In this document: one piece after another, positions 1 to 48,347 of the stretch
How the letters are laid out: the number at the start of each line of letters is the position of its first letter
Position numbering within the stretch: position 1 is the stretch's first letter
Assembly (NCBI GenBank): GCA_902793285.1
Contig: CADBCV010000007.1
Location: forward strand, 1 to 48,347
Reading direction: 5' to 3'
Length of the DNA: 48,347 nt
From: Oscillospiraceae bacterium
GTDB taxonomy: Bacteria > Bacillota > Clostridia > Oscillospirales > Oscillospiraceae
Translations under genes and position numbers: made by a program
Notes under the pieces: generated by a model
Database searches by the model: none
Told to the model about the DNA's origin: nothing
The model's input: only the letters and a program-made list of their open reading frames with translations

Positions 1-117
1 TTGTGCCAGACAAGGCGAAGCCCGCAGAGCATAATGGAGATATATGGTCAAGGGCTTCAACGCAGTATGGCGCAAATTTTGCCGGGAAGACTTAAAGATC
101 TCTATCAAGGGATAGTA

Positions 118-3100
118 TCAAATTCCTTTGAACGCGAAGCGGAGCGCAAGGTCGCGGTTTGCCGGCAGCAGGTACTCCGGGTGCGTCTTCGCGCCCCAAC
201 TGTCGTCCCCGCCGACGCCCATCTGGCCGAGAGAGGCGCGCACCACGGTGTAGTGGGCCTCCGGCAGCTCATAGGCGTGGGCGGCGTTCTCCAGCTCGTG
301 CGGGGTCCAGGGGAGGGCGCTGAAGCTCAGCTCGTCCCCGGTGAAGAGCATCCCGCGCCCGCGCAGGTCCACCACCTTCGCCCAGCGTACGCCGCACTTG
401 TTGCCGCACTCCTGCGGCACGAGATAGCGGGCGAGATTGTCCCGCACGCGCTTCTCATAGATGCCGAGCCTTGCCCCGCGCTGCCGGTCGGCGTAAGTCT
501 CCTCCGGCCCGAGGCCGTACCAGATCACCCGGTCAAAGTCCGCGCTGAGCTTGAAGAGTACGCCAAACTCCGGCATGTCTTGGAGCCCATCCGTCGCCCG
601 GTAACGAAGCGTCGTCTCCACCGTGCCGTCGCCGTACACCTCGTAGCCGAGCCTGCACCCGCTCACGGGCGCGGTCGGGAGGAGATAGTCGAAGGTAACA
701 GAGACGCTGTGCTCCTTCACCTCCACCTCGGGGTAGAGCGGGGCCTGGGGGCCGATGCCGATGGCGTAGAGACTTGCGATCTTCCACTGGGCATAGCGCT
801 GGGGCATCCCGTTTCCGCGGTCGTTGTCCGTCGGCGCGCGCCAGAAGTTCGGCATCGGGATCTGCTCGAGCATCTCCCGCCCGTTATAGACATAGGATGT
901 GAGCCCGCCCCGCGCGGCGGAGAACTGGACGGAGAAGTTTTTCCCGTGTACGCCGAGATTCCACTTCCCCCGCACGACGCGCAGGGGCTCCGAAGAGACA
1001 TGCCTGTCGGGTGTGCGCTTCAGGACCTTCTGCCCGAAGGCAACTTCGTGCCCGGCTTTCGCCCAGGGGGTGTCCGCGCGCAGGCGGAAGGAGAGCGTGA
1101 GCGCAAACTCCGGCAGCGCCCGGCCGAGACTCCGGGCGGCCTCCTCAAATACGCGCATGTCCTCAAAGACCTCCGCCGGCAGATCGAAGCGCTTTTCCGA
1201 AAGCGGCGCAACGGAGAGGGTCAGCGGCCACTCATGGCAGAACTCCCCGTCCTTTTGCAGAAGGAGCAGGGCCTGATATTCGTCGGTATTGGTAAAGAGG
1301 TTCTTGTTCTGTACGGTGAAGCCCGTCTCGTCAAAGCGCACAGAAATGTTCTGGTAGTTGAATTTGACCTCCTGCATCTTGGGGGAGGGGCTGCGGTCCC
1401 CGCCGTAGACGATGCCGTTGCCGCTGAAATTGCCGTCGGTGGGCCGCTCGCCGCAGTCGCCGCCGTAGGCTTGAAACCAGCGCCCGAAGCGGTCCTTTTT
1501 ATAGAGGGACTGGTCCACGTAGTCCCAGATGAAGCCGCCCTGATACCGGGGCTCCCGATCGGAGAGATCCGTGTATTTGTGCATCGCGCCGCAGGAATTG
1601 CCCATGGCGTGGCTGTATTCGCAGAGGATAAAGGGCTTTTCCGGGTTTTCCTTAAGAAAGCGCTCCACCTCGGCGGCGGGGGTGTACATCTGGCTCTCCA
1701 TGTCGCTCGTGTCGGGGTAGCTGCGGTCGTGGAAGATGCCCTCGTAATGCACAAGGCGGTGCGGATCGAGCCGGTGGAAGAGCGCGCTCATCTCATGGAT
1801 GACGCTGCCGCCGAAGCTCTCGTTCCCGCAGGACCAGATGAGCACGCAGGGGTGGTTCTTGTCCCGCTGATAGGTGCTGTTCACGCGGTCGAGGAGCAGG
1901 GGGGCAAATTCCGCCCGGTCCTTCGGGATGAGGTAATCCTCGCCCGCCTGCTGCCGATAGAGCGCGTCCCAGCTCCCGTGAGTCTCCATGTTGTTCTCGT
2001 CCACCACGTACAGGCCGTACTCGTCGCAGAGCGCATAGAGCGCGGACTGGTTGGGGTAGTGGCTCGTGCGGATGGCGTTGATGTTGTTTTGCTTCATGGT
2101 GCGGATATCCTGCAAAAGCTCCTCCCGGTCGGGCACGCGGCCCTGTTTGGAGCTGAAATCGTGGCGGTTCACGCCCTTGAAGACGATGCGCTTCCCGTTT
2201 AAGAGCATGAGCCCGCCTTTGAGTTCAAAGCGCCGGAAGCCGACGCGCTCGCGGATCACGCCCGTGACCGCGCCGTTTGGATCGCAGACCTCAAGGAGGA
2301 GCGTATAGAGCCGGGGCTTTTCGGCGCTCCAGAGGGCGGGCGCGGGGACACTGAGCTCCGCCACAGCCTCGCCGCCCTCAAAAAAGCTCTCGCCCTTTGC
2401 GACAGTCCGCCCGCCGTCCGTGAGCGTGAGGCGCAGCGAGCCCGCCCCCTTCGTGAGGGCGGTAATTTCCACCGTGCCGAAGCCAAGATCCTCCGTGAGG
2501 AGCGGCACGACCGAAAGATCGCGCACGGCCGTCCCCGGCACGCGGCAGAGCCACACGCTCCGGAAAATGCCGGAGAAGAGGTAGAAGTCCTGATCTTCAA
2601 ACCAGCTCCCCGGCGTCCACTTGAAAACGCGCAGGGCGAGGCGGTTCACGCCCTCGTGTAAAAGCGCCGTGAGATCGAAGGCCGCCGGGGTGAAGCTGTC
2701 CTCGCTGTAGCCTACATACTGCCCGTTGAGCCAGAGAGCAAAGCCGCTCTCCACGCCCTCAAAGAGGATGTGCACCTCCTCCCCCCGGAAGCGCTCGGGG
2801 AGGGAAAAGTCCAGCACATAGTCCGCTACGGGGTTGAAGATCGTGGGCACCTCTCCGGGGCGCAGCTCCTCGCTTGCGTCCCAGGGGTACTGGATGTTCA
2901 CATAGGCGGGCCTGTCGTAGCCCTCCATCTGCATGTGCGCCGGGACATGGATGAGATCCCAGCCGCTCACGTCATAGTCTTCTTGCCAGAAGCCCTCGGG
3001 CGCGGCGGCGGGGTTCGCGGCGTAGCGGAAGCGCCACGCCCCGTCGAGCCTTAGGCGCAGGCTCGTCTCCCCGGCGGCAAGCTCCGCGCGGGAGGCGTAT

Positions 3101-3186
3101 GTCACATGGTCCGAGCAGGCGGGCAGGCGTCCGTCCGCGAACACCGCCGGGTCCTTTACGGTCTTCTCAAAGCTGTATTCTCTCAT
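118..3186 (-). CDS. lacZ: Glycoside hydrolase family 2 beta-galactosidase
   Basis: A 1022-residue protein, close to the length of E. coli LacZ. It hydrolyses terminal beta-galactosides such as lactose; no signal peptide is visible, so it should be cytoplasmic. Visible order: jelly-roll sugar-binding domain (about 40-215), Ig-like domain, TIM barrel (about 320-620) and a C-terminal beta-sandwich (small-chain domain, about 750-1020). The acid/base glutamate is E456 in WSCGNES and the nucleophile E523 in ILCEYSHAMGNS, the two GH2 signatures. The ATG at 3186 is preceded by AGAAGGAG at good spacing. The gene stands alone with its own promoter; the 117 bases beyond its stop hold nothing I recognise. 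Galactoside specificity is inferred from whole-length similarity; another beta-glycoside substrate remains possible. Confidence 0.93.
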   Translation of the reverse strand: MREYSFEKTVKDPAVFADGRLPACSDHVTYASRAELAAGETSLRLRLDGAWRFRYAANPAAAPEGFWQEDYDVSGWDLIHVPAHMQMEGYDRPAYVNIQYPWDASEELRPGEVPTIFNPVADYVLDFSLPERFRGEEVHILFEGVESGFALWLNGQYVGYSEDSFTPAAFDLTALLHEGVNRLALRVFKWTPGSWFEDQDFYLFSGIFRSVWLCRVPGTAVRDLSVVPLLTEDLGFGTVEITALTKGAGSLRLTLTDGGRTVAKGESFFEGGEAVAELSVPAPALWSAEKPRLYTLLLEVCDPNGAVTGVIRERVGFRRFELKGGLMLLNGKRIVFKGVNRHDFSSKQGRVPDREELLQDIRTMKQNNINAIRTSHYPNQSALYALCDEYGLYVVDENNMETHGSWDALYRQQAGEDYLIPKDRAEFAPLLLDRVNSTYQRDKNHPCVLIWSCGNESFGGSVIHEMSALFHRLDPHRLVHYEGIFHDRSYPDTSDMESQMYTPAAEVERFLKENPEKPFILCEYSHAMGNSCGAMHKYTDLSDREPRYQGGFIWDYVDQSLYKKDRFGRWFQAYGGDCGERPTDGNFSGNGIVYGGDRSPSPKMQEVKFNYQNISVRFDETGFTVQNKNLFTNTDEYQALLLLQKDGEFCHEWPLTLSVAPLSEKRFDLPAEVFEDMRVFEEAARSLGRALPEFALTLSFRLRADTPWAKAGHEVAFGQKVLKRTPDRHVSSEPLRVVRGKWNLGVHGKNFSVQFSAARGGLTSYVYNGREMLEQIPMPNFWRAPTDNDRGNGMPQRYAQWKIASLYAIGIGPQAPLYPEVEVKEHSVSVTFDYLLPTAPVSGCRLGYEVYGDGTVETTLRYRATDGLQDMPEFGVLFKLSADFDRVIWYGLGPEETYADRQRGARLGIYEKRVRDNLARYLVPQECGNKCGVRWAKVVDLRGRGMLFTGDELSFSALPWTPHELENAAHAYELPEAHYTVVRASLGQMGVGGDDSWGAKTHPEYLLPANRDLALRFAFKGI

Positions 3187-3235
3187 GGCTTTCTCCTTCT
3201 ATATGTAAAGAAAGTTATGCGGCATAAACAGGAAT

Positions 3236-3264
3236 ATTATACAGGATCGCGCCGCCTTCCACAA
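3236..3264 (-). promoter_or_regulatory. Sigma-A promoter of lacZ
   Basis: On the minus strand, TTGTGG (3259-3264) is followed by a 17-base spacer and a perfect TATAAT (3236-3241), about 50 bases before the lacZ start codon. The -35 box is weak, so activation is possible, but no operator was recognised. Confidence 0.6.
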
Positions 3265-3278
3265 GCATATTCTCGCAT

Positions 3279-3308
3279 AAAAAACGCATCGGGCCGGTCA
3301 CCGACCCG
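3279..3308 (-). terminator. Intrinsic terminator, minus strand
   Basis: On the minus strand, CGGGTCGGT/ACCGGCCCG (3290-3308) forms a hairpin with one wobble pair, followed after ATGCG by six T (3279-3284). It would stop leftward transcripts from the nifJ operon before they enter lacZ. Confidence 0.55.
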
Positions 3309-3354
3309 AAGCCTCCTGTTATCAATGTGCCTGTCAGCGCAAAACGTCCGTCCC

Positions 3355-4020
3355 CATCCGTAGGGGCGGGCGTCCCGACCGCCCGGCGGCACGATGCCGG
3401 TTCACGCATTCGCCCGGGCGCGGAGGAAAAACGCCAATTCCCCCGCGCGGGACGTCGAGAGCGCCGTCCCCTACGACAGATGGGAACGTTTGTACACCAT
3501 GGTACGCCTGTACCGGATCGGGGCCCGCGGGCGGCTGATAGCCGCCCCTACGGAGCACGGGTTTGTCCCTTCCGTAGGGGCGGGCGTCCCCGACCGCCCG
3601 CAAACCTCGCCACATGGAAACTGTGGGTATCACGGCAAAATGTTCGTCCCCACCGTAGGGGTCGATCCCCAGATCGACCCGCAAAGTCAACACATCGCAA
3701 ACGTAGGTATTGAGGGGAAACCCCCGACCACGCCGTAGGGGCGGCGGCTTGCCCCGCCCGCGCGGTATAAGGCGATCAATTCAATAAAATGTACGGCGAA
3801 ATCGCAGCTTTTTACGAAATCTCCGTACATTTTTGCAATTTTAACAGTTCACCGCACGGGAGGGGCAAGCCCCTCCCCTACGGACAGGCGGCGACATTTC
3901 CGCATCGGGGGACGAGTGTACCGCATCGCAAATTCGCGGGACGTCGAGGGCGCCGTCCCCTACGACAGATGGGAACGTTTGCACATCATGGCACGCCTGT
4001 GCCGCATCGTGCATTTGCGA
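3355..4020. repeat. Cluster of palindromic GTAGGGG-type repeats
   Basis: This gene-free stretch holds about eight units beginning CCGTAGGGG and ending CCCGC on one or the other strand (near 3359, 3458, 3523, 3573, 3653, 3733, 3855 and 3937). Each folds into a hairpin whose stem sequence differs between copies while remaining paired. Between them lie a second hairpin type (GGTAC-GCCT-GTACC at 3501-3514; GGCAC-GCCT-GTGCC at 3990-4003) and a segment at 3381-3450 that recurs inverted at 41461-41527. No credible protein is encoded. Spacing is irregular, unlike CRISPR. Confidence 0.85.
3788..3831. repeat. AATGTACGG inverted repeat, copy 1
   Basis: AATGTACGG (3788-3796) pairs with CCGTACATT (3823-3831) followed by TTTT. 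The same arms recur at 13163-13188 and 27773-27816. As in those copies, it is followed within about 40 bases by a GTAGGGG unit in reverse orientation. Confidence 0.75.
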
Positions 4021-4024
4021 TCCC

Positions 4025-7000
4025 TTACTTCCCGGCGAGCGCCTGATACTCCGCGTAGCGCCGCGCGGTGAAGTCCTCGGCCTCCTTGAAGAGGATCTCG
4101 GCCCGCTCGGGGAAGGTGCGGGTCAGGGAGGAGAAGCGCACCTCGCCCATCATGAACTCGCGCAGCTTGCCGTTGGGCTCCTTGCTGTCGAGCACGAAGG
4201 GGTTCTTGCCGAGGGCCTTGTTCTCGGGGATGTAGCGCCAGAGCGGCCAGTAGCCGCACTCCACGGCGAGCTTCTGCTCGTTCTGGGACTTGCCCATGCC
4301 GTTGGAGAGCCCGTGGTTGATGCAGGGGGCGTAGGCGATGACGAGGGACGGACCCTTGTGGGCCTCGGCCTCCTTCAGGGCGGTGATGAGCTGGGCGGGG
4401 TTTGCTCCCATGGCGACCTGGGCGACATAGACGTTGCCGTAGGCCATGGCGATGCGGCCCAGATCCTTCTTCGCGGTCTCCTTGCCGGCGTTGGCAAACT
4501 GTGCCACCGCGCCGATGGAGGTGGCCTTGGAGGCCTGCCCGCCGGTGTTGGAATAGACCTCGGTATCCACGACGACGATGTTCACGTCCGTGCCGGAGGC
4601 CAGCACGTGGTCGAGTCCGCCGTAGCCGATGTCGTAGGCCCAGCCGTCGCCGCCGTACATCCACATGCTCTTCTTGACAAGGGCGTCCGTGCGGTCTTTC
4701 AGGAACTGCACGTCGGCGGAGGAATCCGCTGTCTTCGCGAGGGCTTCCTTGAGCGCCTCGGACACTTTGCGGGTCTCGGCGGGATCGTCGCCCCGCTCGA
4801 GCCACGCGCCGAGCGCCGCTTTGAGCGCCGCGTCCGCGGTGGCGGCCATGGCACTCTCGGCGTGGGCCTTGGCCTGGCGCCGCATCTGATCGACGGACAG
4901 GCACATGCCGAGCGAGTATTCGGCGTTGTTTTCAAAGAGGGAGTTCGAGGGCGCGGGGCCGAAGCCCTTCGCGGTCTTCGCGTAGGGGAAGGTGGGCGTG
5001 GAGGAGCCGACCACATAGGTGCAGCCCGTAGCGTCCGCAATGTACATGCGCTCGCCGAAGAGCTGGGTCATGAGCTTCATGTAGGGCGCCTCGCCGCAGC
5101 CGGCGCAGGAGCCGTTGAACTCGTAGAGCGGCCGCTCGTACTGGCTGCCGCGGGTGGAGAACTTGTCCATGGGGTTTTCCTTCACGGGCAGGCTCACAAG
5201 GTAGTCCCAGTTGGGCTGCTCGTGCATCTGGCTCTCGAGCGGCTCCATGACAAGGGCCTTCTCCTTCGCGGGGCAGACATTTGCGCAGGATGCGCAGCCC
5301 TGGCAGTCGATGGGGTCTACCTGGATGCGGTAGGTGTATGCCTCAAAGCCCTTGCCGACTGCCTTCTTTGTGACCATGCCCTCGGGCGCGGCGGCCTTCT
5401 CCGCCTCGGTCACGAGGAAGGGGCGCACGCAGGCATGGGGACACACGAGCGAGCACATGTTGCAGCCGATGCAGTTCTCGGGGACCCAGCGGGGGACGTT
5501 CGTCGCGATGCCGCGCCGCTCGTACTTGGAGGTCTCCACCGGGCTCACGCCGTCGGCATAGGGCATGAAGCTCGACACGGGGATGCGGTCGCCCTTCTGG
5601 TTGTTGACCGGGATCTGGATCTCGCGGATGTAGGCAGGCAGGCTTTCGTCCACGGCCTCCTCCTCGTCCCGGAGATCACGCCAGGCCGCGGGGACCTCGA
5701 TCTTCTTCACGGCGGCAAGGCCCGCGTCCACGGCGGCGCAGTTCATGCTGACGATCTTGTCGCCCTTCTTGGAATAGGTCTTCACGATGGCCTGCTTCAT
5801 GTAGTCCACGGCGTCCTCGATGGGCAGCACGCCCGAGAGTTTGAAGAAGGCAGACTGCAAAACGGTGTTCGTCCGGTTGCCGAGACCGATCTGCTGGGCG
5901 ATGTCGGTCGCGTCGATGGTGTAGAAGTTCAGGCCGCGCTCGGCGATGATGCGCTTGGCCCGGTTCGGCAGATGCTCCTCGAGCCCCGCCATGTCCCAGT
6001 CGGTGTTCAGCAGGAAGGTGCCGCCGGGCTTGATCTCGCTCACAATGTCGAAGCTCTTCATGTAGCTCTGCTTGTGGCAGGCCACGAAATCCGCCATCGT
6101 GACATAGTAGGTGGAGCGGATCGGCTCGTGCCCGAAGCGCAGGTGGCTCTTCGTGACGCCGCCGGACTTCTTGGAGTCATATTCAAAATACGCCTGGGCG
6201 TACTGGTCGGTGTTGTCGCCGATGATCTTGATGGAGTTCTTGTTCGCGCCCACGGTCCCGTCGGAGCCGAGACCCCAGAACTTGCAGGAGATGATGGATT
6301 TGCCGGCGGTGACGATGTTCTCGCCCACGGGCAGGGAGGTAAAGGTCACATCGTCGTTGATGCCGACGGTGAAGTGGTTTTTCTTTTCGCCCTGCATGTT
6401 GTCGAACACGGCCTTGATGTGGGCGGGGATCGTGTCCTTGGAGCTCAGGCCGTAGCGCCCGCCGAGGATCGTGACCTTGCGGTCAGACTCGGAGAACGCG
6501 GTGCACACATCGGCAAAGAGCGGCTCGCCCGCGCTGCCGGGCTCCTTCGTGCGGTCGAGGACGCTGATGACGCGCGCGCTCTCCGGGATCGCGGCGAGCA
6601 GATGCTTTACCGAGAAGGGGCGGAAGAGGTGCACCTGCACCATGCCGACCTTCTCGCCCCGGGCGGTGAGATAGTCCACTACCTCGCGCATGGTCTCGCA
6701 GACGGAGCCCATCGCGACGATGACGCGCTCGGCGTCCGGCGCGCCAAAGTAGTTGAAGAGTTTGTAGTCGCGCCCGGTGAGGGCGTTGATGGCGTCCATC
6801 TTCTCCTGCACGATCCCGGGCAGGGCGTCATAGGTGCTGTTGCAGGCTTCGCGGGACTGGAAGAAGGTGTCGGGGTTCTGGAGGGTCGAGCGGATGGTCG
6901 GGTGCTCGGAGTTCAGGGCGTGGTCCTTGAAGGCGCGGACCTTGTCCCAGTCCACGAGCTTCGCCAGATCGTCATAGTCCAGCACGTCGATCTTCTGGAT

Positions 7001-7534
7001 CTCATGGCTCGTGCGGAAGCCGTCGAAGAAGTGCTGGAAGGGGACGGAGCCCTTGATGGCGCTCAGATGGGCGACAGCGGCGAGATCCATGCACTCCTGC
7101 ACGCTCGCGGAGGCGAGCTGGGCAAAGCCGGTCTGACGGCAGGCCATCACGTCGGAGTGGTCGCCGAAGATGGAGATGGAGTGGGTGCCGACGGTGCGCG
7201 CCGCGACATGCATCACGCCCGGCAGCAGCGAGCCCGCAATGCGGTACATGGGCGGGATCATCAGCATCAGGCCCTGGGACGCGGTATAGGTCGTGGCAAG
7301 GGAGCCGGTCTCCAGCGCGCCGTGCATGGCGCCGCAGGCGCCGGCCTCGCTCTGCAGCTCCACAAGCTGCACCGGCTGACCGAAGAGATTTTTCTTTCCG
7401 TGGGCCGCCCAGTTGTCCACATGGTCCGCCATGGGGCTCGAGGGCGTGATGGGGTAGATGGTCGCAAGCTCGGTAAAGGCATAGCTTGCGTAGGCGGCGG
7501 CTTCGTTGCCGTCCATGGTTTTCTTAATCAGCAT
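4025..7534 (-). CDS. nifJ: Pyruvate:ferredoxin (flavodoxin) oxidoreductase
   Basis: A single-chain PFOR of 1169 residues, the normal length. It oxidatively decarboxylates pyruvate with CoA to acetyl-CoA and CO2 and reduces ferredoxin, the central step of anaerobic fermentation, in the cytoplasm. Visible parts: N-terminal pyrimidine-binding TPP domain with YPITPSSPMADHVD (about 27-40); a bacterial-type 2x[4Fe-4S] domain with C688/C691/C694/C698 and C744/C747/C750/C754; CAGCGEAPY (about 810-818), ligands of the proximal cluster; and the TPP motif GDGWAYDIGYGG (962-973) through YSNTGGQ. The ATG at 7534 is chosen because AGGAGG sits just upstream; an in-frame ATG 18 bases earlier would overlap that site. 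It lies 64 bases after the ketopantoate-reductase-like gene, same strand, separated by a strong hairpin, so it may be only partly co-transcribed. Confidence 0.97.
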   Translation of the reverse strand: MLIKKTMDGNEAAAYASYAFTELATIYPITPSSPMADHVDNWAAHGKKNLFGQPVQLVELQSEAGACGAMHGALETGSLATTYTASQGLMLMIPPMYRIAGSLLPGVMHVAARTVGTHSISIFGDHSDVMACRQTGFAQLASASVQECMDLAAVAHLSAIKGSVPFQHFFDGFRTSHEIQKIDVLDYDDLAKLVDWDKVRAFKDHALNSEHPTIRSTLQNPDTFFQSREACNSTYDALPGIVQEKMDAINALTGRDYKLFNYFGAPDAERVIVAMGSVCETMREVVDYLTARGEKVGMVQVHLFRPFSVKHLLAAIPESARVISVLDRTKEPGSAGEPLFADVCTAFSESDRKVTILGGRYGLSSKDTIPAHIKAVFDNMQGEKKNHFTVGINDDVTFTSLPVGENIVTAGKSIISCKFWGLGSDGTVGANKNSIKIIGDNTDQYAQAYFEYDSKKSGGVTKSHLRFGHEPIRSTYYVTMADFVACHKQSYMKSFDIVSEIKPGGTFLLNTDWDMAGLEEHLPNRAKRIIAERGLNFYTIDATDIAQQIGLGNRTNTVLQSAFFKLSGVLPIEDAVDYMKQAIVKTYSKKGDKIVSMNCAAVDAGLAAVKKIEVPAAWRDLRDEEEAVDESLPAYIREIQIPVNNQKGDRIPVSSFMPYADGVSPVETSKYERRGIATNVPRWVPENCIGCNMCSLVCPHACVRPFLVTEAEKAAAPEGMVTKKAVGKGFEAYTYRIQVDPIDCQGCASCANVCPAKEKALVMEPLESQMHEQPNWDYLVSLPVKENPMDKFSTRGSQYERPLYEFNGSCAGCGEAPYMKLMTQLFGERMYIADATGCTYVVGSSTPTFPYAKTAKGFGPAPSNSLFENNAEYSLGMCLSVDQMRRQAKAHAESAMAATADAALKAALGAWLERGDDPAETRKVSEALKEALAKTADSSADVQFLKDRTDALVKKSMWMYGGDGWAYDIGYGGLDHVLASGTDVNIVVVDTEVYSNTGGQASKATSIGAVAQFANAGKETAKKDLGRIAMAYGNVYVAQVAMGANPAQLITALKEAEAHKGPSLVIAYAPCINHGLSNGMGKSQNEQKLAVECGYWPLWRYIPENKALGKNPFVLDSKEPNGKLREFMMGEVRFSSLTRTFPERAEILFKEAEDFTARRYAEYQALAGK

Positions 7535-7554
7535 GACTGCCTCCTCATACATTT

Positions 7555-7590
7555 CTTGCCGCAGCGGGAAAAGCTGCCCGCTGCGGCAAG
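7555..7590. terminator. Perfect 14-bp hairpin ahead of nifJ
   Basis: CTTGCCGCAGCGGG (7555-7568) and CCCGCTGCGGCAAG (7577-7590) form a perfect 14-bp stem with an 8-base loop in the gap between two minus-strand genes. It has no T-run, and ends only about 10 bases before the nifJ ribosome binding site. It could be a weak terminator, an mRNA processing site or a 5' stabiliser for nifJ mRNA. Confidence 0.55.
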
Positions 7591-7598
7591 GTCTTGTG

Positions 7599-8555
7599 TT
7601 ATTTCAGATACTGCTTGTCGTAATTGGCCTGGATCGCCTTGACCATGACGGTCAGCAGGTCGTTGACCGGCGTGGGGATGCCGAACTGACGCCCGTACTC
7701 GGAGAGCTTGCCGTTGAGCACGTCGATCTCGGTCTGGCGGTGGTTGATGAGCATGTCCTGGGCCATGGAGGGGTAGTAGTCGCCCATGTTGTCGATGAAG
7801 TTTTTCAGGTGCGTATTCTCAAACTCCACCGCGTCGAAGGGCACGCCCTTGGCAGTTGCAATGGCGCAGGCCTCGCGCACGACGCCGCGGAAGAGCTCCA
7901 TGCCGTTGGGGTCCTCCGCCACCTCGATGATCTTCAGGCGCAGCACCGCGCACACGGTATTGACGGTGCAGTTGATGATGACCTTTTTCCAGATGTTGGG
8001 GCGGTCATCCCGGTTGAACTCCGCAAGGCAGCCGCCTTTGGTGAAGACCTCGGCGAGGTGCGCGCCGGCCTTGTCGGTGACGGGGCCGTTTTCCAGCGCG
8101 CCGAAGTGGACCAGCGTGCCCTTGACCTCGGTGGACACGCAGCAGCCGGGCTCGCGCAGCTCGGTGCCGAGCGCGCCGGAGCCGCAGAGGATGCGGTTGG
8201 CCGGAAAGTGCTTGAGCAGGATGTCGTCGTTGCCGAGCCCGTTGATGAGGGAGACGACCACGGTGTCGGGCCCAATGCAGGGCATGGCGCTCTCCACGGC
8301 CTTGTCGAGCTGGGTGGCCTTCGTGACGAAGATCACGATGTCCATGATGCCGATGTTGTCTGCGGAGTAGGCGGTCTTGAAGCCGTCGAGGTGGTAGTGG
8401 GTGTTGGGGTAGATGATGAACTCCAGCCCGTCCTTTGCGACCTTGTCCATGTGGGCCTTGTACATGTCCACGAGCGTGATGTCGGCCCCGCCCTTGCGGA
8501 GGTAGCCTGCAAAGCAGCTTCCGGCTGCGCCGCAGCCGATCATGGCGATTTTCAT
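7599..8555 (-). CDS. Ketopantoate reductase (PanE/ApbA) family oxidoreductase
   Basis: A 318-residue cytoplasmic NAD(P)H-dependent reductase. The Rossmann GxGxxG is at the start (GCGAAG, residues 7-12), and the C-terminal helical domain carries KKVIINCTVN, which holds the family's catalytic lysine region. The family reduces 2-dehydropantoate to pantoate, but many members act on other 2-oxo acids. The ATG at 8555 has AAAGGAAG upstream; a start 33 bases earlier lacks a site. It lies 3' of an IlvD-type dehydratase and two transketolase genes. True pantothenate synthesis would fit beside ilvD, but no other pantothenate or branched-chain genes are near, so a role in reducing a 2-oxo acid made by the dehydratase is an equally good inference. 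Confidence 0.85.
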   Translation of the reverse strand: MKIAMIGCGAAGSCFAGYLRKGGADITLVDMYKAHMDKVAKDGLEFIIYPNTHYHLDGFKTAYSADNIGIMDIVIFVTKATQLDKAVESAMPCIGPDTVVVSLINGLGNDDILLKHFPANRILCGSGALGTELREPGCCVSTEVKGTLVHFGALENGPVTDKAGAHLAEVFTKGGCLAEFNRDDRPNIWKKVIINCTVNTVCAVLRLKIIEVAEDPNGMELFRGVVREACAIATAKGVPFDAVEFENTHLKNFIDNMGDYYPSMAQDMLINHRQTEIDVLNGKLSEYGRQFGIPTPVNDLLTVMVKAIQANYDKQYLK

Positions 8556-8640
8556 AGGGTTATTCTTCCTTTCATTTATAATCAGCAATATGCAGAAGTC
8601 TCGGACAGAAAGCCCGCCGTGCGCGATAAGCGCGAGTCCT

Positions 8641-8667
8641 CGTTTGCAAAACAGAGTTTTGCAAACG
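8641..8667. terminator. Hairpin at the 3' end of the dehydratase gene
   Basis: CGTTTGCAAAA (8641-8651) pairs with TTTTGCAAACG (8657-8667), an 11-bp stem with a 5-base loop, directly after the stop codon of the dehydratase on the minus strand. There is no separate T-tail, so it may attenuate or protect the 3' end rather than terminate fully. Confidence 0.45.
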
Positions 8668-8669
8668 AA

Positions 8670-10358
8670 TCAATCGAACGCGCCCTCGGCGTACTGGGTG
8701 GTGACGGCGCCGCTCGCCGCGGAGGAGACGGTCTTGCAGTATTTGACGAGATAGCCGGACTTGACCTTCAGCGGCGGCTGCTTCCAGGCGGCGATGCGCG
8801 ACTCGATGGTCTTCTCGTCCACGTTCAGGTTAATGCTGCGGTTCGGGATATCGACGGTGATGGTGTCCCCGTCCTCAATGACGGCGAACACGCCGCCCTC
8901 CATGGCCTCCGGCGAGACGTGGCCGATGGCGGCGCCGCGGGTCGCCCCGGAGAAGCGCCCGTCTGTCAGCAGGGACACGGTCTCGCCCAGGCCGCGGCCC
9001 ACGATGGCCGCCGTGGGGGAGAGCATCTCGCGCATACCGGGGCCGCCCTTGGGCCCTTCGCACTTGATGACCACCATGTCGCCCGGGACGATGTCGCCGC
9101 GGAGGATGGCCTGGGTCGCGTCTTCCATATAATAGAACACGCGGGCGCGGCCGGTGTGCTTCATCATCTGCTCGCACACGGCGGCGGCCTTGACCACGCA
9201 GCCCTGCGGGGCGAGGTTTCCGAACAGCACCGCGAGACCGCCCTGCGGGCTGTAGGGGTCCTCGACGGAGCGGATCACGCTGTAGTCCTTGACATTGTGG
9301 CCGGGCAGCAGCTCGCCGATCGTCCTGCCCGCGACGGTGAGACAGTCGGTGTGGATGAAGCCCTTGCGGTTCAGTTCCTGCATGACGGCGTAAATGCCGC
9401 CGGCCCTGTAGAGATCGTCCATGTGGTGGTGGCCGTTGGGACTGATGTGGCAGAGGTTCGGCGTGGTCTTGCTGATCTCGTCAAACTTCTGCAGAGGGAG
9501 CCGGAGCCCGAGCTCGTTTGCGATGGCGGGCAGGTGGAGCGTCGTGTTGGTGGAGCCCGCGATGGCCATGTCGACGCGGATGGCGTTTTCAAAGGCTTTC
9601 TCGGTCAGGATGGCGCGGGGGCGCGTGTCGGTCTTCACGAGATCGACCACGCGCATACCGGCGCGCTTTGCCAAGGCCAGGCGCTCCCCGTAATAGCTGG
9701 GGATGGTGCCGTTGCCGGGCAGGGCCATGCCGAGCGCCTCGGCCAGACAGTTCATGGAGTTTGCCGTGAACATGCCCGAACAGCTCCCGCAGCCGGGGCA
9801 GCAGTGCTGGGTCAGCTCCTCCTGCTCCTCCTCGGTCATCTCCCCGGCGTGGACCTTGCCGACGGTCTCGATGCAGGCGGAGTAGTCCGACACGTCGCCG
9901 CGGTAATGGCCGGTGGGCATAGGGCCGCCGGAGACGACGATGGAGGGGATGTTCATGCGCGCGGCGGCCATGATGGCACCGGGCACGGTCTTGTCGCAGG
10001 AGACGACGAGCACCAGACCGTCAAGCCCGTGGGCCATGGTCATGCTCTCGATGCTGTCGGCGATGAGCTCGCGGCTCGGCAGGGGGTACATCATGCCCTT
10101 GTGGGCCATGGTGATGCCGTCGCAGATGGCGATGGCGGGAAATTCCACCGGCACGCCGCCGGCCATCAGGACGCCCTGCTTGGCGGCGTCGGCAATGCCG
10201 CGCAGATGGAAGTGGCCCGGGACGATCTCATTGAACGTGTTGACAACGCCAATGAGCGGCTTGCGGCCGATGTTCTCCTGCAGGTGCCCCGTGGCGTAGA
10301 GGAGGCTGCGGGCGTCGGCGTGCTCGACGCCGGCAAAGATTTTTTCGGATTTCAGCAT
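8670..10358 (-). CDS. IlvD/Edd family dehydratase
   Basis: A 562-residue iron-sulfur dehydratase, typical length. It removes water from a 2,3-dihydroxy acid to give a 2-oxo acid: dihydroxy-acid dehydratase (branched-chain amino acids) or a sugar-acid dehydratase. Family motifs are intact: C121 in CDKTVPG, and the [16 protein letters not shown] block with C193. The first cysteine found in some IlvD proteins is replaced by PGHFHL (about 47-52), as in the subgroup common in clostridia and archaea. The ATG at 10358 follows GAGGTGAT. It starts 27 bases after the transketolase pair and is clearly in that operon. Together with a TRAP transporter and GntR regulator across the divergent promoter, this suggests a catabolic sugar-acid substrate; classical ilvD cannot be excluded from sequence alone. 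Confidence 0.9.
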
Positions 10359-10385
10359 AGTATCACCTCAAAATGTGTTTGCCGC

Positions 10386-11321
10386 TTATTCTCTCGCGGC
10401 CTTGGCGGTGTTCACGATGTCCTGCACGGAAAGGCCGTAGGCGTCGAGCAGCTCGCTCGCCTTGCCGCTGCGGGGGTACACGTCCCGGAGGCCCATGCGC
10501 AAAACCTTGCAGGGGTGGAAGTGGCAGGCGGCCTCGCAGATGGCGCTGGACATGCCGCCGTAGATGTTGTGGTCCTCAACGGCGACAGCGCAGTTTGTGC
10601 GCCGGAGCACCGCGGCGACCCCCTCGGTATCCAGGGGCTTGACGGTGGAAACGTCCACCAGCACGCCGTTCACGCCCTCTTCGTGGAGCCGGTCGAGCGC
10701 GGCGATGGCCCTGTCCATGATAAAGCCGGAGGCGAAGATGGCCACATCGTCGCCGTAGCTTTTGACCTCGCGGATCTTGCCGAAGGCGTAGGGCGTCCCC
10801 TCGGGGAAGACCTCGGGCTCGCGCCCGCTGCCGAGACGCAGATACGCGGGCCCTTCAAGCTGCATCATGGCTTTCGCGGCCTCGTAGGCTTGCTGCGCGT
10901 CGGCCGGGGTCAGGATCTTGACGCCGGGCATACTGCGCAGGATGCCGATGTCCTCATAGAACTGGTGCGTGACGCCCTCGCGCTCGCCGCCGAGCATCCC
11001 GCCGTTGAGACCGATCAGCTTCACGTTGAGACCCGGGTAGGCCACAAAGGTGCGGATCATCTCGCAGGCGCGCATGGTCAGAAAGCCGGCGTAGGAGACG
11101 ACGACGGGCTTCATGCCGGTGGTGGCCATGCCGGCGGCGATGTCCACGGCGTCCTGTTCGGCGATGCCGACTTCAATGACGCGGTCGGGGAACTCCTCGC
11201 GGAACTTGGTTGCGCGCGCGGCGGCCACCGCGTCAGGGGAAATGATGACGATTTTGTCATCCTCGCGCGCCAGCTCCTGAATGGCGCGCATGGCGGCTTC
11301 TCTTGTGCTCTTGGTAGCCAT
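10386..11321 (-). CDS. Transketolase, C-terminal (pyrimidine-binding) subunit
   Basis: A 311-residue protein matching the C-terminal half of transketolase (pyrimidine-binding domain plus transketolase C domain). EVGIAEQDAVDIAAGMA carries the conserved glutamate that activates TPP (around residue 54). It needs the partner encoded immediately upstream. The ATG at 11321 is preceded by GAGAGGTG; a GTG three codons earlier falls inside that site. Only 12 bases separate it from the stop of the N-terminal subunit gene. Split transketolases transfer a two-carbon ketol group; some act in the pentose phosphate pathway, others in dedicated sugar routes such as apulose-4-phosphate cleavage (AptAB). Which applies is not decidable from sequence alone. 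Confidence 0.92.
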   Translation of the reverse strand: MATKSTREAAMRAIQELAREDDKIVIISPDAVAAARATKFREEFPDRVIEVGIAEQDAVDIAAGMATTGMKPVVVSYAGFLTMRACEMIRTFVAYPGLNVKLIGLNGGMLGGEREGVTHQFYEDIGILRSMPGVKILTPADAQQAYEAAKAMMQLEGPAYLRLGSGREPEVFPEGTPYAFGKIREVKSYGDDVAIFASGFIMDRAIAALDRLHEEGVNGVLVDVSTVKPLDTEGVAAVLRRTNCAVAVEDHNIYGGMSSAICEAACHFHPCKVLRMGLRDVYPRSGKASELLDAYGLSVQDIVNTAKAARE

Positions 11322-11333
11322 AGCGTTCACCTC

Positions 11334-12152
11334 TCAAATTTTGTCCTTGAGCGCCTCGCGGGCGATGGCGACTTCCTCGTCCGTGGGAACTCTCTTGTGC
11401 CAGGCGTTGTTATCTTCCATATAGGGGATGTTCTTGCCCTTGACGGTGCGGCAGGCGATGAGGGAGGGCTTGTCCGTCACCTTCTTCGCCTCGGCGATGG
11501 CCGCGCGGATCTGGCCGATGTCGTGCCCGTCGATCTCCTGCACGTGCCAGTGGAAGGCCTTCCATTTGTCGGGCACGGGGTAGAGGGAACTGAGCTCCGT
11601 CACCTTGCCGCCGGACTGGTGGTTGTTCAGATCGGCAAAGACGATCAGGTTTCCGGCCTCAAACTTCGCGGCGGCCATGGCGGCCTCCCAGATGATGCCC
11701 TCCTCCTCCTCGCCGTCGCCGACGATGACGTAGACGAAGTTGTCGATCCCCTGCATTTTGCAGCCCCGGCTCATGCCAAGGCCGATGGCGACGCCGTTTC
11801 CGAGCGAGCCGGACACGGTGTCCACGCCGGGGATCTTGTTCATATCGGGGTGGCCCTGCAGGAAGGAGCCGAGACTGCGCAGGCCCTTCAGCTCCTCCAG
11901 CGGGAAGTAGCCCTTACGGGCAAGCGCGGCGTAGAGGATGGGGCAGGCGTGCCCCTTGGAGAGGACGAAGCGGTCGCGCTCCGGCCAGCGGGGGTTCTGG
12001 GGGTCGAGCTTCATTTCATCAAAAAACAGAACCGCCATGATATCCGCGATGGACATGCAGGGACCGGGGTGGCCGTCCCCCGCGTCATGGACGGTTTCCA
12101 CCACATCCAGGCGCAGGCGGTTGGCAATACGGGAAAGTTCTTCATTTGTCAT
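11334..12152 (-). CDS. Transketolase, N-terminal (TPP/diphosphate-binding) subunit
   Basis: A 272-residue partner of the following gene. The TPP/Mg-binding motif is GDGEEEEG (145-152) with LNNHQ at about 176-180, and GDGHPGPCMS (26-35) and SKGHACP (65-71) are transketolase active-site blocks. It is the first gene of a leftward operon: tkt-N, tkt-C, dehydratase, ketopantoate-reductase-like, possibly nifJ. The ATG at 12152 has GGAGGTG ten bases upstream. A sigma-A promoter and a putative operator lie in the 5' region. Having a transketolase under a divergent GntR regulator and next to a TRAP system argues for an inducible role instead of housekeeping. Confidence 0.92.
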   Translation of the reverse strand: MTNEELSRIANRLRLDVVETVHDAGDGHPGPCMSIADIMAVLFFDEMKLDPQNPRWPERDRFVLSKGHACPILYAALARKGYFPLEELKGLRSLGSFLQGHPDMNKIPGVDTVSGSLGNGVAIGLGMSRGCKMQGIDNFVYVIVGDGEEEEGIIWEAAMAAAKFEAGNLIVFADLNNHQSGGKVTELSSLYPVPDKWKAFHWHVQEIDGHDIGQIRAAIAEAKKVTDKPSLIACRTVKGKNIPYMEDNNAWHKRVPTDEEVAIAREALKDKI

Positions 12153-12178
12153 GGGGAATAGACACCTCCAAACATAAA

Positions 12179-12194
12179 TATCCTATGTAGGACG
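12179..12194. promoter_or_regulatory. Putative GntR operator, site 1
   Basis: TATCCTATGTAGGACG contains the inverted repeat TCCTA-TG-TAGGA. It lies just downstream of the leftward -10 box, where a bound repressor would block transcription. A 13-of-16 match occurs at 13368-13383 in the same position relative to the other arm's promoter. Assignment to the GntR protein is inference. Confidence 0.5.
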
Positions 12195-12203
12195 TTTAAC
12201 CTG

Positions 12204-12232
12204 ATATTAACCGCGAATTGAACTTTTGTAAA
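12204..12232 (-). promoter_or_regulatory. Sigma-A promoter of the transketolase operon
   Basis: On the minus strand TTTACA (12227-12232), 17 bases, TAATAT (12204-12209). This places the start of transcription near 12197, about 45 bases before the first start codon and adjacent to operator site 1. Confidence 0.65.
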
Positions 12233-12318
12233 GCGGAAGTCAGCGCTTTTCTTGAATTTTGTAGGAGTGCATATTTTTAATGCCTGAAATTGTACAGTTT
12301 TTACGAGAGGTTCGGGAC

Positions 12319-12347
12319 TTGACAGGCTTTCACACCAAAATTATAAT
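12319..12347 (+). promoter_or_regulatory. Consensus sigma-A promoter of the gntR gene
   Basis: TTGACA (12319-12324), a 17-base spacer and TATAAT (12342-12347), both perfect consensus hexamers, about 35 bases before the gntR start. A TGTAGGA half-site (12260-12266) lies upstream. A strong, apparently unregulated promoter for the regulator. Confidence 0.8.
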
Positions 12348-12381
12348 ATCTTGGTTATGAAAGAGAAAGCAGGTGGCGCGT

Positions 12382-13104
12382 ATGAATGAAAGGCCGCAGT
12401 TGAATTATTTCCCTCTCCGCAGCGTCTCCGTGGTGGATGCCGTCAAGGACTGGATCCTGGAGCAGATGATCGAGGGAAAGCTGCGCCCCGGCAGCAAGCT
12501 GCCCACCGAGGCGGAGCTCTGCGCCCAACTCGGGGCGAGCCGCAACAGCATCCGGGAGGCGATCAAGCAGCTTGAGGCTTACGGCGTGCTCTATATCAAG
12601 CGGGCGGAGGGTACCTTCGTCACCGATCACTATGAGCCGAAAATGCTCTCCCCGGTGCTGTACAGCATCATCCTGCAAAACAGCCGCTGGGAGGATTTTG
12701 TGGAGCTGCGCCGCGCGATCGATATCGGCACGCTCTATTCGCTCATCTCCCGCAGCCCGTCCGGGGAGCAGCTCATCCCCCTGCGCGAGGCGCTCGAGGA
12801 ACTTGAGCGCGCGGTCAGCGACGGGGCGGGCGATGTGCGGCGCATCACCGAGGCCGACTGCAGCTTTCATAACGTCATCACCGCGCTGACCGGCAATCCC
12901 CAGCTCATCACGCTCTCGGAGTATATCAACCGCATCACCGTGCCGAGCCGCATCAAAACCACCGAGATGGTCCTCGCCACCGGGCAGATCGACTCCTATG
13001 TCCGCCTGCACCGCCAGCTCTATGCCATCATCGAGACGGGCGACAAGTCCGCCGTCGAGCGCGCGGTCGTGGACCATTACGTCTTCTGGGAAAAAATGAA
13101 CTGA
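12382..13104 (+). CDS. GntR family transcriptional regulator, FadR/FCD subfamily
   Basis: A 240-residue DNA-binding regulator. The N-terminal winged helix-turn-helix (about 15-82) includes LPTEAELCAQLGASRNSIREAIKQLEAYGVL and the wing KRAEGTFV. The C-terminal all-helical FCD ligand-binding domain follows, with the usual Asp/His metal-site pattern (ADCSFHNVI, LHRQL, VVDHYVFW). FCD regulators typically respond to small organic or sugar acids and repress adjacent catabolic genes. The ATG at 12382 has AGGTGG five bases upstream; a GTG nine bases earlier is less likely. It sits between two divergent catabolic arms that share an operator-like sequence, so it is the likely local repressor. Confidence 0.93.
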   Translation: MNERPQLNYFPLRSVSVVDAVKDWILEQMIEGKLRPGSKLPTEAELCAQLGASRNSIREAIKQLEAYGVLYIKRAEGTFVTDHYEPKMLSPVLYSIILQNSRWEDFVELRRAIDIGTLYSLISRSPSGEQLIPLREALEELERAVSDGAGDVRRITEADCSFHNVITALTGNPQLITLSEYINRITVPSRIKTTEMVLATGQIDSYVRLHRQLYAIIETGDKSAVERAVVDHYVFWEKMN

Positions 13105-13162
13105 GCGAGACGTTGAGAAAATATGTACGTTTCCAATATGGCAAAACGTTTCAATATCTAAA

Positions 13163-13188
13163 AATGTACGGCGATTTCGCCGTACATT
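13163..13188 (+). terminator. AATGTACGG hairpin, copy 2; probable gntR terminator
   Basis: AATGTACGGCGA (13163-13174) and TCGCCGTACATT (13177-13188) form a 12-bp stem followed by GCTTTTT. It therefore works as an intrinsic terminator after gntR, but it is also a member of a dispersed repeat (copies at 3788 and 27773), with a degenerate GTAGGGG-type unit just downstream (13210-13230). Confidence 0.65.
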
Positions 13189-13323
13189 GCTTTTTATGGA
13201 CATCATGCGCTGCCGGGAGGGGCGCCGCGCAACAAAACGCCCCGCCGCCCGCAGCCGTTTTCCGGATAGTGGCTTTATTAACAATGTCCAATTTTCGGGC
13301 CTGAAAATTGGAAGATATCCCAA

Positions 13324-13352
13324 TTTACAACGGGATTGCGCCGTGATACCAT
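13324..13352 (+). promoter_or_regulatory. Probable promoter of the racemase-TRAP operon
   Basis: TTTACA (13324-13329), 17 bases, TACCAT (13347-13352); a moderate match to sigma-A. It sits about 60 bases before the first start codon and just upstream of operator site 2. Confidence 0.5.
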
Positions 13353-13367
13353 AATTTTGCAAGCAAA

Positions 13368-13383
13368 CATACTATGTTGGACG
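13368..13383. promoter_or_regulatory. Putative GntR operator, site 2
   Basis: CATACTATGTTGGACG matches site 1 (12179-12194) at 13 of 16 positions and lies at a similar distance downstream of a -10 box. The pair argues that both arms of the locus are co-regulated. Confidence 0.5.
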
Positions 13384-13413
13384 AAGATCCAAACCCTGAA
13401 TGGAGGCGTCGTT

Positions 13414-14085
13414 ATGAAAGTGGGTCTCATCTATACCAGCACCACGCCGGAGCTGATCGCCGATGTGGAGCGCGAGGTCAAAGGGCAGCTCGGCGCGGAG
13501 GTGGAGCTTTTCAGTCTCCAGGACCCCAGCATCCTGGCTGAGGTGCGCGAGGCCGGGTATGTGACCACGGCGCCCGCCGCGCGGCTCATCGGCATGTATA
13601 TGAAGGCCGCGGAAAACGGTGTGGACGCGATGCTGAACCTCTGCTCCTCCGTGGGCGAGGTGGCGGACGCCGCGCAGGACTGCGCGCGCTATATCGGCGT
13701 GCCCATCGTGCGCGTGGATGAGGAGATGTGCCGCGAGGCTGTGCGTCTCGGCAGGCGCGTCGGCGTCATGGCGACGCTCCCCACCACCCTGACCCCGACC
13801 AAGAACACGGTGGCCCGTGTGGCGCGGGAGATGGGCGCGCATGTGGAGCTCGTGGACTGCCTCGTCGATGGGGCCTTCGGCCTGGATCAGGAGCAGTTCA
13901 AAAAGCGCCTGACCGACGCCGCCGCGGAGATCATAGACAAGGTGGATGTGGTCGTCCTGGCCCAGGGCAGCATGGCCTATGCGGAGGAGCATCTGCGCGG
14001 GGTCTACGGCAAGCCCTTCCTCGGCAGCCCTCGCTTCGGCGCCGCCGCGCTGAAGGAGGCGCTCAAAGCCAAGGGCGTCCTGTAA
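13414..14085 (+). CDS. Asp/Glu/hydantoin racemase-fold protein
   Basis: A 223-residue cytoplasmic protein of the Asp/Glu racemase superfamily (PF01177-like). The first catalytic cysteine is kept (C77 in LNLCSSVGE), but the second, usually in a VxxxC position near the end, reads VVLAQGSMA with Q184. One-cysteine relatives do not perform two-base racemisation and include decarboxylases and isomerases, so 'racemase' should not be taken literally. The ATG at 13414 has GGAGG nine bases upstream; an in-frame start 78 bases earlier would overlap the promoter. It is the first gene of the rightward operon, 62 bases before dctP, implying it acts on the imported acid or its first product. Confidence 0.82.
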   Translation: MKVGLIYTSTTPELIADVEREVKGQLGAEVELFSLQDPSILAEVREAGYVTTAPAARLIGMYMKAAENGVDAMLNLCSSVGEVADAAQDCARYIGVPIVRVDEEMCREAVRLGRRVGVMATLPTTLTPTKNTVARVAREMGAHVELVDCLVDGAFGLDQEQFKKRLTDAAAEIIDKVDVVVLAQGSMAYAEEHLRGVYGKPFLGSPRFGAAALKEALKAKGVL

Positions 14086-14147
14086 TTTGTGAGTCGGCCC
14101 TCGGGGTGAGGGCAACAAATATTATTCAAAACGAAAGGAAGACAACA

Positions 14148-15149
14148 ATGAAAAAGATCTTAGCTCTGGTTCTGGTCCTGTCCATGGTTTTCGCCCTCGG
14201 CGCTTTCAGTGCGAGCGCTGACGACGCGATCGTCCTGAAAATCGGCGTCTCCACCGCAGAGACCGACCCCCGCAACATTGCCGCCCAGATGTTCGCCGAT
14301 GAGATCGCCGAGAAGACCAACGGCGCTGTCAAGGCCGAGGTGTACCCCTCCGGCCAGCTCGGCGGTGACGGTCAGCTTGTCGAGTCCCTCGCCATCAACG
14401 ACGGCACCGTGGACATCGTCATCACCGACGCCTCCAACTTTGGCACCATCGTCCCCGACATGAACATCTCCGGCCTGCCCTTCCTCTTCAGCGATTTCGA
14501 CGCGGCTTTCGCCTTCATGGAGAGCGATGTTGAGGCTGCCGCCGAGGCCGAGCTGCTCGACCTCACCGGCGTGCACGTCCTGACCCACTACAGCAACGGC
14601 TTCCGCTGCGTCACGAACTCCAAGGGCCCCGTGGAGACTCCTGCCGATATGAAGGGTATGCTCATCCGCACCCCCGAGAACCAGGTCATCATGGCCACCA
14701 TGAGCGCGCTCGGCGCAAACCCCCAGCCCCTCGCCTTCTCTGAGCTGTACCAGGCTCTCCAGCAGAAGACCTATGACGCCCAGGAGAACCCCATCCCCAT
14801 CATCTACAACAACAAGCTCTATGAGGTTCAGGAGTTCCTGTCCGTCACCAACCACATCTACTCCGGCCTGTGCTTCGCCATCTCCGGCAGCGCCTGGGAC
14901 AGCCTGACTGCCGAGCAGCAGGAGATCGTCCAGGCCGCCGCGAAGAGCTCCGGCGAGTGGCAGAGCGAGACCATCCGCCAGCAGACCAATGACCTCGTCG
15001 CGAACCTCGAGGCTGAGGGCATGAAGGTCAACTTCCCGGATCTTGCTCCCTTCTCCGCCGCCACCCAGTCCGTCATCGAGGAGAACGCCCTCGGCATTTC
15101 CGAGGATCTTCTGACCGCACTGGCCGAGATGAACAAGGAAGCCGCCTGA
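14148..15149 (+). CDS. dctP: TRAP transporter solute-binding protein, DctP family
   Basis: A 333-residue extracytoplasmic binding protein. The signal peptide (1-24) has a Lys start, a hydrophobic core and ASA before D25; there is no lipobox cysteine, so it is predicted to be released rather than lipid-anchored. The mature part shows the DctP fold, with LPFLFSDFDAAFAFME, GFRCVTNSKGPV and KGMLIRTPENQV; R174 fits the conserved arginine that binds the solute carboxylate, so an organic or sugar acid is expected. The ATG at 14148 has AAAGGAAG upstream. It is followed by several hairpins before dctQM, a layout that gives more binding protein than membrane subunits. Confidence 0.93.
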   Translation: MKKILALVLVLSMVFALGAFSASADDAIVLKIGVSTAETDPRNIAAQMFADEIAEKTNGAVKAEVYPSGQLGGDGQLVESLAINDGTVDIVITDASNFGTIVPDMNISGLPFLFSDFDAAFAFMESDVEAAAEAELLDLTGVHVLTHYSNGFRCVTNSKGPVETPADMKGMLIRTPENQVIMATMSALGANPQPLAFSELYQALQQKTYDAQENPIPIIYNNKLYEVQEFLSVTNHIYSGLCFAISGSAWDSLTAEQQEIVQAAAKSSGEWQSETIRQQTNDLVANLEAEGMKVNFPDLAPFSAATQSVIEENALGISEDLLTALAEMNKEAA

Positions 15150-15173
15150 TCGATCTGAGCGGAATCTGAACGG

Positions 15174-15207
15174 GGGAAGGCCCTTTTCCCAAGAAACGGG
15201 CCTTCCC
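15174..15207 (+). terminator. Attenuating hairpin after dctP
   Basis: GGGAAGGCCC (15174-15183) pairs with GGGCCTTCCC (15198-15207), loop 14 bases, and no strong T-run. It likely limits read-through into dctQM and protects the dctP mRNA 3' end. Confidence 0.6.
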
Positions 15208-15220
15208 TCATCCTGTAACG

Positions 15221-15338
15221 ATTACTATGGCAATTTGCCATAGTAATGTCGCCATGTTTTGCGGCTGCCGCGAAAGCGGCGAGCAAAACGGCATTTTTAA
15301 AAATGATTCATGCGGCAAGTTTTCATTACCGCATGAAT
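15221..15338. repeat. Series of three further inverted repeats between dctP and dctQ
   Basis: ATTACTATGGCAA with its complement TTGCCATAGTAAT spans 15221-15247 around a single T. GTTTTGC (15256-15262) with GCAAAAC (15283-15289) encloses GCCGC-GAAA-GCGGC. ATTCATGCGG (15306-15315) pairs with CCGCATGAAT (15329-15338). No reading frame is credible. The last hairpin ends about 18 bases before the dctQ start and could affect its translation. Confidence 0.65.
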
Positions 15339-15355
15339 ATATCGGAGTGATTGCC

Positions 15356-15916
15356 ATGCGAGAAAAATTGTATAAGATCCTCAAGCGCGTGCAGACCTGG
15401 ATCGACGGCATCACGACCGGCGTCGCCTCGGTTTTGATCGGCATCATGTTTGCCGTCATCATCGCAAACGTCGTGCTGCGCGCGATCCCCGCCGTCGGCG
15501 GTTTCCGCTGGTATATGGAGTTCAGCCAGTACGCCAATGTCTGGGCCATGCTGATCGGCGCCGCCGGAATCGCCGTGCAGGGGACAAACCTGCGCGTCGA
15601 AGCGGTCGACGCGCTGGCAAAGAAGATCCCCTACGGAGAGAAAATCTCCAAAATCATCGTGGACATCGCGCTCATCCTGTTTTATATCATGGTTTACCGC
15701 AGCGGGCGCGTGTTTGCCGCAAAGTCCATGATCATCAAGGTCTCCACCATGCCGCAGTTCAAGATGGGCCAGGTCTATCAGATCTTCCCGTACGCGGCGC
15801 TCCTCTGCCTCGTTGCGGCGGCGGTGCATCTGCTTGTTACCCTGCTCGAGCCGAAGGTCGAGAGCCCGATGGAGATCATCGCGCATGAGATGGAAGGAAA
15901 GGGGGAGACAGCATGA
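15356..15916 (+). CDS. dctQ: TRAP transporter small membrane subunit, DctQ family
   Basis: A 186-residue membrane protein with four predicted helices: about 20-42 (VASVLIGIMFAVIIANVVLR), 58-80, 98-118 and 143-165. This matches the DctQ subunit that supports DctM in sodium-driven uptake of organic acids. The ATG at 15356 has CGGAGTGA upstream; longer in-frame versions would start inside the hairpin region and lack a site. Its stop overlaps the dctM start (ATGA), implying translational coupling. Confidence 0.9.
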   Translation: MREKLYKILKRVQTWIDGITTGVASVLIGIMFAVIIANVVLRAIPAVGGFRWYMEFSQYANVWAMLIGAAGIAVQGTNLRVEAVDALAKKIPYGEKISKIIVDIALILFYIMVYRSGRVFAAKSMIIKVSTMPQFKMGQVYQIFPYAALLCLVAAAVHLLVTLLEPKVESPMEIIAHEMEGKGETA

Positions 15917-17196
15917 GTATGATCGCATGGCTTCTCGTCAGCTTTGCCGTGCTGATGCTCTTCGGCGTGCCCATCGGCGCGTCCCTGGGCCTGTCCGCGA
16001 TCGGCGGCATCCTGTTCATCAACGGCAGCACCGACATCATGACCATCACAAAGCGCATGTTTGAGGGCATGAACTCCTGGGCGCTGCTCGCCGTCCCTCT
16101 CTATACCTTCGCCGGCTATACCATGTCCAAGGGCGGCATTTCCTCCCGCCTGATGGATTTCTGCTATGCCATCGTCGGCCATATCTACGGCGGCCTTGCG
16201 CATGTGAACGTGCTGGCCTCCATGATCTTCGCGGGCATCTCGGGCTCTGCCGTTGCGGATACCGCGGGCGTGTCCGGCATGTTCATGCCCACCATGCTGA
16301 AAAAGGGCTACTCCAAGGAACTGACGGTCACCGTCACGGGCGTGAGCTCCACCGTCGGCATCATCATCCCGCCCTCCATCCCCATGGTGGTCATCGCGGG
16401 CATCTGCTCCATCTCCACCGGCAAGATGTTCCTCGGCGGCATCATCCCCGGCATTCTGATCGGCCTGTCGCAGATGGTCATCTCCTACATCTTTGCGAAG
16501 AAGGAGCATGTCGAGCCCGAACCCGGCCGCTTCCAGATGAAGGAGGTCTGGCGCACCTTTAAGGGGAGCTGGCCCGCCCTGCTGATGCCGGTCATCATCA
16601 TCGGCACCATCACCGCCGGCATCGTCTCGCCCACCGAGGCGGGCGCCATCGCCGTTGTGTACGGCCTCATCTGCGGCGGCATCGTCTACCGCGAGCTCAA
16701 GCTCTCCGACTTAAAGTTCTGCTTCACCGAGACCGTGCGCGTCTCCGCGCGCATCTTCCTCGTCATCGGCGCGGCGAAGCTCTACACCATCATGCTGACC
16801 ACCGCGGGCTTTGACAAGTGGCTCACCGGCGCGATGCTCGGCGTGAGCACGAATCCCACGGTCATCCTGCTGATGATCCTGCTGCTGTTCTTCATCGTGA
16901 CGATGTTTATGGAGTCCATCGCCGCCCTCACGCTCTTCATGCCCATCATCTTCCCCATCGCCATGAGCGTCGGCATCGACCCCATCGTCCTCGGCGTTCT
17001 GGTCACGGTCATGATCGGCGTCGGCCTCGTGACGCCGCCTGTCGGCATGTGCATCTATGTGGCCTGCGACATTATGAAGATCACCGTCGGCTCAACGCTC
17101 AAGTACCTCATCTGGTACATCCTCGGCACCTTCCTCGTTATCGGCATCCTCATCGCCTTCCCGCAGCTCATCACCGCCATGGGCGCCTTTGTGTGA
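15913..17196 (+). CDS. dctM: TRAP transporter large permease subunit, DctM family
   Basis: A 427-residue membrane protein of usual DctM length with about 11-13 hydrophobic helices. The N-terminal GVPIGASLGLSA, the central GVSSTVGIIIPPSIPMVV and the C-terminal VGLVTPPVGMCIYVACDI are characteristic of this ion-transporter superfamily. It forms the transport path with DctQ, fed by DctP. It overlaps dctQ by four bases and ends the operon; a terminator follows at 17300. The substrate is unknown; the neighbours point to a sugar acid or hydroxy acid. Confidence 0.93.
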   Translation: MSMIAWLLVSFAVLMLFGVPIGASLGLSAIGGILFINGSTDIMTITKRMFEGMNSWALLAVPLYTFAGYTMSKGGISSRLMDFCYAIVGHIYGGLAHVNVLASMIFAGISGSAVADTAGVSGMFMPTMLKKGYSKELTVTVTGVSSTVGIIIPPSIPMVVIAGICSISTGKMFLGGIIPGILIGLSQMVISYIFAKKEHVEPEPGRFQMKEVWRTFKGSWPALLMPVIIIGTITAGIVSPTEAGAIAVVYGLICGGIVYRELKLSDLKFCFTETVRVSARIFLVIGAAKLYTIMLTTAGFDKWLTGAMLGVSTNPTVILLMILLLFFIVTMFMESIAALTLFMPIIFPIAMSVGIDPIVLGVLVTVMIGVGLVTPPVGMCIYVACDIMKITVGSTLKYLIWYILGTFLVIGILIAFPQLITAMGAFV

Positions 17197-17248
17197 CAGA
17201 GTGCCGAAGATTTCCGTGAACTGGGGCTGAAAAACAGTCCCGCAAGTC

Positions 17249-17279
17249 CGTAGGGGCGGATATCATCCGCCCGCGCGGT
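17249..17279 (+). repeat. GTAGGGG palindromic unit
   Basis: CCGTAGGGGCGGATATCATC followed by CGCCCGCGCGG. The stem GGGCGGAT/ATCCGCCC is the same variant as at 41435 and 41600. Located just after dctM. Confidence 0.8.
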
Positions 17280-17299
17280 ACAGATCCAAAACAAACAGC

Positions 17300-17352
17300 C
17301 CCCGGGCGAAAACGTACGCGGTACGGATTCGCCCGGGGTTTCATGTTTTTTT
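17300..17352 (+). terminator. Intrinsic terminator of the TRAP operon
   Basis: CCCCGGGCGAA (17300-17310) pairs with TTCGCCCGGGG (17328-17338), with an inner GTAC/GTAC pairing, then TTTCATGTTTTTTT. It separates dctM from the converging SNF2 gene. The ATTCGCCCGGG arm is shared with hairpins at 41652 and 3409. Confidence 0.75.
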
Positions 17353-17362
17353 GCCTTTTCTC

Positions 17363-17472
17363 CGCCGGGCCGCCGAGGGCGTCGGCCCCTACGGACAGGC
17401 GGAACATTTTCGCATCCTGGCACACCTGTGCCGGATCGCAGGCACGCGGGCGGCTGATAGCTGCCCCTACGG
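17363..17472 (-). repeat. Two GTAGGGG units flanking a GGCAC hairpin
   Basis: Reverse-orientation GTAGGGG units end near 17395 and 17472. Between them GGCAC-ACCT-GTGCC (17419-17432) matches the hairpin type seen at 3501, 3990, 27896 and 41395. The order unit-hairpin-unit is the same as at 3458-3553. No gene is present in 17197-17509. Confidence 0.75.
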
Positions 17473-17509
17473 TGTCAGAGGGACTTTATGGGAGCCCTCT
17501 CCCTGCCCA

Positions 17510-20500
17510 TCACCCCAGCAGCTCGAGCAGCTCCTCCTGGCTCAGGGACGCGAGGCTTGTCCCCTCGCCGCTGAGGACGGCTTCGGCAAGATCGCGCTTG
17601 GCCTCCTGCATGGCGAGGATGCGCTCCTCAATGCTGTCCTTGACGATGATCCGGTAGACGGTGACCTGGTTCTGCTGCCCGATGCGGTGGGCGCGGTCGG
17701 TGGCCTGGTTCTGGGCGGCGAGATTCCACCACGGATCGTAGTGGATGACCACGTCCGCGCCGGTCAGGTTGAGCCCCGTGCCGCCCGCCTTGAGTGAGAT
17801 CAGAAACACCGGCGTGTCGCCCGCGTTAAAGTCCCGCACGAGTCTGAGCCGCTGCTCCTTCGGCGTCGCGCCGGTGAGCTTGTAATAGGGGATGCCCGCG
17901 GCCTTTAGATCCTCCTCCAAAAGCGCGAGCATGGACGTAAACTGGGAGAACACCAGCATCCGGTGTCCGCCGCCCATGGCGCTTTCGATGAGCTCCAGAC
18001 AGGCCGCGCGTTTGGCGCTGCCGCCGTGATAGTCCTCCAGCAGCAGCGACGGGTCGCAGCAGATCTGGCGAATCCGGGTGAGCTCGGCAAAGATGCGCAG
18101 CTTATCCTCCCCGCTGCCGCCGGCGCTCGTGACAAGCTGCTTCATGCGCACGATCTGCCCGTCGTAGATCTTGCGCTGCTCATCGTCAAAGCGGGTATAG
18201 CGCACCTCCTCCAGCTTGGCGGGCAGATCCTTGAGCACATCGGCCTTGAGACGCCGCAGGATGAAGGGACCGGTCATCTGCTTGAGCCGCTGGGTGGCCT
18301 CCGGGTCCTTCTGCTTCGTGACCGGCGTCTCCAGCCGGCGGGAGAACTCCGCGTAGCTGTAGAGAAAGCCCGGCATCAGGAAATCGAAGATGCTCCACAG
18401 CTCGGCAAGGCGGTTTTCGATGGGCGTGCCGGTCAGGGCAAAGCGGAGATCGGCCTTCACGGCCTTCACCGCCTTGGTCATGGCGGCCTTCTGGTTTTTG
18501 ATGTACTGCGCCTCGTCCAGGACCATGACGGAAAAACGCAGATCCTTGTATACCGCGATGTCCTGCCGCAGCAGATCATAGCTCGTGATGCAGACCGCAC
18601 CCTCCGCGAGGGCCGCGATGCGGCTTTTCCGCTGTGCCGCCGTGCCGGCCATCACCTGGGTCTCGAGCCCCGGGGCGAAGCGGTGAAACTCCTCCTGCCA
18701 GTTATACACAAGCGAGGCCGGGCACACCACAAGGCAGCGTGTGCGCCTGTCCGCGTCGTAGAGGGCCTGGACCAGGGCGATGAACTGCAGGGTCTTCCCA
18801 AGGCCCATCTCGTCGGCCAGAATACCGCCGAAGCCCGCCGCCGCCAGTGTGCGCAGCCACTTGTAACCGTGCACCTGATAGGGACGCAGGATCTCCGCCT
18901 GGGCCTCCGGCACCTCGTAATCCGCGTCCCGGATGGTCTTGAAGTTCTTGATGAGGGCCCGGTAGGTGCGGTCACGGTCGGAGGAGAGACTGTCGTGCTC
19001 CTCCAGGAGAGAGTCGAGATACAGCGCCCGGTACATCGGGACCTTCACGCCGCCGCGCACGGCGTCCTCCCAGGAAAAATCCATCCCCGCCCCGAGGGCC
19101 TCGAGCTCGGAGAGCTGGCCGCTCCGGTCCAGATCCAGGAACGCGCCGCTCTGGAGGCGGTGGTATTTTTTCTTCTGCCGGTAGCTCTCCAGCACCGCGA
19201 GCAGCTCCTCCGGGGCCATGTCCTTCGTGAGAAGCTCGATTTCAAGCAGCCCGCTATCGACGGACACGCCGACGCGAAGCTGCGGCATGGGGCGCAGGGC
19301 GTTGCGGTCGAAGGCGGCGCTGCCCACGGTTTCCCCGAAGCGCTGAAGCTCCGGCAGGGCCTCGGTCATGATCTCATAGAGCGCATCGTCGGAATAGGAA
19401 AGCCAAAAGCGCCCGTCCGCCTCAAGCTGGTGCGGGAAATAGACCCTCAGCGTCTGGAGCACTCGCTCCTCCTGCGCGGCATCCCGGTAGAGCCCGCCCT
19501 TGCCGGCATAGGGAAGCGTGCGCGGGGCCTCCTCGCCGTAGCGCACCAGGGCCTCGCAGGTGATGATGCCGTATACACTCTCGATGTCCAGCCGGAAGGT
19601 AAAGCGCGGCTCGGGCGGGAGCAGGCCCTCCACCTCTTCGGCGCAGCCGTCCTCCAGGTCGATGCAGGGGCTCCGCCGAAGCTGAGGCACAACGCGGTAA
19701 TAGTACTCAGCGAGCTTTTCGCGGCCGATCCGGAAACGGATGTTGCCGTTTCGGTCCGACGCCTCCCGGAAGGGGCGCAGGGCCTGCTCCTCCTCTTTGG
19801 TAATTTTGCTGAGATTCACGGGGGTGAGCATGTAGCTGCCCGCGCTGCCTCGGAGGATCACCGGCATCCTGCCGCTGATTTCTACCCCCAGCAGGCTCCC
19901 GCTCTCCGGAATCCGTTCTGTCCTGAGCGGCACCCGCAGCGCGGCGTGCCCGACGGTGAGCTGCCCCGCGTCCTTTTTCCCGGGACCGGAAAACTCCACC
20001 GCCGTGCCCTCCGCCAGCTCGTAAAAGCGGTCCAGCACAGCCCCTGCCAGCGCGTCACGGGTCTTGACCTTGAGCTGGCCGGAGTAGTAGTTCAGCGAAT
20101 CGTTCGCCACCTCCGTCTCGCTCATGCGCCGCTGGAGGAATGTCAGCCACGGGAGACTGTCGTCGGTCAGCTCAAAGGCGCCGAAATCAATGCTGTTTGC
20201 CGCGCTCAGACGAAAGGTCTCGCGGGCCTCATAATCGCGCAGAAAATCACGGTACGAGCGCAGGAGAACGGACTTCCCGCCCGCGGCCCCGATCTTGTAG
20301 GAGAGCGCCAGCACCCCGTTATCGAGCATCAGGCGCGGCTGGAGGGAGATGCATTTCGGCCGCGGCGCTTCCTCGTCGGGCGGGGCCTCCTGCCGGGCCG
20401 AGAGACGGTCCATCGCCTCCAGAAACGCGCTTGCCGCCCGGTCGGTCGCGTCGCCGGGGTTTTCCCGGCGGATGTACTCACCCAGCAGCGCGAGTATCGC

Positions 20501-21346
20501 AAGCTCGTGCTCACACAGATCGCTGCCGGCATAGCCGTAGTAATAGGAGGGCCGGCATGAACAGCGGTGGCTCTCCAGCTTGTCGGGCAAGAGCTCAAGC
20601 TGCACGAAACGGCTCTGCTTCCCGTCAAGTACATTTCCCTGCGCAAAGAGGGAGGGGGAACCGTCATGGGAAAAGCTCCGGCTCACACTCTCAAGGCCGG
20701 CCGCGTCCTTTTCCAGCAGCGCCCGCGCCTGCTCGGCGGCGTATGCGTTGGTGCGTACGTTTCGCAGGGCGCGGCGGAGCTTGAAAAAGCTGCCCTCGGG
20801 GTCTTCCCCGGCGAAGAAGGAAGCGGCGCTCTGCTTGCGGTTCTTCTTCGCCTCCATTTCCGCCCGCAGCCGCTCCTGCTCCGCTTTTTTGCGGGCCTGC
20901 TCGGCCTTGCGCTGCCGCTCCAGCTCCTTTGCCCGCTCGCGCTCCTCCGCCTCCCGCCGCCGCTGCTCAAGAAGCTCCGGCGGCTCGTCAAAAATCCAGG
21001 GGCCGTGCGTCTCTTCCCAGAGCATCAGCACCGCCGCCTCATGGTGGCAGACCTCGCTGTGGCGGTTCCAGCCGCCGATATGGTGATAGTACTTCCGCTT
21101 CGTGAGACAGGTACAGCGGAACTTCTTGTCGTCCCAGTTATCGTAAAAGGATTTGGGGCCTTGAATACTGACCTCAAAGCGCCTGCCGGTTTTGACCGCA
21201 AACGTCGCGGCGGCAAAGCCCTCCGCCGTGACGAGATCCCTGACGCAGCCGCTCTCCACGGCGCTTTTCGCCTTCGTCAGCACCTCGGGCGGAAACAGCA
21301 CGCGCCACGCCTTTTCCTCCTGCACGGGTTTCAAGCTGTCCTGCAA
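17510..21346 (-). CDS. SNF2-family DNA translocase with two SWIM zinc fingers
   Basis: A 1278-residue cytoplasmic Swi2/Snf2 ATPase. N-terminal SWIM motif C78-x-C80...C100-x-H102 and a second CxC...CxH at C262, C264, C278, H280; a Glu/Arg-rich coiled segment lies between them (about 125-180). A long middle region of the bacterial SNF2-associated type precedes the motor: Walker A DEMGLGKT (845-852), DEAQ (944-947), and the helicase C-terminal part with ATDRAHRIGQ (about 1215-1224). Such proteins translocate on duplex DNA and remodel protein-DNA complexes; the exact role in clostridia is unsettled. The start is TTG at 21346, with AAAGG about ten bases upstream and a sigma-A promoter placed suitably; no better start is seen. 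It stands alone, converging on the TRAP operon. No restriction or toxin partner is adjacent. Confidence 0.9.
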   Translation of the reverse strand: MQDSLKPVQEEKAWRVLFPPEVLTKAKSAVESGCVRDLVTAEGFAAATFAVKTGRRFEVSIQGPKSFYDNWDDKKFRCTCLTKRKYYHHIGGWNRHSEVCHHEAAVLMLWEETHGPWIFDEPPELLEQRRREAEERERAKELERQRKAEQARKKAEQERLRAEMEAKKNRKQSAASFFAGEDPEGSFFKLRRALRNVRTNAYAAEQARALLEKDAAGLESVSRSFSHDGSPSLFAQGNVLDGKQSRFVQLELLPDKLESHRCSCRPSYYYGYAGSDLCEHELAILALLGEYIRRENPGDATDRAASAFLEAMDRLSARQEAPPDEEAPRPKCISLQPRLMLDNGVLALSYKIGAAGGKSVLLRSYRDFLRDYEARETFRLSAANSIDFGAFELTDDSLPWLTFLQRRMSETEVANDSLNYYSGQLKVKTRDALAGAVLDRFYELAEGTAVEFSGPGKKDAGQLTVGHAALRVPLRTERIPESGSLLGVEISGRMPVILRGSAGSYMLTPVNLSKITKEEEQALRPFREASDRNGNIRFRIGREKLAEYYYRVVPQLRRSPCIDLEDGCAEEVEGLLPPEPRFTFRLDIESVYGIITCEALVRYGEEAPRTLPYAGKGGLYRDAAQEERVLQTLRVYFPHQLEADGRFWLSYSDDALYEIMTEALPELQRFGETVGSAAFDRNALRPMPQLRVGVSVDSGLLEIELLTKDMAPEELLAVLESYRQKKKYHRLQSGAFLDLDRSGQLSELEALGAGMDFSWEDAVRGGVKVPMYRALYLDSLLEEHDSLSSDRDRTYRALIKNFKTIRDADYEVPEAQAEILRPYQVHGYKWLRTLAAAGFGGILADEMGLGKTLQFIALVQALYDADRRTRCLVVCPASLVYNWQEEFHRFAPGLETQVMAGTAAQRKSRIAALAEGAVCITSYDLLRQDIAVYKDLRFSVMVLDEAQYIKNQKAAMTKAVKAVKADLRFALTGTPIENRLAELWSIFDFLMPGFLYSYAEFSRRLETPVTKQKDPEATQRLKQMTGPFILRRLKADVLKDLPAKLEEVRYTRFDDEQRKIYDGQIVRMKQLVTSAGGSGEDKLRIFAELTRIRQICCDPSLLLEDYHGGSAKRAACLELIESAMGGGHRMLVFSQFTSMLALLEEDLKAAGIPYYKLTGATPKEQRLRLVRDFNAGDTPVFLISLKAGGTGLNLTGADVVIHYDPWWNLAAQNQATDRAHRIGQQNQVTVYRIIVKDSIEERILAMQEAKRDLAEAVLSGEGTSLASLSQEELLELLG

Positions 21347-21374
21347 TGTATCACAACCTTTATGTTTTTTATCT

Positions 21375-21403
21375 ATTTTATCCTGCTTTCAGCCGGGCGT
21401 CAA
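21375..21403 (-). promoter_or_regulatory. Sigma-A promoter of the SNF2 gene
   Basis: On the minus strand TTGACG (21398-21403), 17 bases, TAAAAT (21375-21380), about 29 bases before the TTG start, supporting that start codon. Confidence 0.65.
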
Positions 21404-21436
21404 CCGGAATTGCCCTTGTGCGCATCTGCTGTTTTG

Positions 21437-22738
21437 TCACCCATCAATCGCATTCTCATCCAGCAGAAAGTGCTCGACGCCGACGTACAGGAACCCGTCT
21501 TCATCGTGCCAGGGGATAATATCGTCCCGCACGACAACGATCTTCTTAAAGGAATCCGGGATGCGCTTCAGGGATTCCGTCTCCTGCTTTCTCTTCTCAG
21601 GATCAGCCACCGTCAAAGCCGACTGAATATAATATCGCTGCGTCCCCCGGTTCACGACGAAGTCGACCTCCAGTTGCTTGCGGACCTTTTTGCCGCCCGG
21701 CTCGGTCGTGCTGATTTCCACCACGCCCACATCCACGTCAAAGCCCCGGCGCAGCAGATCGTTGAAGAGGACATTCTCCATGATATGCGTCTCCTCCTGC
21801 TGGCGGAATCCAAGGCGGGCGTTGCGAAGACCCACGTCCGAGAAATAGTATTTCAGCGGCGTCTTGATATATTTCCTGCCCTTCACGTCATAACGCTCTG
21901 CCCGCTGCAGAAGAAACGCGTCCATAAAATAGGACAGATAGCGGTCAATGGTATCCGGGGAGATCCGAAGCCGCTTTTCACTGGCAAACGTATTGGATAA
22001 CTTGTTCGGGTTCGTCAGGGAGCCGATGGACGAGGCCAGTATATTCAGAAGATCGTCCAGAACATCCGTCTGATTCAGGATGGTGTGGCGCTCCACGATA
22101 TCCCGCAGATAGGTCTTTTCAAACAGATCCCGCAGATACTTGCTTTTCTCCTCATGACTGTCCATGGAAAGCACCAGCGGCATCCCGCCGTAGGTGCAGT
22201 AATCCCGCCAGGCATGGCGTCTGTCGCCGTCATACGCCTGATAAAACTCCGCAAAGGACAGCGGATTCACCCGGATCTCATCCCCGCGGTCACGAAACTG
22301 CGTCAGGATATCCGAGGAGAGCATCTGCGAATTGCTGCCGGTCACATAGATATCCGCGTTTCGAATTTTCATGAGGCCGAGCACTACATCGATAAAGCCG
22401 AGCTTCGCTTCGGGATCATCCACATAAGGGTTTTGAATCTCGGAGACAAACTGGATCTCGTCGATCATCACATAGTACCGCTTTTTCGGATCACGAATCC
22501 GCTCCCGGACAAACTTGTCAAGCTCCATCGGATTGCGGTATCTGGCGCTCGGCAGCTCGTCCAGCGCAAGCGTGATGAGTTGATCCTCTTCGACGCCCTG
22601 CTCCCGCAGGTAGCTTGCGTACAGCTCGAACAGCAGAAAAGACTTTCCGCAGCGCCGAAGGCCGGTAATGATCTTGACTCTTCCGTTGTTCTGCTTTTTG
22701 ATCAATTTCTCCAGATACTGTTGCCGCTGAATCAGCAT
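21437..22738 (-). CDS. AAA ATPase with DUF4143-type C-terminal domain
   Basis: A 433-residue protein of the large 'ATP-binding protein, DUF4143' group. Walker A is TGLRRCGKS (about 24-32), Walker B YYVMIDEIQ, sensor YVTGSNSQML, and the C-terminal region contains the restriction-endonuclease-like FNDLLRRGFDVDVGVVE...LEVDFVV, with an E-x-D-F-V core as in the DUF4143 nuclease-like fold. The family is abundant in bacteria and its role is not settled; it is often suspected of defence or mobile-element links. ATG 22738 follows GAGGTGAT. Base composition is visibly poorer in GC and uses more A/T-ending codons than its neighbours, suggesting recent transfer. It is divergent from spoIIID. Confidence 0.85.
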   Translation of the reverse strand: MLIQRQQYLEKLIKKQNNGRVKIITGLRRCGKSFLLFELYASYLREQGVEEDQLITLALDELPSARYRNPMELDKFVRERIRDPKKRYYVMIDEIQFVSEIQNPYVDDPEAKLGFIDVVLGLMKIRNADIYVTGSNSQMLSSDILTQFRDRGDEIRVNPLSFAEFYQAYDGDRRHAWRDYCTYGGMPLVLSMDSHEEKSKYLRDLFEKTYLRDIVERHTILNQTDVLDDLLNILASSIGSLTNPNKLSNTFASEKRLRISPDTIDRYLSYFMDAFLLQRAERYDVKGRKYIKTPLKYYFSDVGLRNARLGFRQQEETHIMENVLFNDLLRRGFDVDVGVVEISTTEPGGKKVRKQLEVDFVVNRGTQRYYIQSALTVADPEKRKQETESLKRIPDSFKKIVVVRDDIIPWHDEDGFLYVGVEHFLLDENAIDG

Positions 22739-22934
22739 TGCCATCACCTCAAGAATTTTTTGCGGGTTGGAACATATTTTCCCCGTCTCCTTCGGAAAGC
22801 ATACCACTTCCGCCTCATAAGCACAAGAAGAACTTGAAAAAAATATGCGGACAGGTGCAAAATTTTCTCAAGGAGTTGCGGCAAAATGATTCAGCGTCTA
22901 TGGCGGCAGTTGACGGAGACGCAGATTTGCTCCT

Positions 22935-22965
22935 TTCATAACCCGCCCCTTTGCACGCATATACA
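22935..22965 (+). promoter_or_regulatory. Possible sigma-E type promoter of spoIIID
   Basis: TCATAAC (22935-22941), 15 bases, then CATATACAT (22957-22965), an imperfect match to the sporulation sigma-E pattern. In Bacillus subtilis spoIIID is sigma-E dependent; here the match is suggestive only. Confidence 0.3.
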
Positions 22966-23015
22966 TGACCCAGAGAACGTGCGGCGGTTTTGCGCCGCGC
23001 AGGGGAGTGGTGCAA

Positions 23016-23270
23016 GTGCGACTGAGCTTAGAGGAGCGGGCCTGCGATCTGGCCGTGTATATCATCGAGAACCAAACAACGGTGCGCGCCGCCGCCAAAA
23101 AATTCGGCGTGTCAAAGTCCACCGTACACAAGGACCTGACGGAGCGGCTGCCGCATGTGAACCCGGGGCTTTACAGCCAGGTGCGCGTGCTGCTGGACAT
23201 CAACAAGGCGGAGCGGCATATCCGCGGCGGCCTCGCCACCCGGAGAAAGTATAAGGGCAGCAGCGCATAA
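23016..23270 (+). CDS. spoIIID: Sporulation transcriptional regulator SpoIIID
   Basis: An 84-residue DNA-binding protein acting in the mother cell during sporulation, activating and repressing sigma-E and sigma-K genes. The helix-turn-helix TTVRAAAKKFGVSKSTVHKDLTERLP is nearly identical to that of B. subtilis SpoIIID, and the basic tail HIRGGLATRRKYK is conserved. The start is GTG at 23016, preceded eight bases upstream by AGGGGAG; longer versions add residues not found in the family. B. subtilis SpoIIID has 93 residues, clostridial ones are slightly shorter. It stands alone here. Confidence 0.95.
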   Translation: MRLSLEERACDLAVYIIENQTTVRAAAKKFGVSKSTVHKDLTERLPHVNPGLYSQVRVLLDINKAERHIRGGLATRRKYKGSSA

Positions 23271-23303
23271 TGCTGCGCGCTGTCGCCTAAGGAGAGATAG
23301 ACA

Positions 23304-23327
23304 GAGCGCCCGCAGATACGGGCGCTC
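23304..23327. terminator. Hairpin between converging spoIIID and the glycosyltransferase gene
   Basis: GAGCGCCCG (23304-23312) and CGGGCGCTC (23319-23327) form a 9-bp GC-rich stem with a 6-base loop between two converging genes. No long T-run on either side. Confidence 0.5.
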
Positions 23328-23346
23328 ATAATTACCATAATAAAGT

Positions 23347-24795
23347 TTACATAAATCTGTCCCAATACTTTGCCAGCTCGTCGAAGCGGGTCTTGAGCTC
23401 GGCCGTGATGCGATTCTGCTCATGCTCAAAATCGGCGCCGAGGTTTTGCAGCTCGCCGAGGCGGCGCTGGCCCTCGTTCCGGAGCTCGTTCACGAGCCTT
23501 TGGGTGCTCTCGGTCAGATCGCGCATCCGGGCCTTCTGGCGCTCGCGGCTGCGGTTGTAGTCGTCCATGCTCGCGGCGATACTGTGGATGAGATCATCCG
23601 AGAGCCCCGTGTGCCGGGGGTATTTGCCCGCGCGGTAGTTCTCGATCACAACTTCATAGCGGGCGGCGGCGCGCTGTACGGCCTCGTCCCAGGAGATGTA
23701 GAGATCGCGCTGGGCCCCCTCGCCGACAGTTTTGAAGATCTCCGGCGTTCGGCAGAGCTCCAGGAGCTTTGCCGCCATGCTCGCGGCGTTTTCCTCAATG
23801 AGAAAGCCGCTCACGCCGTCCACGGTGTCCTCTGCGGCGCAGCTTCCGGCGATGAGGACGCTTGCGAGCGCGCAGGCCGCGGCCTCATGCACGACAAGGC
23901 CGTTCGTGTCGAAGGTGGAGGGAAAGAGGAAGAGATCGGCCCTGCAGTACCAGGCGCGGATGCGGGTGCGGTCGTGGATGGGCTCGGCGAAGAAGACCTT
24001 GTCGGTGAGGGCGAGAGCTTCGGTATAGGCCACGATCTCCTCGCGGTCGCCGCCGGCCCCGACGAAGACCATGCGGAAATCCTGCCCCGCGTCCCGGAGC
24101 GTCTTCAGCGCGTTGAGGATGATGCGGATGCCCTTGTACCACATCATGCGCCCGACAAAGAGGAACACCGGCACGCCCGCCGGCAGATCGAAGGGGGCCG
24201 TCACCTCGTCGATGAGGCGCTGCTCCACGCGGCCCCGGGGGAAGTCCACGCCGTTCGGCATGACGATATAGTCCCCCTCAAAGCCGAGGGAGCGGAGATT
24301 TTCCCCCGCGCCGCGGCTCACGGTCCAGACCTCGTCGCAGGCGGCGATGTTCTGCACGAGAAGGCGCTTGGCCTCCTCCTGCAGGAGCTTGTTGGAGACG
24401 GCGTTTGCGATGTCGATGTCGAATTTCGTATGGTAGGTGAGCACCACCGGCGCGTCGATCCTGTCGCGCAGCGAGCGGGCGAGCATGGTGGAGGTGATGG
24501 GGCAGTGCGTGTGGATAAGATCGAAGCGCTCCGCCACGAGTTTTTTCTGCACCTCCGGCGAGAAGGGGAAGCCCGCGTAGTAGCCCACGAGCTTTGTGAG
24601 ATCCACGCTCGGATAGCGCAGCACGGGGAAGGCGTAGCCGGAGTCGTCCGCCTCCGGGTTATCCGGCGTGACCACCGTGCAGCGCCCGTAGGCGCGGGTG
24701 ATGATGTCGGCGTAGTTCAAGACCGCGTTCACCACCCCGTCGATCTCCGGCGGGAAGGAATCGTTGATGAGACAGATGTTGAAGTTTTCAGCCAT
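23347..24795 (-). CDS. Family 4 glycosyltransferase
   Basis: A 482-residue GT-B fold enzyme. The N-terminal acceptor domain begins with ICLINDSFPPEIDGVVNAV, and the donor domain has VFLFVGRMMWYKG (about 225-238) and the FVHEAAACALASVLIAG block typical of GT4 donor binding. The last 65 or so residues are helical with heptad character (RMRDLTESTQRLVNELRNE onward), which may mediate membrane or self association. It resembles diacylglycerol alpha-glucosyltransferases that make membrane glycolipids; this specificity is inferred. ATG 24795 has AAGGAG seven bases upstream. It is flanked by repeats upstream and converges on spoIIID. Confidence 0.85.
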   Translation of the reverse strand: MAENFNICLINDSFPPEIDGVVNAVLNYADIITRAYGRCTVVTPDNPEADDSGYAFPVLRYPSVDLTKLVGYYAGFPFSPEVQKKLVAERFDLIHTHCPITSTMLARSLRDRIDAPVVLTYHTKFDIDIANAVSNKLLQEEAKRLLVQNIAACDEVWTVSRGAGENLRSLGFEGDYIVMPNGVDFPRGRVEQRLIDEVTAPFDLPAGVPVFLFVGRMMWYKGIRIILNALKTLRDAGQDFRMVFVGAGGDREEIVAYTEALALTDKVFFAEPIHDRTRIRAWYCRADLFLFPSTFDTNGLVVHEAAACALASVLIAGSCAAEDTVDGVSGFLIEENAASMAAKLLELCRTPEIFKTVGEGAQRDLYISWDEAVQRAAARYEVVIENYRAGKYPRHTGLSDDLIHSIAASMDDYNRSRERQKARMRDLTESTQRLVNELRNEGQRRLGELQNLGADFEHEQNRITAELKTRFDELAKYWDRFM

Positions 24796-24896
24796 AACAT
24801 ACTCCTTGAAGAGGGCTTGCCCGAATAGGGGATAAGCCCTGCGTAATAAGAAACGCCGCAGGGGACCGATGCTTTCATCGGCCAGCGCGGGGGGGT

Positions 24897-25170
24897 AAAC
24901 TTGGCTCGCCCCGCGTTGGGGAGAGCTGTCGCGCAGCGACTGAGAGGGGCCGCAGGTCACCTCTCGGGATGGCCCTCTCAGTCACGGCGCGGCCGTACAC
25001 GCGCTGTGACAGCTCCCCCAGAGGGGGAGCCAAGAACGCAGGCATTTTAAGCCTCCCTCCCTGAGGGAGGTGGCATCCGGCGTCCCCCGCAAGCCGGATG
25101 ACGGAAGGAGCACTCCCTCAGTCATCGCCGCAAACGGCGCTGACAGCTCCCTCCCTGAGGGAGCCGTTAT
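24897..25170. repeat. Large palindromic repeats of the CTTGGCTC/GACAGCTCCC type
   Basis: The 413-base gap between the glycosyltransferase and fbp genes holds no gene. CTTGGCTC (about 24900) pairs at long range with GAGCCAAG (about 25027-25034), enclosing further pairings (GAGAGCTGTC with GACAGCTCCC; ACTGAGAGGG with CCCTCTCAGT). A second block has CCTCCCTGAGGGAGG (about 25053) and CAGCTCCCTCCCTGAGGGAG (about 25144). A short relative, CTTGGCTCTCCC/GGGAGAGCCAAG, lies at 42801-42827. Confidence 0.75.
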
Positions 25171-25208
25171 TCGCCTTCCCCTTGTCGCATCTGAGCGTTC
25201 TCTCAAAC

Positions 25209-27185
25209 TCAGCCTTTGTCCTGCTTGATGAGGCCGGTGCGGTAAGCCTCGAGCAGGAGCTTGAGATCCTCGATCTGCGCGGCGAGCTCCCGCCCGTCAT
25301 CGGTGTCGGCAATGGTGAGACGCCTTGCGTAGGTCTTGACCGGGATGATGCGGGAGTCCATGTCCCGGTTGTGGTGGATGGTCTCCTCCTCGGAGACGGA
25401 GGGCTCATGCTCCGAGAGATACATCTGGTGGGAGTTCGAGACCAGGGTGTAGCCCGCAATGCCGGTGACGGACTGGTAAGCCTTGGACATGCCCCCGTCG
25501 ATGATGAGGAGCTTGCCCGGGACCTTGATGGGGCTCTCGCCCTTGCGGATCTTGACGGGGATATGGCCGTTTACGATGACGGCGTCTTTATCATGGATGC
25601 CGAAGGCGTCCAGCACGCGCTCGCACGCCTCGGCGTTATAGGCGAGGGTGAAATACGGGTCGGAGGTCTCCTGGTGGGTCTTCTTGTCGGCGATGAAGTA
25701 GCGCTCAAAGGTCGCCATCTTGTCCTTGCCGAACAGCGGCGACTTACTGCCGCACCAGAGATACCACATGAAGTCCGCCCCGCGCTGGCGCTCGGCCTTG
25801 TCGCGGGAGAAGCGCCCCTCGCGCACAAGCTCCTCGCAGCGGTCGAAGAGACTGCGCCCGCTGCACCTCACGCCGTAGATCTCAAGCTCGGAGAAGCTGC
25901 CGTCGGGGTTCATGGGGATGCAGCCGTGGAACATCAGGCAGCCGTTGTAGTAGCGGTACATGGCGCCCTTCTTGTACAGAAAGTCCACATGCCGCTGGAG
26001 CTTTTCGCAGTTGAGAAACGACAGCTGCAGCCCCTCCAGCACCTTCTGCTCCCCGGGCGTGAGGGCGTAGGGGTCGGCCGGGTCCAGCGTGGGGAAGGAG
26101 GTGTCGCGCAGGGGATACTCCGCCCCGTCGAGCGTCACGACGCCGCGCTTTAAGTCCATCTTGTCCAGCAGCAGCCTGTCCTCCATCCGGTACTCCGGGT
26201 GGCGGCGGGCGGTCTGCCCCTCGATCTTGAACTGGATGACGGCCATCGCCTTGTGCATCTTCGCGATGATGGCGTCGTTGTGGGGGTCCGGCGTGTCGTC
26301 CGGCCCGTGCTTCGGCATAAAGCAGGCGCAGGGGTCGTTCGCGTAGGTCTCAAGCGCGAAGAGGGAGAGCGGGCGCATGTTGATGCCGTAGCCGCCCTCC
26401 ATGAAGTCGTAGTTGTTGTAGCGCAGGCAGATGCGCACGGCGTTCGAGACGCAGCAGAGATCGCCCGCCGCCGCGCCCATCCAGAGGATGTCGTGGTTGC
26501 CCCACTGGATGTCGATGTGCCGCTGCTTCTCAAGCTCGTCCATCACGAGATGGGGGCTGTCGCCGCGGTCGTAGATATCGCCCACGACGTGCAGCCTGTC
26601 GATGACGGAGTCCTGCACGAGATGGCACATGGCCGTGATGAACTGGTCTGCGGCCTCAGTCTCGATGATGGACTGGAGGATCTGCTCAAAGTAGTCCTCC
26701 TTGTTGAAGTCCTTGCTGCCGGTGGTCATGAGCTCGCTGATGATGTACTCAAAGTCCTTCGGCAGGATGCGCCGCACCTTGGAGCGGGTGTATTTCGAGG
26801 TCGTGATCTTGCAGATGGCCACAAGCTGCTTGAGCGTGATGGTGTACCACTCGGGGCTTAAGAGCCCCTGGTGGCGCAGGTGGCGCAGCTTATGCTCGGG
26901 ATAGTAGATGAGCGCGGCGAGAGCGTCCCGGTCGGCGGTGGAGAGATAGTCCCCCAGCGCCTGGTCGATCTTGCGCCGCACCGAGCCGGAGGCGTTGCGC
27001 AGGATGTGGCGCAGGCCCTGGTACTCGCCGTGGATATCGCTGATGTAGTGCTCGGTCCCCTTGGGCAGGTTCAAAATCGCGCGCAGATTGATGATCTCGG
27101 TGCTCACCGCCTGGCTGTTGGGATAGCTGCGGGAGAGCGTCTTGAGATAGCGCAGGGTCTTTTCATCAAAGCTCAGTTCCGACAT
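25209..27185 (-). CDS. fbp: Fructose-1,6-bisphosphatase, class III
   Basis: A 658-residue enzyme matching the Firmicute class III FBPase (B. subtilis Fbp is 671). It hydrolyses fructose-1,6-bisphosphate to fructose-6-phosphate for gluconeogenesis. Calcineurin-like metallophosphatase motifs are clear: ISDIHGEYQGL (about 47-57), VGDIYDRGDSPH (about 197-208) and WGNHDILWMG (about 225-234). ATG 27185 has AAGGAG six bases upstream. It is monocistronic with a promoter at 27257-27285. With the adjacent PfkB kinase and epimerase it forms a loose carbohydrate neighbourhood, not an operon. Confidence 0.96.
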   Translation of the reverse strand: MSELSFDEKTLRYLKTLSRSYPNSQAVSTEIINLRAILNLPKGTEHYISDIHGEYQGLRHILRNASGSVRRKIDQALGDYLSTADRDALAALIYYPEHKLRHLRHQGLLSPEWYTITLKQLVAICKITTSKYTRSKVRRILPKDFEYIISELMTTGSKDFNKEDYFEQILQSIIETEAADQFITAMCHLVQDSVIDRLHVVGDIYDRGDSPHLVMDELEKQRHIDIQWGNHDILWMGAAAGDLCCVSNAVRICLRYNNYDFMEGGYGINMRPLSLFALETYANDPCACFMPKHGPDDTPDPHNDAIIAKMHKAMAVIQFKIEGQTARRHPEYRMEDRLLLDKMDLKRGVVTLDGAEYPLRDTSFPTLDPADPYALTPGEQKVLEGLQLSFLNCEKLQRHVDFLYKKGAMYRYYNGCLMFHGCIPMNPDGSFSELEIYGVRCSGRSLFDRCEELVREGRFSRDKAERQRGADFMWYLWCGSKSPLFGKDKMATFERYFIADKKTHQETSDPYFTLAYNAEACERVLDAFGIHDKDAVIVNGHIPVKIRKGESPIKVPGKLLIIDGGMSKAYQSVTGIAGYTLVSNSHQMYLSEHEPSVSEEETIHHNRDMDSRIIPVKTYARRLTIADTDDGRELAAQIEDLKLLLEAYRTGLIKQDKG

Positions 27186-27256
27186 GGCAGACTCCTTGTT
27201 CAATTAACATATTATAGTTTACATAATTTAGAAACAAGAGAATATTTCTTCTTCCA

Positions 27257-27285
27257 AGTATAGCGTAGTTCTCGGCAGGCTGCAA
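27257..27285 (-). promoter_or_regulatory. Sigma-A promoter of fbp
   Basis: On the minus strand TTGCAG (27280-27285), 17 bases, TATACT (27257-27262), leaving a leader of about 65 bases. A TATAAT nearer the gene (about 27207-27215) lacks a suitable -35 box. Confidence 0.6.
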
Positions 27286-27432
27286 GGCTTTCTTCGGTTT
27301 TCCATTTCGTGCTTTGATGCCGAACGTGCGGGCAGGTAAGAAGAGCAGAAGTCTTCATATTCTTCGTAAAATATATCGTTGATTTTCACTTTTCAACAGC
27401 GTATACTGTCAGCAGAAAGGTTGGTGATCATC

Positions 27433-27700
27433 ATGCCGAATATCAAGCCGGTGTCCGATCTGCGAAACTATGGGGAAGTCCTGCGCGACGTTGCGGTCGG
27501 GCAACCCGTCTTCCTTACAAAAAAACGGGCATGGGCGCTACGCGGTGCTCGACATGGAGAAATACCGCGAGTATGAGAAGATGAAAGCGATGAACTGGCT
27601 GCTCGGCGAGCTGGACAAGGGCCGCGTCTCGGGCGAGCAGGAAGGCTGGCTTGACGCCGGTGAAGTTTTTGCCGATTTAGAGGCGCGTTATCATGGCTGA
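27433..27700 (+). pseudogene. Phd-type antitoxin gene, frameshifted
   Basis: The start MPNIKPVSDLRNYGEVLRDV is a typical Phd/YefM antitoxin N-terminus, including a pre-start GGTGAT site. The frame breaks in a run of seven A (27519-27525). With six A the reading continues ...TKNGHGRYAVLDMEKYREYEKMKA, the standard Phd sequence, to the stop at 27698-27700. The one-base insertion makes a full antitoxin impossible without slippage. Sequencing error or transcriptional slippage on the A-run cannot be excluded, but the adjacent toxin is also broken, which favours decay. Confidence 0.85.
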
Positions 27701-27764
27701 GCTGATCGTGTCCCCGCTGGCGAAGGCCGACATGCGGGAGATCAGCGACTATATCAGCGTATGA
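27693..27764 (+). pseudogene. Truncated ParE/RelE-type toxin gene
   Basis: An ATG overlapping the antitoxin stop by eight bases starts MAELIVSPLAKADMREISDY, the N-terminus of a ParE/RelE-fold toxin, but the frame stops after 23 codons. Seven to nine bases further the AATGTACGG palindrome begins, so the rest of the toxin gene appears to have been lost at the repeat junction. Confidence 0.8.
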
Positions 27765-27770
27765 ATATAA

Positions 27771-27930
27771 AAAATGTACGGCGATTTCGTTAACTGCTGC
27801 GATTTCGCCGTACATTGCTTTTCAATGATTACTCTTTGCTGCCGGGAGGGACAAGCCCCTTCCCCTACGGCGATGTGGGAATGTTTGCACCTCATGGTGC
27901 GCCTGCGCGGGATCGCGGGCGTGCGGGCTG
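27771..27930. repeat. Composite repeat: AATGTACGG palindrome, GTAGGGG unit, GGTGC hairpin
   Basis: AATGTACGGCGA (27773-27784) pairs with TCGCCGTACATT (27805-27816). A reverse GTAGGGG unit follows (27841-27870), then the hairpin type GGTGC-GCCT-GCGCG (27896-27909). The same order occurs at 3788-4003. No gene lies in 27765-27961. Confidence 0.75.
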
Positions 27931-27961
27931 ATGCGGGTGTACGCGCTGCGAATCTCTGTGC

Positions 27962-28897
27962 TTATTCTTCCTCGACCTCGATCTCAAGGCCGAGCTCCTT
28001 CGGGCGGAAGCGGGGGCAGACGTTCTCCGAGACCTTGATGACCGAGGCTGCGAGCCGGGTGCCGATCTCGACGGCCTCGCGCATCGTCTTGTGATAGGTC
28101 AGCCCGATGGCGACGCCCGCGCAGAAGGCGTCCCCCGCACCGGTGGTGTCGCGCACCTTCACATGCTCCGCCGGGAAGAAGCCGACTTCGCCCGCGCGGT
28201 TTGCGTAGACGGAGCCGCGGCTGCCGAGCGTGACGACGATGGCGGGGATGTTCGCGCTCTCAAGCCTCGCAGGGAGGTCTTCGCACATCTCCTCGGGCGT
28301 CATGGCGTCGTAGTCCGCGACGAAGAGGATGCCCGCCTCGGCCTGGTTGCAGACAAAGCAGTCCATGCGCTGCAGAAAGTCCCGCCGCTCGGAGGCGATG
28401 CCCATGTTGGCCACCACGCCGTAGACGGGCTTGCCGTACTTCTCCGCGAGATCCAGCACGCGCTTGACGATGCCCTTGCCGATGTCGGCCTCGATGACCA
28501 CGCTGTCGGCGTTCTTGAAGATCTCGTCTCCCTTCTCGTCCAGGATACCGCACAGGGGGCGCAGTTCCGGGCGCTGGGAGATGGAGCCCGCGAGATCGCC
28601 CGTCTGGTCGAAGACAGCAAGCCACATGCCCATCCCGTTCGGCACGGCACGGATATAGTCGGTGTTGACCTTGTGGTTTCGGAGCTTGCGCAAAACATCC
28701 TCGCCCTGGGCGCTCTCATCCACGAGACTCACAAACGTGGGGCGCAGCTCCACATTCGCAATGTCCTCCGCCACGTTCCGGCCCACGCCGCCGTGGACAA
28801 ACTCAATGGACCCGGCGTTTCGCCCGGTCGGCAAATACAGATCCTCCGGAAAGCCCTTCACGTCCACAAAAACCGCGCCCACGACCACGATCGCCAT
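27962..28897 (-). CDS. PfkB family carbohydrate/nucleoside kinase
   Basis: A 311-residue ribokinase-like kinase that phosphorylates a sugar or nucleoside hydroxyl with ATP. N-terminal substrate motif GGVGRNVAEDIA (36-47) and the C-terminal PfkB signature DTTGAGDAFCAGVAIG with catalytic D256. GGVxRN occurs in pseudouridine kinase and related nucleoside kinases as well as some sugar kinases, so the substrate is open; no PsuG or nucleosidase is adjacent. The start at 28897 (second ATG of ATGCATATG) gives six bases to AGGAGG. It is monocistronic; its promoter lies about 120 bases upstream with a repeat in the leader. Confidence 0.88.
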   Translation of the reverse strand: MAIVVVGAVFVDVKGFPEDLYLPTGRNAGSIEFVHGGVGRNVAEDIANVELRPTFVSLVDESAQGEDVLRKLRNHKVNTDYIRAVPNGMGMWLAVFDQTGDLAGSISQRPELRPLCGILDEKGDEIFKNADSVVIEADIGKGIVKRVLDLAEKYGKPVYGVVANMGIASERRDFLQRMDCFVCNQAEAGILFVADYDAMTPEEMCEDLPARLESANIPAIVVTLGSRGSVYANRAGEVGFFPAEHVKVRDTTGAGDAFCAGVAIGLTYHKTMREAVEIGTRLAASVIKVSENVCPRFRPKELGLEIEVEEE

Positions 28898-28920
28898 ATG
28901 CATCCTCCTATCATTACGCT

Positions 28921-28996
28921 GTCATTCTGAGGAGCTCCGCGACGAAGAATCCCGCCGCCTTTCCGGGAGATCCCTCGCTGACGCGAAGCCATGACA
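28921..28996. repeat. GTCATTCTGAGG...CATGACAG repeat, copy 1
   Basis: GTCATTCTGAGGAGC through GACGAAGAATCCC and an imperfect inverse ending CATGACAG. It lies in the leader between the pfkB-type promoter and its start codon. Copies: 33035-33118 and 48251-48334. Confidence 0.8.
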
Positions 28997-29013
28997 GAAA
29001 ATCTTTCTGTTTA

Positions 29014-29042
29014 ACTATAAAAAGAATGTTAACTTTTGTCAA
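29014..29042 (-). promoter_or_regulatory. Sigma-A promoter of the PfkB kinase gene
   Basis: On the minus strand TTGACA (29037-29042), 17 bases, TATAGT (29014-29019). The predicted leader of about 110 bases carries the TCATTCTGAG repeat. Confidence 0.7.
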
Positions 29043-29078
29043 GGCATGTCGAAAGGCATTTTCTTTTTCTCCCGTTTG

Positions 29079-29087
29079 TGCTACAAT
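29079..29087 (+). promoter_or_regulatory. Possible extended -10 promoter of galM
   Basis: TGCTACAAT (29079-29087) has the TGn extension and a good -10, but only a poor -35. It would give a leader of about 180 bases containing the GAGTGTGGAG repeat. Confidence 0.4.
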
Positions 29088-29149
29088 TCTTTTGAGTAAA
29101 TCACTGCCCGCAAACGGATGAACAATCCGCGGCAGCGGCTTTGAAAGAG

Positions 29150-29233
29150 TGGAGTGTGGAGAGTGAAGTGTGGAGTGAAGGTATCGCTTCGCGATTTAAA
29201 ATTGCGCCGAAGGCGCTCCATAACTCCACACTC
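29150..29233. repeat. GAGTGTGGAG inverted repeat in the galM leader
   Basis: GAGTGTGGAG (29152-29161), repeated as GAAGTGTGGAGTG (29165-29177), faces ACTCCACACTC (29223-29233). Inside lie smaller pairs (ATCGCTTCGCGAT near 29183-29195; GCGCCGAAGGCGC near 29204-29216). The element lies wholly between the promoter and galM. Confidence 0.65.
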
Positions 29234-29274
29234 ATTATAAGGAATCATAAAATCATCAAAACAGGAGGTACATT

Positions 29275-30303
29275 ATGTCTGTTACAGTGCGTCCCTTCGG
29301 CTTTACAAAAAGGGGGGAGGAGGTCAAAGCCTATACCATCACCGACGCCGCCGGCGCAAGCTGCACCCTGCTCGATTACGGCGCGACGGTCCAGGCACTC
29401 TGCGTCCCCAACAAAAACGGCGGCCTGACCGACGTGGTGCTCGGCTTTGAGAGCGTGGCGGAATATGAGGACACAGACTTTTTCCTCGGCGCTACCATCG
29501 GCCGCTTTGCCAACCGCGTGGGCGGCGCGCGCTTTGAGCTGCACGGGAAGGAATACCGCCTTGCCGACAACGACGGCGGCAACTGCCTCCACGGCGGCAG
29601 GCGCGGCTTTGACCGCTATGTCTGGCAGGCCGAGACCGTGGACGAGTACGCCGTGCGCTTTTCCCGCCTGAGCCCCGACGGGGAGGAAAATTTCCCGGGC
29701 AATCTGGAGCTCTCCGTCACCTTCCGGATGCTGAGCGGCAAGACCGGCCTCTCCATCACCTATGAGGCCGTGTCCGACGCCGACACCATCGTGAACCTCA
29801 CAAACCACAGCTACTTCGATCTCTCCGGCTGCGGCAGGGCCATGGAACAGACGCTCTGCATCCACGCCGACCGCTATCTCGAGCTCGGCGCGGGCGTCGT
29901 CCCGAGCGGCACGGTGGCCGAGGTCGCGGGCACGCCCTTCGATTTTAGGCGTGAGAAGCCCGTCGGCCGCGATATTGGCGCGGACTTTGAGCAGCTTCGC
30001 CTCGGCGGGGGCTATGACCACAACTTCTGCCTCGGCGGGATGGACGCGGCGAGCCTCGCAAGCGCGGAGACCGGCATCCGCATGGCGGTTTGCACCGATA
30101 TGCCCGGCGTGCAGCTCTACAGCGGAAACTTCCTCAAGGACACCCGCGGCAAAGGCGGCGCGGAATTTCACAAGCGCGGCGCCGTCTGCCTCGAAACCCA
30201 GCTCTGGCCCGACGCCATGAACCACTGGGGCTTCCCGTCTCCCGTCCTGCACAAGGGCGAAAAACTCACCAGTACGACAGTGTACAGCTTCACCGTGGAA
30301 TAA
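29275..30303 (+). CDS. galM: Aldose 1-epimerase (mutarotase)
   Basis: A 342-residue cytoplasmic enzyme interconverting alpha and beta anomers of aldoses such as galactose and glucose; usual family length. Catalytic residues are visible: general acid H178 in TNHSYFDLSG and general base E307 in CLETQLWPDA; H106 in CLHGG and F/D residues of GFDRYVW also belong to the active site. ATG 29275 has AGGAGG at good spacing. It is 64 bases upstream of the C11 peptidase gene on the same strand, so they may share a transcript although functions are unrelated. It could work with the beta-galactosidase at the left end, which is not linked by operon. Confidence 0.96.
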   Translation: MSVTVRPFGFTKRGEEVKAYTITDAAGASCTLLDYGATVQALCVPNKNGGLTDVVLGFESVAEYEDTDFFLGATIGRFANRVGGARFELHGKEYRLADNDGGNCLHGGRRGFDRYVWQAETVDEYAVRFSRLSPDGEENFPGNLELSVTFRMLSGKTGLSITYEAVSDADTIVNLTNHSYFDLSGCGRAMEQTLCIHADRYLELGAGVVPSGTVAEVAGTPFDFRREKPVGRDIGADFEQLRLGGGYDHNFCLGGMDAASLASAETGIRMAVCTDMPGVQLYSGNFLKDTRGKGGAEFHKRGAVCLETQLWPDAMNHWGFPSPVLHKGEKLTSTTVYSFTVE

Positions 30304-30367
30304 ACACGCAGACAGCGGAACTGAGACAAAACGGATACTGTTTTTATCAAACAAAGGGGAAAATAAG

Positions 30368-33019
30368 ATGGACAACAGACCCCACAGCAGAGAGAAGCGC
30401 GTCGGCACCGGCTCCGTGACCGCCCGCAAGGGGCGCGAGGTCAACACCGGCGGGCCTGTCGGCGGCGGCAGCCAGGGCGGCAGACCCGGCGCCCCGGGCG
30501 GACCCCGGCGCAGCGGGGGCGGCGGACGCCCCGCGGGGGGCATCGGCATCGTCGGCGTGCTACTGGTGCTGCTCTTCACCTTCCTGCGCGGCGGCGGGGA
30601 CGGCGGGCAGACCCTCCCCGTTTCGACGCCGCGGCCCACGGCCTATGTCGCCCAGCAGACGAGCCAGCCCGTCACCCCGCAGCAAGAGGGGCTTGAGAGC
30701 ATCGACGACGCGAACATGCTCTTCTCCTCCGGCGACGCCGGCGACTGGTCAGAGCTTCTCGGCACCCTCTTCGGCTACGGGGAGAGCTACTCCGGCGAGA
30801 ACCCCACGGGCTCCTCTTCCTCCGGCAGCGGCCTTCTGCAGGACCTGCCCGGCGCAAAGCCCACGGCGACGCCAAAGCCCGCTCTGACCGCAAAGCCCAC
30901 GGCCACCCCGAAGCCCACCGCGACGCCCAGGCCCGCCGTGCAGACCGCCGTGCGCGACAAGCGCGTCACGCCTCTCGGCGGCGGGCGGGACACGGTCACG
31001 GTCATGGTCTACATGTGCGGCACGGACCTCGAGTCCCGCTACGGCATGGCGACCTCGGATCTCACGGAGATGGCGAAGGCCAATCTCTCGGATAAAGTGA
31101 ACGTCATCGTGGAGACCGGCGGCTGCAGGTCCTGGAAAAACAGCGTGGTCTCCAACTCCGTCAACCAGATCTACCGCGTCCGCAGCGGCGGACTTGAGCG
31201 CCTGGAGGAGAGCTTCGGCCGCGCCGCCATGACCGACCCCGCGAATCTCACGGGCTTCATCCGCTACTGCGCCGAGAACTACCCCGCGGACCGGAATATC
31301 CTCATCCTCTGGGATCACGGCGGCGGCTCCCTCTCCGGCTACGGCTACGATGAGAAGTCCGGCGGGCGCAGCTCCATGACCCTGCCGCAGATCGACAGGG
31401 CCCTCAGCGACGCGAAGGTCACCTTCGACTGGATCGGCTATGACGCCTGCCTCATGTCCACGCTCGAGACGGCCCTGGTCTCCGCAAAGTACGCCGACTA
31501 CCTCATCGCCTCCGAGGAGGTGGAGCCCGGCACCGGCTGGTACTATACCGACTGGCTCAACGCCCTGTCGAAAAACAGCTCCGTCTCCACCGAGACTCTC
31601 GGCAAGACCCTCATCGACAGCTATGTCGCGGCCTGCCGCCAGAAGTCCTATTCGGCGCAGGTCACCCTCGCCCTCACGGATCTCGCGGAGCTCGAGGGAA
31701 AAATCCCCGCGGCCTTCCGCAATTTCTCCGTCTCCACCAATGACCTGATCTCCTCCGACGGGTACCGCCAGGTCTCCAACGCCCGCGCCGGGGCGCGGCA
31801 GTTCGCCCAGTCCACGCGCATCAACCAGGTGGACCTCGCGGATCTCGCGCTGCGCATCGGCTCGAGCGAGGGCAGGGCCCTTGCCCAGACCATCCAGGAC
31901 TGCGTAAAATATAACGGCACCACCATCACGAAGTGCTACGGGCTCAGCATCTATTTCCCCTATGAGACCATGAGCTCCGTGTCCTCCGCCCTGAACACCT
32001 ATGACACCCTGGGCCTTGACGCGGAGTACGCCAAGGTCATCAAGAGCTTTGCCAGCATCGAGTACGGCGGCCAGCTCTCCGGCAGCGCCGCGCAGGGCGG
32101 CTACGGCGCCTCCGGCGGCTACGGCGGCTACGGCGACCTGCTGGAGGCCCTCTTCGGCTCCTACTCCTACGCGGGCTCCGGATCTTCCGGCGGCTCCCCC
32201 TACGGCAGCGCCTCTCCCGCGGGCTCCCTCTCCGGCGGCTATACCAACAGCAGCGGCCAGAGCAGCGCGGGCTATACCGTCGACATGTCCGACATCTTCG
32301 GCCTCCTCTCCGCCTTCTCCGGCAGGAGTCTCCCCGCGGACAGGGCCTGGGTCGACACCGGGCTTATCGCGCAGAAGGCCGAGCAGATCGCGGATTCCTT
32401 CCTCGACCCCGGCCGCATCTGCGTGAGCTACGCAAACGGTCGCCCCGTCGTCTCCCTCACGGATGCGGAGTGGGGCCTTGTGCAGACCGTGGCGCTCAAC
32501 GTCTTCGCGGATGACGGCGAGGGCTATCTGGATCTCGGCCTCGACAACGTCTTCGACATGGACGGCAGCGACCTCATCCTGGATTTTGACAGGACCTGGC
32601 TCACCCTGAACGGCCAGCCTGTGGCCTATTACCTCGTCTCCGACACGCAGAACCCGGACGGAAGCTGGACCACGATCGGCCGCATCCCGGCCCTTCTGAA
32701 CGGGCAGCTTGTGAACCTCCAGGTCATTTTCGACGACGATAACCCCTACGGCGCCGTCACCGGGGCCTATCCCTTCTACGAAAACGGCGAGACCGAGACC
32801 GCGCCCAAGGGCCTTGTCCCGCTCGCGCAGGGCGACCGGCTTGAGTTCGTGTGCGACTACTACGGCTACGACGGCAGCTATCAGAGCTCCCACACTCTCG
32901 GCACCGGTCTCACGGTGGAGGGCGAGCTCACGCTCGAAAACCTCGCCTATGAAAACGATCTGGTCCCGAGCTTCCGCATCACGGACATCTACGGAAATCA
33001 TTACTGGATCGCATTCTGA
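30368..33019 (+). CDS. Membrane-anchored clostripain-family (C11) cysteine peptidase
   Basis: An 883-residue protein with no cleavable signal. Residues 1-57 are Gly/Arg/Pro-rich and cytoplasmic, one membrane helix spans about 58-74 (GIGIVGVLLVLLFTFL), and the rest should be outside. A TPKP/KPTAT-rich linker (about 164-190) precedes the C11 catalytic domain, which begins TVMVYMCGTDLES (210-222). The catalytic dyad is H317 in LWDHGGG and C361 in GYDACLMS. Clostripain-type enzymes cleave after Arg/Lys and self-activate. A Gly/Ser/Tyr-rich linker (about 570-640) divides the catalytic half from a C-terminal beta-rich region (about 660-883) that I do not recognise. ATG 30368 follows AAAGGGGA. Family assignment is secure; the target is unknown. 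Confidence 0.92.
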   Translation: MDNRPHSREKRVGTGSVTARKGREVNTGGPVGGGSQGGRPGAPGGPRRSGGGGRPAGGIGIVGVLLVLLFTFLRGGGDGGQTLPVSTPRPTAYVAQQTSQPVTPQQEGLESIDDANMLFSSGDAGDWSELLGTLFGYGESYSGENPTGSSSSGSGLLQDLPGAKPTATPKPALTAKPTATPKPTATPRPAVQTAVRDKRVTPLGGGRDTVTVMVYMCGTDLESRYGMATSDLTEMAKANLSDKVNVIVETGGCRSWKNSVVSNSVNQIYRVRSGGLERLEESFGRAAMTDPANLTGFIRYCAENYPADRNILILWDHGGGSLSGYGYDEKSGGRSSMTLPQIDRALSDAKVTFDWIGYDACLMSTLETALVSAKYADYLIASEEVEPGTGWYYTDWLNALSKNSSVSTETLGKTLIDSYVAACRQKSYSAQVTLALTDLAELEGKIPAAFRNFSVSTNDLISSDGYRQVSNARAGARQFAQSTRINQVDLADLALRIGSSEGRALAQTIQDCVKYNGTTITKCYGLSIYFPYETMSSVSSALNTYDTLGLDAEYAKVIKSFASIEYGGQLSGSAAQGGYGASGGYGGYGDLLEALFGSYSYAGSGSSGGSPYGSASPAGSLSGGYTNSSGQSSAGYTVDMSDIFGLLSAFSGRSLPADRAWVDTGLIAQKAEQIADSFLDPGRICVSYANGRPVVSLTDAEWGLVQTVALNVFADDGEGYLDLGLDNVFDMDGSDLILDFDRTWLTLNGQPVAYYLVSDTQNPDGSWTTIGRIPALLNGQLVNLQVIFDDDNPYGAVTGAYPFYENGETETAPKGLVPLAQGDRLEFVCDYYGYDGSYQSSHTLGTGLTVEGELTLENLAYENDLVPSFRITDIYGNHYWIAF

Positions 33020-33034
33020 GACGCAGCAAACTTT

Positions 33035-33118
33035 CTGCCATCCTGGGCGTGAGCGAAGGACCCCCGCGGCTTTGCGATGCCATACGGGATTCTTCGCCTC
33101 CGGCTCAGAATGACACAG
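33035..33118. repeat. TCATTCTGAG-type repeat, copy 2 (inverted)
   Basis: CTGCCATCCTGGGCGTGAGC ... GGGATTCTTCGCCTCCGGC ... TCAGAATGACACAG, an imperfect palindrome between the peptidase stop and the next gene's ribosome binding site. An in-frame start inside it, extending the next gene, is therefore not credible. Confidence 0.75.
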
Positions 33119-33148
33119 ATTCATACCGTTACACAGGAGGTACATACT

Positions 33149-33604
33149 ATGGGATTCATTTCCAAGCTCATCAAGACCGGCCTTGTCGCCGGCGCTGCGG
33201 TCACCGCCTATCAGGCGTCGCAGAAAACCAAACAGCAGACCGGCAGCCTCAAGGCTGACGAGTTTGTGCGCAACTTCAAGGACCAGGCGGCGGAGAACTC
33301 CAGGCTCGTGGTTGACACGGTCAAGTCCAAGGTCGGCGGGAAAGAAGGGGAGTACCGCTACTCCGACAAGGGGGAGAACGGCTATGCCTACTCCGACACC
33401 ACCGTCACCCCTGACAAGGTCACCGAGGTCTTTGAGACCGTGAAGGAGAAAGCGCCCGAGGTCATCGGCAAGGTCCAGGACTTCGTGGAGGACGTGCGCG
33501 ACAACGCCCCCGAGTATAAGGCCAAAGCCCAGGAGTTTGTCGAGGATGTCAAGGAGGCCGCGAAGAAGGCCATGGACAAGGACGAGGACAAAGAAGACAA
33601 GTAA
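33149..33604 (+). CDS. YtxH-like small helical protein
   Basis: A 151-residue protein with a short hydrophobic N-terminus (FISKLIKTGLVAGAAVTAYQ) and then charged amphipathic helices with repeating patterns such as VQDFVEDVRDNAPEYKAKAQEFVEDVKEAAKK, like YtxH/DUF-type general stress proteins. The N-terminal segment could insert in the membrane. Function is unknown in this group. ATG 33149 has AGGAGG eight bases upstream. It follows the C11 peptidase gene across a repeat and is closed by a strong terminator. Confidence 0.7.
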   Translation: MGFISKLIKTGLVAGAAVTAYQASQKTKQQTGSLKADEFVRNFKDQAAENSRLVVDTVKSKVGGKEGEYRYSDKGENGYAYSDTTVTPDKVTEVFETVKEKAPEVIGKVQDFVEDVRDNAPEYKAKAQEFVEDVKEAAKKAMDKDEDKEDK

Positions 33605-33617
33605 ACACCACACAGCA

Positions 33618-33652
33618 GGGGCCGGCGTCAAAAACGCCGGCCCCTTCACTTT
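33618..33652. terminator. Bidirectional terminator
   Basis: GGGGCCGGCGT (33618-33628) and ACGCCGGCCCC (33634-33644) form an 11-bp stem with loop CAAAA, then TTCACTTTT. It lies between the converging YtxH-like gene and the CHAP/lectin gene. Confidence 0.85.
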
Positions 33653-33654
33653 TG

Positions 33655-36483
33655 TCAGTAGGTATACTTTACCCATTCCTGCACATTGGATACATTATCC
33701 TGCCCGGATGGGTCTGTAGCGGACTCTTTGTTTAGATCTCTGTAATAGTAGTATGTATGAACAGCATCTCTGTAGCTCCATTGTGTTCCATAGCTTGTGT
33801 CCTGAATAAACATCGGAACATAACCTCCGGTATCGGAACCGTCCCATTTACAATATGCCGTACCCTCAAGGACATAACCCGCAACATTGGAGTCATAGTC
33901 AAAGTAACTGCCGGCGGGAAAAACAACTGCGGAATCAAACTCAGCCTTGGACCACCAATAGGGTCCGTGCTGCAATCTCACTGTATATGTGGGCGAAGGC
34001 TGATAACTGCGTCCATTTGGACCGCTGACACAATAGGTGATCATGTTATAGCCGGTTATGACCGTCTGTGTCCTCACCTCTCGGTTGCTGCTCCTTGAAA
34101 TCTCGGTATTTTGCCATTCTGACCAACCAGTCCATGATGTTTTTGAATCATACCGTGTCCATCCTGTGTATGACGCAGAAGAACTTTCCGCATATTCACG
34201 GGAAGTATATGTCCATTTCCGAGCGGTAATTCTGGCTCCGACCGGTACATTGTCCACTGAAACCCAGTCGTCACTCAAAAGGACATAGCGGATCGAATGC
34301 GACTCCGCGTACATAGCTGCCATGCTGCCGGGGTAGCAGTAGATCGTGACGTTCGGGCTGTTGGCAAAGGCATCGTACGAAATGTTCGTCACGCCTGCGG
34401 GAATGAAAATATAGACCAGCTCCGCATTGTCGGCAAAGGCATGACGCCCGATGCTCCGGCAGCTGTCGGGCAGCGTGACCGCCGCAGCGCCGCAGTTTGC
34501 AAAAGCCTCCTCCTCAATCGTGGTCAGAGCCGCGGGCAGACGCAGCATATTATTGAGGTCCACCACGCGGATATTGACCGTGCAGGTCGCCGCCGGGTAT
34601 TCCGCGACGCTGACAATCAGCGCGCCGTTACCTGTCGCGGCCGCGGTGACATTCTGCCCGTCGACGCGCACTGTGCCGCCCGCCGTGGCGGTAAGCGTGT
34701 AGCTCAAAACGCCGTCGTGGGTCAGCTCCACAAAGTCAGAAAGATTGCGCGTGTCGCCTACCAGCATACTCACATCTTTCGCACGCAGCGTCGGCGGATT
34801 CGTGATGCGCCAGAGCGCGTAGAGCGTCAGGTCGGCGTTGGCGCTGTAGCGGTCCCCAGGCTGATAGGTCGGCGTTGCGGCGCTCGCGCTCGTCCCCCAG
34901 CCGAGGAAGGTGTAGCCGCGGCGCGTGGGGATGTCAGGCGAAAGGGTGATAGTCTCGCCCACCCGCTTGAACTGATCCGCAGGGGGATTCTCGCCGCCGT
35001 TTGCGTTATAGTGGATTGTGTTGCCGTTCTGCTTCCATATGGCGTAGAGCGTCAGATTCGCGTCCTTGCTGTAGGTATCGCCGGGCTGATAAGTCGGCGT
35101 TGTGGCGGAAGCGCTCGTCGCCCAGCCAAGGAAGGAATAATTGTTGCGGGTCGGAACGGATGTTGAAAGTCTGATGCTTTGTCCGACAGCTTTTGTCTGG
35201 GAGGACGGCGCGTTTTGCCCGTTGTTGGCGTTGTAGGTTATGGTATAAGCTCTGTCGATTTCACACATGAAGGGATATGTCACACATCCGGCGTTGTCGT
35301 TCCATTTGCCGGTACTGCCCCAGATATGCGCGTAATTCTCCGACCCCTCACCGGGAGAAGCCGTATTATCCGGCTGACCGCTTTCCCAGTTGTTGTAAGA
35401 GAATGTCTCTCCTGAGACCCATTTCCAACGGCCTTCGCTGTCTTTGTCCGTTGCACCTAACCACAAATTGGAGCTTCCGATCATTCCCTTTATGAAACTC
35501 TCTTCAGCCGCACTTGTAATCGTAACAAGATGCCCGCCAGGATACTCCGAGATGGTTTTTGCATCCCACCACGTCACAGGTACGTTATAAAAATAGTAGC
35601 TGTGTCCGTTAAAAGTCGATACGGCATCCGGAGAATAGGTACTCGCAATAGCGGCAGACGATACCGTATGAAGCTGTAGTCTAACATCAGTATTTCCGTT
35701 AATCGTCCCAGTTCGGCTTCCGCTGGCAAAACCAGGACGTGCGTAACCCGCGTATCCGTCGAACGCTTTTCCATCGGCGACTTTGATGTCCTTGATCTCA
35801 TAGCTTGAGCCTGCATTTACCTGAGCGCAGTAATCGTTTACATCATTTTCAACGCGAGAGCCGTTTATATATAGATCGAAAGTTGCATAACCCGAGACCC
35901 ACCCAGATTCTGCGTTATCCAGCCAACCATTGACGTCGAGCTCATACGTCTGGATAAGATTGTTTGGAATGTGTATATAGCCTGTGACATTTACAAGATT
36001 GCCGCTTCCCCAATCCCGTCTGCCATTTGAAATCTGAATAACATCTTCATGATAAAGTGTACCAGCATAATTTGCCTCAGTAATATATGCGTAATCTCCC
36101 TCAACATTTTCTACAAACATTACATGGCCTGTTTGATACCATTCTCCGTTATACCAATAGCCTCCGTCGGGCGAAACCATTATTGAGTTTGCTGATGGGG
36201 TCTCGTCACATACATACCAACCCTGAGCATTATTATACCAATGCATTGCATTGCCATATGAATTACTTCCCCACCACAAACATTCTCCGCATTTTTCTAC
36301 TGCTCGACCCCAACAATACCATGTACATTGCCCATGATATCCTTTCGCATAAAAAGGATTGTCATTTGTCGTATACATATAGTCATCAATATTAACTCCA
36401 TACGATCCAACTGCAAAAGTTGATGCGGAAAACAGAAACATGAAGAGACATAAGAGAAGCGCCAGGACACAACACTTTTTCAT
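33655..36483 (-). CDS. Secreted CHAP / C-type lectin / InlB-repeat / BspA-repeat protein
   Basis: A 942-residue secreted protein. Signal peptide 1-24 (MKKCCVLALLLCLFMFLFSA then AVGS). CHAP-type peptidoglycan hydrolase domain about 35-170 with C53 in GQCTWYCWGRA and H120 in TGHVMFVENVEG. Beta-rich region 175-275. C-type lectin-like domain about 285-410 (HLVTITSAAEESFIKGMI, LWLGATDKDSEGRWKWVSGE, NYAHIWGSTGKWNDNAG). Two InlB-type B-repeats (412-484, 487-559, each with FLGWxTSASAxTPTYQPGD). An Ig-like stretch (565-645), BspA-type leucine-rich repeats (648-735), and a W/Y-rich C-terminal module (about 770-942). No LPXTG motif. Base composition is mosaic: AT-rich at both ends, GC-rich in the repeats. 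ATG 36483 follows AAAGGAGA. Likely a surface hydrolase/adhesin; the exact bond cut and the ligand are unknown. Confidence 0.85.
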   Translation of the reverse strand: MKKCCVLALLLCLFMFLFSASTFAVGSYGVNIDDYMYTTNDNPFYAKGYHGQCTWYCWGRAVEKCGECLWWGSNSYGNAMHWYNNAQGWYVCDETPSANSIMVSPDGGYWYNGEWYQTGHVMFVENVEGDYAYITEANYAGTLYHEDVIQISNGRRDWGSGNLVNVTGYIHIPNNLIQTYELDVNGWLDNAESGWVSGYATFDLYINGSRVENDVNDYCAQVNAGSSYEIKDIKVADGKAFDGYAGYARPGFASGSRTGTINGNTDVRLQLHTVSSAAIASTYSPDAVSTFNGHSYYFYNVPVTWWDAKTISEYPGGHLVTITSAAEESFIKGMIGSSNLWLGATDKDSEGRWKWVSGETFSYNNWESGQPDNTASPGEGSENYAHIWGSTGKWNDNAGCVTYPFMCEIDRAYTITYNANNGQNAPSSQTKAVGQSIRLSTSVPTRNNYSFLGWATSASATTPTYQPGDTYSKDANLTLYAIWKQNGNTIHYNANGGENPPADQFKRVGETITLSPDIPTRRGYTFLGWGTSASAATPTYQPGDRYSANADLTLYALWRITNPPTLRAKDVSMLVGDTRNLSDFVELTHDGVLSYTLTATAGGTVRVDGQNVTAAATGNGALIVSVAEYPAATCTVNIRVVDLNNMLRLPAALTTIEEEAFANCGAAAVTLPDSCRSIGRHAFADNAELVYIFIPAGVTNISYDAFANSPNVTIYCYPGSMAAMYAESHSIRYVLLSDDWVSVDNVPVGARITARKWTYTSREYAESSSASYTGWTRYDSKTSWTGWSEWQNTEISRSSNREVRTQTVITGYNMITYCVSGPNGRSYQPSPTYTVRLQHGPYWWSKAEFDSAVVFPAGSYFDYDSNVAGYVLEGTAYCKWDGSDTGGYVPMFIQDTSYGTQWSYRDAVHTYYYYRDLNKESATDPSGQDNVSNVQEWVKYTY

Positions 36484-36520
36484 AGCATATTCTCCTTTAA
36501 ATGCTGTTTAGATTGAGACA

Positions 36521-36666
36521 AACAAAAAGTGCGCAGCCTCAAACGAAGCTTCGCACCGAAAAACGCATAACTCCGTTTGCTGCCACACAAACTTTCGGCT
36601 TATCACAGGGAAAGCGAAGTGGAGAAAGCGTTTTTGCCAAAGCAATACGCTTTCCCGTAATAAGCC
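36521..36666 (-). ncRNA. Structured leader candidate upstream of the CHAP/lectin gene
   Basis: Read on the minus strand: a bipartite stem (GGCTTAT/ATAAGCC arms at 36660-36666 and 36597-36603; GGGAAAGCG/CGCTTTCCC arms at 36648-36656 and 36608-36616), then CCGAAA/TTTCGG pairing (36593-36598 with 36557-36562, partly overlapping the first stem), then GTGCG/CGCAC (36552-36556 with 36529-36533) followed by TTTTTGTTT. The last part looks like an intrinsic terminator 40 bases before the CHAP gene's ribosome binding site. It may be a regulatory leader, a small RNA, or a repeat; I do not recognise a known riboswitch. The rest of 36484-36875 is AT-rich without a credible gene. Confidence 0.35.
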
Positions 36667-36789
36667 TTTTATTCAGCTTGTATGACGACTTTTTCTTATC
36701 ATGTTTTCCTCAAAAAAACACAACTGAAATTCCGCGTATAAACCCGATATTTCCTCCTCTCGCGTTAATCTGTAATTCCGAACACTTTA

Positions 36790-36861
36790 TGACATTCACT
36801 GAATGCCAATTTTTCTATCATCTTAACATACAATAACCCAAATGACAAGAACTAAATGTCA
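36790..36861. promoter_or_regulatory. Two dyads upstream of the XRE regulator
   Basis: TGACATTCA-C-TGAATGCCA (36790-36808) is a 9-1-9 dyad with one mismatch; TGACA-N9-TGTCA (36843-36861) lies just before the start codon, with a TACAAT -10-like box (36829-36834) between. Placement suggests autoregulation by the following gene, which is inference. Confidence 0.35.
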
Positions 36862-36875
36862 ATTGGGGCGGTGCT

Positions 36876-37124
36876 ATGTTCATCAACAAGGGCGCGGACG
36901 GACGGAACAATGTGTGCGGGATCGCGGTTGCGCGGCTGCGGAAGGCCGAGGGGATCTCTCAGAGGGAGCTGGCTGACCGGCTCCAGCGGGACGGGCTGGA
37001 CGTGGACAAGAATGCGGTGCAGCGGATCGAATCCGGTCAGCGCTTTGTAACGGATATTGAGCTACTGCATCTCAGCCGGGTGCTCCGCGTGAGTCTGGAG
37101 GAGCTCTTGTCCGGAGACGCATAG
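36876..37124 (+). CDS. Small XRE-family helix-turn-helix regulator
   Basis: An 82-residue protein that is essentially one HTH_3 domain: VARLRKAEGISQRELADRLQ ... DVDKNAVQRIESGQRFVTDIELLHLSRVLRVSLEELL. It should bind DNA as a dimer. No partner domain is attached. ATG 36876 is preceded by GGGGCGGTG. It lies between the CHAP/lectin gene (divergent) and an ABC transporter operon (same strand, 230 bases away with its own promoter). It could control either the divergent CHAP gene or itself. Confidence 0.85.
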   Translation: MFINKGADGRNNVCGIAVARLRKAEGISQRELADRLQRDGLDVDKNAVQRIESGQRFVTDIELLHLSRVLRVSLEELLSGDA

Positions 37125-37242
37125 AAACGTGGGAACAGGTCTCCCGGTTTTGTCAATTGTCAATACCCACAGTTTTTTCCTGAATTTTTTGCGCGAAAGG
37201 TACAAAAATAGTGCGCCTGCGCTGTGGAGTTTTAGGGCATGA

Positions 37243-37271
37243 TTGACAGGAAACGGGGCAGGGTGTATAAT
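37243..37271 (+). promoter_or_regulatory. Consensus sigma-A promoter of the FbpABC-type operon
   Basis: TTGACA (37243-37248), 17 bases, TATAAT (37266-37271), both perfect. The leader of about 80 bases shows no recognisable riboswitch; no clear Fur box was seen. Confidence 0.8.
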
Positions 37272-37356
37272 GCGCTTTGTTAAAAATGTGAAAGCATCAT
37301 CGGGATTTAACGGCTCCGGCCGATAAATACAAAAATCTTTTATGAGGAGGATCATC

Positions 37357-38454
37357 ATGAAAAAGACACTGTCCCTGCTTCTCGTTCTGGTCATGGTCTT
37401 CGCGCTGTTCACTGTCTCTGCCCATGCCGACGGGATGGACGATCTGATCGCCGCCGCCAAGGCCGAGGGCGAGCTCGTCGTCTACGGCTCCTGCGAGGAG
37501 GACTACCTCGCCGCCGCGTGCGAGAACTTCCAGAAGCTCTACGGCATCAAGACCACGTATCAGCGCCTCTCCACCGGCGAGGTGCCCGCCAAGATCGAGG
37601 AGGAGAACGGCAAGCCCTCCGCTGATGTCTGGTTCGGCGGCACGAATAACCCCTATGACGGCCTCGCCGCCAAGGGCTTCCTGGATAATTCCTATGTTCC
37701 CCAGAACGCCTCTCACCTCACGAAGGACATCTACAAGGACCCCAACGGCTATTGGTACGGCATCTACACGGGCCTGCTCGGCTTCATGGTCAACACCGAT
37801 GAGCTCGAGCGCCTGGGTCTCGAGGCTCCCCAGAGCTGGGACGATCTGCTCAAGCCCGAGTACAAGGGCCTGATCTGGCTCTCCAACTACAAGACCGCCG
37901 GCACCCCCAAGCTCGTCGCGAACCTCATGATCCAGCTCAAGGGCCATGACGAGGGCATCCAGTACCTCTGCGACCTCGACAAGAACGTCCAGGTCTACAC
38001 CAAGTCCGGCTCCGGCCCGTCCAAGAACGTCGGCACCGGCGAGTGCATCATCGGCATCGGCTTCCTGCATGACGGCATCACCCAGATCGTCGACAACGGC
38101 TACGACAACGTCGCCCTGGTCGTCCCGTCTGACGGCACCGCCTGCGAGATCGGCCCCGTGGCCATCTTCAAGGGCGCGGCACACCTCAACGCCGCCCGCC
38201 TCTTCGTGGAGTACGCCCTGAGCCCCGACTGCGTGGAGCTCGCCGCTGACCACGGCTCCTACCAGTTCCTCGTCATCGACAACGCCAAGCAGCCCGAGGC
38301 CGCGGCCGAGTTTGGCCTTGACCCCAGCCTCGTGTGGGACGGCTATGACTTTGCCAAGGCCGTCACCGATACCGAGCAGAACGTCAACGACGTCATGGCC
38401 GCCATCGAGAACGCCGGCGCCGATGTCGGCGAGGGCCGCTTCAAGACCTCGTGA
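37357..38454 (+). CDS. ABC transporter substrate-binding protein, iron(III)/AfuA-FbpA type
   Basis: A 365-residue extracellular binding protein. Signal peptide 1-24 ends AHA before D25 and has no lipobox cysteine. The mature protein starts DLIAAAKAEGELVVYGSCEEDYL, the family's opening, and contains STGEVPAKIEEE, ADVWFGGTNNPYDGLAAKGFL and YGIYTGLLGFMVNTDEL. Relatives bind ferric iron or, in some cases, small phosphonates; the ligand is not decided here. ATG 37357 follows AGGAGG; an ATG 15 bases upstream would use that site as codons. It is the first gene of a three-gene operon with an attenuating hairpin after it. Confidence 0.88.
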   Translation: MKKTLSLLLVLVMVFALFTVSAHADGMDDLIAAAKAEGELVVYGSCEEDYLAAACENFQKLYGIKTTYQRLSTGEVPAKIEEENGKPSADVWFGGTNNPYDGLAAKGFLDNSYVPQNASHLTKDIYKDPNGYWYGIYTGLLGFMVNTDELERLGLEAPQSWDDLLKPEYKGLIWLSNYKTAGTPKLVANLMIQLKGHDEGIQYLCDLDKNVQVYTKSGSGPSKNVGTGECIIGIGFLHDGITQIVDNGYDNVALVVPSDGTACEIGPVAIFKGAAHLNAARLFVEYALSPDCVELAADHGSYQFLVIDNAKQPEAAAEFGLDPSLVWDGYDFAKAVTDTEQNVNDVMAAIENAGADVGEGRFKTS

Positions 38455-38490
38455 TGCGAACAACACACTGAACACACAGCAATTCCGCAA

Positions 38491-38515
38491 GGGATGGCGG
38501 TTTTTCCGCCATCCC
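38491..38515 (+). terminator. Attenuating hairpin between binding protein and permease genes
   Basis: GGGATGGCGG (38491-38500), loop TTTTT, CCGCCATCCC (38506-38515), then TCGATTTATA. A 10-bp perfect stem in a position like that after dctP; it should set a high binding-protein to permease ratio. Confidence 0.65.
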
Positions 38516-38541
38516 TCGATTTATAGGAAAGGAGAGTTTTT

Positions 38542-40251
38542 ATGGCGAGAGGCCAGGGCGCGGCGCTGGACCGGAAAAAGCTGATGGCGGACCCCATCAT
38601 GGTCACCACCATCGTCGTGCTGATCACCTTTTTGACCCTGTTTATTCTCTACCCGCTGGCAATATTGCTGGTGGACAGCTTCGTCGGCGACGGGAGCTTC
38701 GGCTTCTCCATCTTTAAGCGCATCTTCGCCATGAAGAGCTTTACCCGCGCCATCACCAACACCCTCAAGGTGGGCTTTGTGGTGGGCATCCTCTCGGCGC
38801 TCATCGGCCTTCTCTTCGCGTATGTGGAGGTCTATGTGCGCATGAACAAATTCGTGGGCGGGCTTTTCAAGGTCGTGTCCATGCTGCCGGTGGTGTCGCC
38901 CCCCTTCGTGCTGTCACTCTCGATGATCATGCTCTTCGGCAGGGCCGGCATCATCACGCGCTTTCTCCTGCACATCTATGACAACAATGTCTACGGCTAC
39001 TGGGGCATCGTCATCGTCCAGACGCTGACCTTCTTCCCCGTGTGCTACATGATGCTCAAGGGCCTTCTCAAAAACATCGACCCCTCCCTCGAGGAGGCCG
39101 CGCGCGACATGGGCGCGGGGCGCTGGAAGGTCTTCGCGGATGTGACGCTGCCGCTGATGCTCCCGGGTCTCGGCAACGCCTTCTTAGTCACCTTCATCGA
39201 GTCCATCGCGGACTTTGCAAACCCCATGCTCATCGGCGGCTCCTATGACACGCTGGCAACGACGATCTACCTCCAGATCACGGGCGCCTACGACAAGGCC
39301 GGCGCCGCCGCAATGGCGGTGGTGCTGCTCTGCATCACGCTTGCGATGTTCGCGGTGCAGAAATACTATCTCGAGGCCAAGACCGCCGCGACCCTCACCG
39401 GCAAGGCAAGCCGGGGCCGTATGCTCATCGAGGACAGGAGCGTCAAAATTCCGCTCACCATCTTCTGCGGGCTTGCAGCGGCGTTTGTCATCCTCATGTA
39501 CATCTGCGTCCCCATCGGCGCGCTCTTCCCCACCTGGGGCCGCCATTTCTTCCCGCTCACGACCAAGTGGTTCACCCAGGTCTTCACACGCTACAAGGGT
39601 CTCAAGGCGTTTAAGGACTCGTTTGTGCTGAGCTTTATCTCCGCCCCCATCACGGCGCTTCTCAGCATGATCATCTCCTACCTTGTCGTCAAGCGCAAGT
39701 TCAAGGCCAAGGGCTTTATCGAGGCTGTCTCCATGCTCGCCATGGCGGTGCCCGGCACGGTCCTCGGCGTCGGGTACATCCGGGGCTTCTCCGGCGGCGT
39801 GTTCCACACCGGTTTCCTCCAGGGCATCTACGGCACGGGCCTCATCCTCGTCATCGTGTTCGTGGTCCGCTCCCTGCCGACCGGCACCAGAAGCGGCATC
39901 TCCGCCCTGCGGCAGATCGACAAGAGCATCGAGGAGTCGGCCTACGACATGGGCGCGGACAGCTTCAAGGTCTTCATGACCGTGACCCTGCCCCTCATCA
40001 AGGACTCCTTCCTCTCCGGCCTTGTGACCGCCTTCGTGCGCAGCATCACCGCCATCTCCGCCATCATCCTGCTTGTCACGCCGAGCTACCTGCTCATCAC
40101 CGTGCAGATCAACGAGTTTGCCGAGAAGGGCTCCTACAGCCTGGCCTGCGCGTTTGCCACCATTCTCATTATCATCACCTACAGCGCGGTGCTGCTGATG
40201 AACCTCTTCATCAAGCACTTCGGCACCAGCAAATCCATGAAGGAGGATTGA
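38542..40251 (+). CDS. ABC transporter permease, FbpB-type double domain
   Basis: A 569-residue membrane protein with about 12 helices made from two tandem permease domains. Each has an EAA loop that contacts the ATPase: EEAARDMGAG (184-193) and EESAYDMGAD (about 464-473). One polypeptide therefore forms the whole channel. ATG 38542 has AAAGGAGA upstream. It is the second gene of the operon, and the ATPase gene starts four bases after its stop. Confidence 0.93.
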   Translation: MARGQGAALDRKKLMADPIMVTTIVVLITFLTLFILYPLAILLVDSFVGDGSFGFSIFKRIFAMKSFTRAITNTLKVGFVVGILSALIGLLFAYVEVYVRMNKFVGGLFKVVSMLPVVSPPFVLSLSMIMLFGRAGIITRFLLHIYDNNVYGYWGIVIVQTLTFFPVCYMMLKGLLKNIDPSLEEAARDMGAGRWKVFADVTLPLMLPGLGNAFLVTFIESIADFANPMLIGGSYDTLATTIYLQITGAYDKAGAAAMAVVLLCITLAMFAVQKYYLEAKTAATLTGKASRGRMLIEDRSVKIPLTIFCGLAAAFVILMYICVPIGALFPTWGRHFFPLTTKWFTQVFTRYKGLKAFKDSFVLSFISAPITALLSMIISYLVVKRKFKAKGFIEAVSMLAMAVPGTVLGVGYIRGFSGGVFHTGFLQGIYGTGLILVIVFVVRSLPTGTRSGISALRQIDKSIEESAYDMGADSFKVFMTVTLPLIKDSFLSGLVTAFVRSITAISAIILLVTPSYLLITVQINEFAEKGSYSLACAFATILIIITYSAVLLMNLFIKHFGTSKSMKED

Positions 40252-40255
40252 GTTC

Positions 40256-41332
40256 ATGGCTAAAGTGAAAAAAGGCGTTCGCCTGGAGCATATCTCCAAA
40301 ATCTATCAGGACCCCAAAACCGGCAAGGAGTTCTACGCCGTTAAGGACACCTCCCTCACCATCGAGCCGGGCTCCTTCGTGACGCTGCTGGGACCCTCCG
40401 GCTGCGGCAAGACCACGACGCTGCGCATGATCGCGGGCTTTGAGAGCCCGGACGAGGGGGAGATCTACCTCGGCGACGAGCCCATCAACGAGCTCACGCC
40501 CAATAAGCGCGACACCGCCATGGTGTTCCAGAGCTACGCCCTGCTGCCGCACTACAACGTCTTCGATAACGTGGCCTACGGTCTCAAGCTCCGCAAGGTG
40601 CCGAAGGACGAGATCAAAGAGCGCGTCATGAAGATCCTGGACCTCGTGGAGCTCACCGGCATGGAGGGGCGCATGACAAACCAGCTCTCCGGCGGCCAGC
40701 AGCAGCGCGTCGCCCTCGCGAGAGCGCTCGTCATTGAGCCCTCCGTCCTCCTGTTTGACGAGCCGCTTTCAAACCTCGACGCGAAGCTCCGCGTCACGAT
40801 GCGCACCGAGATCCGCCGCATCCAGCAGGAGGTCGGCATCACCGCCATCTACGTCACGCATGACCAGTCCGAGGCCATGGCCCTGTCCGACAACATCATC
40901 ATCATGTCGAAGGGCGTCGTCGCCCAGATGGGCACCCCGCAGGAGATCTACTACCACCCGGTCAACGAGTTTGTGGCGGATTTCATCGGGGAGGCAAACT
41001 TCCTCAAGGGCCCCATGACCGGGCGGGACGGCAAGTTCGTCACCCTCAACATTGAGGGTAACCCCCTCAGGCTCGAAGGGCGCGACGATATGGAGAAGGG
41101 GAAGGAGTACACCGTCGTCCTCCGCCCCGAGGCCGCAACCCTCGCGGACGCGGGCGGCCTGCCCTGCAAGGTTGTCCTGAGCTGCTTCATGGGCTCCTAC
41201 CAGAACTACCACGTCAAGGTGGGCGACACCCTCGTCAAGCTCGAGGAGCACAACCCCAAGAACAAGCACATCTACCAGGTGGGCGACGCCTGCTGCCTGG
41301 TCTTCGACCCCGCGTCGGTCCACGTGCTGTAA
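40256..41332 (+). CDS. ABC transporter ATPase, FbpC/PotA type
   Basis: A 358-residue ATPase. Walker A GPSGCGKT (46-53), signature LSGGQQQ (144-150), Walker B LLFDEP (165-170), H202 switch. The C-terminal 120 residues are the TOBE/OB regulatory domain of the MalK/PotA/FbpC type. It powers the preceding permease. ATG 40256 uses AAGGAGG within the end of the permease gene. The family covers iron, spermidine, sulfate and phosphonate systems; with this binding protein, iron(III) is the leading but unproven choice. Confidence 0.94.
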   Translation: MAKVKKGVRLEHISKIYQDPKTGKEFYAVKDTSLTIEPGSFVTLLGPSGCGKTTTLRMIAGFESPDEGEIYLGDEPINELTPNKRDTAMVFQSYALLPHYNVFDNVAYGLKLRKVPKDEIKERVMKILDLVELTGMEGRMTNQLSGGQQQRVALARALVIEPSVLLFDEPLSNLDAKLRVTMRTEIRRIQQEVGITAIYVTHDQSEAMALSDNIIIMSKGVVAQMGTPQEIYYHPVNEFVADFIGEANFLKGPMTGRDGKFVTLNIEGNPLRLEGRDDMEKGKEYTVVLRPEAATLADAGGLPCKVVLSCFMGSYQNYHVKVGDTLVKLEEHNPKNKHIYQVGDACCLVFDPASVHVL

Positions 41333-41349
41333 GGGAAATAATCCCGTAC

Positions 41350-41746
41350 CCACGTAGGGGCCGATGAAGGCATCGGCCCGCAAACCCGCGACCCGGTACA
41401 GGCGTACCGGGATGCGGAAATATCGCCACCTGTCCGTAGGGGCGGATATTATCCGCCCGCGCGGGGAACCCGCGTTTTTTCTCCGCGCCCGGGCGAATGC
41501 GTAAAACCGACATCGTGCCGCCGGGCGGGGCAAGCCGCCGCCCCTACGGATTTCCTCTAACCTCCTTTAGGCAAGGGGGCGTAAATGTTCCCGCATCACC
41601 GTAGGGGCGGATATTATCCGCCCGCGCGGTGGGGGGCATAACGAAAAACCGCCCCGGGCGAATTGGTACAACGATGTACGAATTCGACCGGGGTTTTCCA
41701 GTTTTGTATGCGATACGGCCGGGCGGATGCTATCCGCCCCTACGGC
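41350..41746. repeat. Second cluster of palindromic repeats
   Basis: GTAGGGG units at about 41353, 41435, 41519 (reverse), 41600 and 41718 (reverse). GGTAC-AGGC-GTACC (41395-41408) is the short hairpin type. The stretch 41461-41527 is the reverse complement of 3381-3450 with few differences. The 434 bases between the ABC ATPase and P-loop NTPase genes hold no gene. Confidence 0.85.
41652..41699. terminator. Long hairpin, probable bidirectional terminator
   Basis: CCCCGGGCGAATTGGTACA (41652-41670) pairs, with two mismatches, with TGTACGAATTCGACCGGGG (41675-41693), followed by TTTTCC on the plus strand and by CGGTTTTTCG on the minus strand. It is suited to end the minus-strand NTPase gene as well as rightward transcripts. 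Confidence 0.65.
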
Positions 41747-41767
41747 GTGGCCGCACGTTTCCACCTT

Positions 41768-42727
41768 TTACGCGAAAAGCGCCTCGATATACTCCCCGGT
41801 ATAGGCGCTGAGGGCCGCGAAGTCCATATACGGGCGGTAGACGGTCTCCAGTTTGTCGTGCAGGGCCTTCGCCGCGGAGAGCTCCTCCACCGCGCGCAGG
41901 AGGGCGTCCCGGCTGCGGGCGCGCTCACCCTCCGGCACCGGCAGCGGCGCGGGCGAGGAGAAGAACGCCATGCCGGGCTCCGGCAGCAGCACCGCCTCAA
42001 GCTGCCGCGGCCGCAGGGGACTCGGGCAAAGGATCACGCGCGCGCACTTTTTCCCCGCGCGCCTTGCCGCCTCCTCCAGGACAGAGCTACCGCCACGGAG
42101 ATAATAATGTTGTTTACATAATAAGTTTACCGTCTCGTTCAAGCTGAACAGCCCCTTGCAGCTTATCGCCGAGAGGAAGAGCCGCTCCCGCCGGGCCTCG
42201 CCGGTCCTGTCCGGATAGGCGTCCAGCAGCGCCTGGGCGCGCCCGATCTCCTCCTGCATCACGGCGGCGTCCCGCAGCTCCTCGCTGTGCTCGAGCGCTG
42301 CCGCGGCGGAGAGCAGGCGATAGGCCGTCCCGTAGTGCTCCTTGTATTCCCCATTTAAGGCGAGCGCCCGGCGCCGGTCCTCCTCCCGCAGCGGGAGCCG
42401 GCAGAAACGGCCAAGGTTTACATAATCTGCATCCGCCCCAAACAGCTTCGGCTCCCGGATGTGGGGCGCGGTGCCGTCCACCCAGGCCTGCCCCAGCGCC
42501 GGGATGAGCAGACCGTCAAGCGAGTCCGGATCGCCGGAGCAGAGGATGCTCACGGTGTCAAGACCGCGCGCCTCCGCCGCCGCCCGGATGCTCTTCATGA
42601 AGCCGGATTTCCCGGTGCCCGGGCCGCCCTTGATGATATGCAGAAACTGCGTCTCGTCCGGGAAGCCGTCATAGAGCGAGTAAAAGCCCTGCCCGGAGTT
42701 TGCCGCAAGAAAAAATGTCAGATTCAA
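41768..42727 (-). CDS. P-loop NTPase of unknown function
   Basis: A 319-residue cytoplasmic protein. P-loop HIIKGGPGTGKSGFMKS (about 30-46) follows an opening LTFFLAANSGQGFYSLYDGF that is typical of an uncharacterised clostridial ATPase family (PRK06851-like). No domain beyond the ATPase is recognised. The start is TTG at 42727: an AGGGGG site lies eight bases upstream and the promoter -10 lies just beyond, while in-frame starts further upstream would fall within or before the promoter. Function unknown; the family is mainly found in spore formers. Confidence 0.75.
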   Translation of the reverse strand: MNLTFFLAANSGQGFYSLYDGFPDETQFLHIIKGGPGTGKSGFMKSIRAAAEARGLDTVSILCSGDPDSLDGLLIPALGQAWVDGTAPHIREPKLFGADADYVNLGRFCRLPLREEDRRRALALNGEYKEHYGTAYRLLSAAAALEHSEELRDAAVMQEEIGRAQALLDAYPDRTGEARRERLFLSAISCKGLFSLNETVNLLCKQHYYLRGGSSVLEEAARRAGKKCARVILCPSPLRPRQLEAVLLPEPGMAFFSSPAPLPVPEGERARSRDALLRAVEELSAAKALHDKLETVYRPYMDFAALSAYTGEYIEALFA

Positions 42728-42734
42728 AATGCTT

Positions 42735-42778
42735 CCCCCTTTCTGCTGTATTGTATGCAGAAAGGGGGAGCCTGACAC
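42735..42778 (-). promoter_or_regulatory. Promoter embedded in a 12-bp inverted repeat
   Basis: On the minus strand GTGTCA (42773-42778), 17 bases, TACAAT (42750-42755). The -10 lies exactly in the gap of the perfect inverted repeat CCCCCTTTCTGC (42735-42746) / GCAGAAAGGGGG (42757-42768). One arm also contains the ribosome binding site. It may be an operator or an mRNA-independent DNA site. Confidence 0.55.
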
Positions 42779-42800
42779 TTGATTCAGTTTGGAGTGATAA

Positions 42801-42827
42801 CTTGGCTCTCCCAGAGGGAGAGCCAAG
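42801..42827. repeat. CTTGGCTCTCCC palindrome
   Basis: CTTGGCTCTCCC (42801-42812), loop AGA, GGGAGAGCCAAG (42816-42827). A short member of the repeat type seen at 24897-25170, placed upstream of the P-loop NTPase promoter. Confidence 0.7.
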
Positions 42828-42874
42828 TATTAACGCGGCGAAGCCGCTCCTTAACGCCACACGCCACTCTTCTG

Positions 42875-43390
42875 TTACTCCTGCAGCTCGATCAGGATAA
42901 CCTGCACGTTATTGCGCTCGGCATAGAGGATGGTGTTCATGGTGCCGCCGGGCCTGCCGTCATAGCAGGCGAGCAGGAGCGAGGCGCGGTCCACCATGTA
43001 GCGGTTGCGGCGCATCATGCAGTCCGGCGTGTAGCCGTACTGCAGCACCGTCACCTTGTCGCAGCGGTCAATGAGCCCGTTGTAGCGCCGGCGAAGCGCG
43101 GCCGGCCAGCGCCCCGGCTGTTCGCCGAAGGGGATCGCAGCCTCGAGCGTCACGTCGCCGCAGCGCTCCTTCAGGGCGAGGACGGCCTCGGCAAAATACA
43201 TGTCGCAGCCCATGGCCATGCCGCAGAGAAAGTGCCGGTAGCCGAGCTGATACACGGCCTCGAGCCGCGCCGCAAGCTCCAGCTTGAGCGCCTGGCAGCG
43301 CGGGTCGTCCTCATTCATGCCCCAGGGCAGCTTCATGGGCCTGTGCCCTGTAAAGGTGCAGCAATGCTCTCTGTCCGCCGTGTCCCTCAC
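42875..43390 (-). CDS. SLOG-superfamily protein (DUF1273/YpsA-like)
   Basis: About 171 residues. The domain opens CCTFTGHRPMKLPWG and continues GYRHFLCGMAMGCDMYFAEAVLALK, the DUF1273 hallmark of the nucleotide-binding SLOG (Rossmann-like) fold; VDRASLLLACYDGRPGGTMNTI completes it. B. subtilis YpsA affects cell division; the molecular role is unknown. The start is uncertain. A longer frame from a TTG at 43435 would begin inside the -35 box of a consensus promoter, so I chose GTG at 43390; its own ribosome binding site is poor because GGGAGG abuts it. Confidence 0.8.
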   Translation of the reverse strand: MRDTADREHCCTFTGHRPMKLPWGMNEDDPRCQALKLELAARLEAVYQLGYRHFLCGMAMGCDMYFAEAVLALKERCGDVTLEAAIPFGEQPGRWPAALRRRYNGLIDRCDKVTVLQYGYTPDCMMRRNRYMVDRASLLLACYDGRPGGTMNTILYAERNNVQVILIELQE

Positions 43391-43406
43391 CTCCCGTCGT
43401 GTGCCT

Positions 43407-43435
43407 ATTGTACGCTGCAAATTCCCTCTTGTCAA
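43407..43435 (-). promoter_or_regulatory. Sigma-A promoter of the SLOG gene
   Basis: On the minus strand TTGACA (43430-43435), 17 bases, TACAAT (43407-43412). Its -35 box overlaps by five bases the -35 box of the divergent ribU promoter. Confidence 0.75.
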
Positions 43436-43457
43436 AACCTATCTCGCGTGCTATACT
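43429..43457 (+). promoter_or_regulatory. Sigma-A promoter of the FMN riboswitch-ribU unit
   Basis: TTGTCA (43429-43434), 17 bases, TATACT (43452-43457). Transcription should begin near 43464, right at the riboswitch. Confidence 0.75.
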
Positions 43458-43464
43458 CAGGCTG

Positions 43465-43569
43465 TCTTCAGGGCAGGGTGTGATTCCCGACCGGCGGTAC
43501 AGTCCGCGAGCCGTTTGGCATGAACCGGTGCGATTCCGGTACCGACAGTAGAGTCTGGATGGAAGAAGA
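43465..43569 (+). ncRNA. FMN riboswitch (RFN element)
   Basis: The conserved blocks appear in order: TCTTCAGGGCAGGGTG (43465), GATTCCCGACCGGCGGTACA, TCCGCGAGCC, GAACCGGTGCGATTCCGGTA, CCGACAGTAGAGTCTGGATG and closing GGAAGAAGA (43561-43569), which pairs with the opening TCTTC. It binds FMN. A terminator follows, so FMN should switch transcription of ribU off. Confidence 0.95.
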
Positions 43570-43570
43570 T

Positions 43571-43632
43571 GTCCCCGTTTTTCGCGGGGGCTCCGTTCGA
43601 TGCCCGAAGAGGATTCTTCGGGTGTTTTTTGT
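43571..43632 (+). terminator. Riboswitch expression platform with terminator
   Basis: GTCCCCG/CGGGGGC (43571-43577 and 43584-43590) is followed by CCCGAAGA-GGAT-TCTTCGGG (43603-43622) and TGTTTTTTG. The second hairpin is a clear intrinsic terminator; its GAAGA/TCTTC sequence could alternatively pair with riboswitch P1 sequences. Confidence 0.8.
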
Positions 43633-43655
43633 TTTTAAATGAAGGAGGCAAATTC

Positions 43656-44384
43656 ATGGAAAATCTCGGCTTTGTCCTGGCCTGTGTCGCTGTGATCGCG
43701 GCGCTCTTTGTGCTCGCGTCCCTCGCGGAAAAGTTTCTCGTGAAGGAGCGAAAGGCCTTCTCCGACACGCATTACATCACCTATACCGCCATCTTTGCCT
43801 GCCTCGCGGGGGTTTTGATGTTCATTGAAATCCCCCTCTTTTTCGCCCCCGCCTTTTATAAGATCGACCTGAGCGAGATCCCGGTCCTCATCTGCACCTT
43901 CTATCTCGGCCCTGTGGCGGGCGTCGCGGCGGAGCTCGTGAAGGTCATGGTGAAGCTCCTCCTGAAGGGCACCAGCACTGCCTTCGTGGGGGACTTTGCT
44001 AACTTCGCCGTGGGCTGCTCCTTCGTCCTGCCGGCGAGCATCGTCTACCACGCAAGGCCCGGCAGACGCTCTGCCCTTGTCGGGATGCTCGTCGGCACCC
44101 TCGTCATGACGGTCTTCGGCAGCGCCTTCAACGCGGTCTACCTCCTGCCGAAGTTCGCCGCCCTCTACGGGATGCCCCTGGAGGCCATCGTCGGCATGGG
44201 CACCAAGATAAACCCCGCCATCAAAAGCGTCTCCACCCTGGTCCTCTTTGCCGTCGTGCCCTTCAATCTCCTAAAGGGTGTGGTGGACTCCGCCCTCACC
44301 TTCCTCCTGTATAAGCGCATCTCCCCCATCCTGCACCGAAACGACGAGAAACGGCAGCAGCGAAAGACCGCTAAGGCCGCGTGA
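43656..44384 (+). CDS. ribU: Riboflavin ECF transporter substrate-binding component
   Basis: A 242-residue membrane protein of the ECF S-component type. It takes up riboflavin together with the shared EcfT/EcfA energising module, which is not in this window. Visible: ITYTAIFACLAGVLMFIEIPL, DLSEIPVLICTFYLGPVAGVAAELVK and ALVGMLVGTLVMTVFGSAFNA helices, with the conserved DxSEIP loop. Compared with typical RibU it has an extra N-terminal helix (about 4-24). ATG 43656 has AGGAGG seven bases upstream. The FMN riboswitch in front strongly supports the substrate. Its 3' end overlaps the converging flippase gene by 14 bases. Confidence 0.94.
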   Translation: MENLGFVLACVAVIAALFVLASLAEKFLVKERKAFSDTHYITYTAIFACLAGVLMFIEIPLFFAPAFYKIDLSEIPVLICTFYLGPVAGVAAELVKVMVKLLLKGTSTAFVGDFANFAVGCSFVLPASIVYHARPGRRSALVGMLVGTLVMTVFGSAFNAVYLLPKFAALYGMPLEAIVGMGTKINPAIKSVSTLVLFAVVPFNLLKGVVDSALTFLLYKRISPILHRNDEKRQQRKTAKAA

Positions 44385-45672
44385 CCTTATAAAGCCGCCC
44401 GGCGCTCAGGGCAAAGTTGAATAGCTCCGTCGCGTAGAGGATCATGAGATAGGCATTGATCCCGTAGAGCGGCAGGAGCCGCCAGGTGAGCAGCAGCCCC
44501 AAAAGCGCGTCGAGGATGTTTACCCCCATGCACCAGAGCTGTTCGCCAAGACCCTTGAGACAGCCGTCCACGCTCATGTCGAGATAGGAAAACGGCACGA
44601 GCGGGGCGAGGATGCGGATAAAATGCCCCGCGTCGCGGCTGCCGTAAATGAGCATCCCGAGAGCGTCCGCGCACACAAAGAGAAAGAGCCCCACCGCGAG
44701 GGAGAACAGAAGACTCAGGCGCAGAAGCTCCCTTGTCGTGCGCCGGATGCCGGGGCGGTCGGCCTGCACCTGCGCCGCTGTGAGCTCCGGCACGATGAGC
44801 TCCGACACCGCCGCCATGATGCAGGCCGGGAAGAAGATCACCGGCAGCACCATGCCCTGGATCGTCCCGTAGGAGGCGAGGGCGCGGTTCGCGCTGAGAC
44901 CCGCCGCGCGCAGGCCCCGCGGCACGAGCAGGTGCTGGAGCGTGGTGAGAGCGCTTCGCGCGTAGGCCGAGAGGGCGAGCGGCACCGCGATGTGCAGCAT
45001 CCGGAGCGTGAGCTTCGCGCCCGCCTCCGCCGCGCGGTAGCGCCGCCGGTCCAGGAAGAACGCGAGCGCCATCAAAAGGAGACTCACGACGTCCGCCGCC
45101 ACCCGCGCGAGGGTGACGGCGGCGCAGCTTTTTTCCAGGTTCCCCGCCGGCACGCGCCCGAGGAAAAAGGCCGTCAGCGCGATGCCGAGAAGCTGCTCCA
45201 GAAGGTGCACGAGCGTCGGCTTCCACACGCGCCCGCAGGCGGTGAAGTACCCGGACATGGAGGCGCAGAGGGCGATGCAGGGCATACTGATCGCCGAGAG
45301 GCGCAGCGGGAACACCGTGCGCGCGTCCCCGATCCAGAGAAAGCCGATGGGCTCGGCAAGGAGCCAGAGCAGAGCCGCCGCGAGAAGCCCGAAAAGGCCC
45401 CCGTAGGCAAGGCAGCGGTCCATCGCGCCGCGCACCCCGCCGGGGCGGGAGAGCCCCAGCTCCTCCGCCACGAGTCGTGTGGAGGCAAAGCGGATGCCGG
45501 AGATGGCAAAGGTCGCGCAGAGCCCCGTCACCGAGAGCACAAGCTGATACAGCCCGATCCCGGCCGCGCCGATCCTGCCCGCGAGCCATACCTGGAAAAC
45601 CATCCCGATCGCGCTCATCGTGAGGGAGGACGCCGTCAAAAGCGCCGTATTCAAAACAAGGCCCCGTTTCAT
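44371..45672 (-). CDS. MOP-superfamily flippase, SpoVB/MurJ-like
   Basis: A 433-residue membrane protein with about 12-14 helices of the polysaccharide-export/MATE superfamily. The opening TALLTASSLTMSAIGMVFQVWLAGRIGAAGIGLYQLV is characteristic of SpoVB-type proteins, which affect spore cortex formation in B. subtilis; MurJ-like lipid II flipping is the broader family activity. ATG 45672 has GGGAGG seven bases upstream; a longer frame of 20 more residues lacks a site. The assignment as a spore protein is supported only by the nearby spoVAD/E genes. Confidence 0.85.
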   Translation of the reverse strand: MKRGLVLNTALLTASSLTMSAIGMVFQVWLAGRIGAAGIGLYQLVLSVTGLCATFAISGIRFASTRLVAEELGLSRPGGVRGAMDRCLAYGGLFGLLAAALLWLLAEPIGFLWIGDARTVFPLRLSAISMPCIALCASMSGYFTACGRVWKPTLVHLLEQLLGIALTAFFLGRVPAGNLEKSCAAVTLARVAADVVSLLLMALAFFLDRRRYRAAEAGAKLTLRMLHIAVPLALSAYARSALTTLQHLLVPRGLRAAGLSANRALASYGTIQGMVLPVIFFPACIMAAVSELIVPELTAAQVQADRPGIRRTTRELLRLSLLFSLAVGLFLFVCADALGMLIYGSRDAGHFIRILAPLVPFSYLDMSVDGCLKGLGEQLWCMGVNILDALLGLLLTWRLLPLYGINAYLMILYATELFNFALSAGRLYKVTRP

Positions 45673-45738
45673 GCGCATCCCTCCCACCGCACAGTGTATG
45701 CGCCCGGAGACAAGCGCTTGCCTTCTCCGCAAAAACGC

Positions 45739-45768
45739 TTGAAAAGCGACGCGCCTGCGTGATATACT
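45739..45768 (+). promoter_or_regulatory. Probable promoter of the cytidylate-kinase-like gene
   Basis: TTGAAA (45739-45744), 18 bases, TATACT (45763-45768), about 27 bases before the start codon. Confidence 0.55.
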
Positions 45769-45794
45769 GGAGGCAGGATTGGAGGTCGGGGTTT

Positions 45795-46382
45795 ATGATC
45801 ATCACCATCGGCAGACAGCACGGCAGCAACGGGCATCTCGTGGCGGAGGCTTTAGCCAGGCACTTTCAGATCCCCTGCTACAGCAAGGAGATCGTGGACC
45901 GCACGGCGCGGGACACAAACTTCAGCCATGACATTGTGACCTCTTACGATGAAAAGCGCGTCTCGCCCTTCATCGCGCCGGGCACGCAGTTTTTCGGCAT
46001 GGACGAGTGGTTCCGCCTCAACATGCAGGTGGCCTCGGCGCAGTTTGACTCGATCCGCGCCCTCGCTTCTGAGGGGGACGCCGTCTTCGTCGGCCGCTGC
46101 GCGGACTATGTGCTCCGGGGACGGGAGGACCTTGTGCGCGTTTTCGTCATGGCGGATATGCCCTACCGCATCCGCACCGTCATGGAGCGCAAGAATGTGT
46201 CGGAGGAGCAGGCCAAAAAGCTCATCCGCGAGGTGGACAAGGACCGCGCGAGCTATTACCGCTATTATACCGACCAGATCTGGGGCGACATCGACTGCTA
46301 TGATCTCTGTGTGAACGTAGGGCGCGTCGGCGTCGAGGGCGCGGTGCAGACCATCGCGGGCTATGCCAAAGCCATATCATAA
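45795..46382 (+). CDS. Cytidylate kinase-like family protein
   Basis: A 195-residue P-loop protein: ITIGRQHGSNGHLVAEALA (3-21) is the nucleotide-binding loop of the cytidylate-kinase-like family, and VFVGRCADYVLRG is also typical. Members are common in anaerobic Firmicutes; few have been tested and the substrate may not be CMP. ATG 45795 has GGAGGT eight bases upstream. It is followed by the inverted-repeat element and then spoVAD on the same strand. Confidence 0.85.
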   Translation: MIITIGRQHGSNGHLVAEALARHFQIPCYSKEIVDRTARDTNFSHDIVTSYDEKRVSPFIAPGTQFFGMDEWFRLNMQVASAQFDSIRALASEGDAVFVGRCADYVLRGREDLVRVFVMADMPYRIRTVMERKNVSEEQAKKLIREVDKDRASYYRYYTDQIWGDIDCYDLCVNVGRVGVEGAVQTIAGYAKAIS

Positions 46383-46401
46383 TATTGCATAGTGCCCGGA
46401 A

Positions 46402-46609
46402 AAAGGGCGCGCTGCAAAATGCGAAAACCCGTTATTCCGAACCAGTGACCGATGTCACTTACTACAAGTTCTTGGCGACAAAGGAGCCTTAGAACTTGTG
46501 TATGCTGTGTAGGTGCGGGAATCCGTCTCCTTATAATGGAAAAACGGATTGCCACAACCAATGTGCGCACTGGTTTCGCAATGACGATGCATTTTGCAGC
46601 GCGCCCTTT
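46402..46609. mobile_element. 208-bp element with perfect 21-bp terminal inverted repeats
   Basis: The left end (46402-46422, beginning AAAGGGCGCGCTGC) is an exact reverse complement of the right end (46589-46609). Inside are hairpins AGTGAC-CGAT-GTCACT (46444-46459), AAGTTCT/AGAACTT (46466-46472, 46491-46497) and AATCCGT/ACGGATT (46520-46526, 46544-46550), plus AACCAGTG/CACTGGTT (46440-46447, 46568-46575), which would exclude the first. No coding frame, and no obvious target duplication. It may be a miniature inverted-repeat element or a structured RNA ahead of spoVAD. Confidence 0.5.
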
Positions 46610-46663
46610 GCATTTTAAAACCTTTCCCGCGCATAATAAGCCCAAAAAGAAAGGTGTGGTCTC

Positions 46664-47677
46664 ATGGCAAAACGGATCGGGAAGCGGACGCTCGCGCTGG
46701 AGTCTCGGCCGGGCGTTCTCGCGTATGCGTCGGTGGTCGGCGGGAAGGAGGGGGCGGGCCCCCTGAAAAAAGGCTTTGACGAGGTGTCGCTCGACTCCTA
46801 CTTCGGGCAGGACACCTGGGAGAAGGCGGAGATGACGATGCTCACGCACTGTCTCGACCGCTGCGCGCAGAAGAGCGGGGGCCTCCGCCCGGACGCCATT
46901 CTGGGCGGCGACCTTCTGAACCAGTGCGTGAGCTCCGCCTTCGCCGTCAAGGACCGCAGCACGCCCTATCTGGGGCTCTACGGGGCCTGCTCCACCATGG
47001 CGGAGGGGCTCTCTCTCGCGGCGCTGCTGCTGGACGGCGGCGGCTTTACAAGTCTCATGGCCTTCACAGGCTCCCACTTCTGCGCGGCAGAGCGGCAGTA
47101 CCGCTTCCCGCTGGAGTACGGGGGCCAGCGCACCCCGACCTCCCAGTGGACGGTCACCGGGGCGGGGGCGGTGCTGCTTGCGCGGGAGAGCGGCGCGTTC
47201 GAACTTACCCATGTGACGCCCGGGCGGGTGCTGGACGCCGGCGTCACGGACGCGAACAACATGGGCGCTGCCATGGCCCCCGCCGCCTGTGACACGATCC
47301 TCCGCCACTTTGACGACACGGGCCGGGACTTCTCCGATTACGACGCGGTGTTCACCGGCGATCTCGGCGCCATCGGGCACGACATCCTCCAGGACATGCT
47401 GCAGAAGGAGGGGCTGGACCCGGGGCTCAAGTATATGGACTGCGGGGTGCTGATGTACGATCTTCTGACGCAGGACGTGCACGCGGGCGGCTCCGGCTGC
47501 GGCTGCTCCGCGGCGGTCCTTGCGGCGCACATCCTCCCCGCCATGGAGCGCGGGGTGTGGAAGCGGGTCCTCTTCGCGGGCACCGGGGCGCTCATGTCGC
47601 CCCTGAGCTGCCAGCAGGGGTGCAGCATCCCCGGCGTCTGCCACGCGGCGGCCATCGAAAGGGGGGCGCGGGCATGA
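46664..47677 (+). CDS. spoVAD: Stage V sporulation protein AD
   Basis: A 337-residue thiolase-fold protein that binds dipicolinic acid and takes part in its uptake into the forespore. Conserved stretches: LLNQCVSSAFAVKDRSTPYLGLYGACSTMAEGLSLAA (about 86-122), AERQYRFPLEYGGQRTPTSQWTVTGAGA, VTDANNMGAAMAPAA and HAGGSGCGCSA. Normal family length. ATG 46664 has GAAAGGTG upstream. Its stop overlaps the spoVAE start by four bases. Clostridial operons usually read spoVAC-AD-AE; spoVAC is not upstream here. Expression should depend on the forespore sigma-G, but no clear promoter was seen. Confidence 0.96.
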   Translation: MAKRIGKRTLALESRPGVLAYASVVGGKEGAGPLKKGFDEVSLDSYFGQDTWEKAEMTMLTHCLDRCAQKSGGLRPDAILGGDLLNQCVSSAFAVKDRSTPYLGLYGACSTMAEGLSLAALLLDGGGFTSLMAFTGSHFCAAERQYRFPLEYGGQRTPTSQWTVTGAGAVLLARESGAFELTHVTPGRVLDAGVTDANNMGAAMAPAACDTILRHFDDTGRDFSDYDAVFTGDLGAIGHDILQDMLQKEGLDPGLKYMDCGVLMYDLLTQDVHAGGSGCGCSAAVLAAHILPAMERGVWKRVLFAGTGALMSPLSCQQGCSIPGVCHAAAIERGARA

Positions 47678-48045
47678 GCGTTCTGATCCCCTATCTCAAG
47701 GCATTTGCCGCCGGGGGGCTTCTGTGTCTCATCGGCCAGGTGCTCATCGACTATACGGGCCTTACCCCGGCCCGCATCCTCACGAGCTATGTGGCGGCGG
47801 GGGTGATCCTCGGCGCGTTCGGGCTCTACGGCCCCTTTGCAGCGTGGGCCGGGGCCGGGGCGACGGTCCCGCTCACAGGCTTCGGAAACCTCATCGCCAA
47901 GGGGATGCGCGAAGCGGTGGGGGAGCGTGGTCTCCTCGGCGTCTTCTCCGGCGGTTTCACGGCGGCCGCCGCGGGCCTCGGCGCGGCAGTGCTCGCGGGC
48001 CTTCTCGTGTCGCTGGTCTTCAAATCCAAGGACAAGGACCAGTAG
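47674..48045 (+). CDS. spoVAE: Stage V sporulation protein AE
   Basis: A 123-residue membrane protein with about four helices (LKAFAAGGLLCLIGQVLID, ILTSYVAAGVILGAFGLYG, a Gly-rich third and the C-terminal GLGAAVLAGLLVSLVF), typical of the SpoVAEb type, part of the dipicolinate channel. ATG 47674 overlaps the spoVAD stop (ATGA). In-frame starts further upstream lie within spoVAD. Confidence 0.93.
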   Translation: MSVLIPYLKAFAAGGLLCLIGQVLIDYTGLTPARILTSYVAAGVILGAFGLYGPFAAWAGAGATVPLTGFGNLIAKGMREAVGERGLLGVFSGGFTAAAAGLGAAVLAGLLVSLVFKSKDKDQ

Positions 48046-48065
48046 GGGGAAAATGTTCGTCCACG

Positions 48066-48176
48066 CCGTAGGGGCGGGTATCATCCGCCCGCAGCCTTGC
48101 CGTATCAGAGACGTTGGTATAAACGGGAAACGTGCGTTCATCGCGTAGGGGCGGGCGTCCTCGACCGCCCGCGTGG
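48066..48176 (+). repeat. Two GTAGGGG palindromic units after spoVAE
   Basis: Units at 48067-48095 (stem GGGCGGGT/ATCCGCCC) and 48144-48175 (GGGCGGGCG/CGACCGCCC). No gene lies in 48046-48347. Confidence 0.75.
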
Positions 48177-48200
48177 CGAAAAGAAAAACAACGTAAAAAA

Positions 48201-48236
48201 ATGGGCAAATTCGCATCATTTTACGAATTCGCCCAT
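48201..48236. terminator. Hairpin after spoVAE
   Basis: ATGGGCAAATTCG (48201-48213) pairs with CGAATTCGCCCAT (48224-48236) with one mismatch. Related by its GAATTCGCCC arm to the hairpins at 17300 and 41652. No strong T-run. Confidence 0.45.
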
Positions 48237-48250
48237 GTCATTTCGTTAGT

Positions 48251-48334
48251 GTCATTCTGAGGAGCATAGCGACGAAGAATCCCGTCCCAATTGCAACCAA
48301 CCACGGGATCCTTCGCTAACGCTCAGGATGACAG
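48251..48334. repeat. GTCATTCTGAGG...CAGGATGACAG repeat, copy 3
   Basis: GTCATTCTGAGGAGC...GACGAAGAATCCC facing GGGATCCTTCGC...CTCAGGATGACAG. The most complete palindrome of the three copies in this window. Confidence 0.8.
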
Positions 48335-48347
48335 ATAAAGATTTATA

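Follow-up and report, generated by a model that had tools for sequence, protein, structure and literature searches.

The plant cell wall pectin RG-II contains aceric acid (3-C-carboxy-5-deoxy-L-xylose), a sugar acid that is both rare and branched. RG-II is present across plants (PMC12168206), and its depolymerization by gut Bacteroides has been described (PMC12282258); among the papers listed in a literature search, we found no described route for the breakdown of aceric acid after release. Several known systems resemble parts of the locus studied here. The D-apiose pathway likewise uses a split transketolase for a branched plant cell wall sugar (AptA/AptB, apulose-4-phosphate transketolase; ECSF_RS02710/02715 in E. 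coli SE15), in a cluster that also encodes a kinase of the FGGY family and a transporter of the ABC type (PMC13001218). Transketolase chemistry also acts on an unusual plant sugar in anaerobes in the sulfoquinovose transketolase/transaldolase pathway of Faecalicatena (PMC11659671). In the IlvC and IlvD steps of branched-chain amino acid synthesis, an IlvD-type enzyme dehydrates a 2,3-dihydroxy acid and so produces a 2-oxo acid, and the four-carbon acid sugar pathways (OtnI/OtnK/OtnC) use kinases of the DUF1537 family.

The window (the whole stretch of 48,347 nucleotides that we analyzed, from a gut-type bacterium of the Oscillospiraceae) holds two divergent operons, listed in Table 1. Open reading frames and Pfam/NCBIfam domains agree with the preliminary description, and the gaps between tktN, tktC, the dehydratase, and the PanE-like gene, given there as 12, 27, and about 110 bases, measure 12, 27, and 114 bases. 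The two tkt genes together encode the ThDP-binding, pyrimidine-binding, and C domains of a transketolase, and all three TRAP components are present. Neither a kinase nor a glycosidase was found in the locus. We propose that it is, on balance probably, an uptake and catabolic regulon for the aceric acid of RG-II, used as free acid released by other bacteria.

Table 1. Features of the locus, with positions in the window
Feature	Position	Strand	Domains and remarks
NifJ pyruvate:ferredoxin oxidoreductase	4025..7552	-	TIGR02176, 1807 bits
PanE/ApbA-like 2-oxo-acid reductase	7599..8555 (ATG)	-	PF08546/PF02558; TIGR00745, 197 bits (cut-off 141)
IlvD/Edd-type dehydratase	8670..10358	-	PF00920/PF24877; TIGR00110, 749 bits (cut-off 618)
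tktC, split transketolase C-terminal subunit	10386..11321 (ATG)	-	PF02779, PF02780
tktN, split transketolase N-terminal ThDP subunit	11334..12152	-	PF00456
Operator-like palindrome TCCTATGTAGGA, upstream of tktN	12181..12192	.	copies in relatives
GntR/FCD regulator	12373..13104	+	PF00392, PF07729
Second operator-like site TACTATGTTGGA, upstream of race	13370..13381	.	2 mismatches to TCCTAYRTAGGA
race (racemase-fold gene), single-Cys subfamily	13414..14085	+	PF01177
DctP, TRAP solute-binding protein	14148..15149	+	PF03480
DctQ, TRAP small permease	15356..15916	+	PF04290; start is an internal ATG picked within the ORF
DctM, TRAP large permease	15913..17196	+	PF06808, TIGR00786

Related palindromes of the TCCTATGTAGGA type lie upstream of both arms and are kept in relatives, and the two arms are therefore likely to form one regulon. 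A copy precedes tktN in all six loci read with the order gntR-tktN-tktC-ilvD (with one mismatch in L110), and CGTCCWACATAG occurs upstream of race at position 13372 with 0 mismatches. In the window alone, the first palindrome pattern was found three times at up to 2 mismatches against 3.83 expected, which is not above chance, so the operator claim is based on conservation. The two arms are paired more than by chance. All five genomes in which the PanE-containing arm and race are both visible carry them on the same contig; the arms adjoin in three (the window, L042, and L046), whereas in L053 and L047 they are separated by 5 to 7 kb that contain another TRAP set. Six genomes share the order gntR/tktN-tktC-ilvD. 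Neighborhood comparison thus found conserved co-occurrence of the arms and, with the operator-like sites, supports the earlier suggestion of one regulon. Also supported are its proposals that an acid enters through the TRAP transporter, that the split transketolase is part of the system, and that the route is nontextbook; what changes is that a racemase is unlikely and that NifJ is not a conserved neighbor. No substrate had been named, and race neighborhoods elsewhere point to aceric acid.

Among race loci, tktN is 70 to 94% identical (a Treponema locus included) and tktC 75 to 88%, versus 41 to 48% and 35 to 36%, respectively, to the genus's other split transketolases. Identity to AptA (35%) and AptB (31%) is lower still, and we rejected membership in AptAB. 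Unlike the AptAB cluster, with its FGGY kinase and ABC transporter, the window has a TRAP transporter, no kinase in the locus, and a dehydratase and reductase after the transketolase pair. A search of 400 family genomes with tktN gave five matches at 1e-90: the window, three at 87 to 89%, and G053 at 52%. The same search of plasmids returned 704 records, all below 60% identity. Three race loci (L091, L092, and L169) pair a transketolase with a transaldolase-like gene, as in the Faecalicatena sulfoquinovose pathway, whose sugar is sulfonic, whereas the sugar proposed for the window is carboxylic. We know of no PF01177, IlvD, or PanE counterpart in that pathway. The TIM and transaldolase-like genes of this type of locus count against the aceric acid scheme, which gives them no firm role.

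The race protein shares its fold with the aspartate/glutamate racemase and arylmalonate decarboxylase (AMDase) superfamily (PF01177). Its AF2 model (pLDDT 94.6) is nearest to allantoin, hydantoin, glutamate, and aspartate racemases and AMDase; a PDB search returned nothing at 1e-3. In the alignment, Cys77 is present in 54 of 54 rows, and the place of the second catalytic Cys is taken by Gln184, likewise in 54 of 54. With one Cys kept and the second replaced, race is probably not a two-base racemase. AMDase has Gly74 and keeps Cys188, and TRAP genes adjoin some AMDases, as they do race (PMC4996985). On motif comparison we rejected AMDase membership as well, since in race the Cys is retained at the first position and the second position is Gln. 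We also set aside a decarboxylase role in the window variant, as the PanE-like and IlvD-type enzymes would need the acid left after transketolase. We propose instead, from the single-Cys argument, that race is an aldose-ketose isomerase of aceric acid. Of 200 sampled family genomes, eight gave matches to race at 1e-10; apart from the window itself, the top match is 38% identical.

We fetched 54 race loci, of which 53 were usable. The split transketolase occurs in 10 and a DUF1537 kinase/BKACE in 35, but the two never occur together (nominal p = 2e-6), so they look like two options for processing the same intermediate, and in either case keto-aceric acid would be a fitting one. The window thus has a transketolase where sister loci, like the four-carbon acid sugar pathways, have a DUF1537 kinase; none was found in the window's genome (G000, 79.5% complete), and a PDB search with one such kinase gave nothing at 1e-3. 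In L085, a 3-oxo-tetronate kinase (545 bits; NCBIfam cut-off, 350) stands together with race and BKACE, and retro-aldol cleavage of keto-aceric acid would leave 3-oxo-tetronate and acetaldehyde. L061 and L062 have a 3-hydroxyacyl-CoA-dehydrogenase-like gene in place of PanE, accompanied by a TIM-barrel gene (PF01261) and another kind of IlvD (52%); a 3-oxo rather than a 2-oxo reduction would require such a swap. L078 lacks DUF1537, and its BKACE is followed by a 2-hydroxy-3-oxopropionate (tartronate semialdehyde) reductase (406 bits; cut-off, 397), which the aceric acid scheme does not predict.

The link to aceric acid comes from GH127 genes whose best match is NF049879, "aceric acid hydrolase." They occur in 14 of 48 race-positive genomes and 3 of 291 class genomes (Fisher 1e-10), the class controls being counted at ≥770 bits and the race-positive genes scoring 699 to 793 bits. 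All scores are below the NF049879 cut-off of 950 bits, and by score the genes are not assigned to the family; the match is full length, NF049879 is the only NCBIfam match for the four genes scanned, and the next group scores at most 468 bits in one search and 530 in another. In 13 of the 14 genomes GH127 is on the race contig, at most 14 kb away, and in L047, L076, L084, L086, L087, and L088 it directly follows race (3 to 52 bases). In the unbiased class sample (291 genomes), race and GH127 each occur in three genomes and both in only one (p = 0.03). Control G595 has race-TIM-tktN-tktC-gntR-TAL-GH127 in a single run, and G697 has GH127, BKACE, DUF1537, and a pair of GH106-like genes, one of which passes the Pfam cut-off; GH127-positive G639 has neither of these arrangements. 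An apiosidase (PF13204) is present in L065, L072, and L089, all of which also carry GH127, and GH106 (PF17132) in L083. Such a GH127 is absent from the window's genome, and the locus itself has no glycosidase; we therefore infer the substrate through orthologs. GH127 and window-type TRAP genes are seldom found in the same locus (1 of 27 versus 12 of 26 loci, p = 3e-4), as expected if TRAP imports the free acid and ABC systems import glycosides. The nearest solved relatives of DctP are SiaP-type binders, and its fold search (model pLDDT 79) led to the general SiaP/sugar-acid group only.

From these genes we derived a candidate pathway, in which substrate, reactions, and reaction order are all predicted from sequence. 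DctPQM would bring in aceric acid, and race would convert the aldose to the ketose HOCH2-CO-C(OH)(COOH)-CHOH-CH3. The split transketolase would then transfer the HOCH2-CO- unit to glyceraldehyde-3-P, giving xylulose-5-P and leaving 3-hydroxy-2-oxobutanoate, which the PanE-like enzyme may reduce to 2,3-dihydroxybutanoate. This compound is a DHAD-like substrate, and the IlvD-type enzyme would dehydrate it to 2-oxobutanoate. A 2-oxoacid:ferredoxin oxidoreductase can take 2-oxobutanoate to propionyl-CoA, and NifJ could act in this way. The GntR/FCD protein would sense the acid and control both arms. The PanE-like gene is 83 to 92% identical in L042, L046, L108 (the L053 contig), and L109/L167 (the L047 contig); its product does not reach the narrower NCBIfam models listed. 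The NifJ gene lies 46 bases past it in the window, and tblastn found no NifJ match in the other mapped loci. We rejected NifJ as a conserved partner, and its earlier placement in the route lacks conserved linkage to PanE outside the window.

The dehydratase could instead be the biosynthetic DHAD of valine and isoleucine synthesis, with chance neighbors. It passes the TIGR00110 cut-off and is the only PF00920 gene found in G000, an outcome that the preliminary description had regarded as counting against its interpretation. That interpretation is not overturned, since KARI (PF01450) was found neither in G000, at 79.5% completeness, nor in three congeners or the four other genomes with a window-type dehydratase (G402, G406, G407, and G413), in a search that recovered 14 of 14 positive controls. 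Synthesis of these amino acids is thus unlikely even with this as the only IlvD, and we rejected a branched-chain DHAD identity. In contrast to the IlvC-IlvD pair, the dihydroxy acid would come from transketolase and the PanE-like reductase, in a catabolic context. C121, C187, C190, and C193 are conserved in the window-type dehydratases and 29 DHAD-like rows, but 44 positions invariant in those rows are changed in all five window-type sequences. With the gntR/tktN-tktC-ilvD order also kept in six genomes, ordinary biosynthetic genes are highly improbable. The dehydratase is 57 to 59% identical to the family's best-matching IlvD genes and at most 49% to the second-best group. In the tree, the window type forms its own clade (support 100/100); the placement of this clade is not firm (83/80), since it shares an open fork with four further dehydratases. 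A single origin with the L061/L062 type was not rejected (p-AU 0.111), so we do not claim independent recruitment.

Other acids must be weighed against aceric acid. GH127 enzymes can have other specificities, and homologs of a marine bacterium were considered to have other substrates (PMC5698469); with scores under the curated cut-off, a GH127 releasing some other, unnamed sugar acid keeps an outside chance, against which stand the full-length matches, the gap to the next group, and the shared linkage to apiosidase and GH106. In another reading, the imported compound is a linear C3-C4 acid or the corresponding oxo acid (tetronates, tartronate semialdehyde), race is its isomerase or epimerase, and transketolase splits 3-oxo-tetronate, with xylulose-5-P and glyoxylate as products. 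3-Oxo-tetronate would be a fitting substrate for all three of kinase, BKACE, and transketolase, OtnC- and OtnI-like genes just under their cut-offs accompany the L085 kinase in the race operon, and L-threonate dehydrogenase (188 bits; cut-off, 350) belongs to the same family as the L078 reductase, itself beside BKACE. This reading leaves both the GH127/apiosidase/GH106 linkage and the IlvD and PanE genes unexplained, and we consider it improbable. Slightly more improbable is another branched acid tied to apiose, with IlvD acting on D-apionate, a dihydroxylated analog of its normal substrate, and transketolase acting on 3-oxo-isoapionate. Split transketolases do act in D-apiose use (PMC13001218), apiosidase is near race in three loci, and DUF1537 includes a 3-oxo-isoapionate kinase (NF042436) that the L085 kinase matches weakly. 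Yet aceric-type GH127 is in 13 race loci, including all three with apiosidase, the tkt pair is distant from AptA/AptB, and the kinase of L089, the only one of the common type to be scanned, gave no match to the OiaK model.

If the aceric acid reading holds, it names concrete enzymes for the breakdown of this sugar after release from RG-II and suggests cross-feeding by TRAP-type scavengers without a glycosidase. Taken across the race loci, we tentatively suggest, with rather less confidence than for the window itself, that two or more unrelated routes for aceric acid catabolism are built around one single-Cys PF01177 isomerase. One would be kinase free, with a dedicated transketolase removing C2 and with PanE- and IlvD-type enzymes, of the kinds used in vitamin and amino acid synthesis, turning the remainder into 2-oxobutanoate; the other, through DUF1537/BKACE, would yield DHAP, CO2, and acetaldehyde and would, in certain gut Firmicutes, run inside a PVM-like microcompartment. 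Propionyl-CoA is then predicted for the window type and acetaldehyde for the kinase type. PVM-like microcompartments of gut Firmicutes, in taxa including Hungatella hathewayi and Faecalibacterium, are expected to act on PVM-type substrates (rhamnose, fucose) (PMC8156839); the two-route proposal would imply a different one. A class II aldolase, an acylating aldehyde dehydrogenase, and PduL occur together in 12 sister race loci, including those of H. hathewayi (L089) and a Faecalibacterium (L049), whereas the window has none of these genes. One sister race locus, L056, has a confirmed BMC shell domain.

On balance we lean slightly toward a role for this locus in the uptake and catabolism of aceric acid, with chemistry that we infer from gene content. 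The gene content, order and intergenic gaps (12, 27 and 114 bases) reported in the preliminary description were confirmed, and NifJ lies downstream of PanE after a 46-base gap. The source genome, G000, is 79.5% complete in 57 contigs, of which the window is contig G000:C7.

We scanned genome contigs for race, the PF01177-fold gene of the rightward arm, and obtained 54 loci (numbered L). Most carry clostridial names (Oscillospiraceae, Lachnospiraceae and similar groups); a Treponema and a Candidatus Avisuccinivibrio are also represented. A usable match was present in 53 of the 54; L093 was excluded. Among 291 class genomes race occurs in three, including G000, one of them at only 39% identity. 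In the window and all 53 loci (54/54), Cys77 never varies and Gln184 takes the place of the family's second catalytic Cys. The closest folds to the AF2 model (pLDDT 94.6) are allantoin, hydantoin, Glu and Asp racemases and AMDase. A single Cys would suit one-base proton transfer, such as aldose-ketose isomerization, more than racemization.

Race occurs with two exclusive partner sets, based on Pfam and NCBIfam searches of representatives and tblastn for the remainder. Ten of the 53 loci carry the split transketolase genes tktN and tktC, 35 carry a DUF1537 kinase (or OtnK) or BKACE, none carries both, and 8 carry neither; in the 38 loci with at least 5 kb on each side, the counts are 8, 29, 0 and 1 (L055). 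The p value for exclusion, 2e-6, is nominal, because related loci are phylogenetically dependent. The transketolase pairs in race loci share 70 to 94% (N) and 75 to 88% (C) identity with the window pair, and remain in that range in L091, L092 and L169, where race is only 48 to 49% identical. Against the genus's other split transketolases, the window pair shows 41 to 48% (N) and 35 to 36% (C); the closest pair otherwise encountered in the family, from genome G053, is at 52% and 47%, and AptA/AptB are more distant at 35%/31%.

Glycosidases point to the substrate. The four GH127 genes scanned (L086, L047, L169 and L076) each have a single NCBIfam match, NF049879 "aceric acid hydrolase," at 718 to 779 bits, below its 950-bit cutoff. 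The L086 protein has its best PDB match in 5mqo, which we take to be BT1003. The GH127 enzyme BT1003 is described as the aceric-acid hydrolase of RG-II depolymerization (PMC5698469). In the race genomes, covering 48 of the 54 loci (those of L054, L058, L080, L082, L090 and L093 were omitted), 14 have a GH127 match of at least 699 bits and none lies between 468 and 699, compared with 3 of the 291 class genomes at 770 bits or above and none between 530 and 770 (Fisher p 1e-10). Thirteen of the 14 are on the race contig, no more than 14 kb away (the exception is G438, with L081), and GH127 directly follows race in six loci (3 to 52 bases). Among these three class genomes, G595 has the full run race-TIM-tktN-tktC-gntR-TAL-GH127, and G639 has GH127 without race, tkt or kinase/BKACE genes. 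G697 has GH127-BKACE-DUF1537 and, beside a masked stretch, a 92-residue open reading frame that has no Pfam match and resembles the end of race only on visual inspection.

Side chain B of RG-II contains apiose, rhamnose and aceric acid in succession. Apiosidase PF13204 is found in L065, L072 and L089; GH106 scores above the cutoff in L083 and one of two G697 genes and below it in the other G697 gene and L091, and L066 has a GH106-like tblastn match. Further glycosidase-like genes of L091 and L168 (see table) perhaps serve other RG-II side-chain bonds. Window-type TRAP genes occur in 27 loci, 1 with GH127; the remaining 26 loci include 12 with GH127. G000 is without GH127, and the substrate proposed for the window leans on the orthologous race, transketolase and TRAP genes.

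Aceric acid is 3-C-carboxy-5-deoxy-L-xylose (PMC8218411). Its ketose, HOCH2-CO-C(OH)(COOH)-CHOH-CH3, would be a donor for transketolase and, at the same time, a beta-keto acid. The transketolase step would leave 3-hydroxy-2-oxobutanoate, which PanE would reduce to 2,3-dihydroxybutanoate; the dehydratase would convert this compound, which resembles the normal substrates of dihydroxy-acid dehydratase (DHAD), to 2-oxobutanoate, and a 2-oxoacid oxidoreductase would yield propionyl-CoA. L061 and L062 have PF01261 TIM-barrel and hydroxyacyl-CoA-dehydrogenase-like genes in the PanE position and a different IlvD, a set consistent with reduction at C3 rather than C2. This scheme does not account for the TAL and TIM genes of the L091 type.

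For the kinase type, the expected products are DHAP, CO2 and acetaldehyde, formed by phosphorylation, decarboxylation and aldol cleavage. Such a route would suit the class II aldolase, acylating aldehyde dehydrogenase and PduL that co-occur in 12 race loci of gut-type Firmicutes (L048, L049, L050, L051, L052, L056, L059, L060, L063, L064, L075 and L089), one of which (L056) has a confirmed BMC shell domain. These loci resemble the PVM-like microcompartment, and the published guess of a rhamnose/fucose-like substrate for it may be wrong. In L085, from the Candidatus Avisuccinivibrio MAG, a 3-oxo-tetronate kinase above the cutoff is in a row with race, TRAP, BKACE and OtnC- and OtnI-like genes, both below their cutoffs (231 of 250 and 286 of 325 bits); 3-oxo-tetronate would be the C4 fragment predicted once acetaldehyde is lost.

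We consider it unlikely that the imported acid is a C3-C4 acid instead of aceric acid. L078, a locus without a DUF1537 kinase, encodes a 2-hydroxy-3-oxopropionate (tartronate semialdehyde) reductase above the cutoff, behind BKACE. The aceric-acid scheme does not predict this reductase, which slightly lowers our confidence in that scheme and raises it for a C3-C4 substrate. As for aceric acid itself, our literature search returned no paper connecting it with transketolase, and the passages retrieved for aceric acid and aldolase did not cover its catabolism; the founding RG-II and D-apiose papers were outside the search. Within the passages searched, aceric acid catabolism appears not to have been described before.

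The window dehydratase is the sole PF00920 gene found in G000; three congeners have no dehydratase match at 1e-50. KARI (PF01450) was found neither in G000 and these three congeners nor in the four other genomes with this dehydratase (G402, with three PF00920 genes, and G406, G407 and G413, with one each), and is present in 14/14 control genomes. In contrast, KARI in G420, G446 and G595 has a separate IlvD no more than 3 kb away. In a 38-row tree, all five window-type sequences group in a single clade (support 100/100), and the nearest row outside it is the DHAD-like L012; the fork that places this clade, and that also contains four other dehydratases, is open (83/80). The L061/L062 dehydratases (100/100) group with the DHAD-like clade (95/91), and a single origin with the window type was not rejected (p-AU 0.111). 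The 29 DHAD-like rows, the highest-identity group and so labeled by identity alone, have 44 invariant positions that are altered in the window type; C79, C121, C187, C190, C193 and C204, also invariant there, are retained.

The case for one regulon rests on palindrome conservation across loci and not on counts in the window, where the first pattern tried (up to two mismatches) gave 3 sites against 3.83 expected, not above chance. The palindrome is upstream of tktN in all six loci read with gntR-tktN-tktC-ilvD (the window, L042, L046, L053, L167 and, with one mismatch, L110). Sites before race differ from TCCTAYRTAGGA by 2 mismatches in the window, 0 in L042, 3 in L046 and 2 in L053; L167 has none at up to 3. 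Across nine loci, 12 of 20 sites (up to two mismatches) fall within the 200 bases upstream of these genes, 2% of bases, an enrichment whose p value is too favorable since the motif derives partly from the same sites. L061, L062, L166 and L169, outside the motif definition, have one 1-mismatch site each.

Coordinates of sites and genes in the window and in race loci of other genomes
Feature	Location	Detail
Palindrome TCCTATGTAGGA	window 12181-12192	upstream of tktN
Site TACTATGTTGGA	window 13370-13381	upstream of race; related to the tktN palindrome
Inverted repeat	window 13163-13188	12-base stem; between gntR and race
FMN riboswitch	window 43460-43574	RF00050, 108 bits
Partial second race copy	L046:9409-9735	about 105 aa
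Tartronate semialdehyde reductase	L078:15638-16519	
Row with 3-oxo-tetronate kinase	L085:7277-14365	
Glycosidase-like genes (weak GH106, GH2, GH15)	L091:752-6580; L168:11365-13314	near transketolase-type cluster or its GH127

The inverted repeat is perhaps the gntR terminator. At Rfam gathering scores, the FMN riboswitch is the only match in the window, distant from the locus. The partial race copy of L046 lies directly upstream of the full-length gene.
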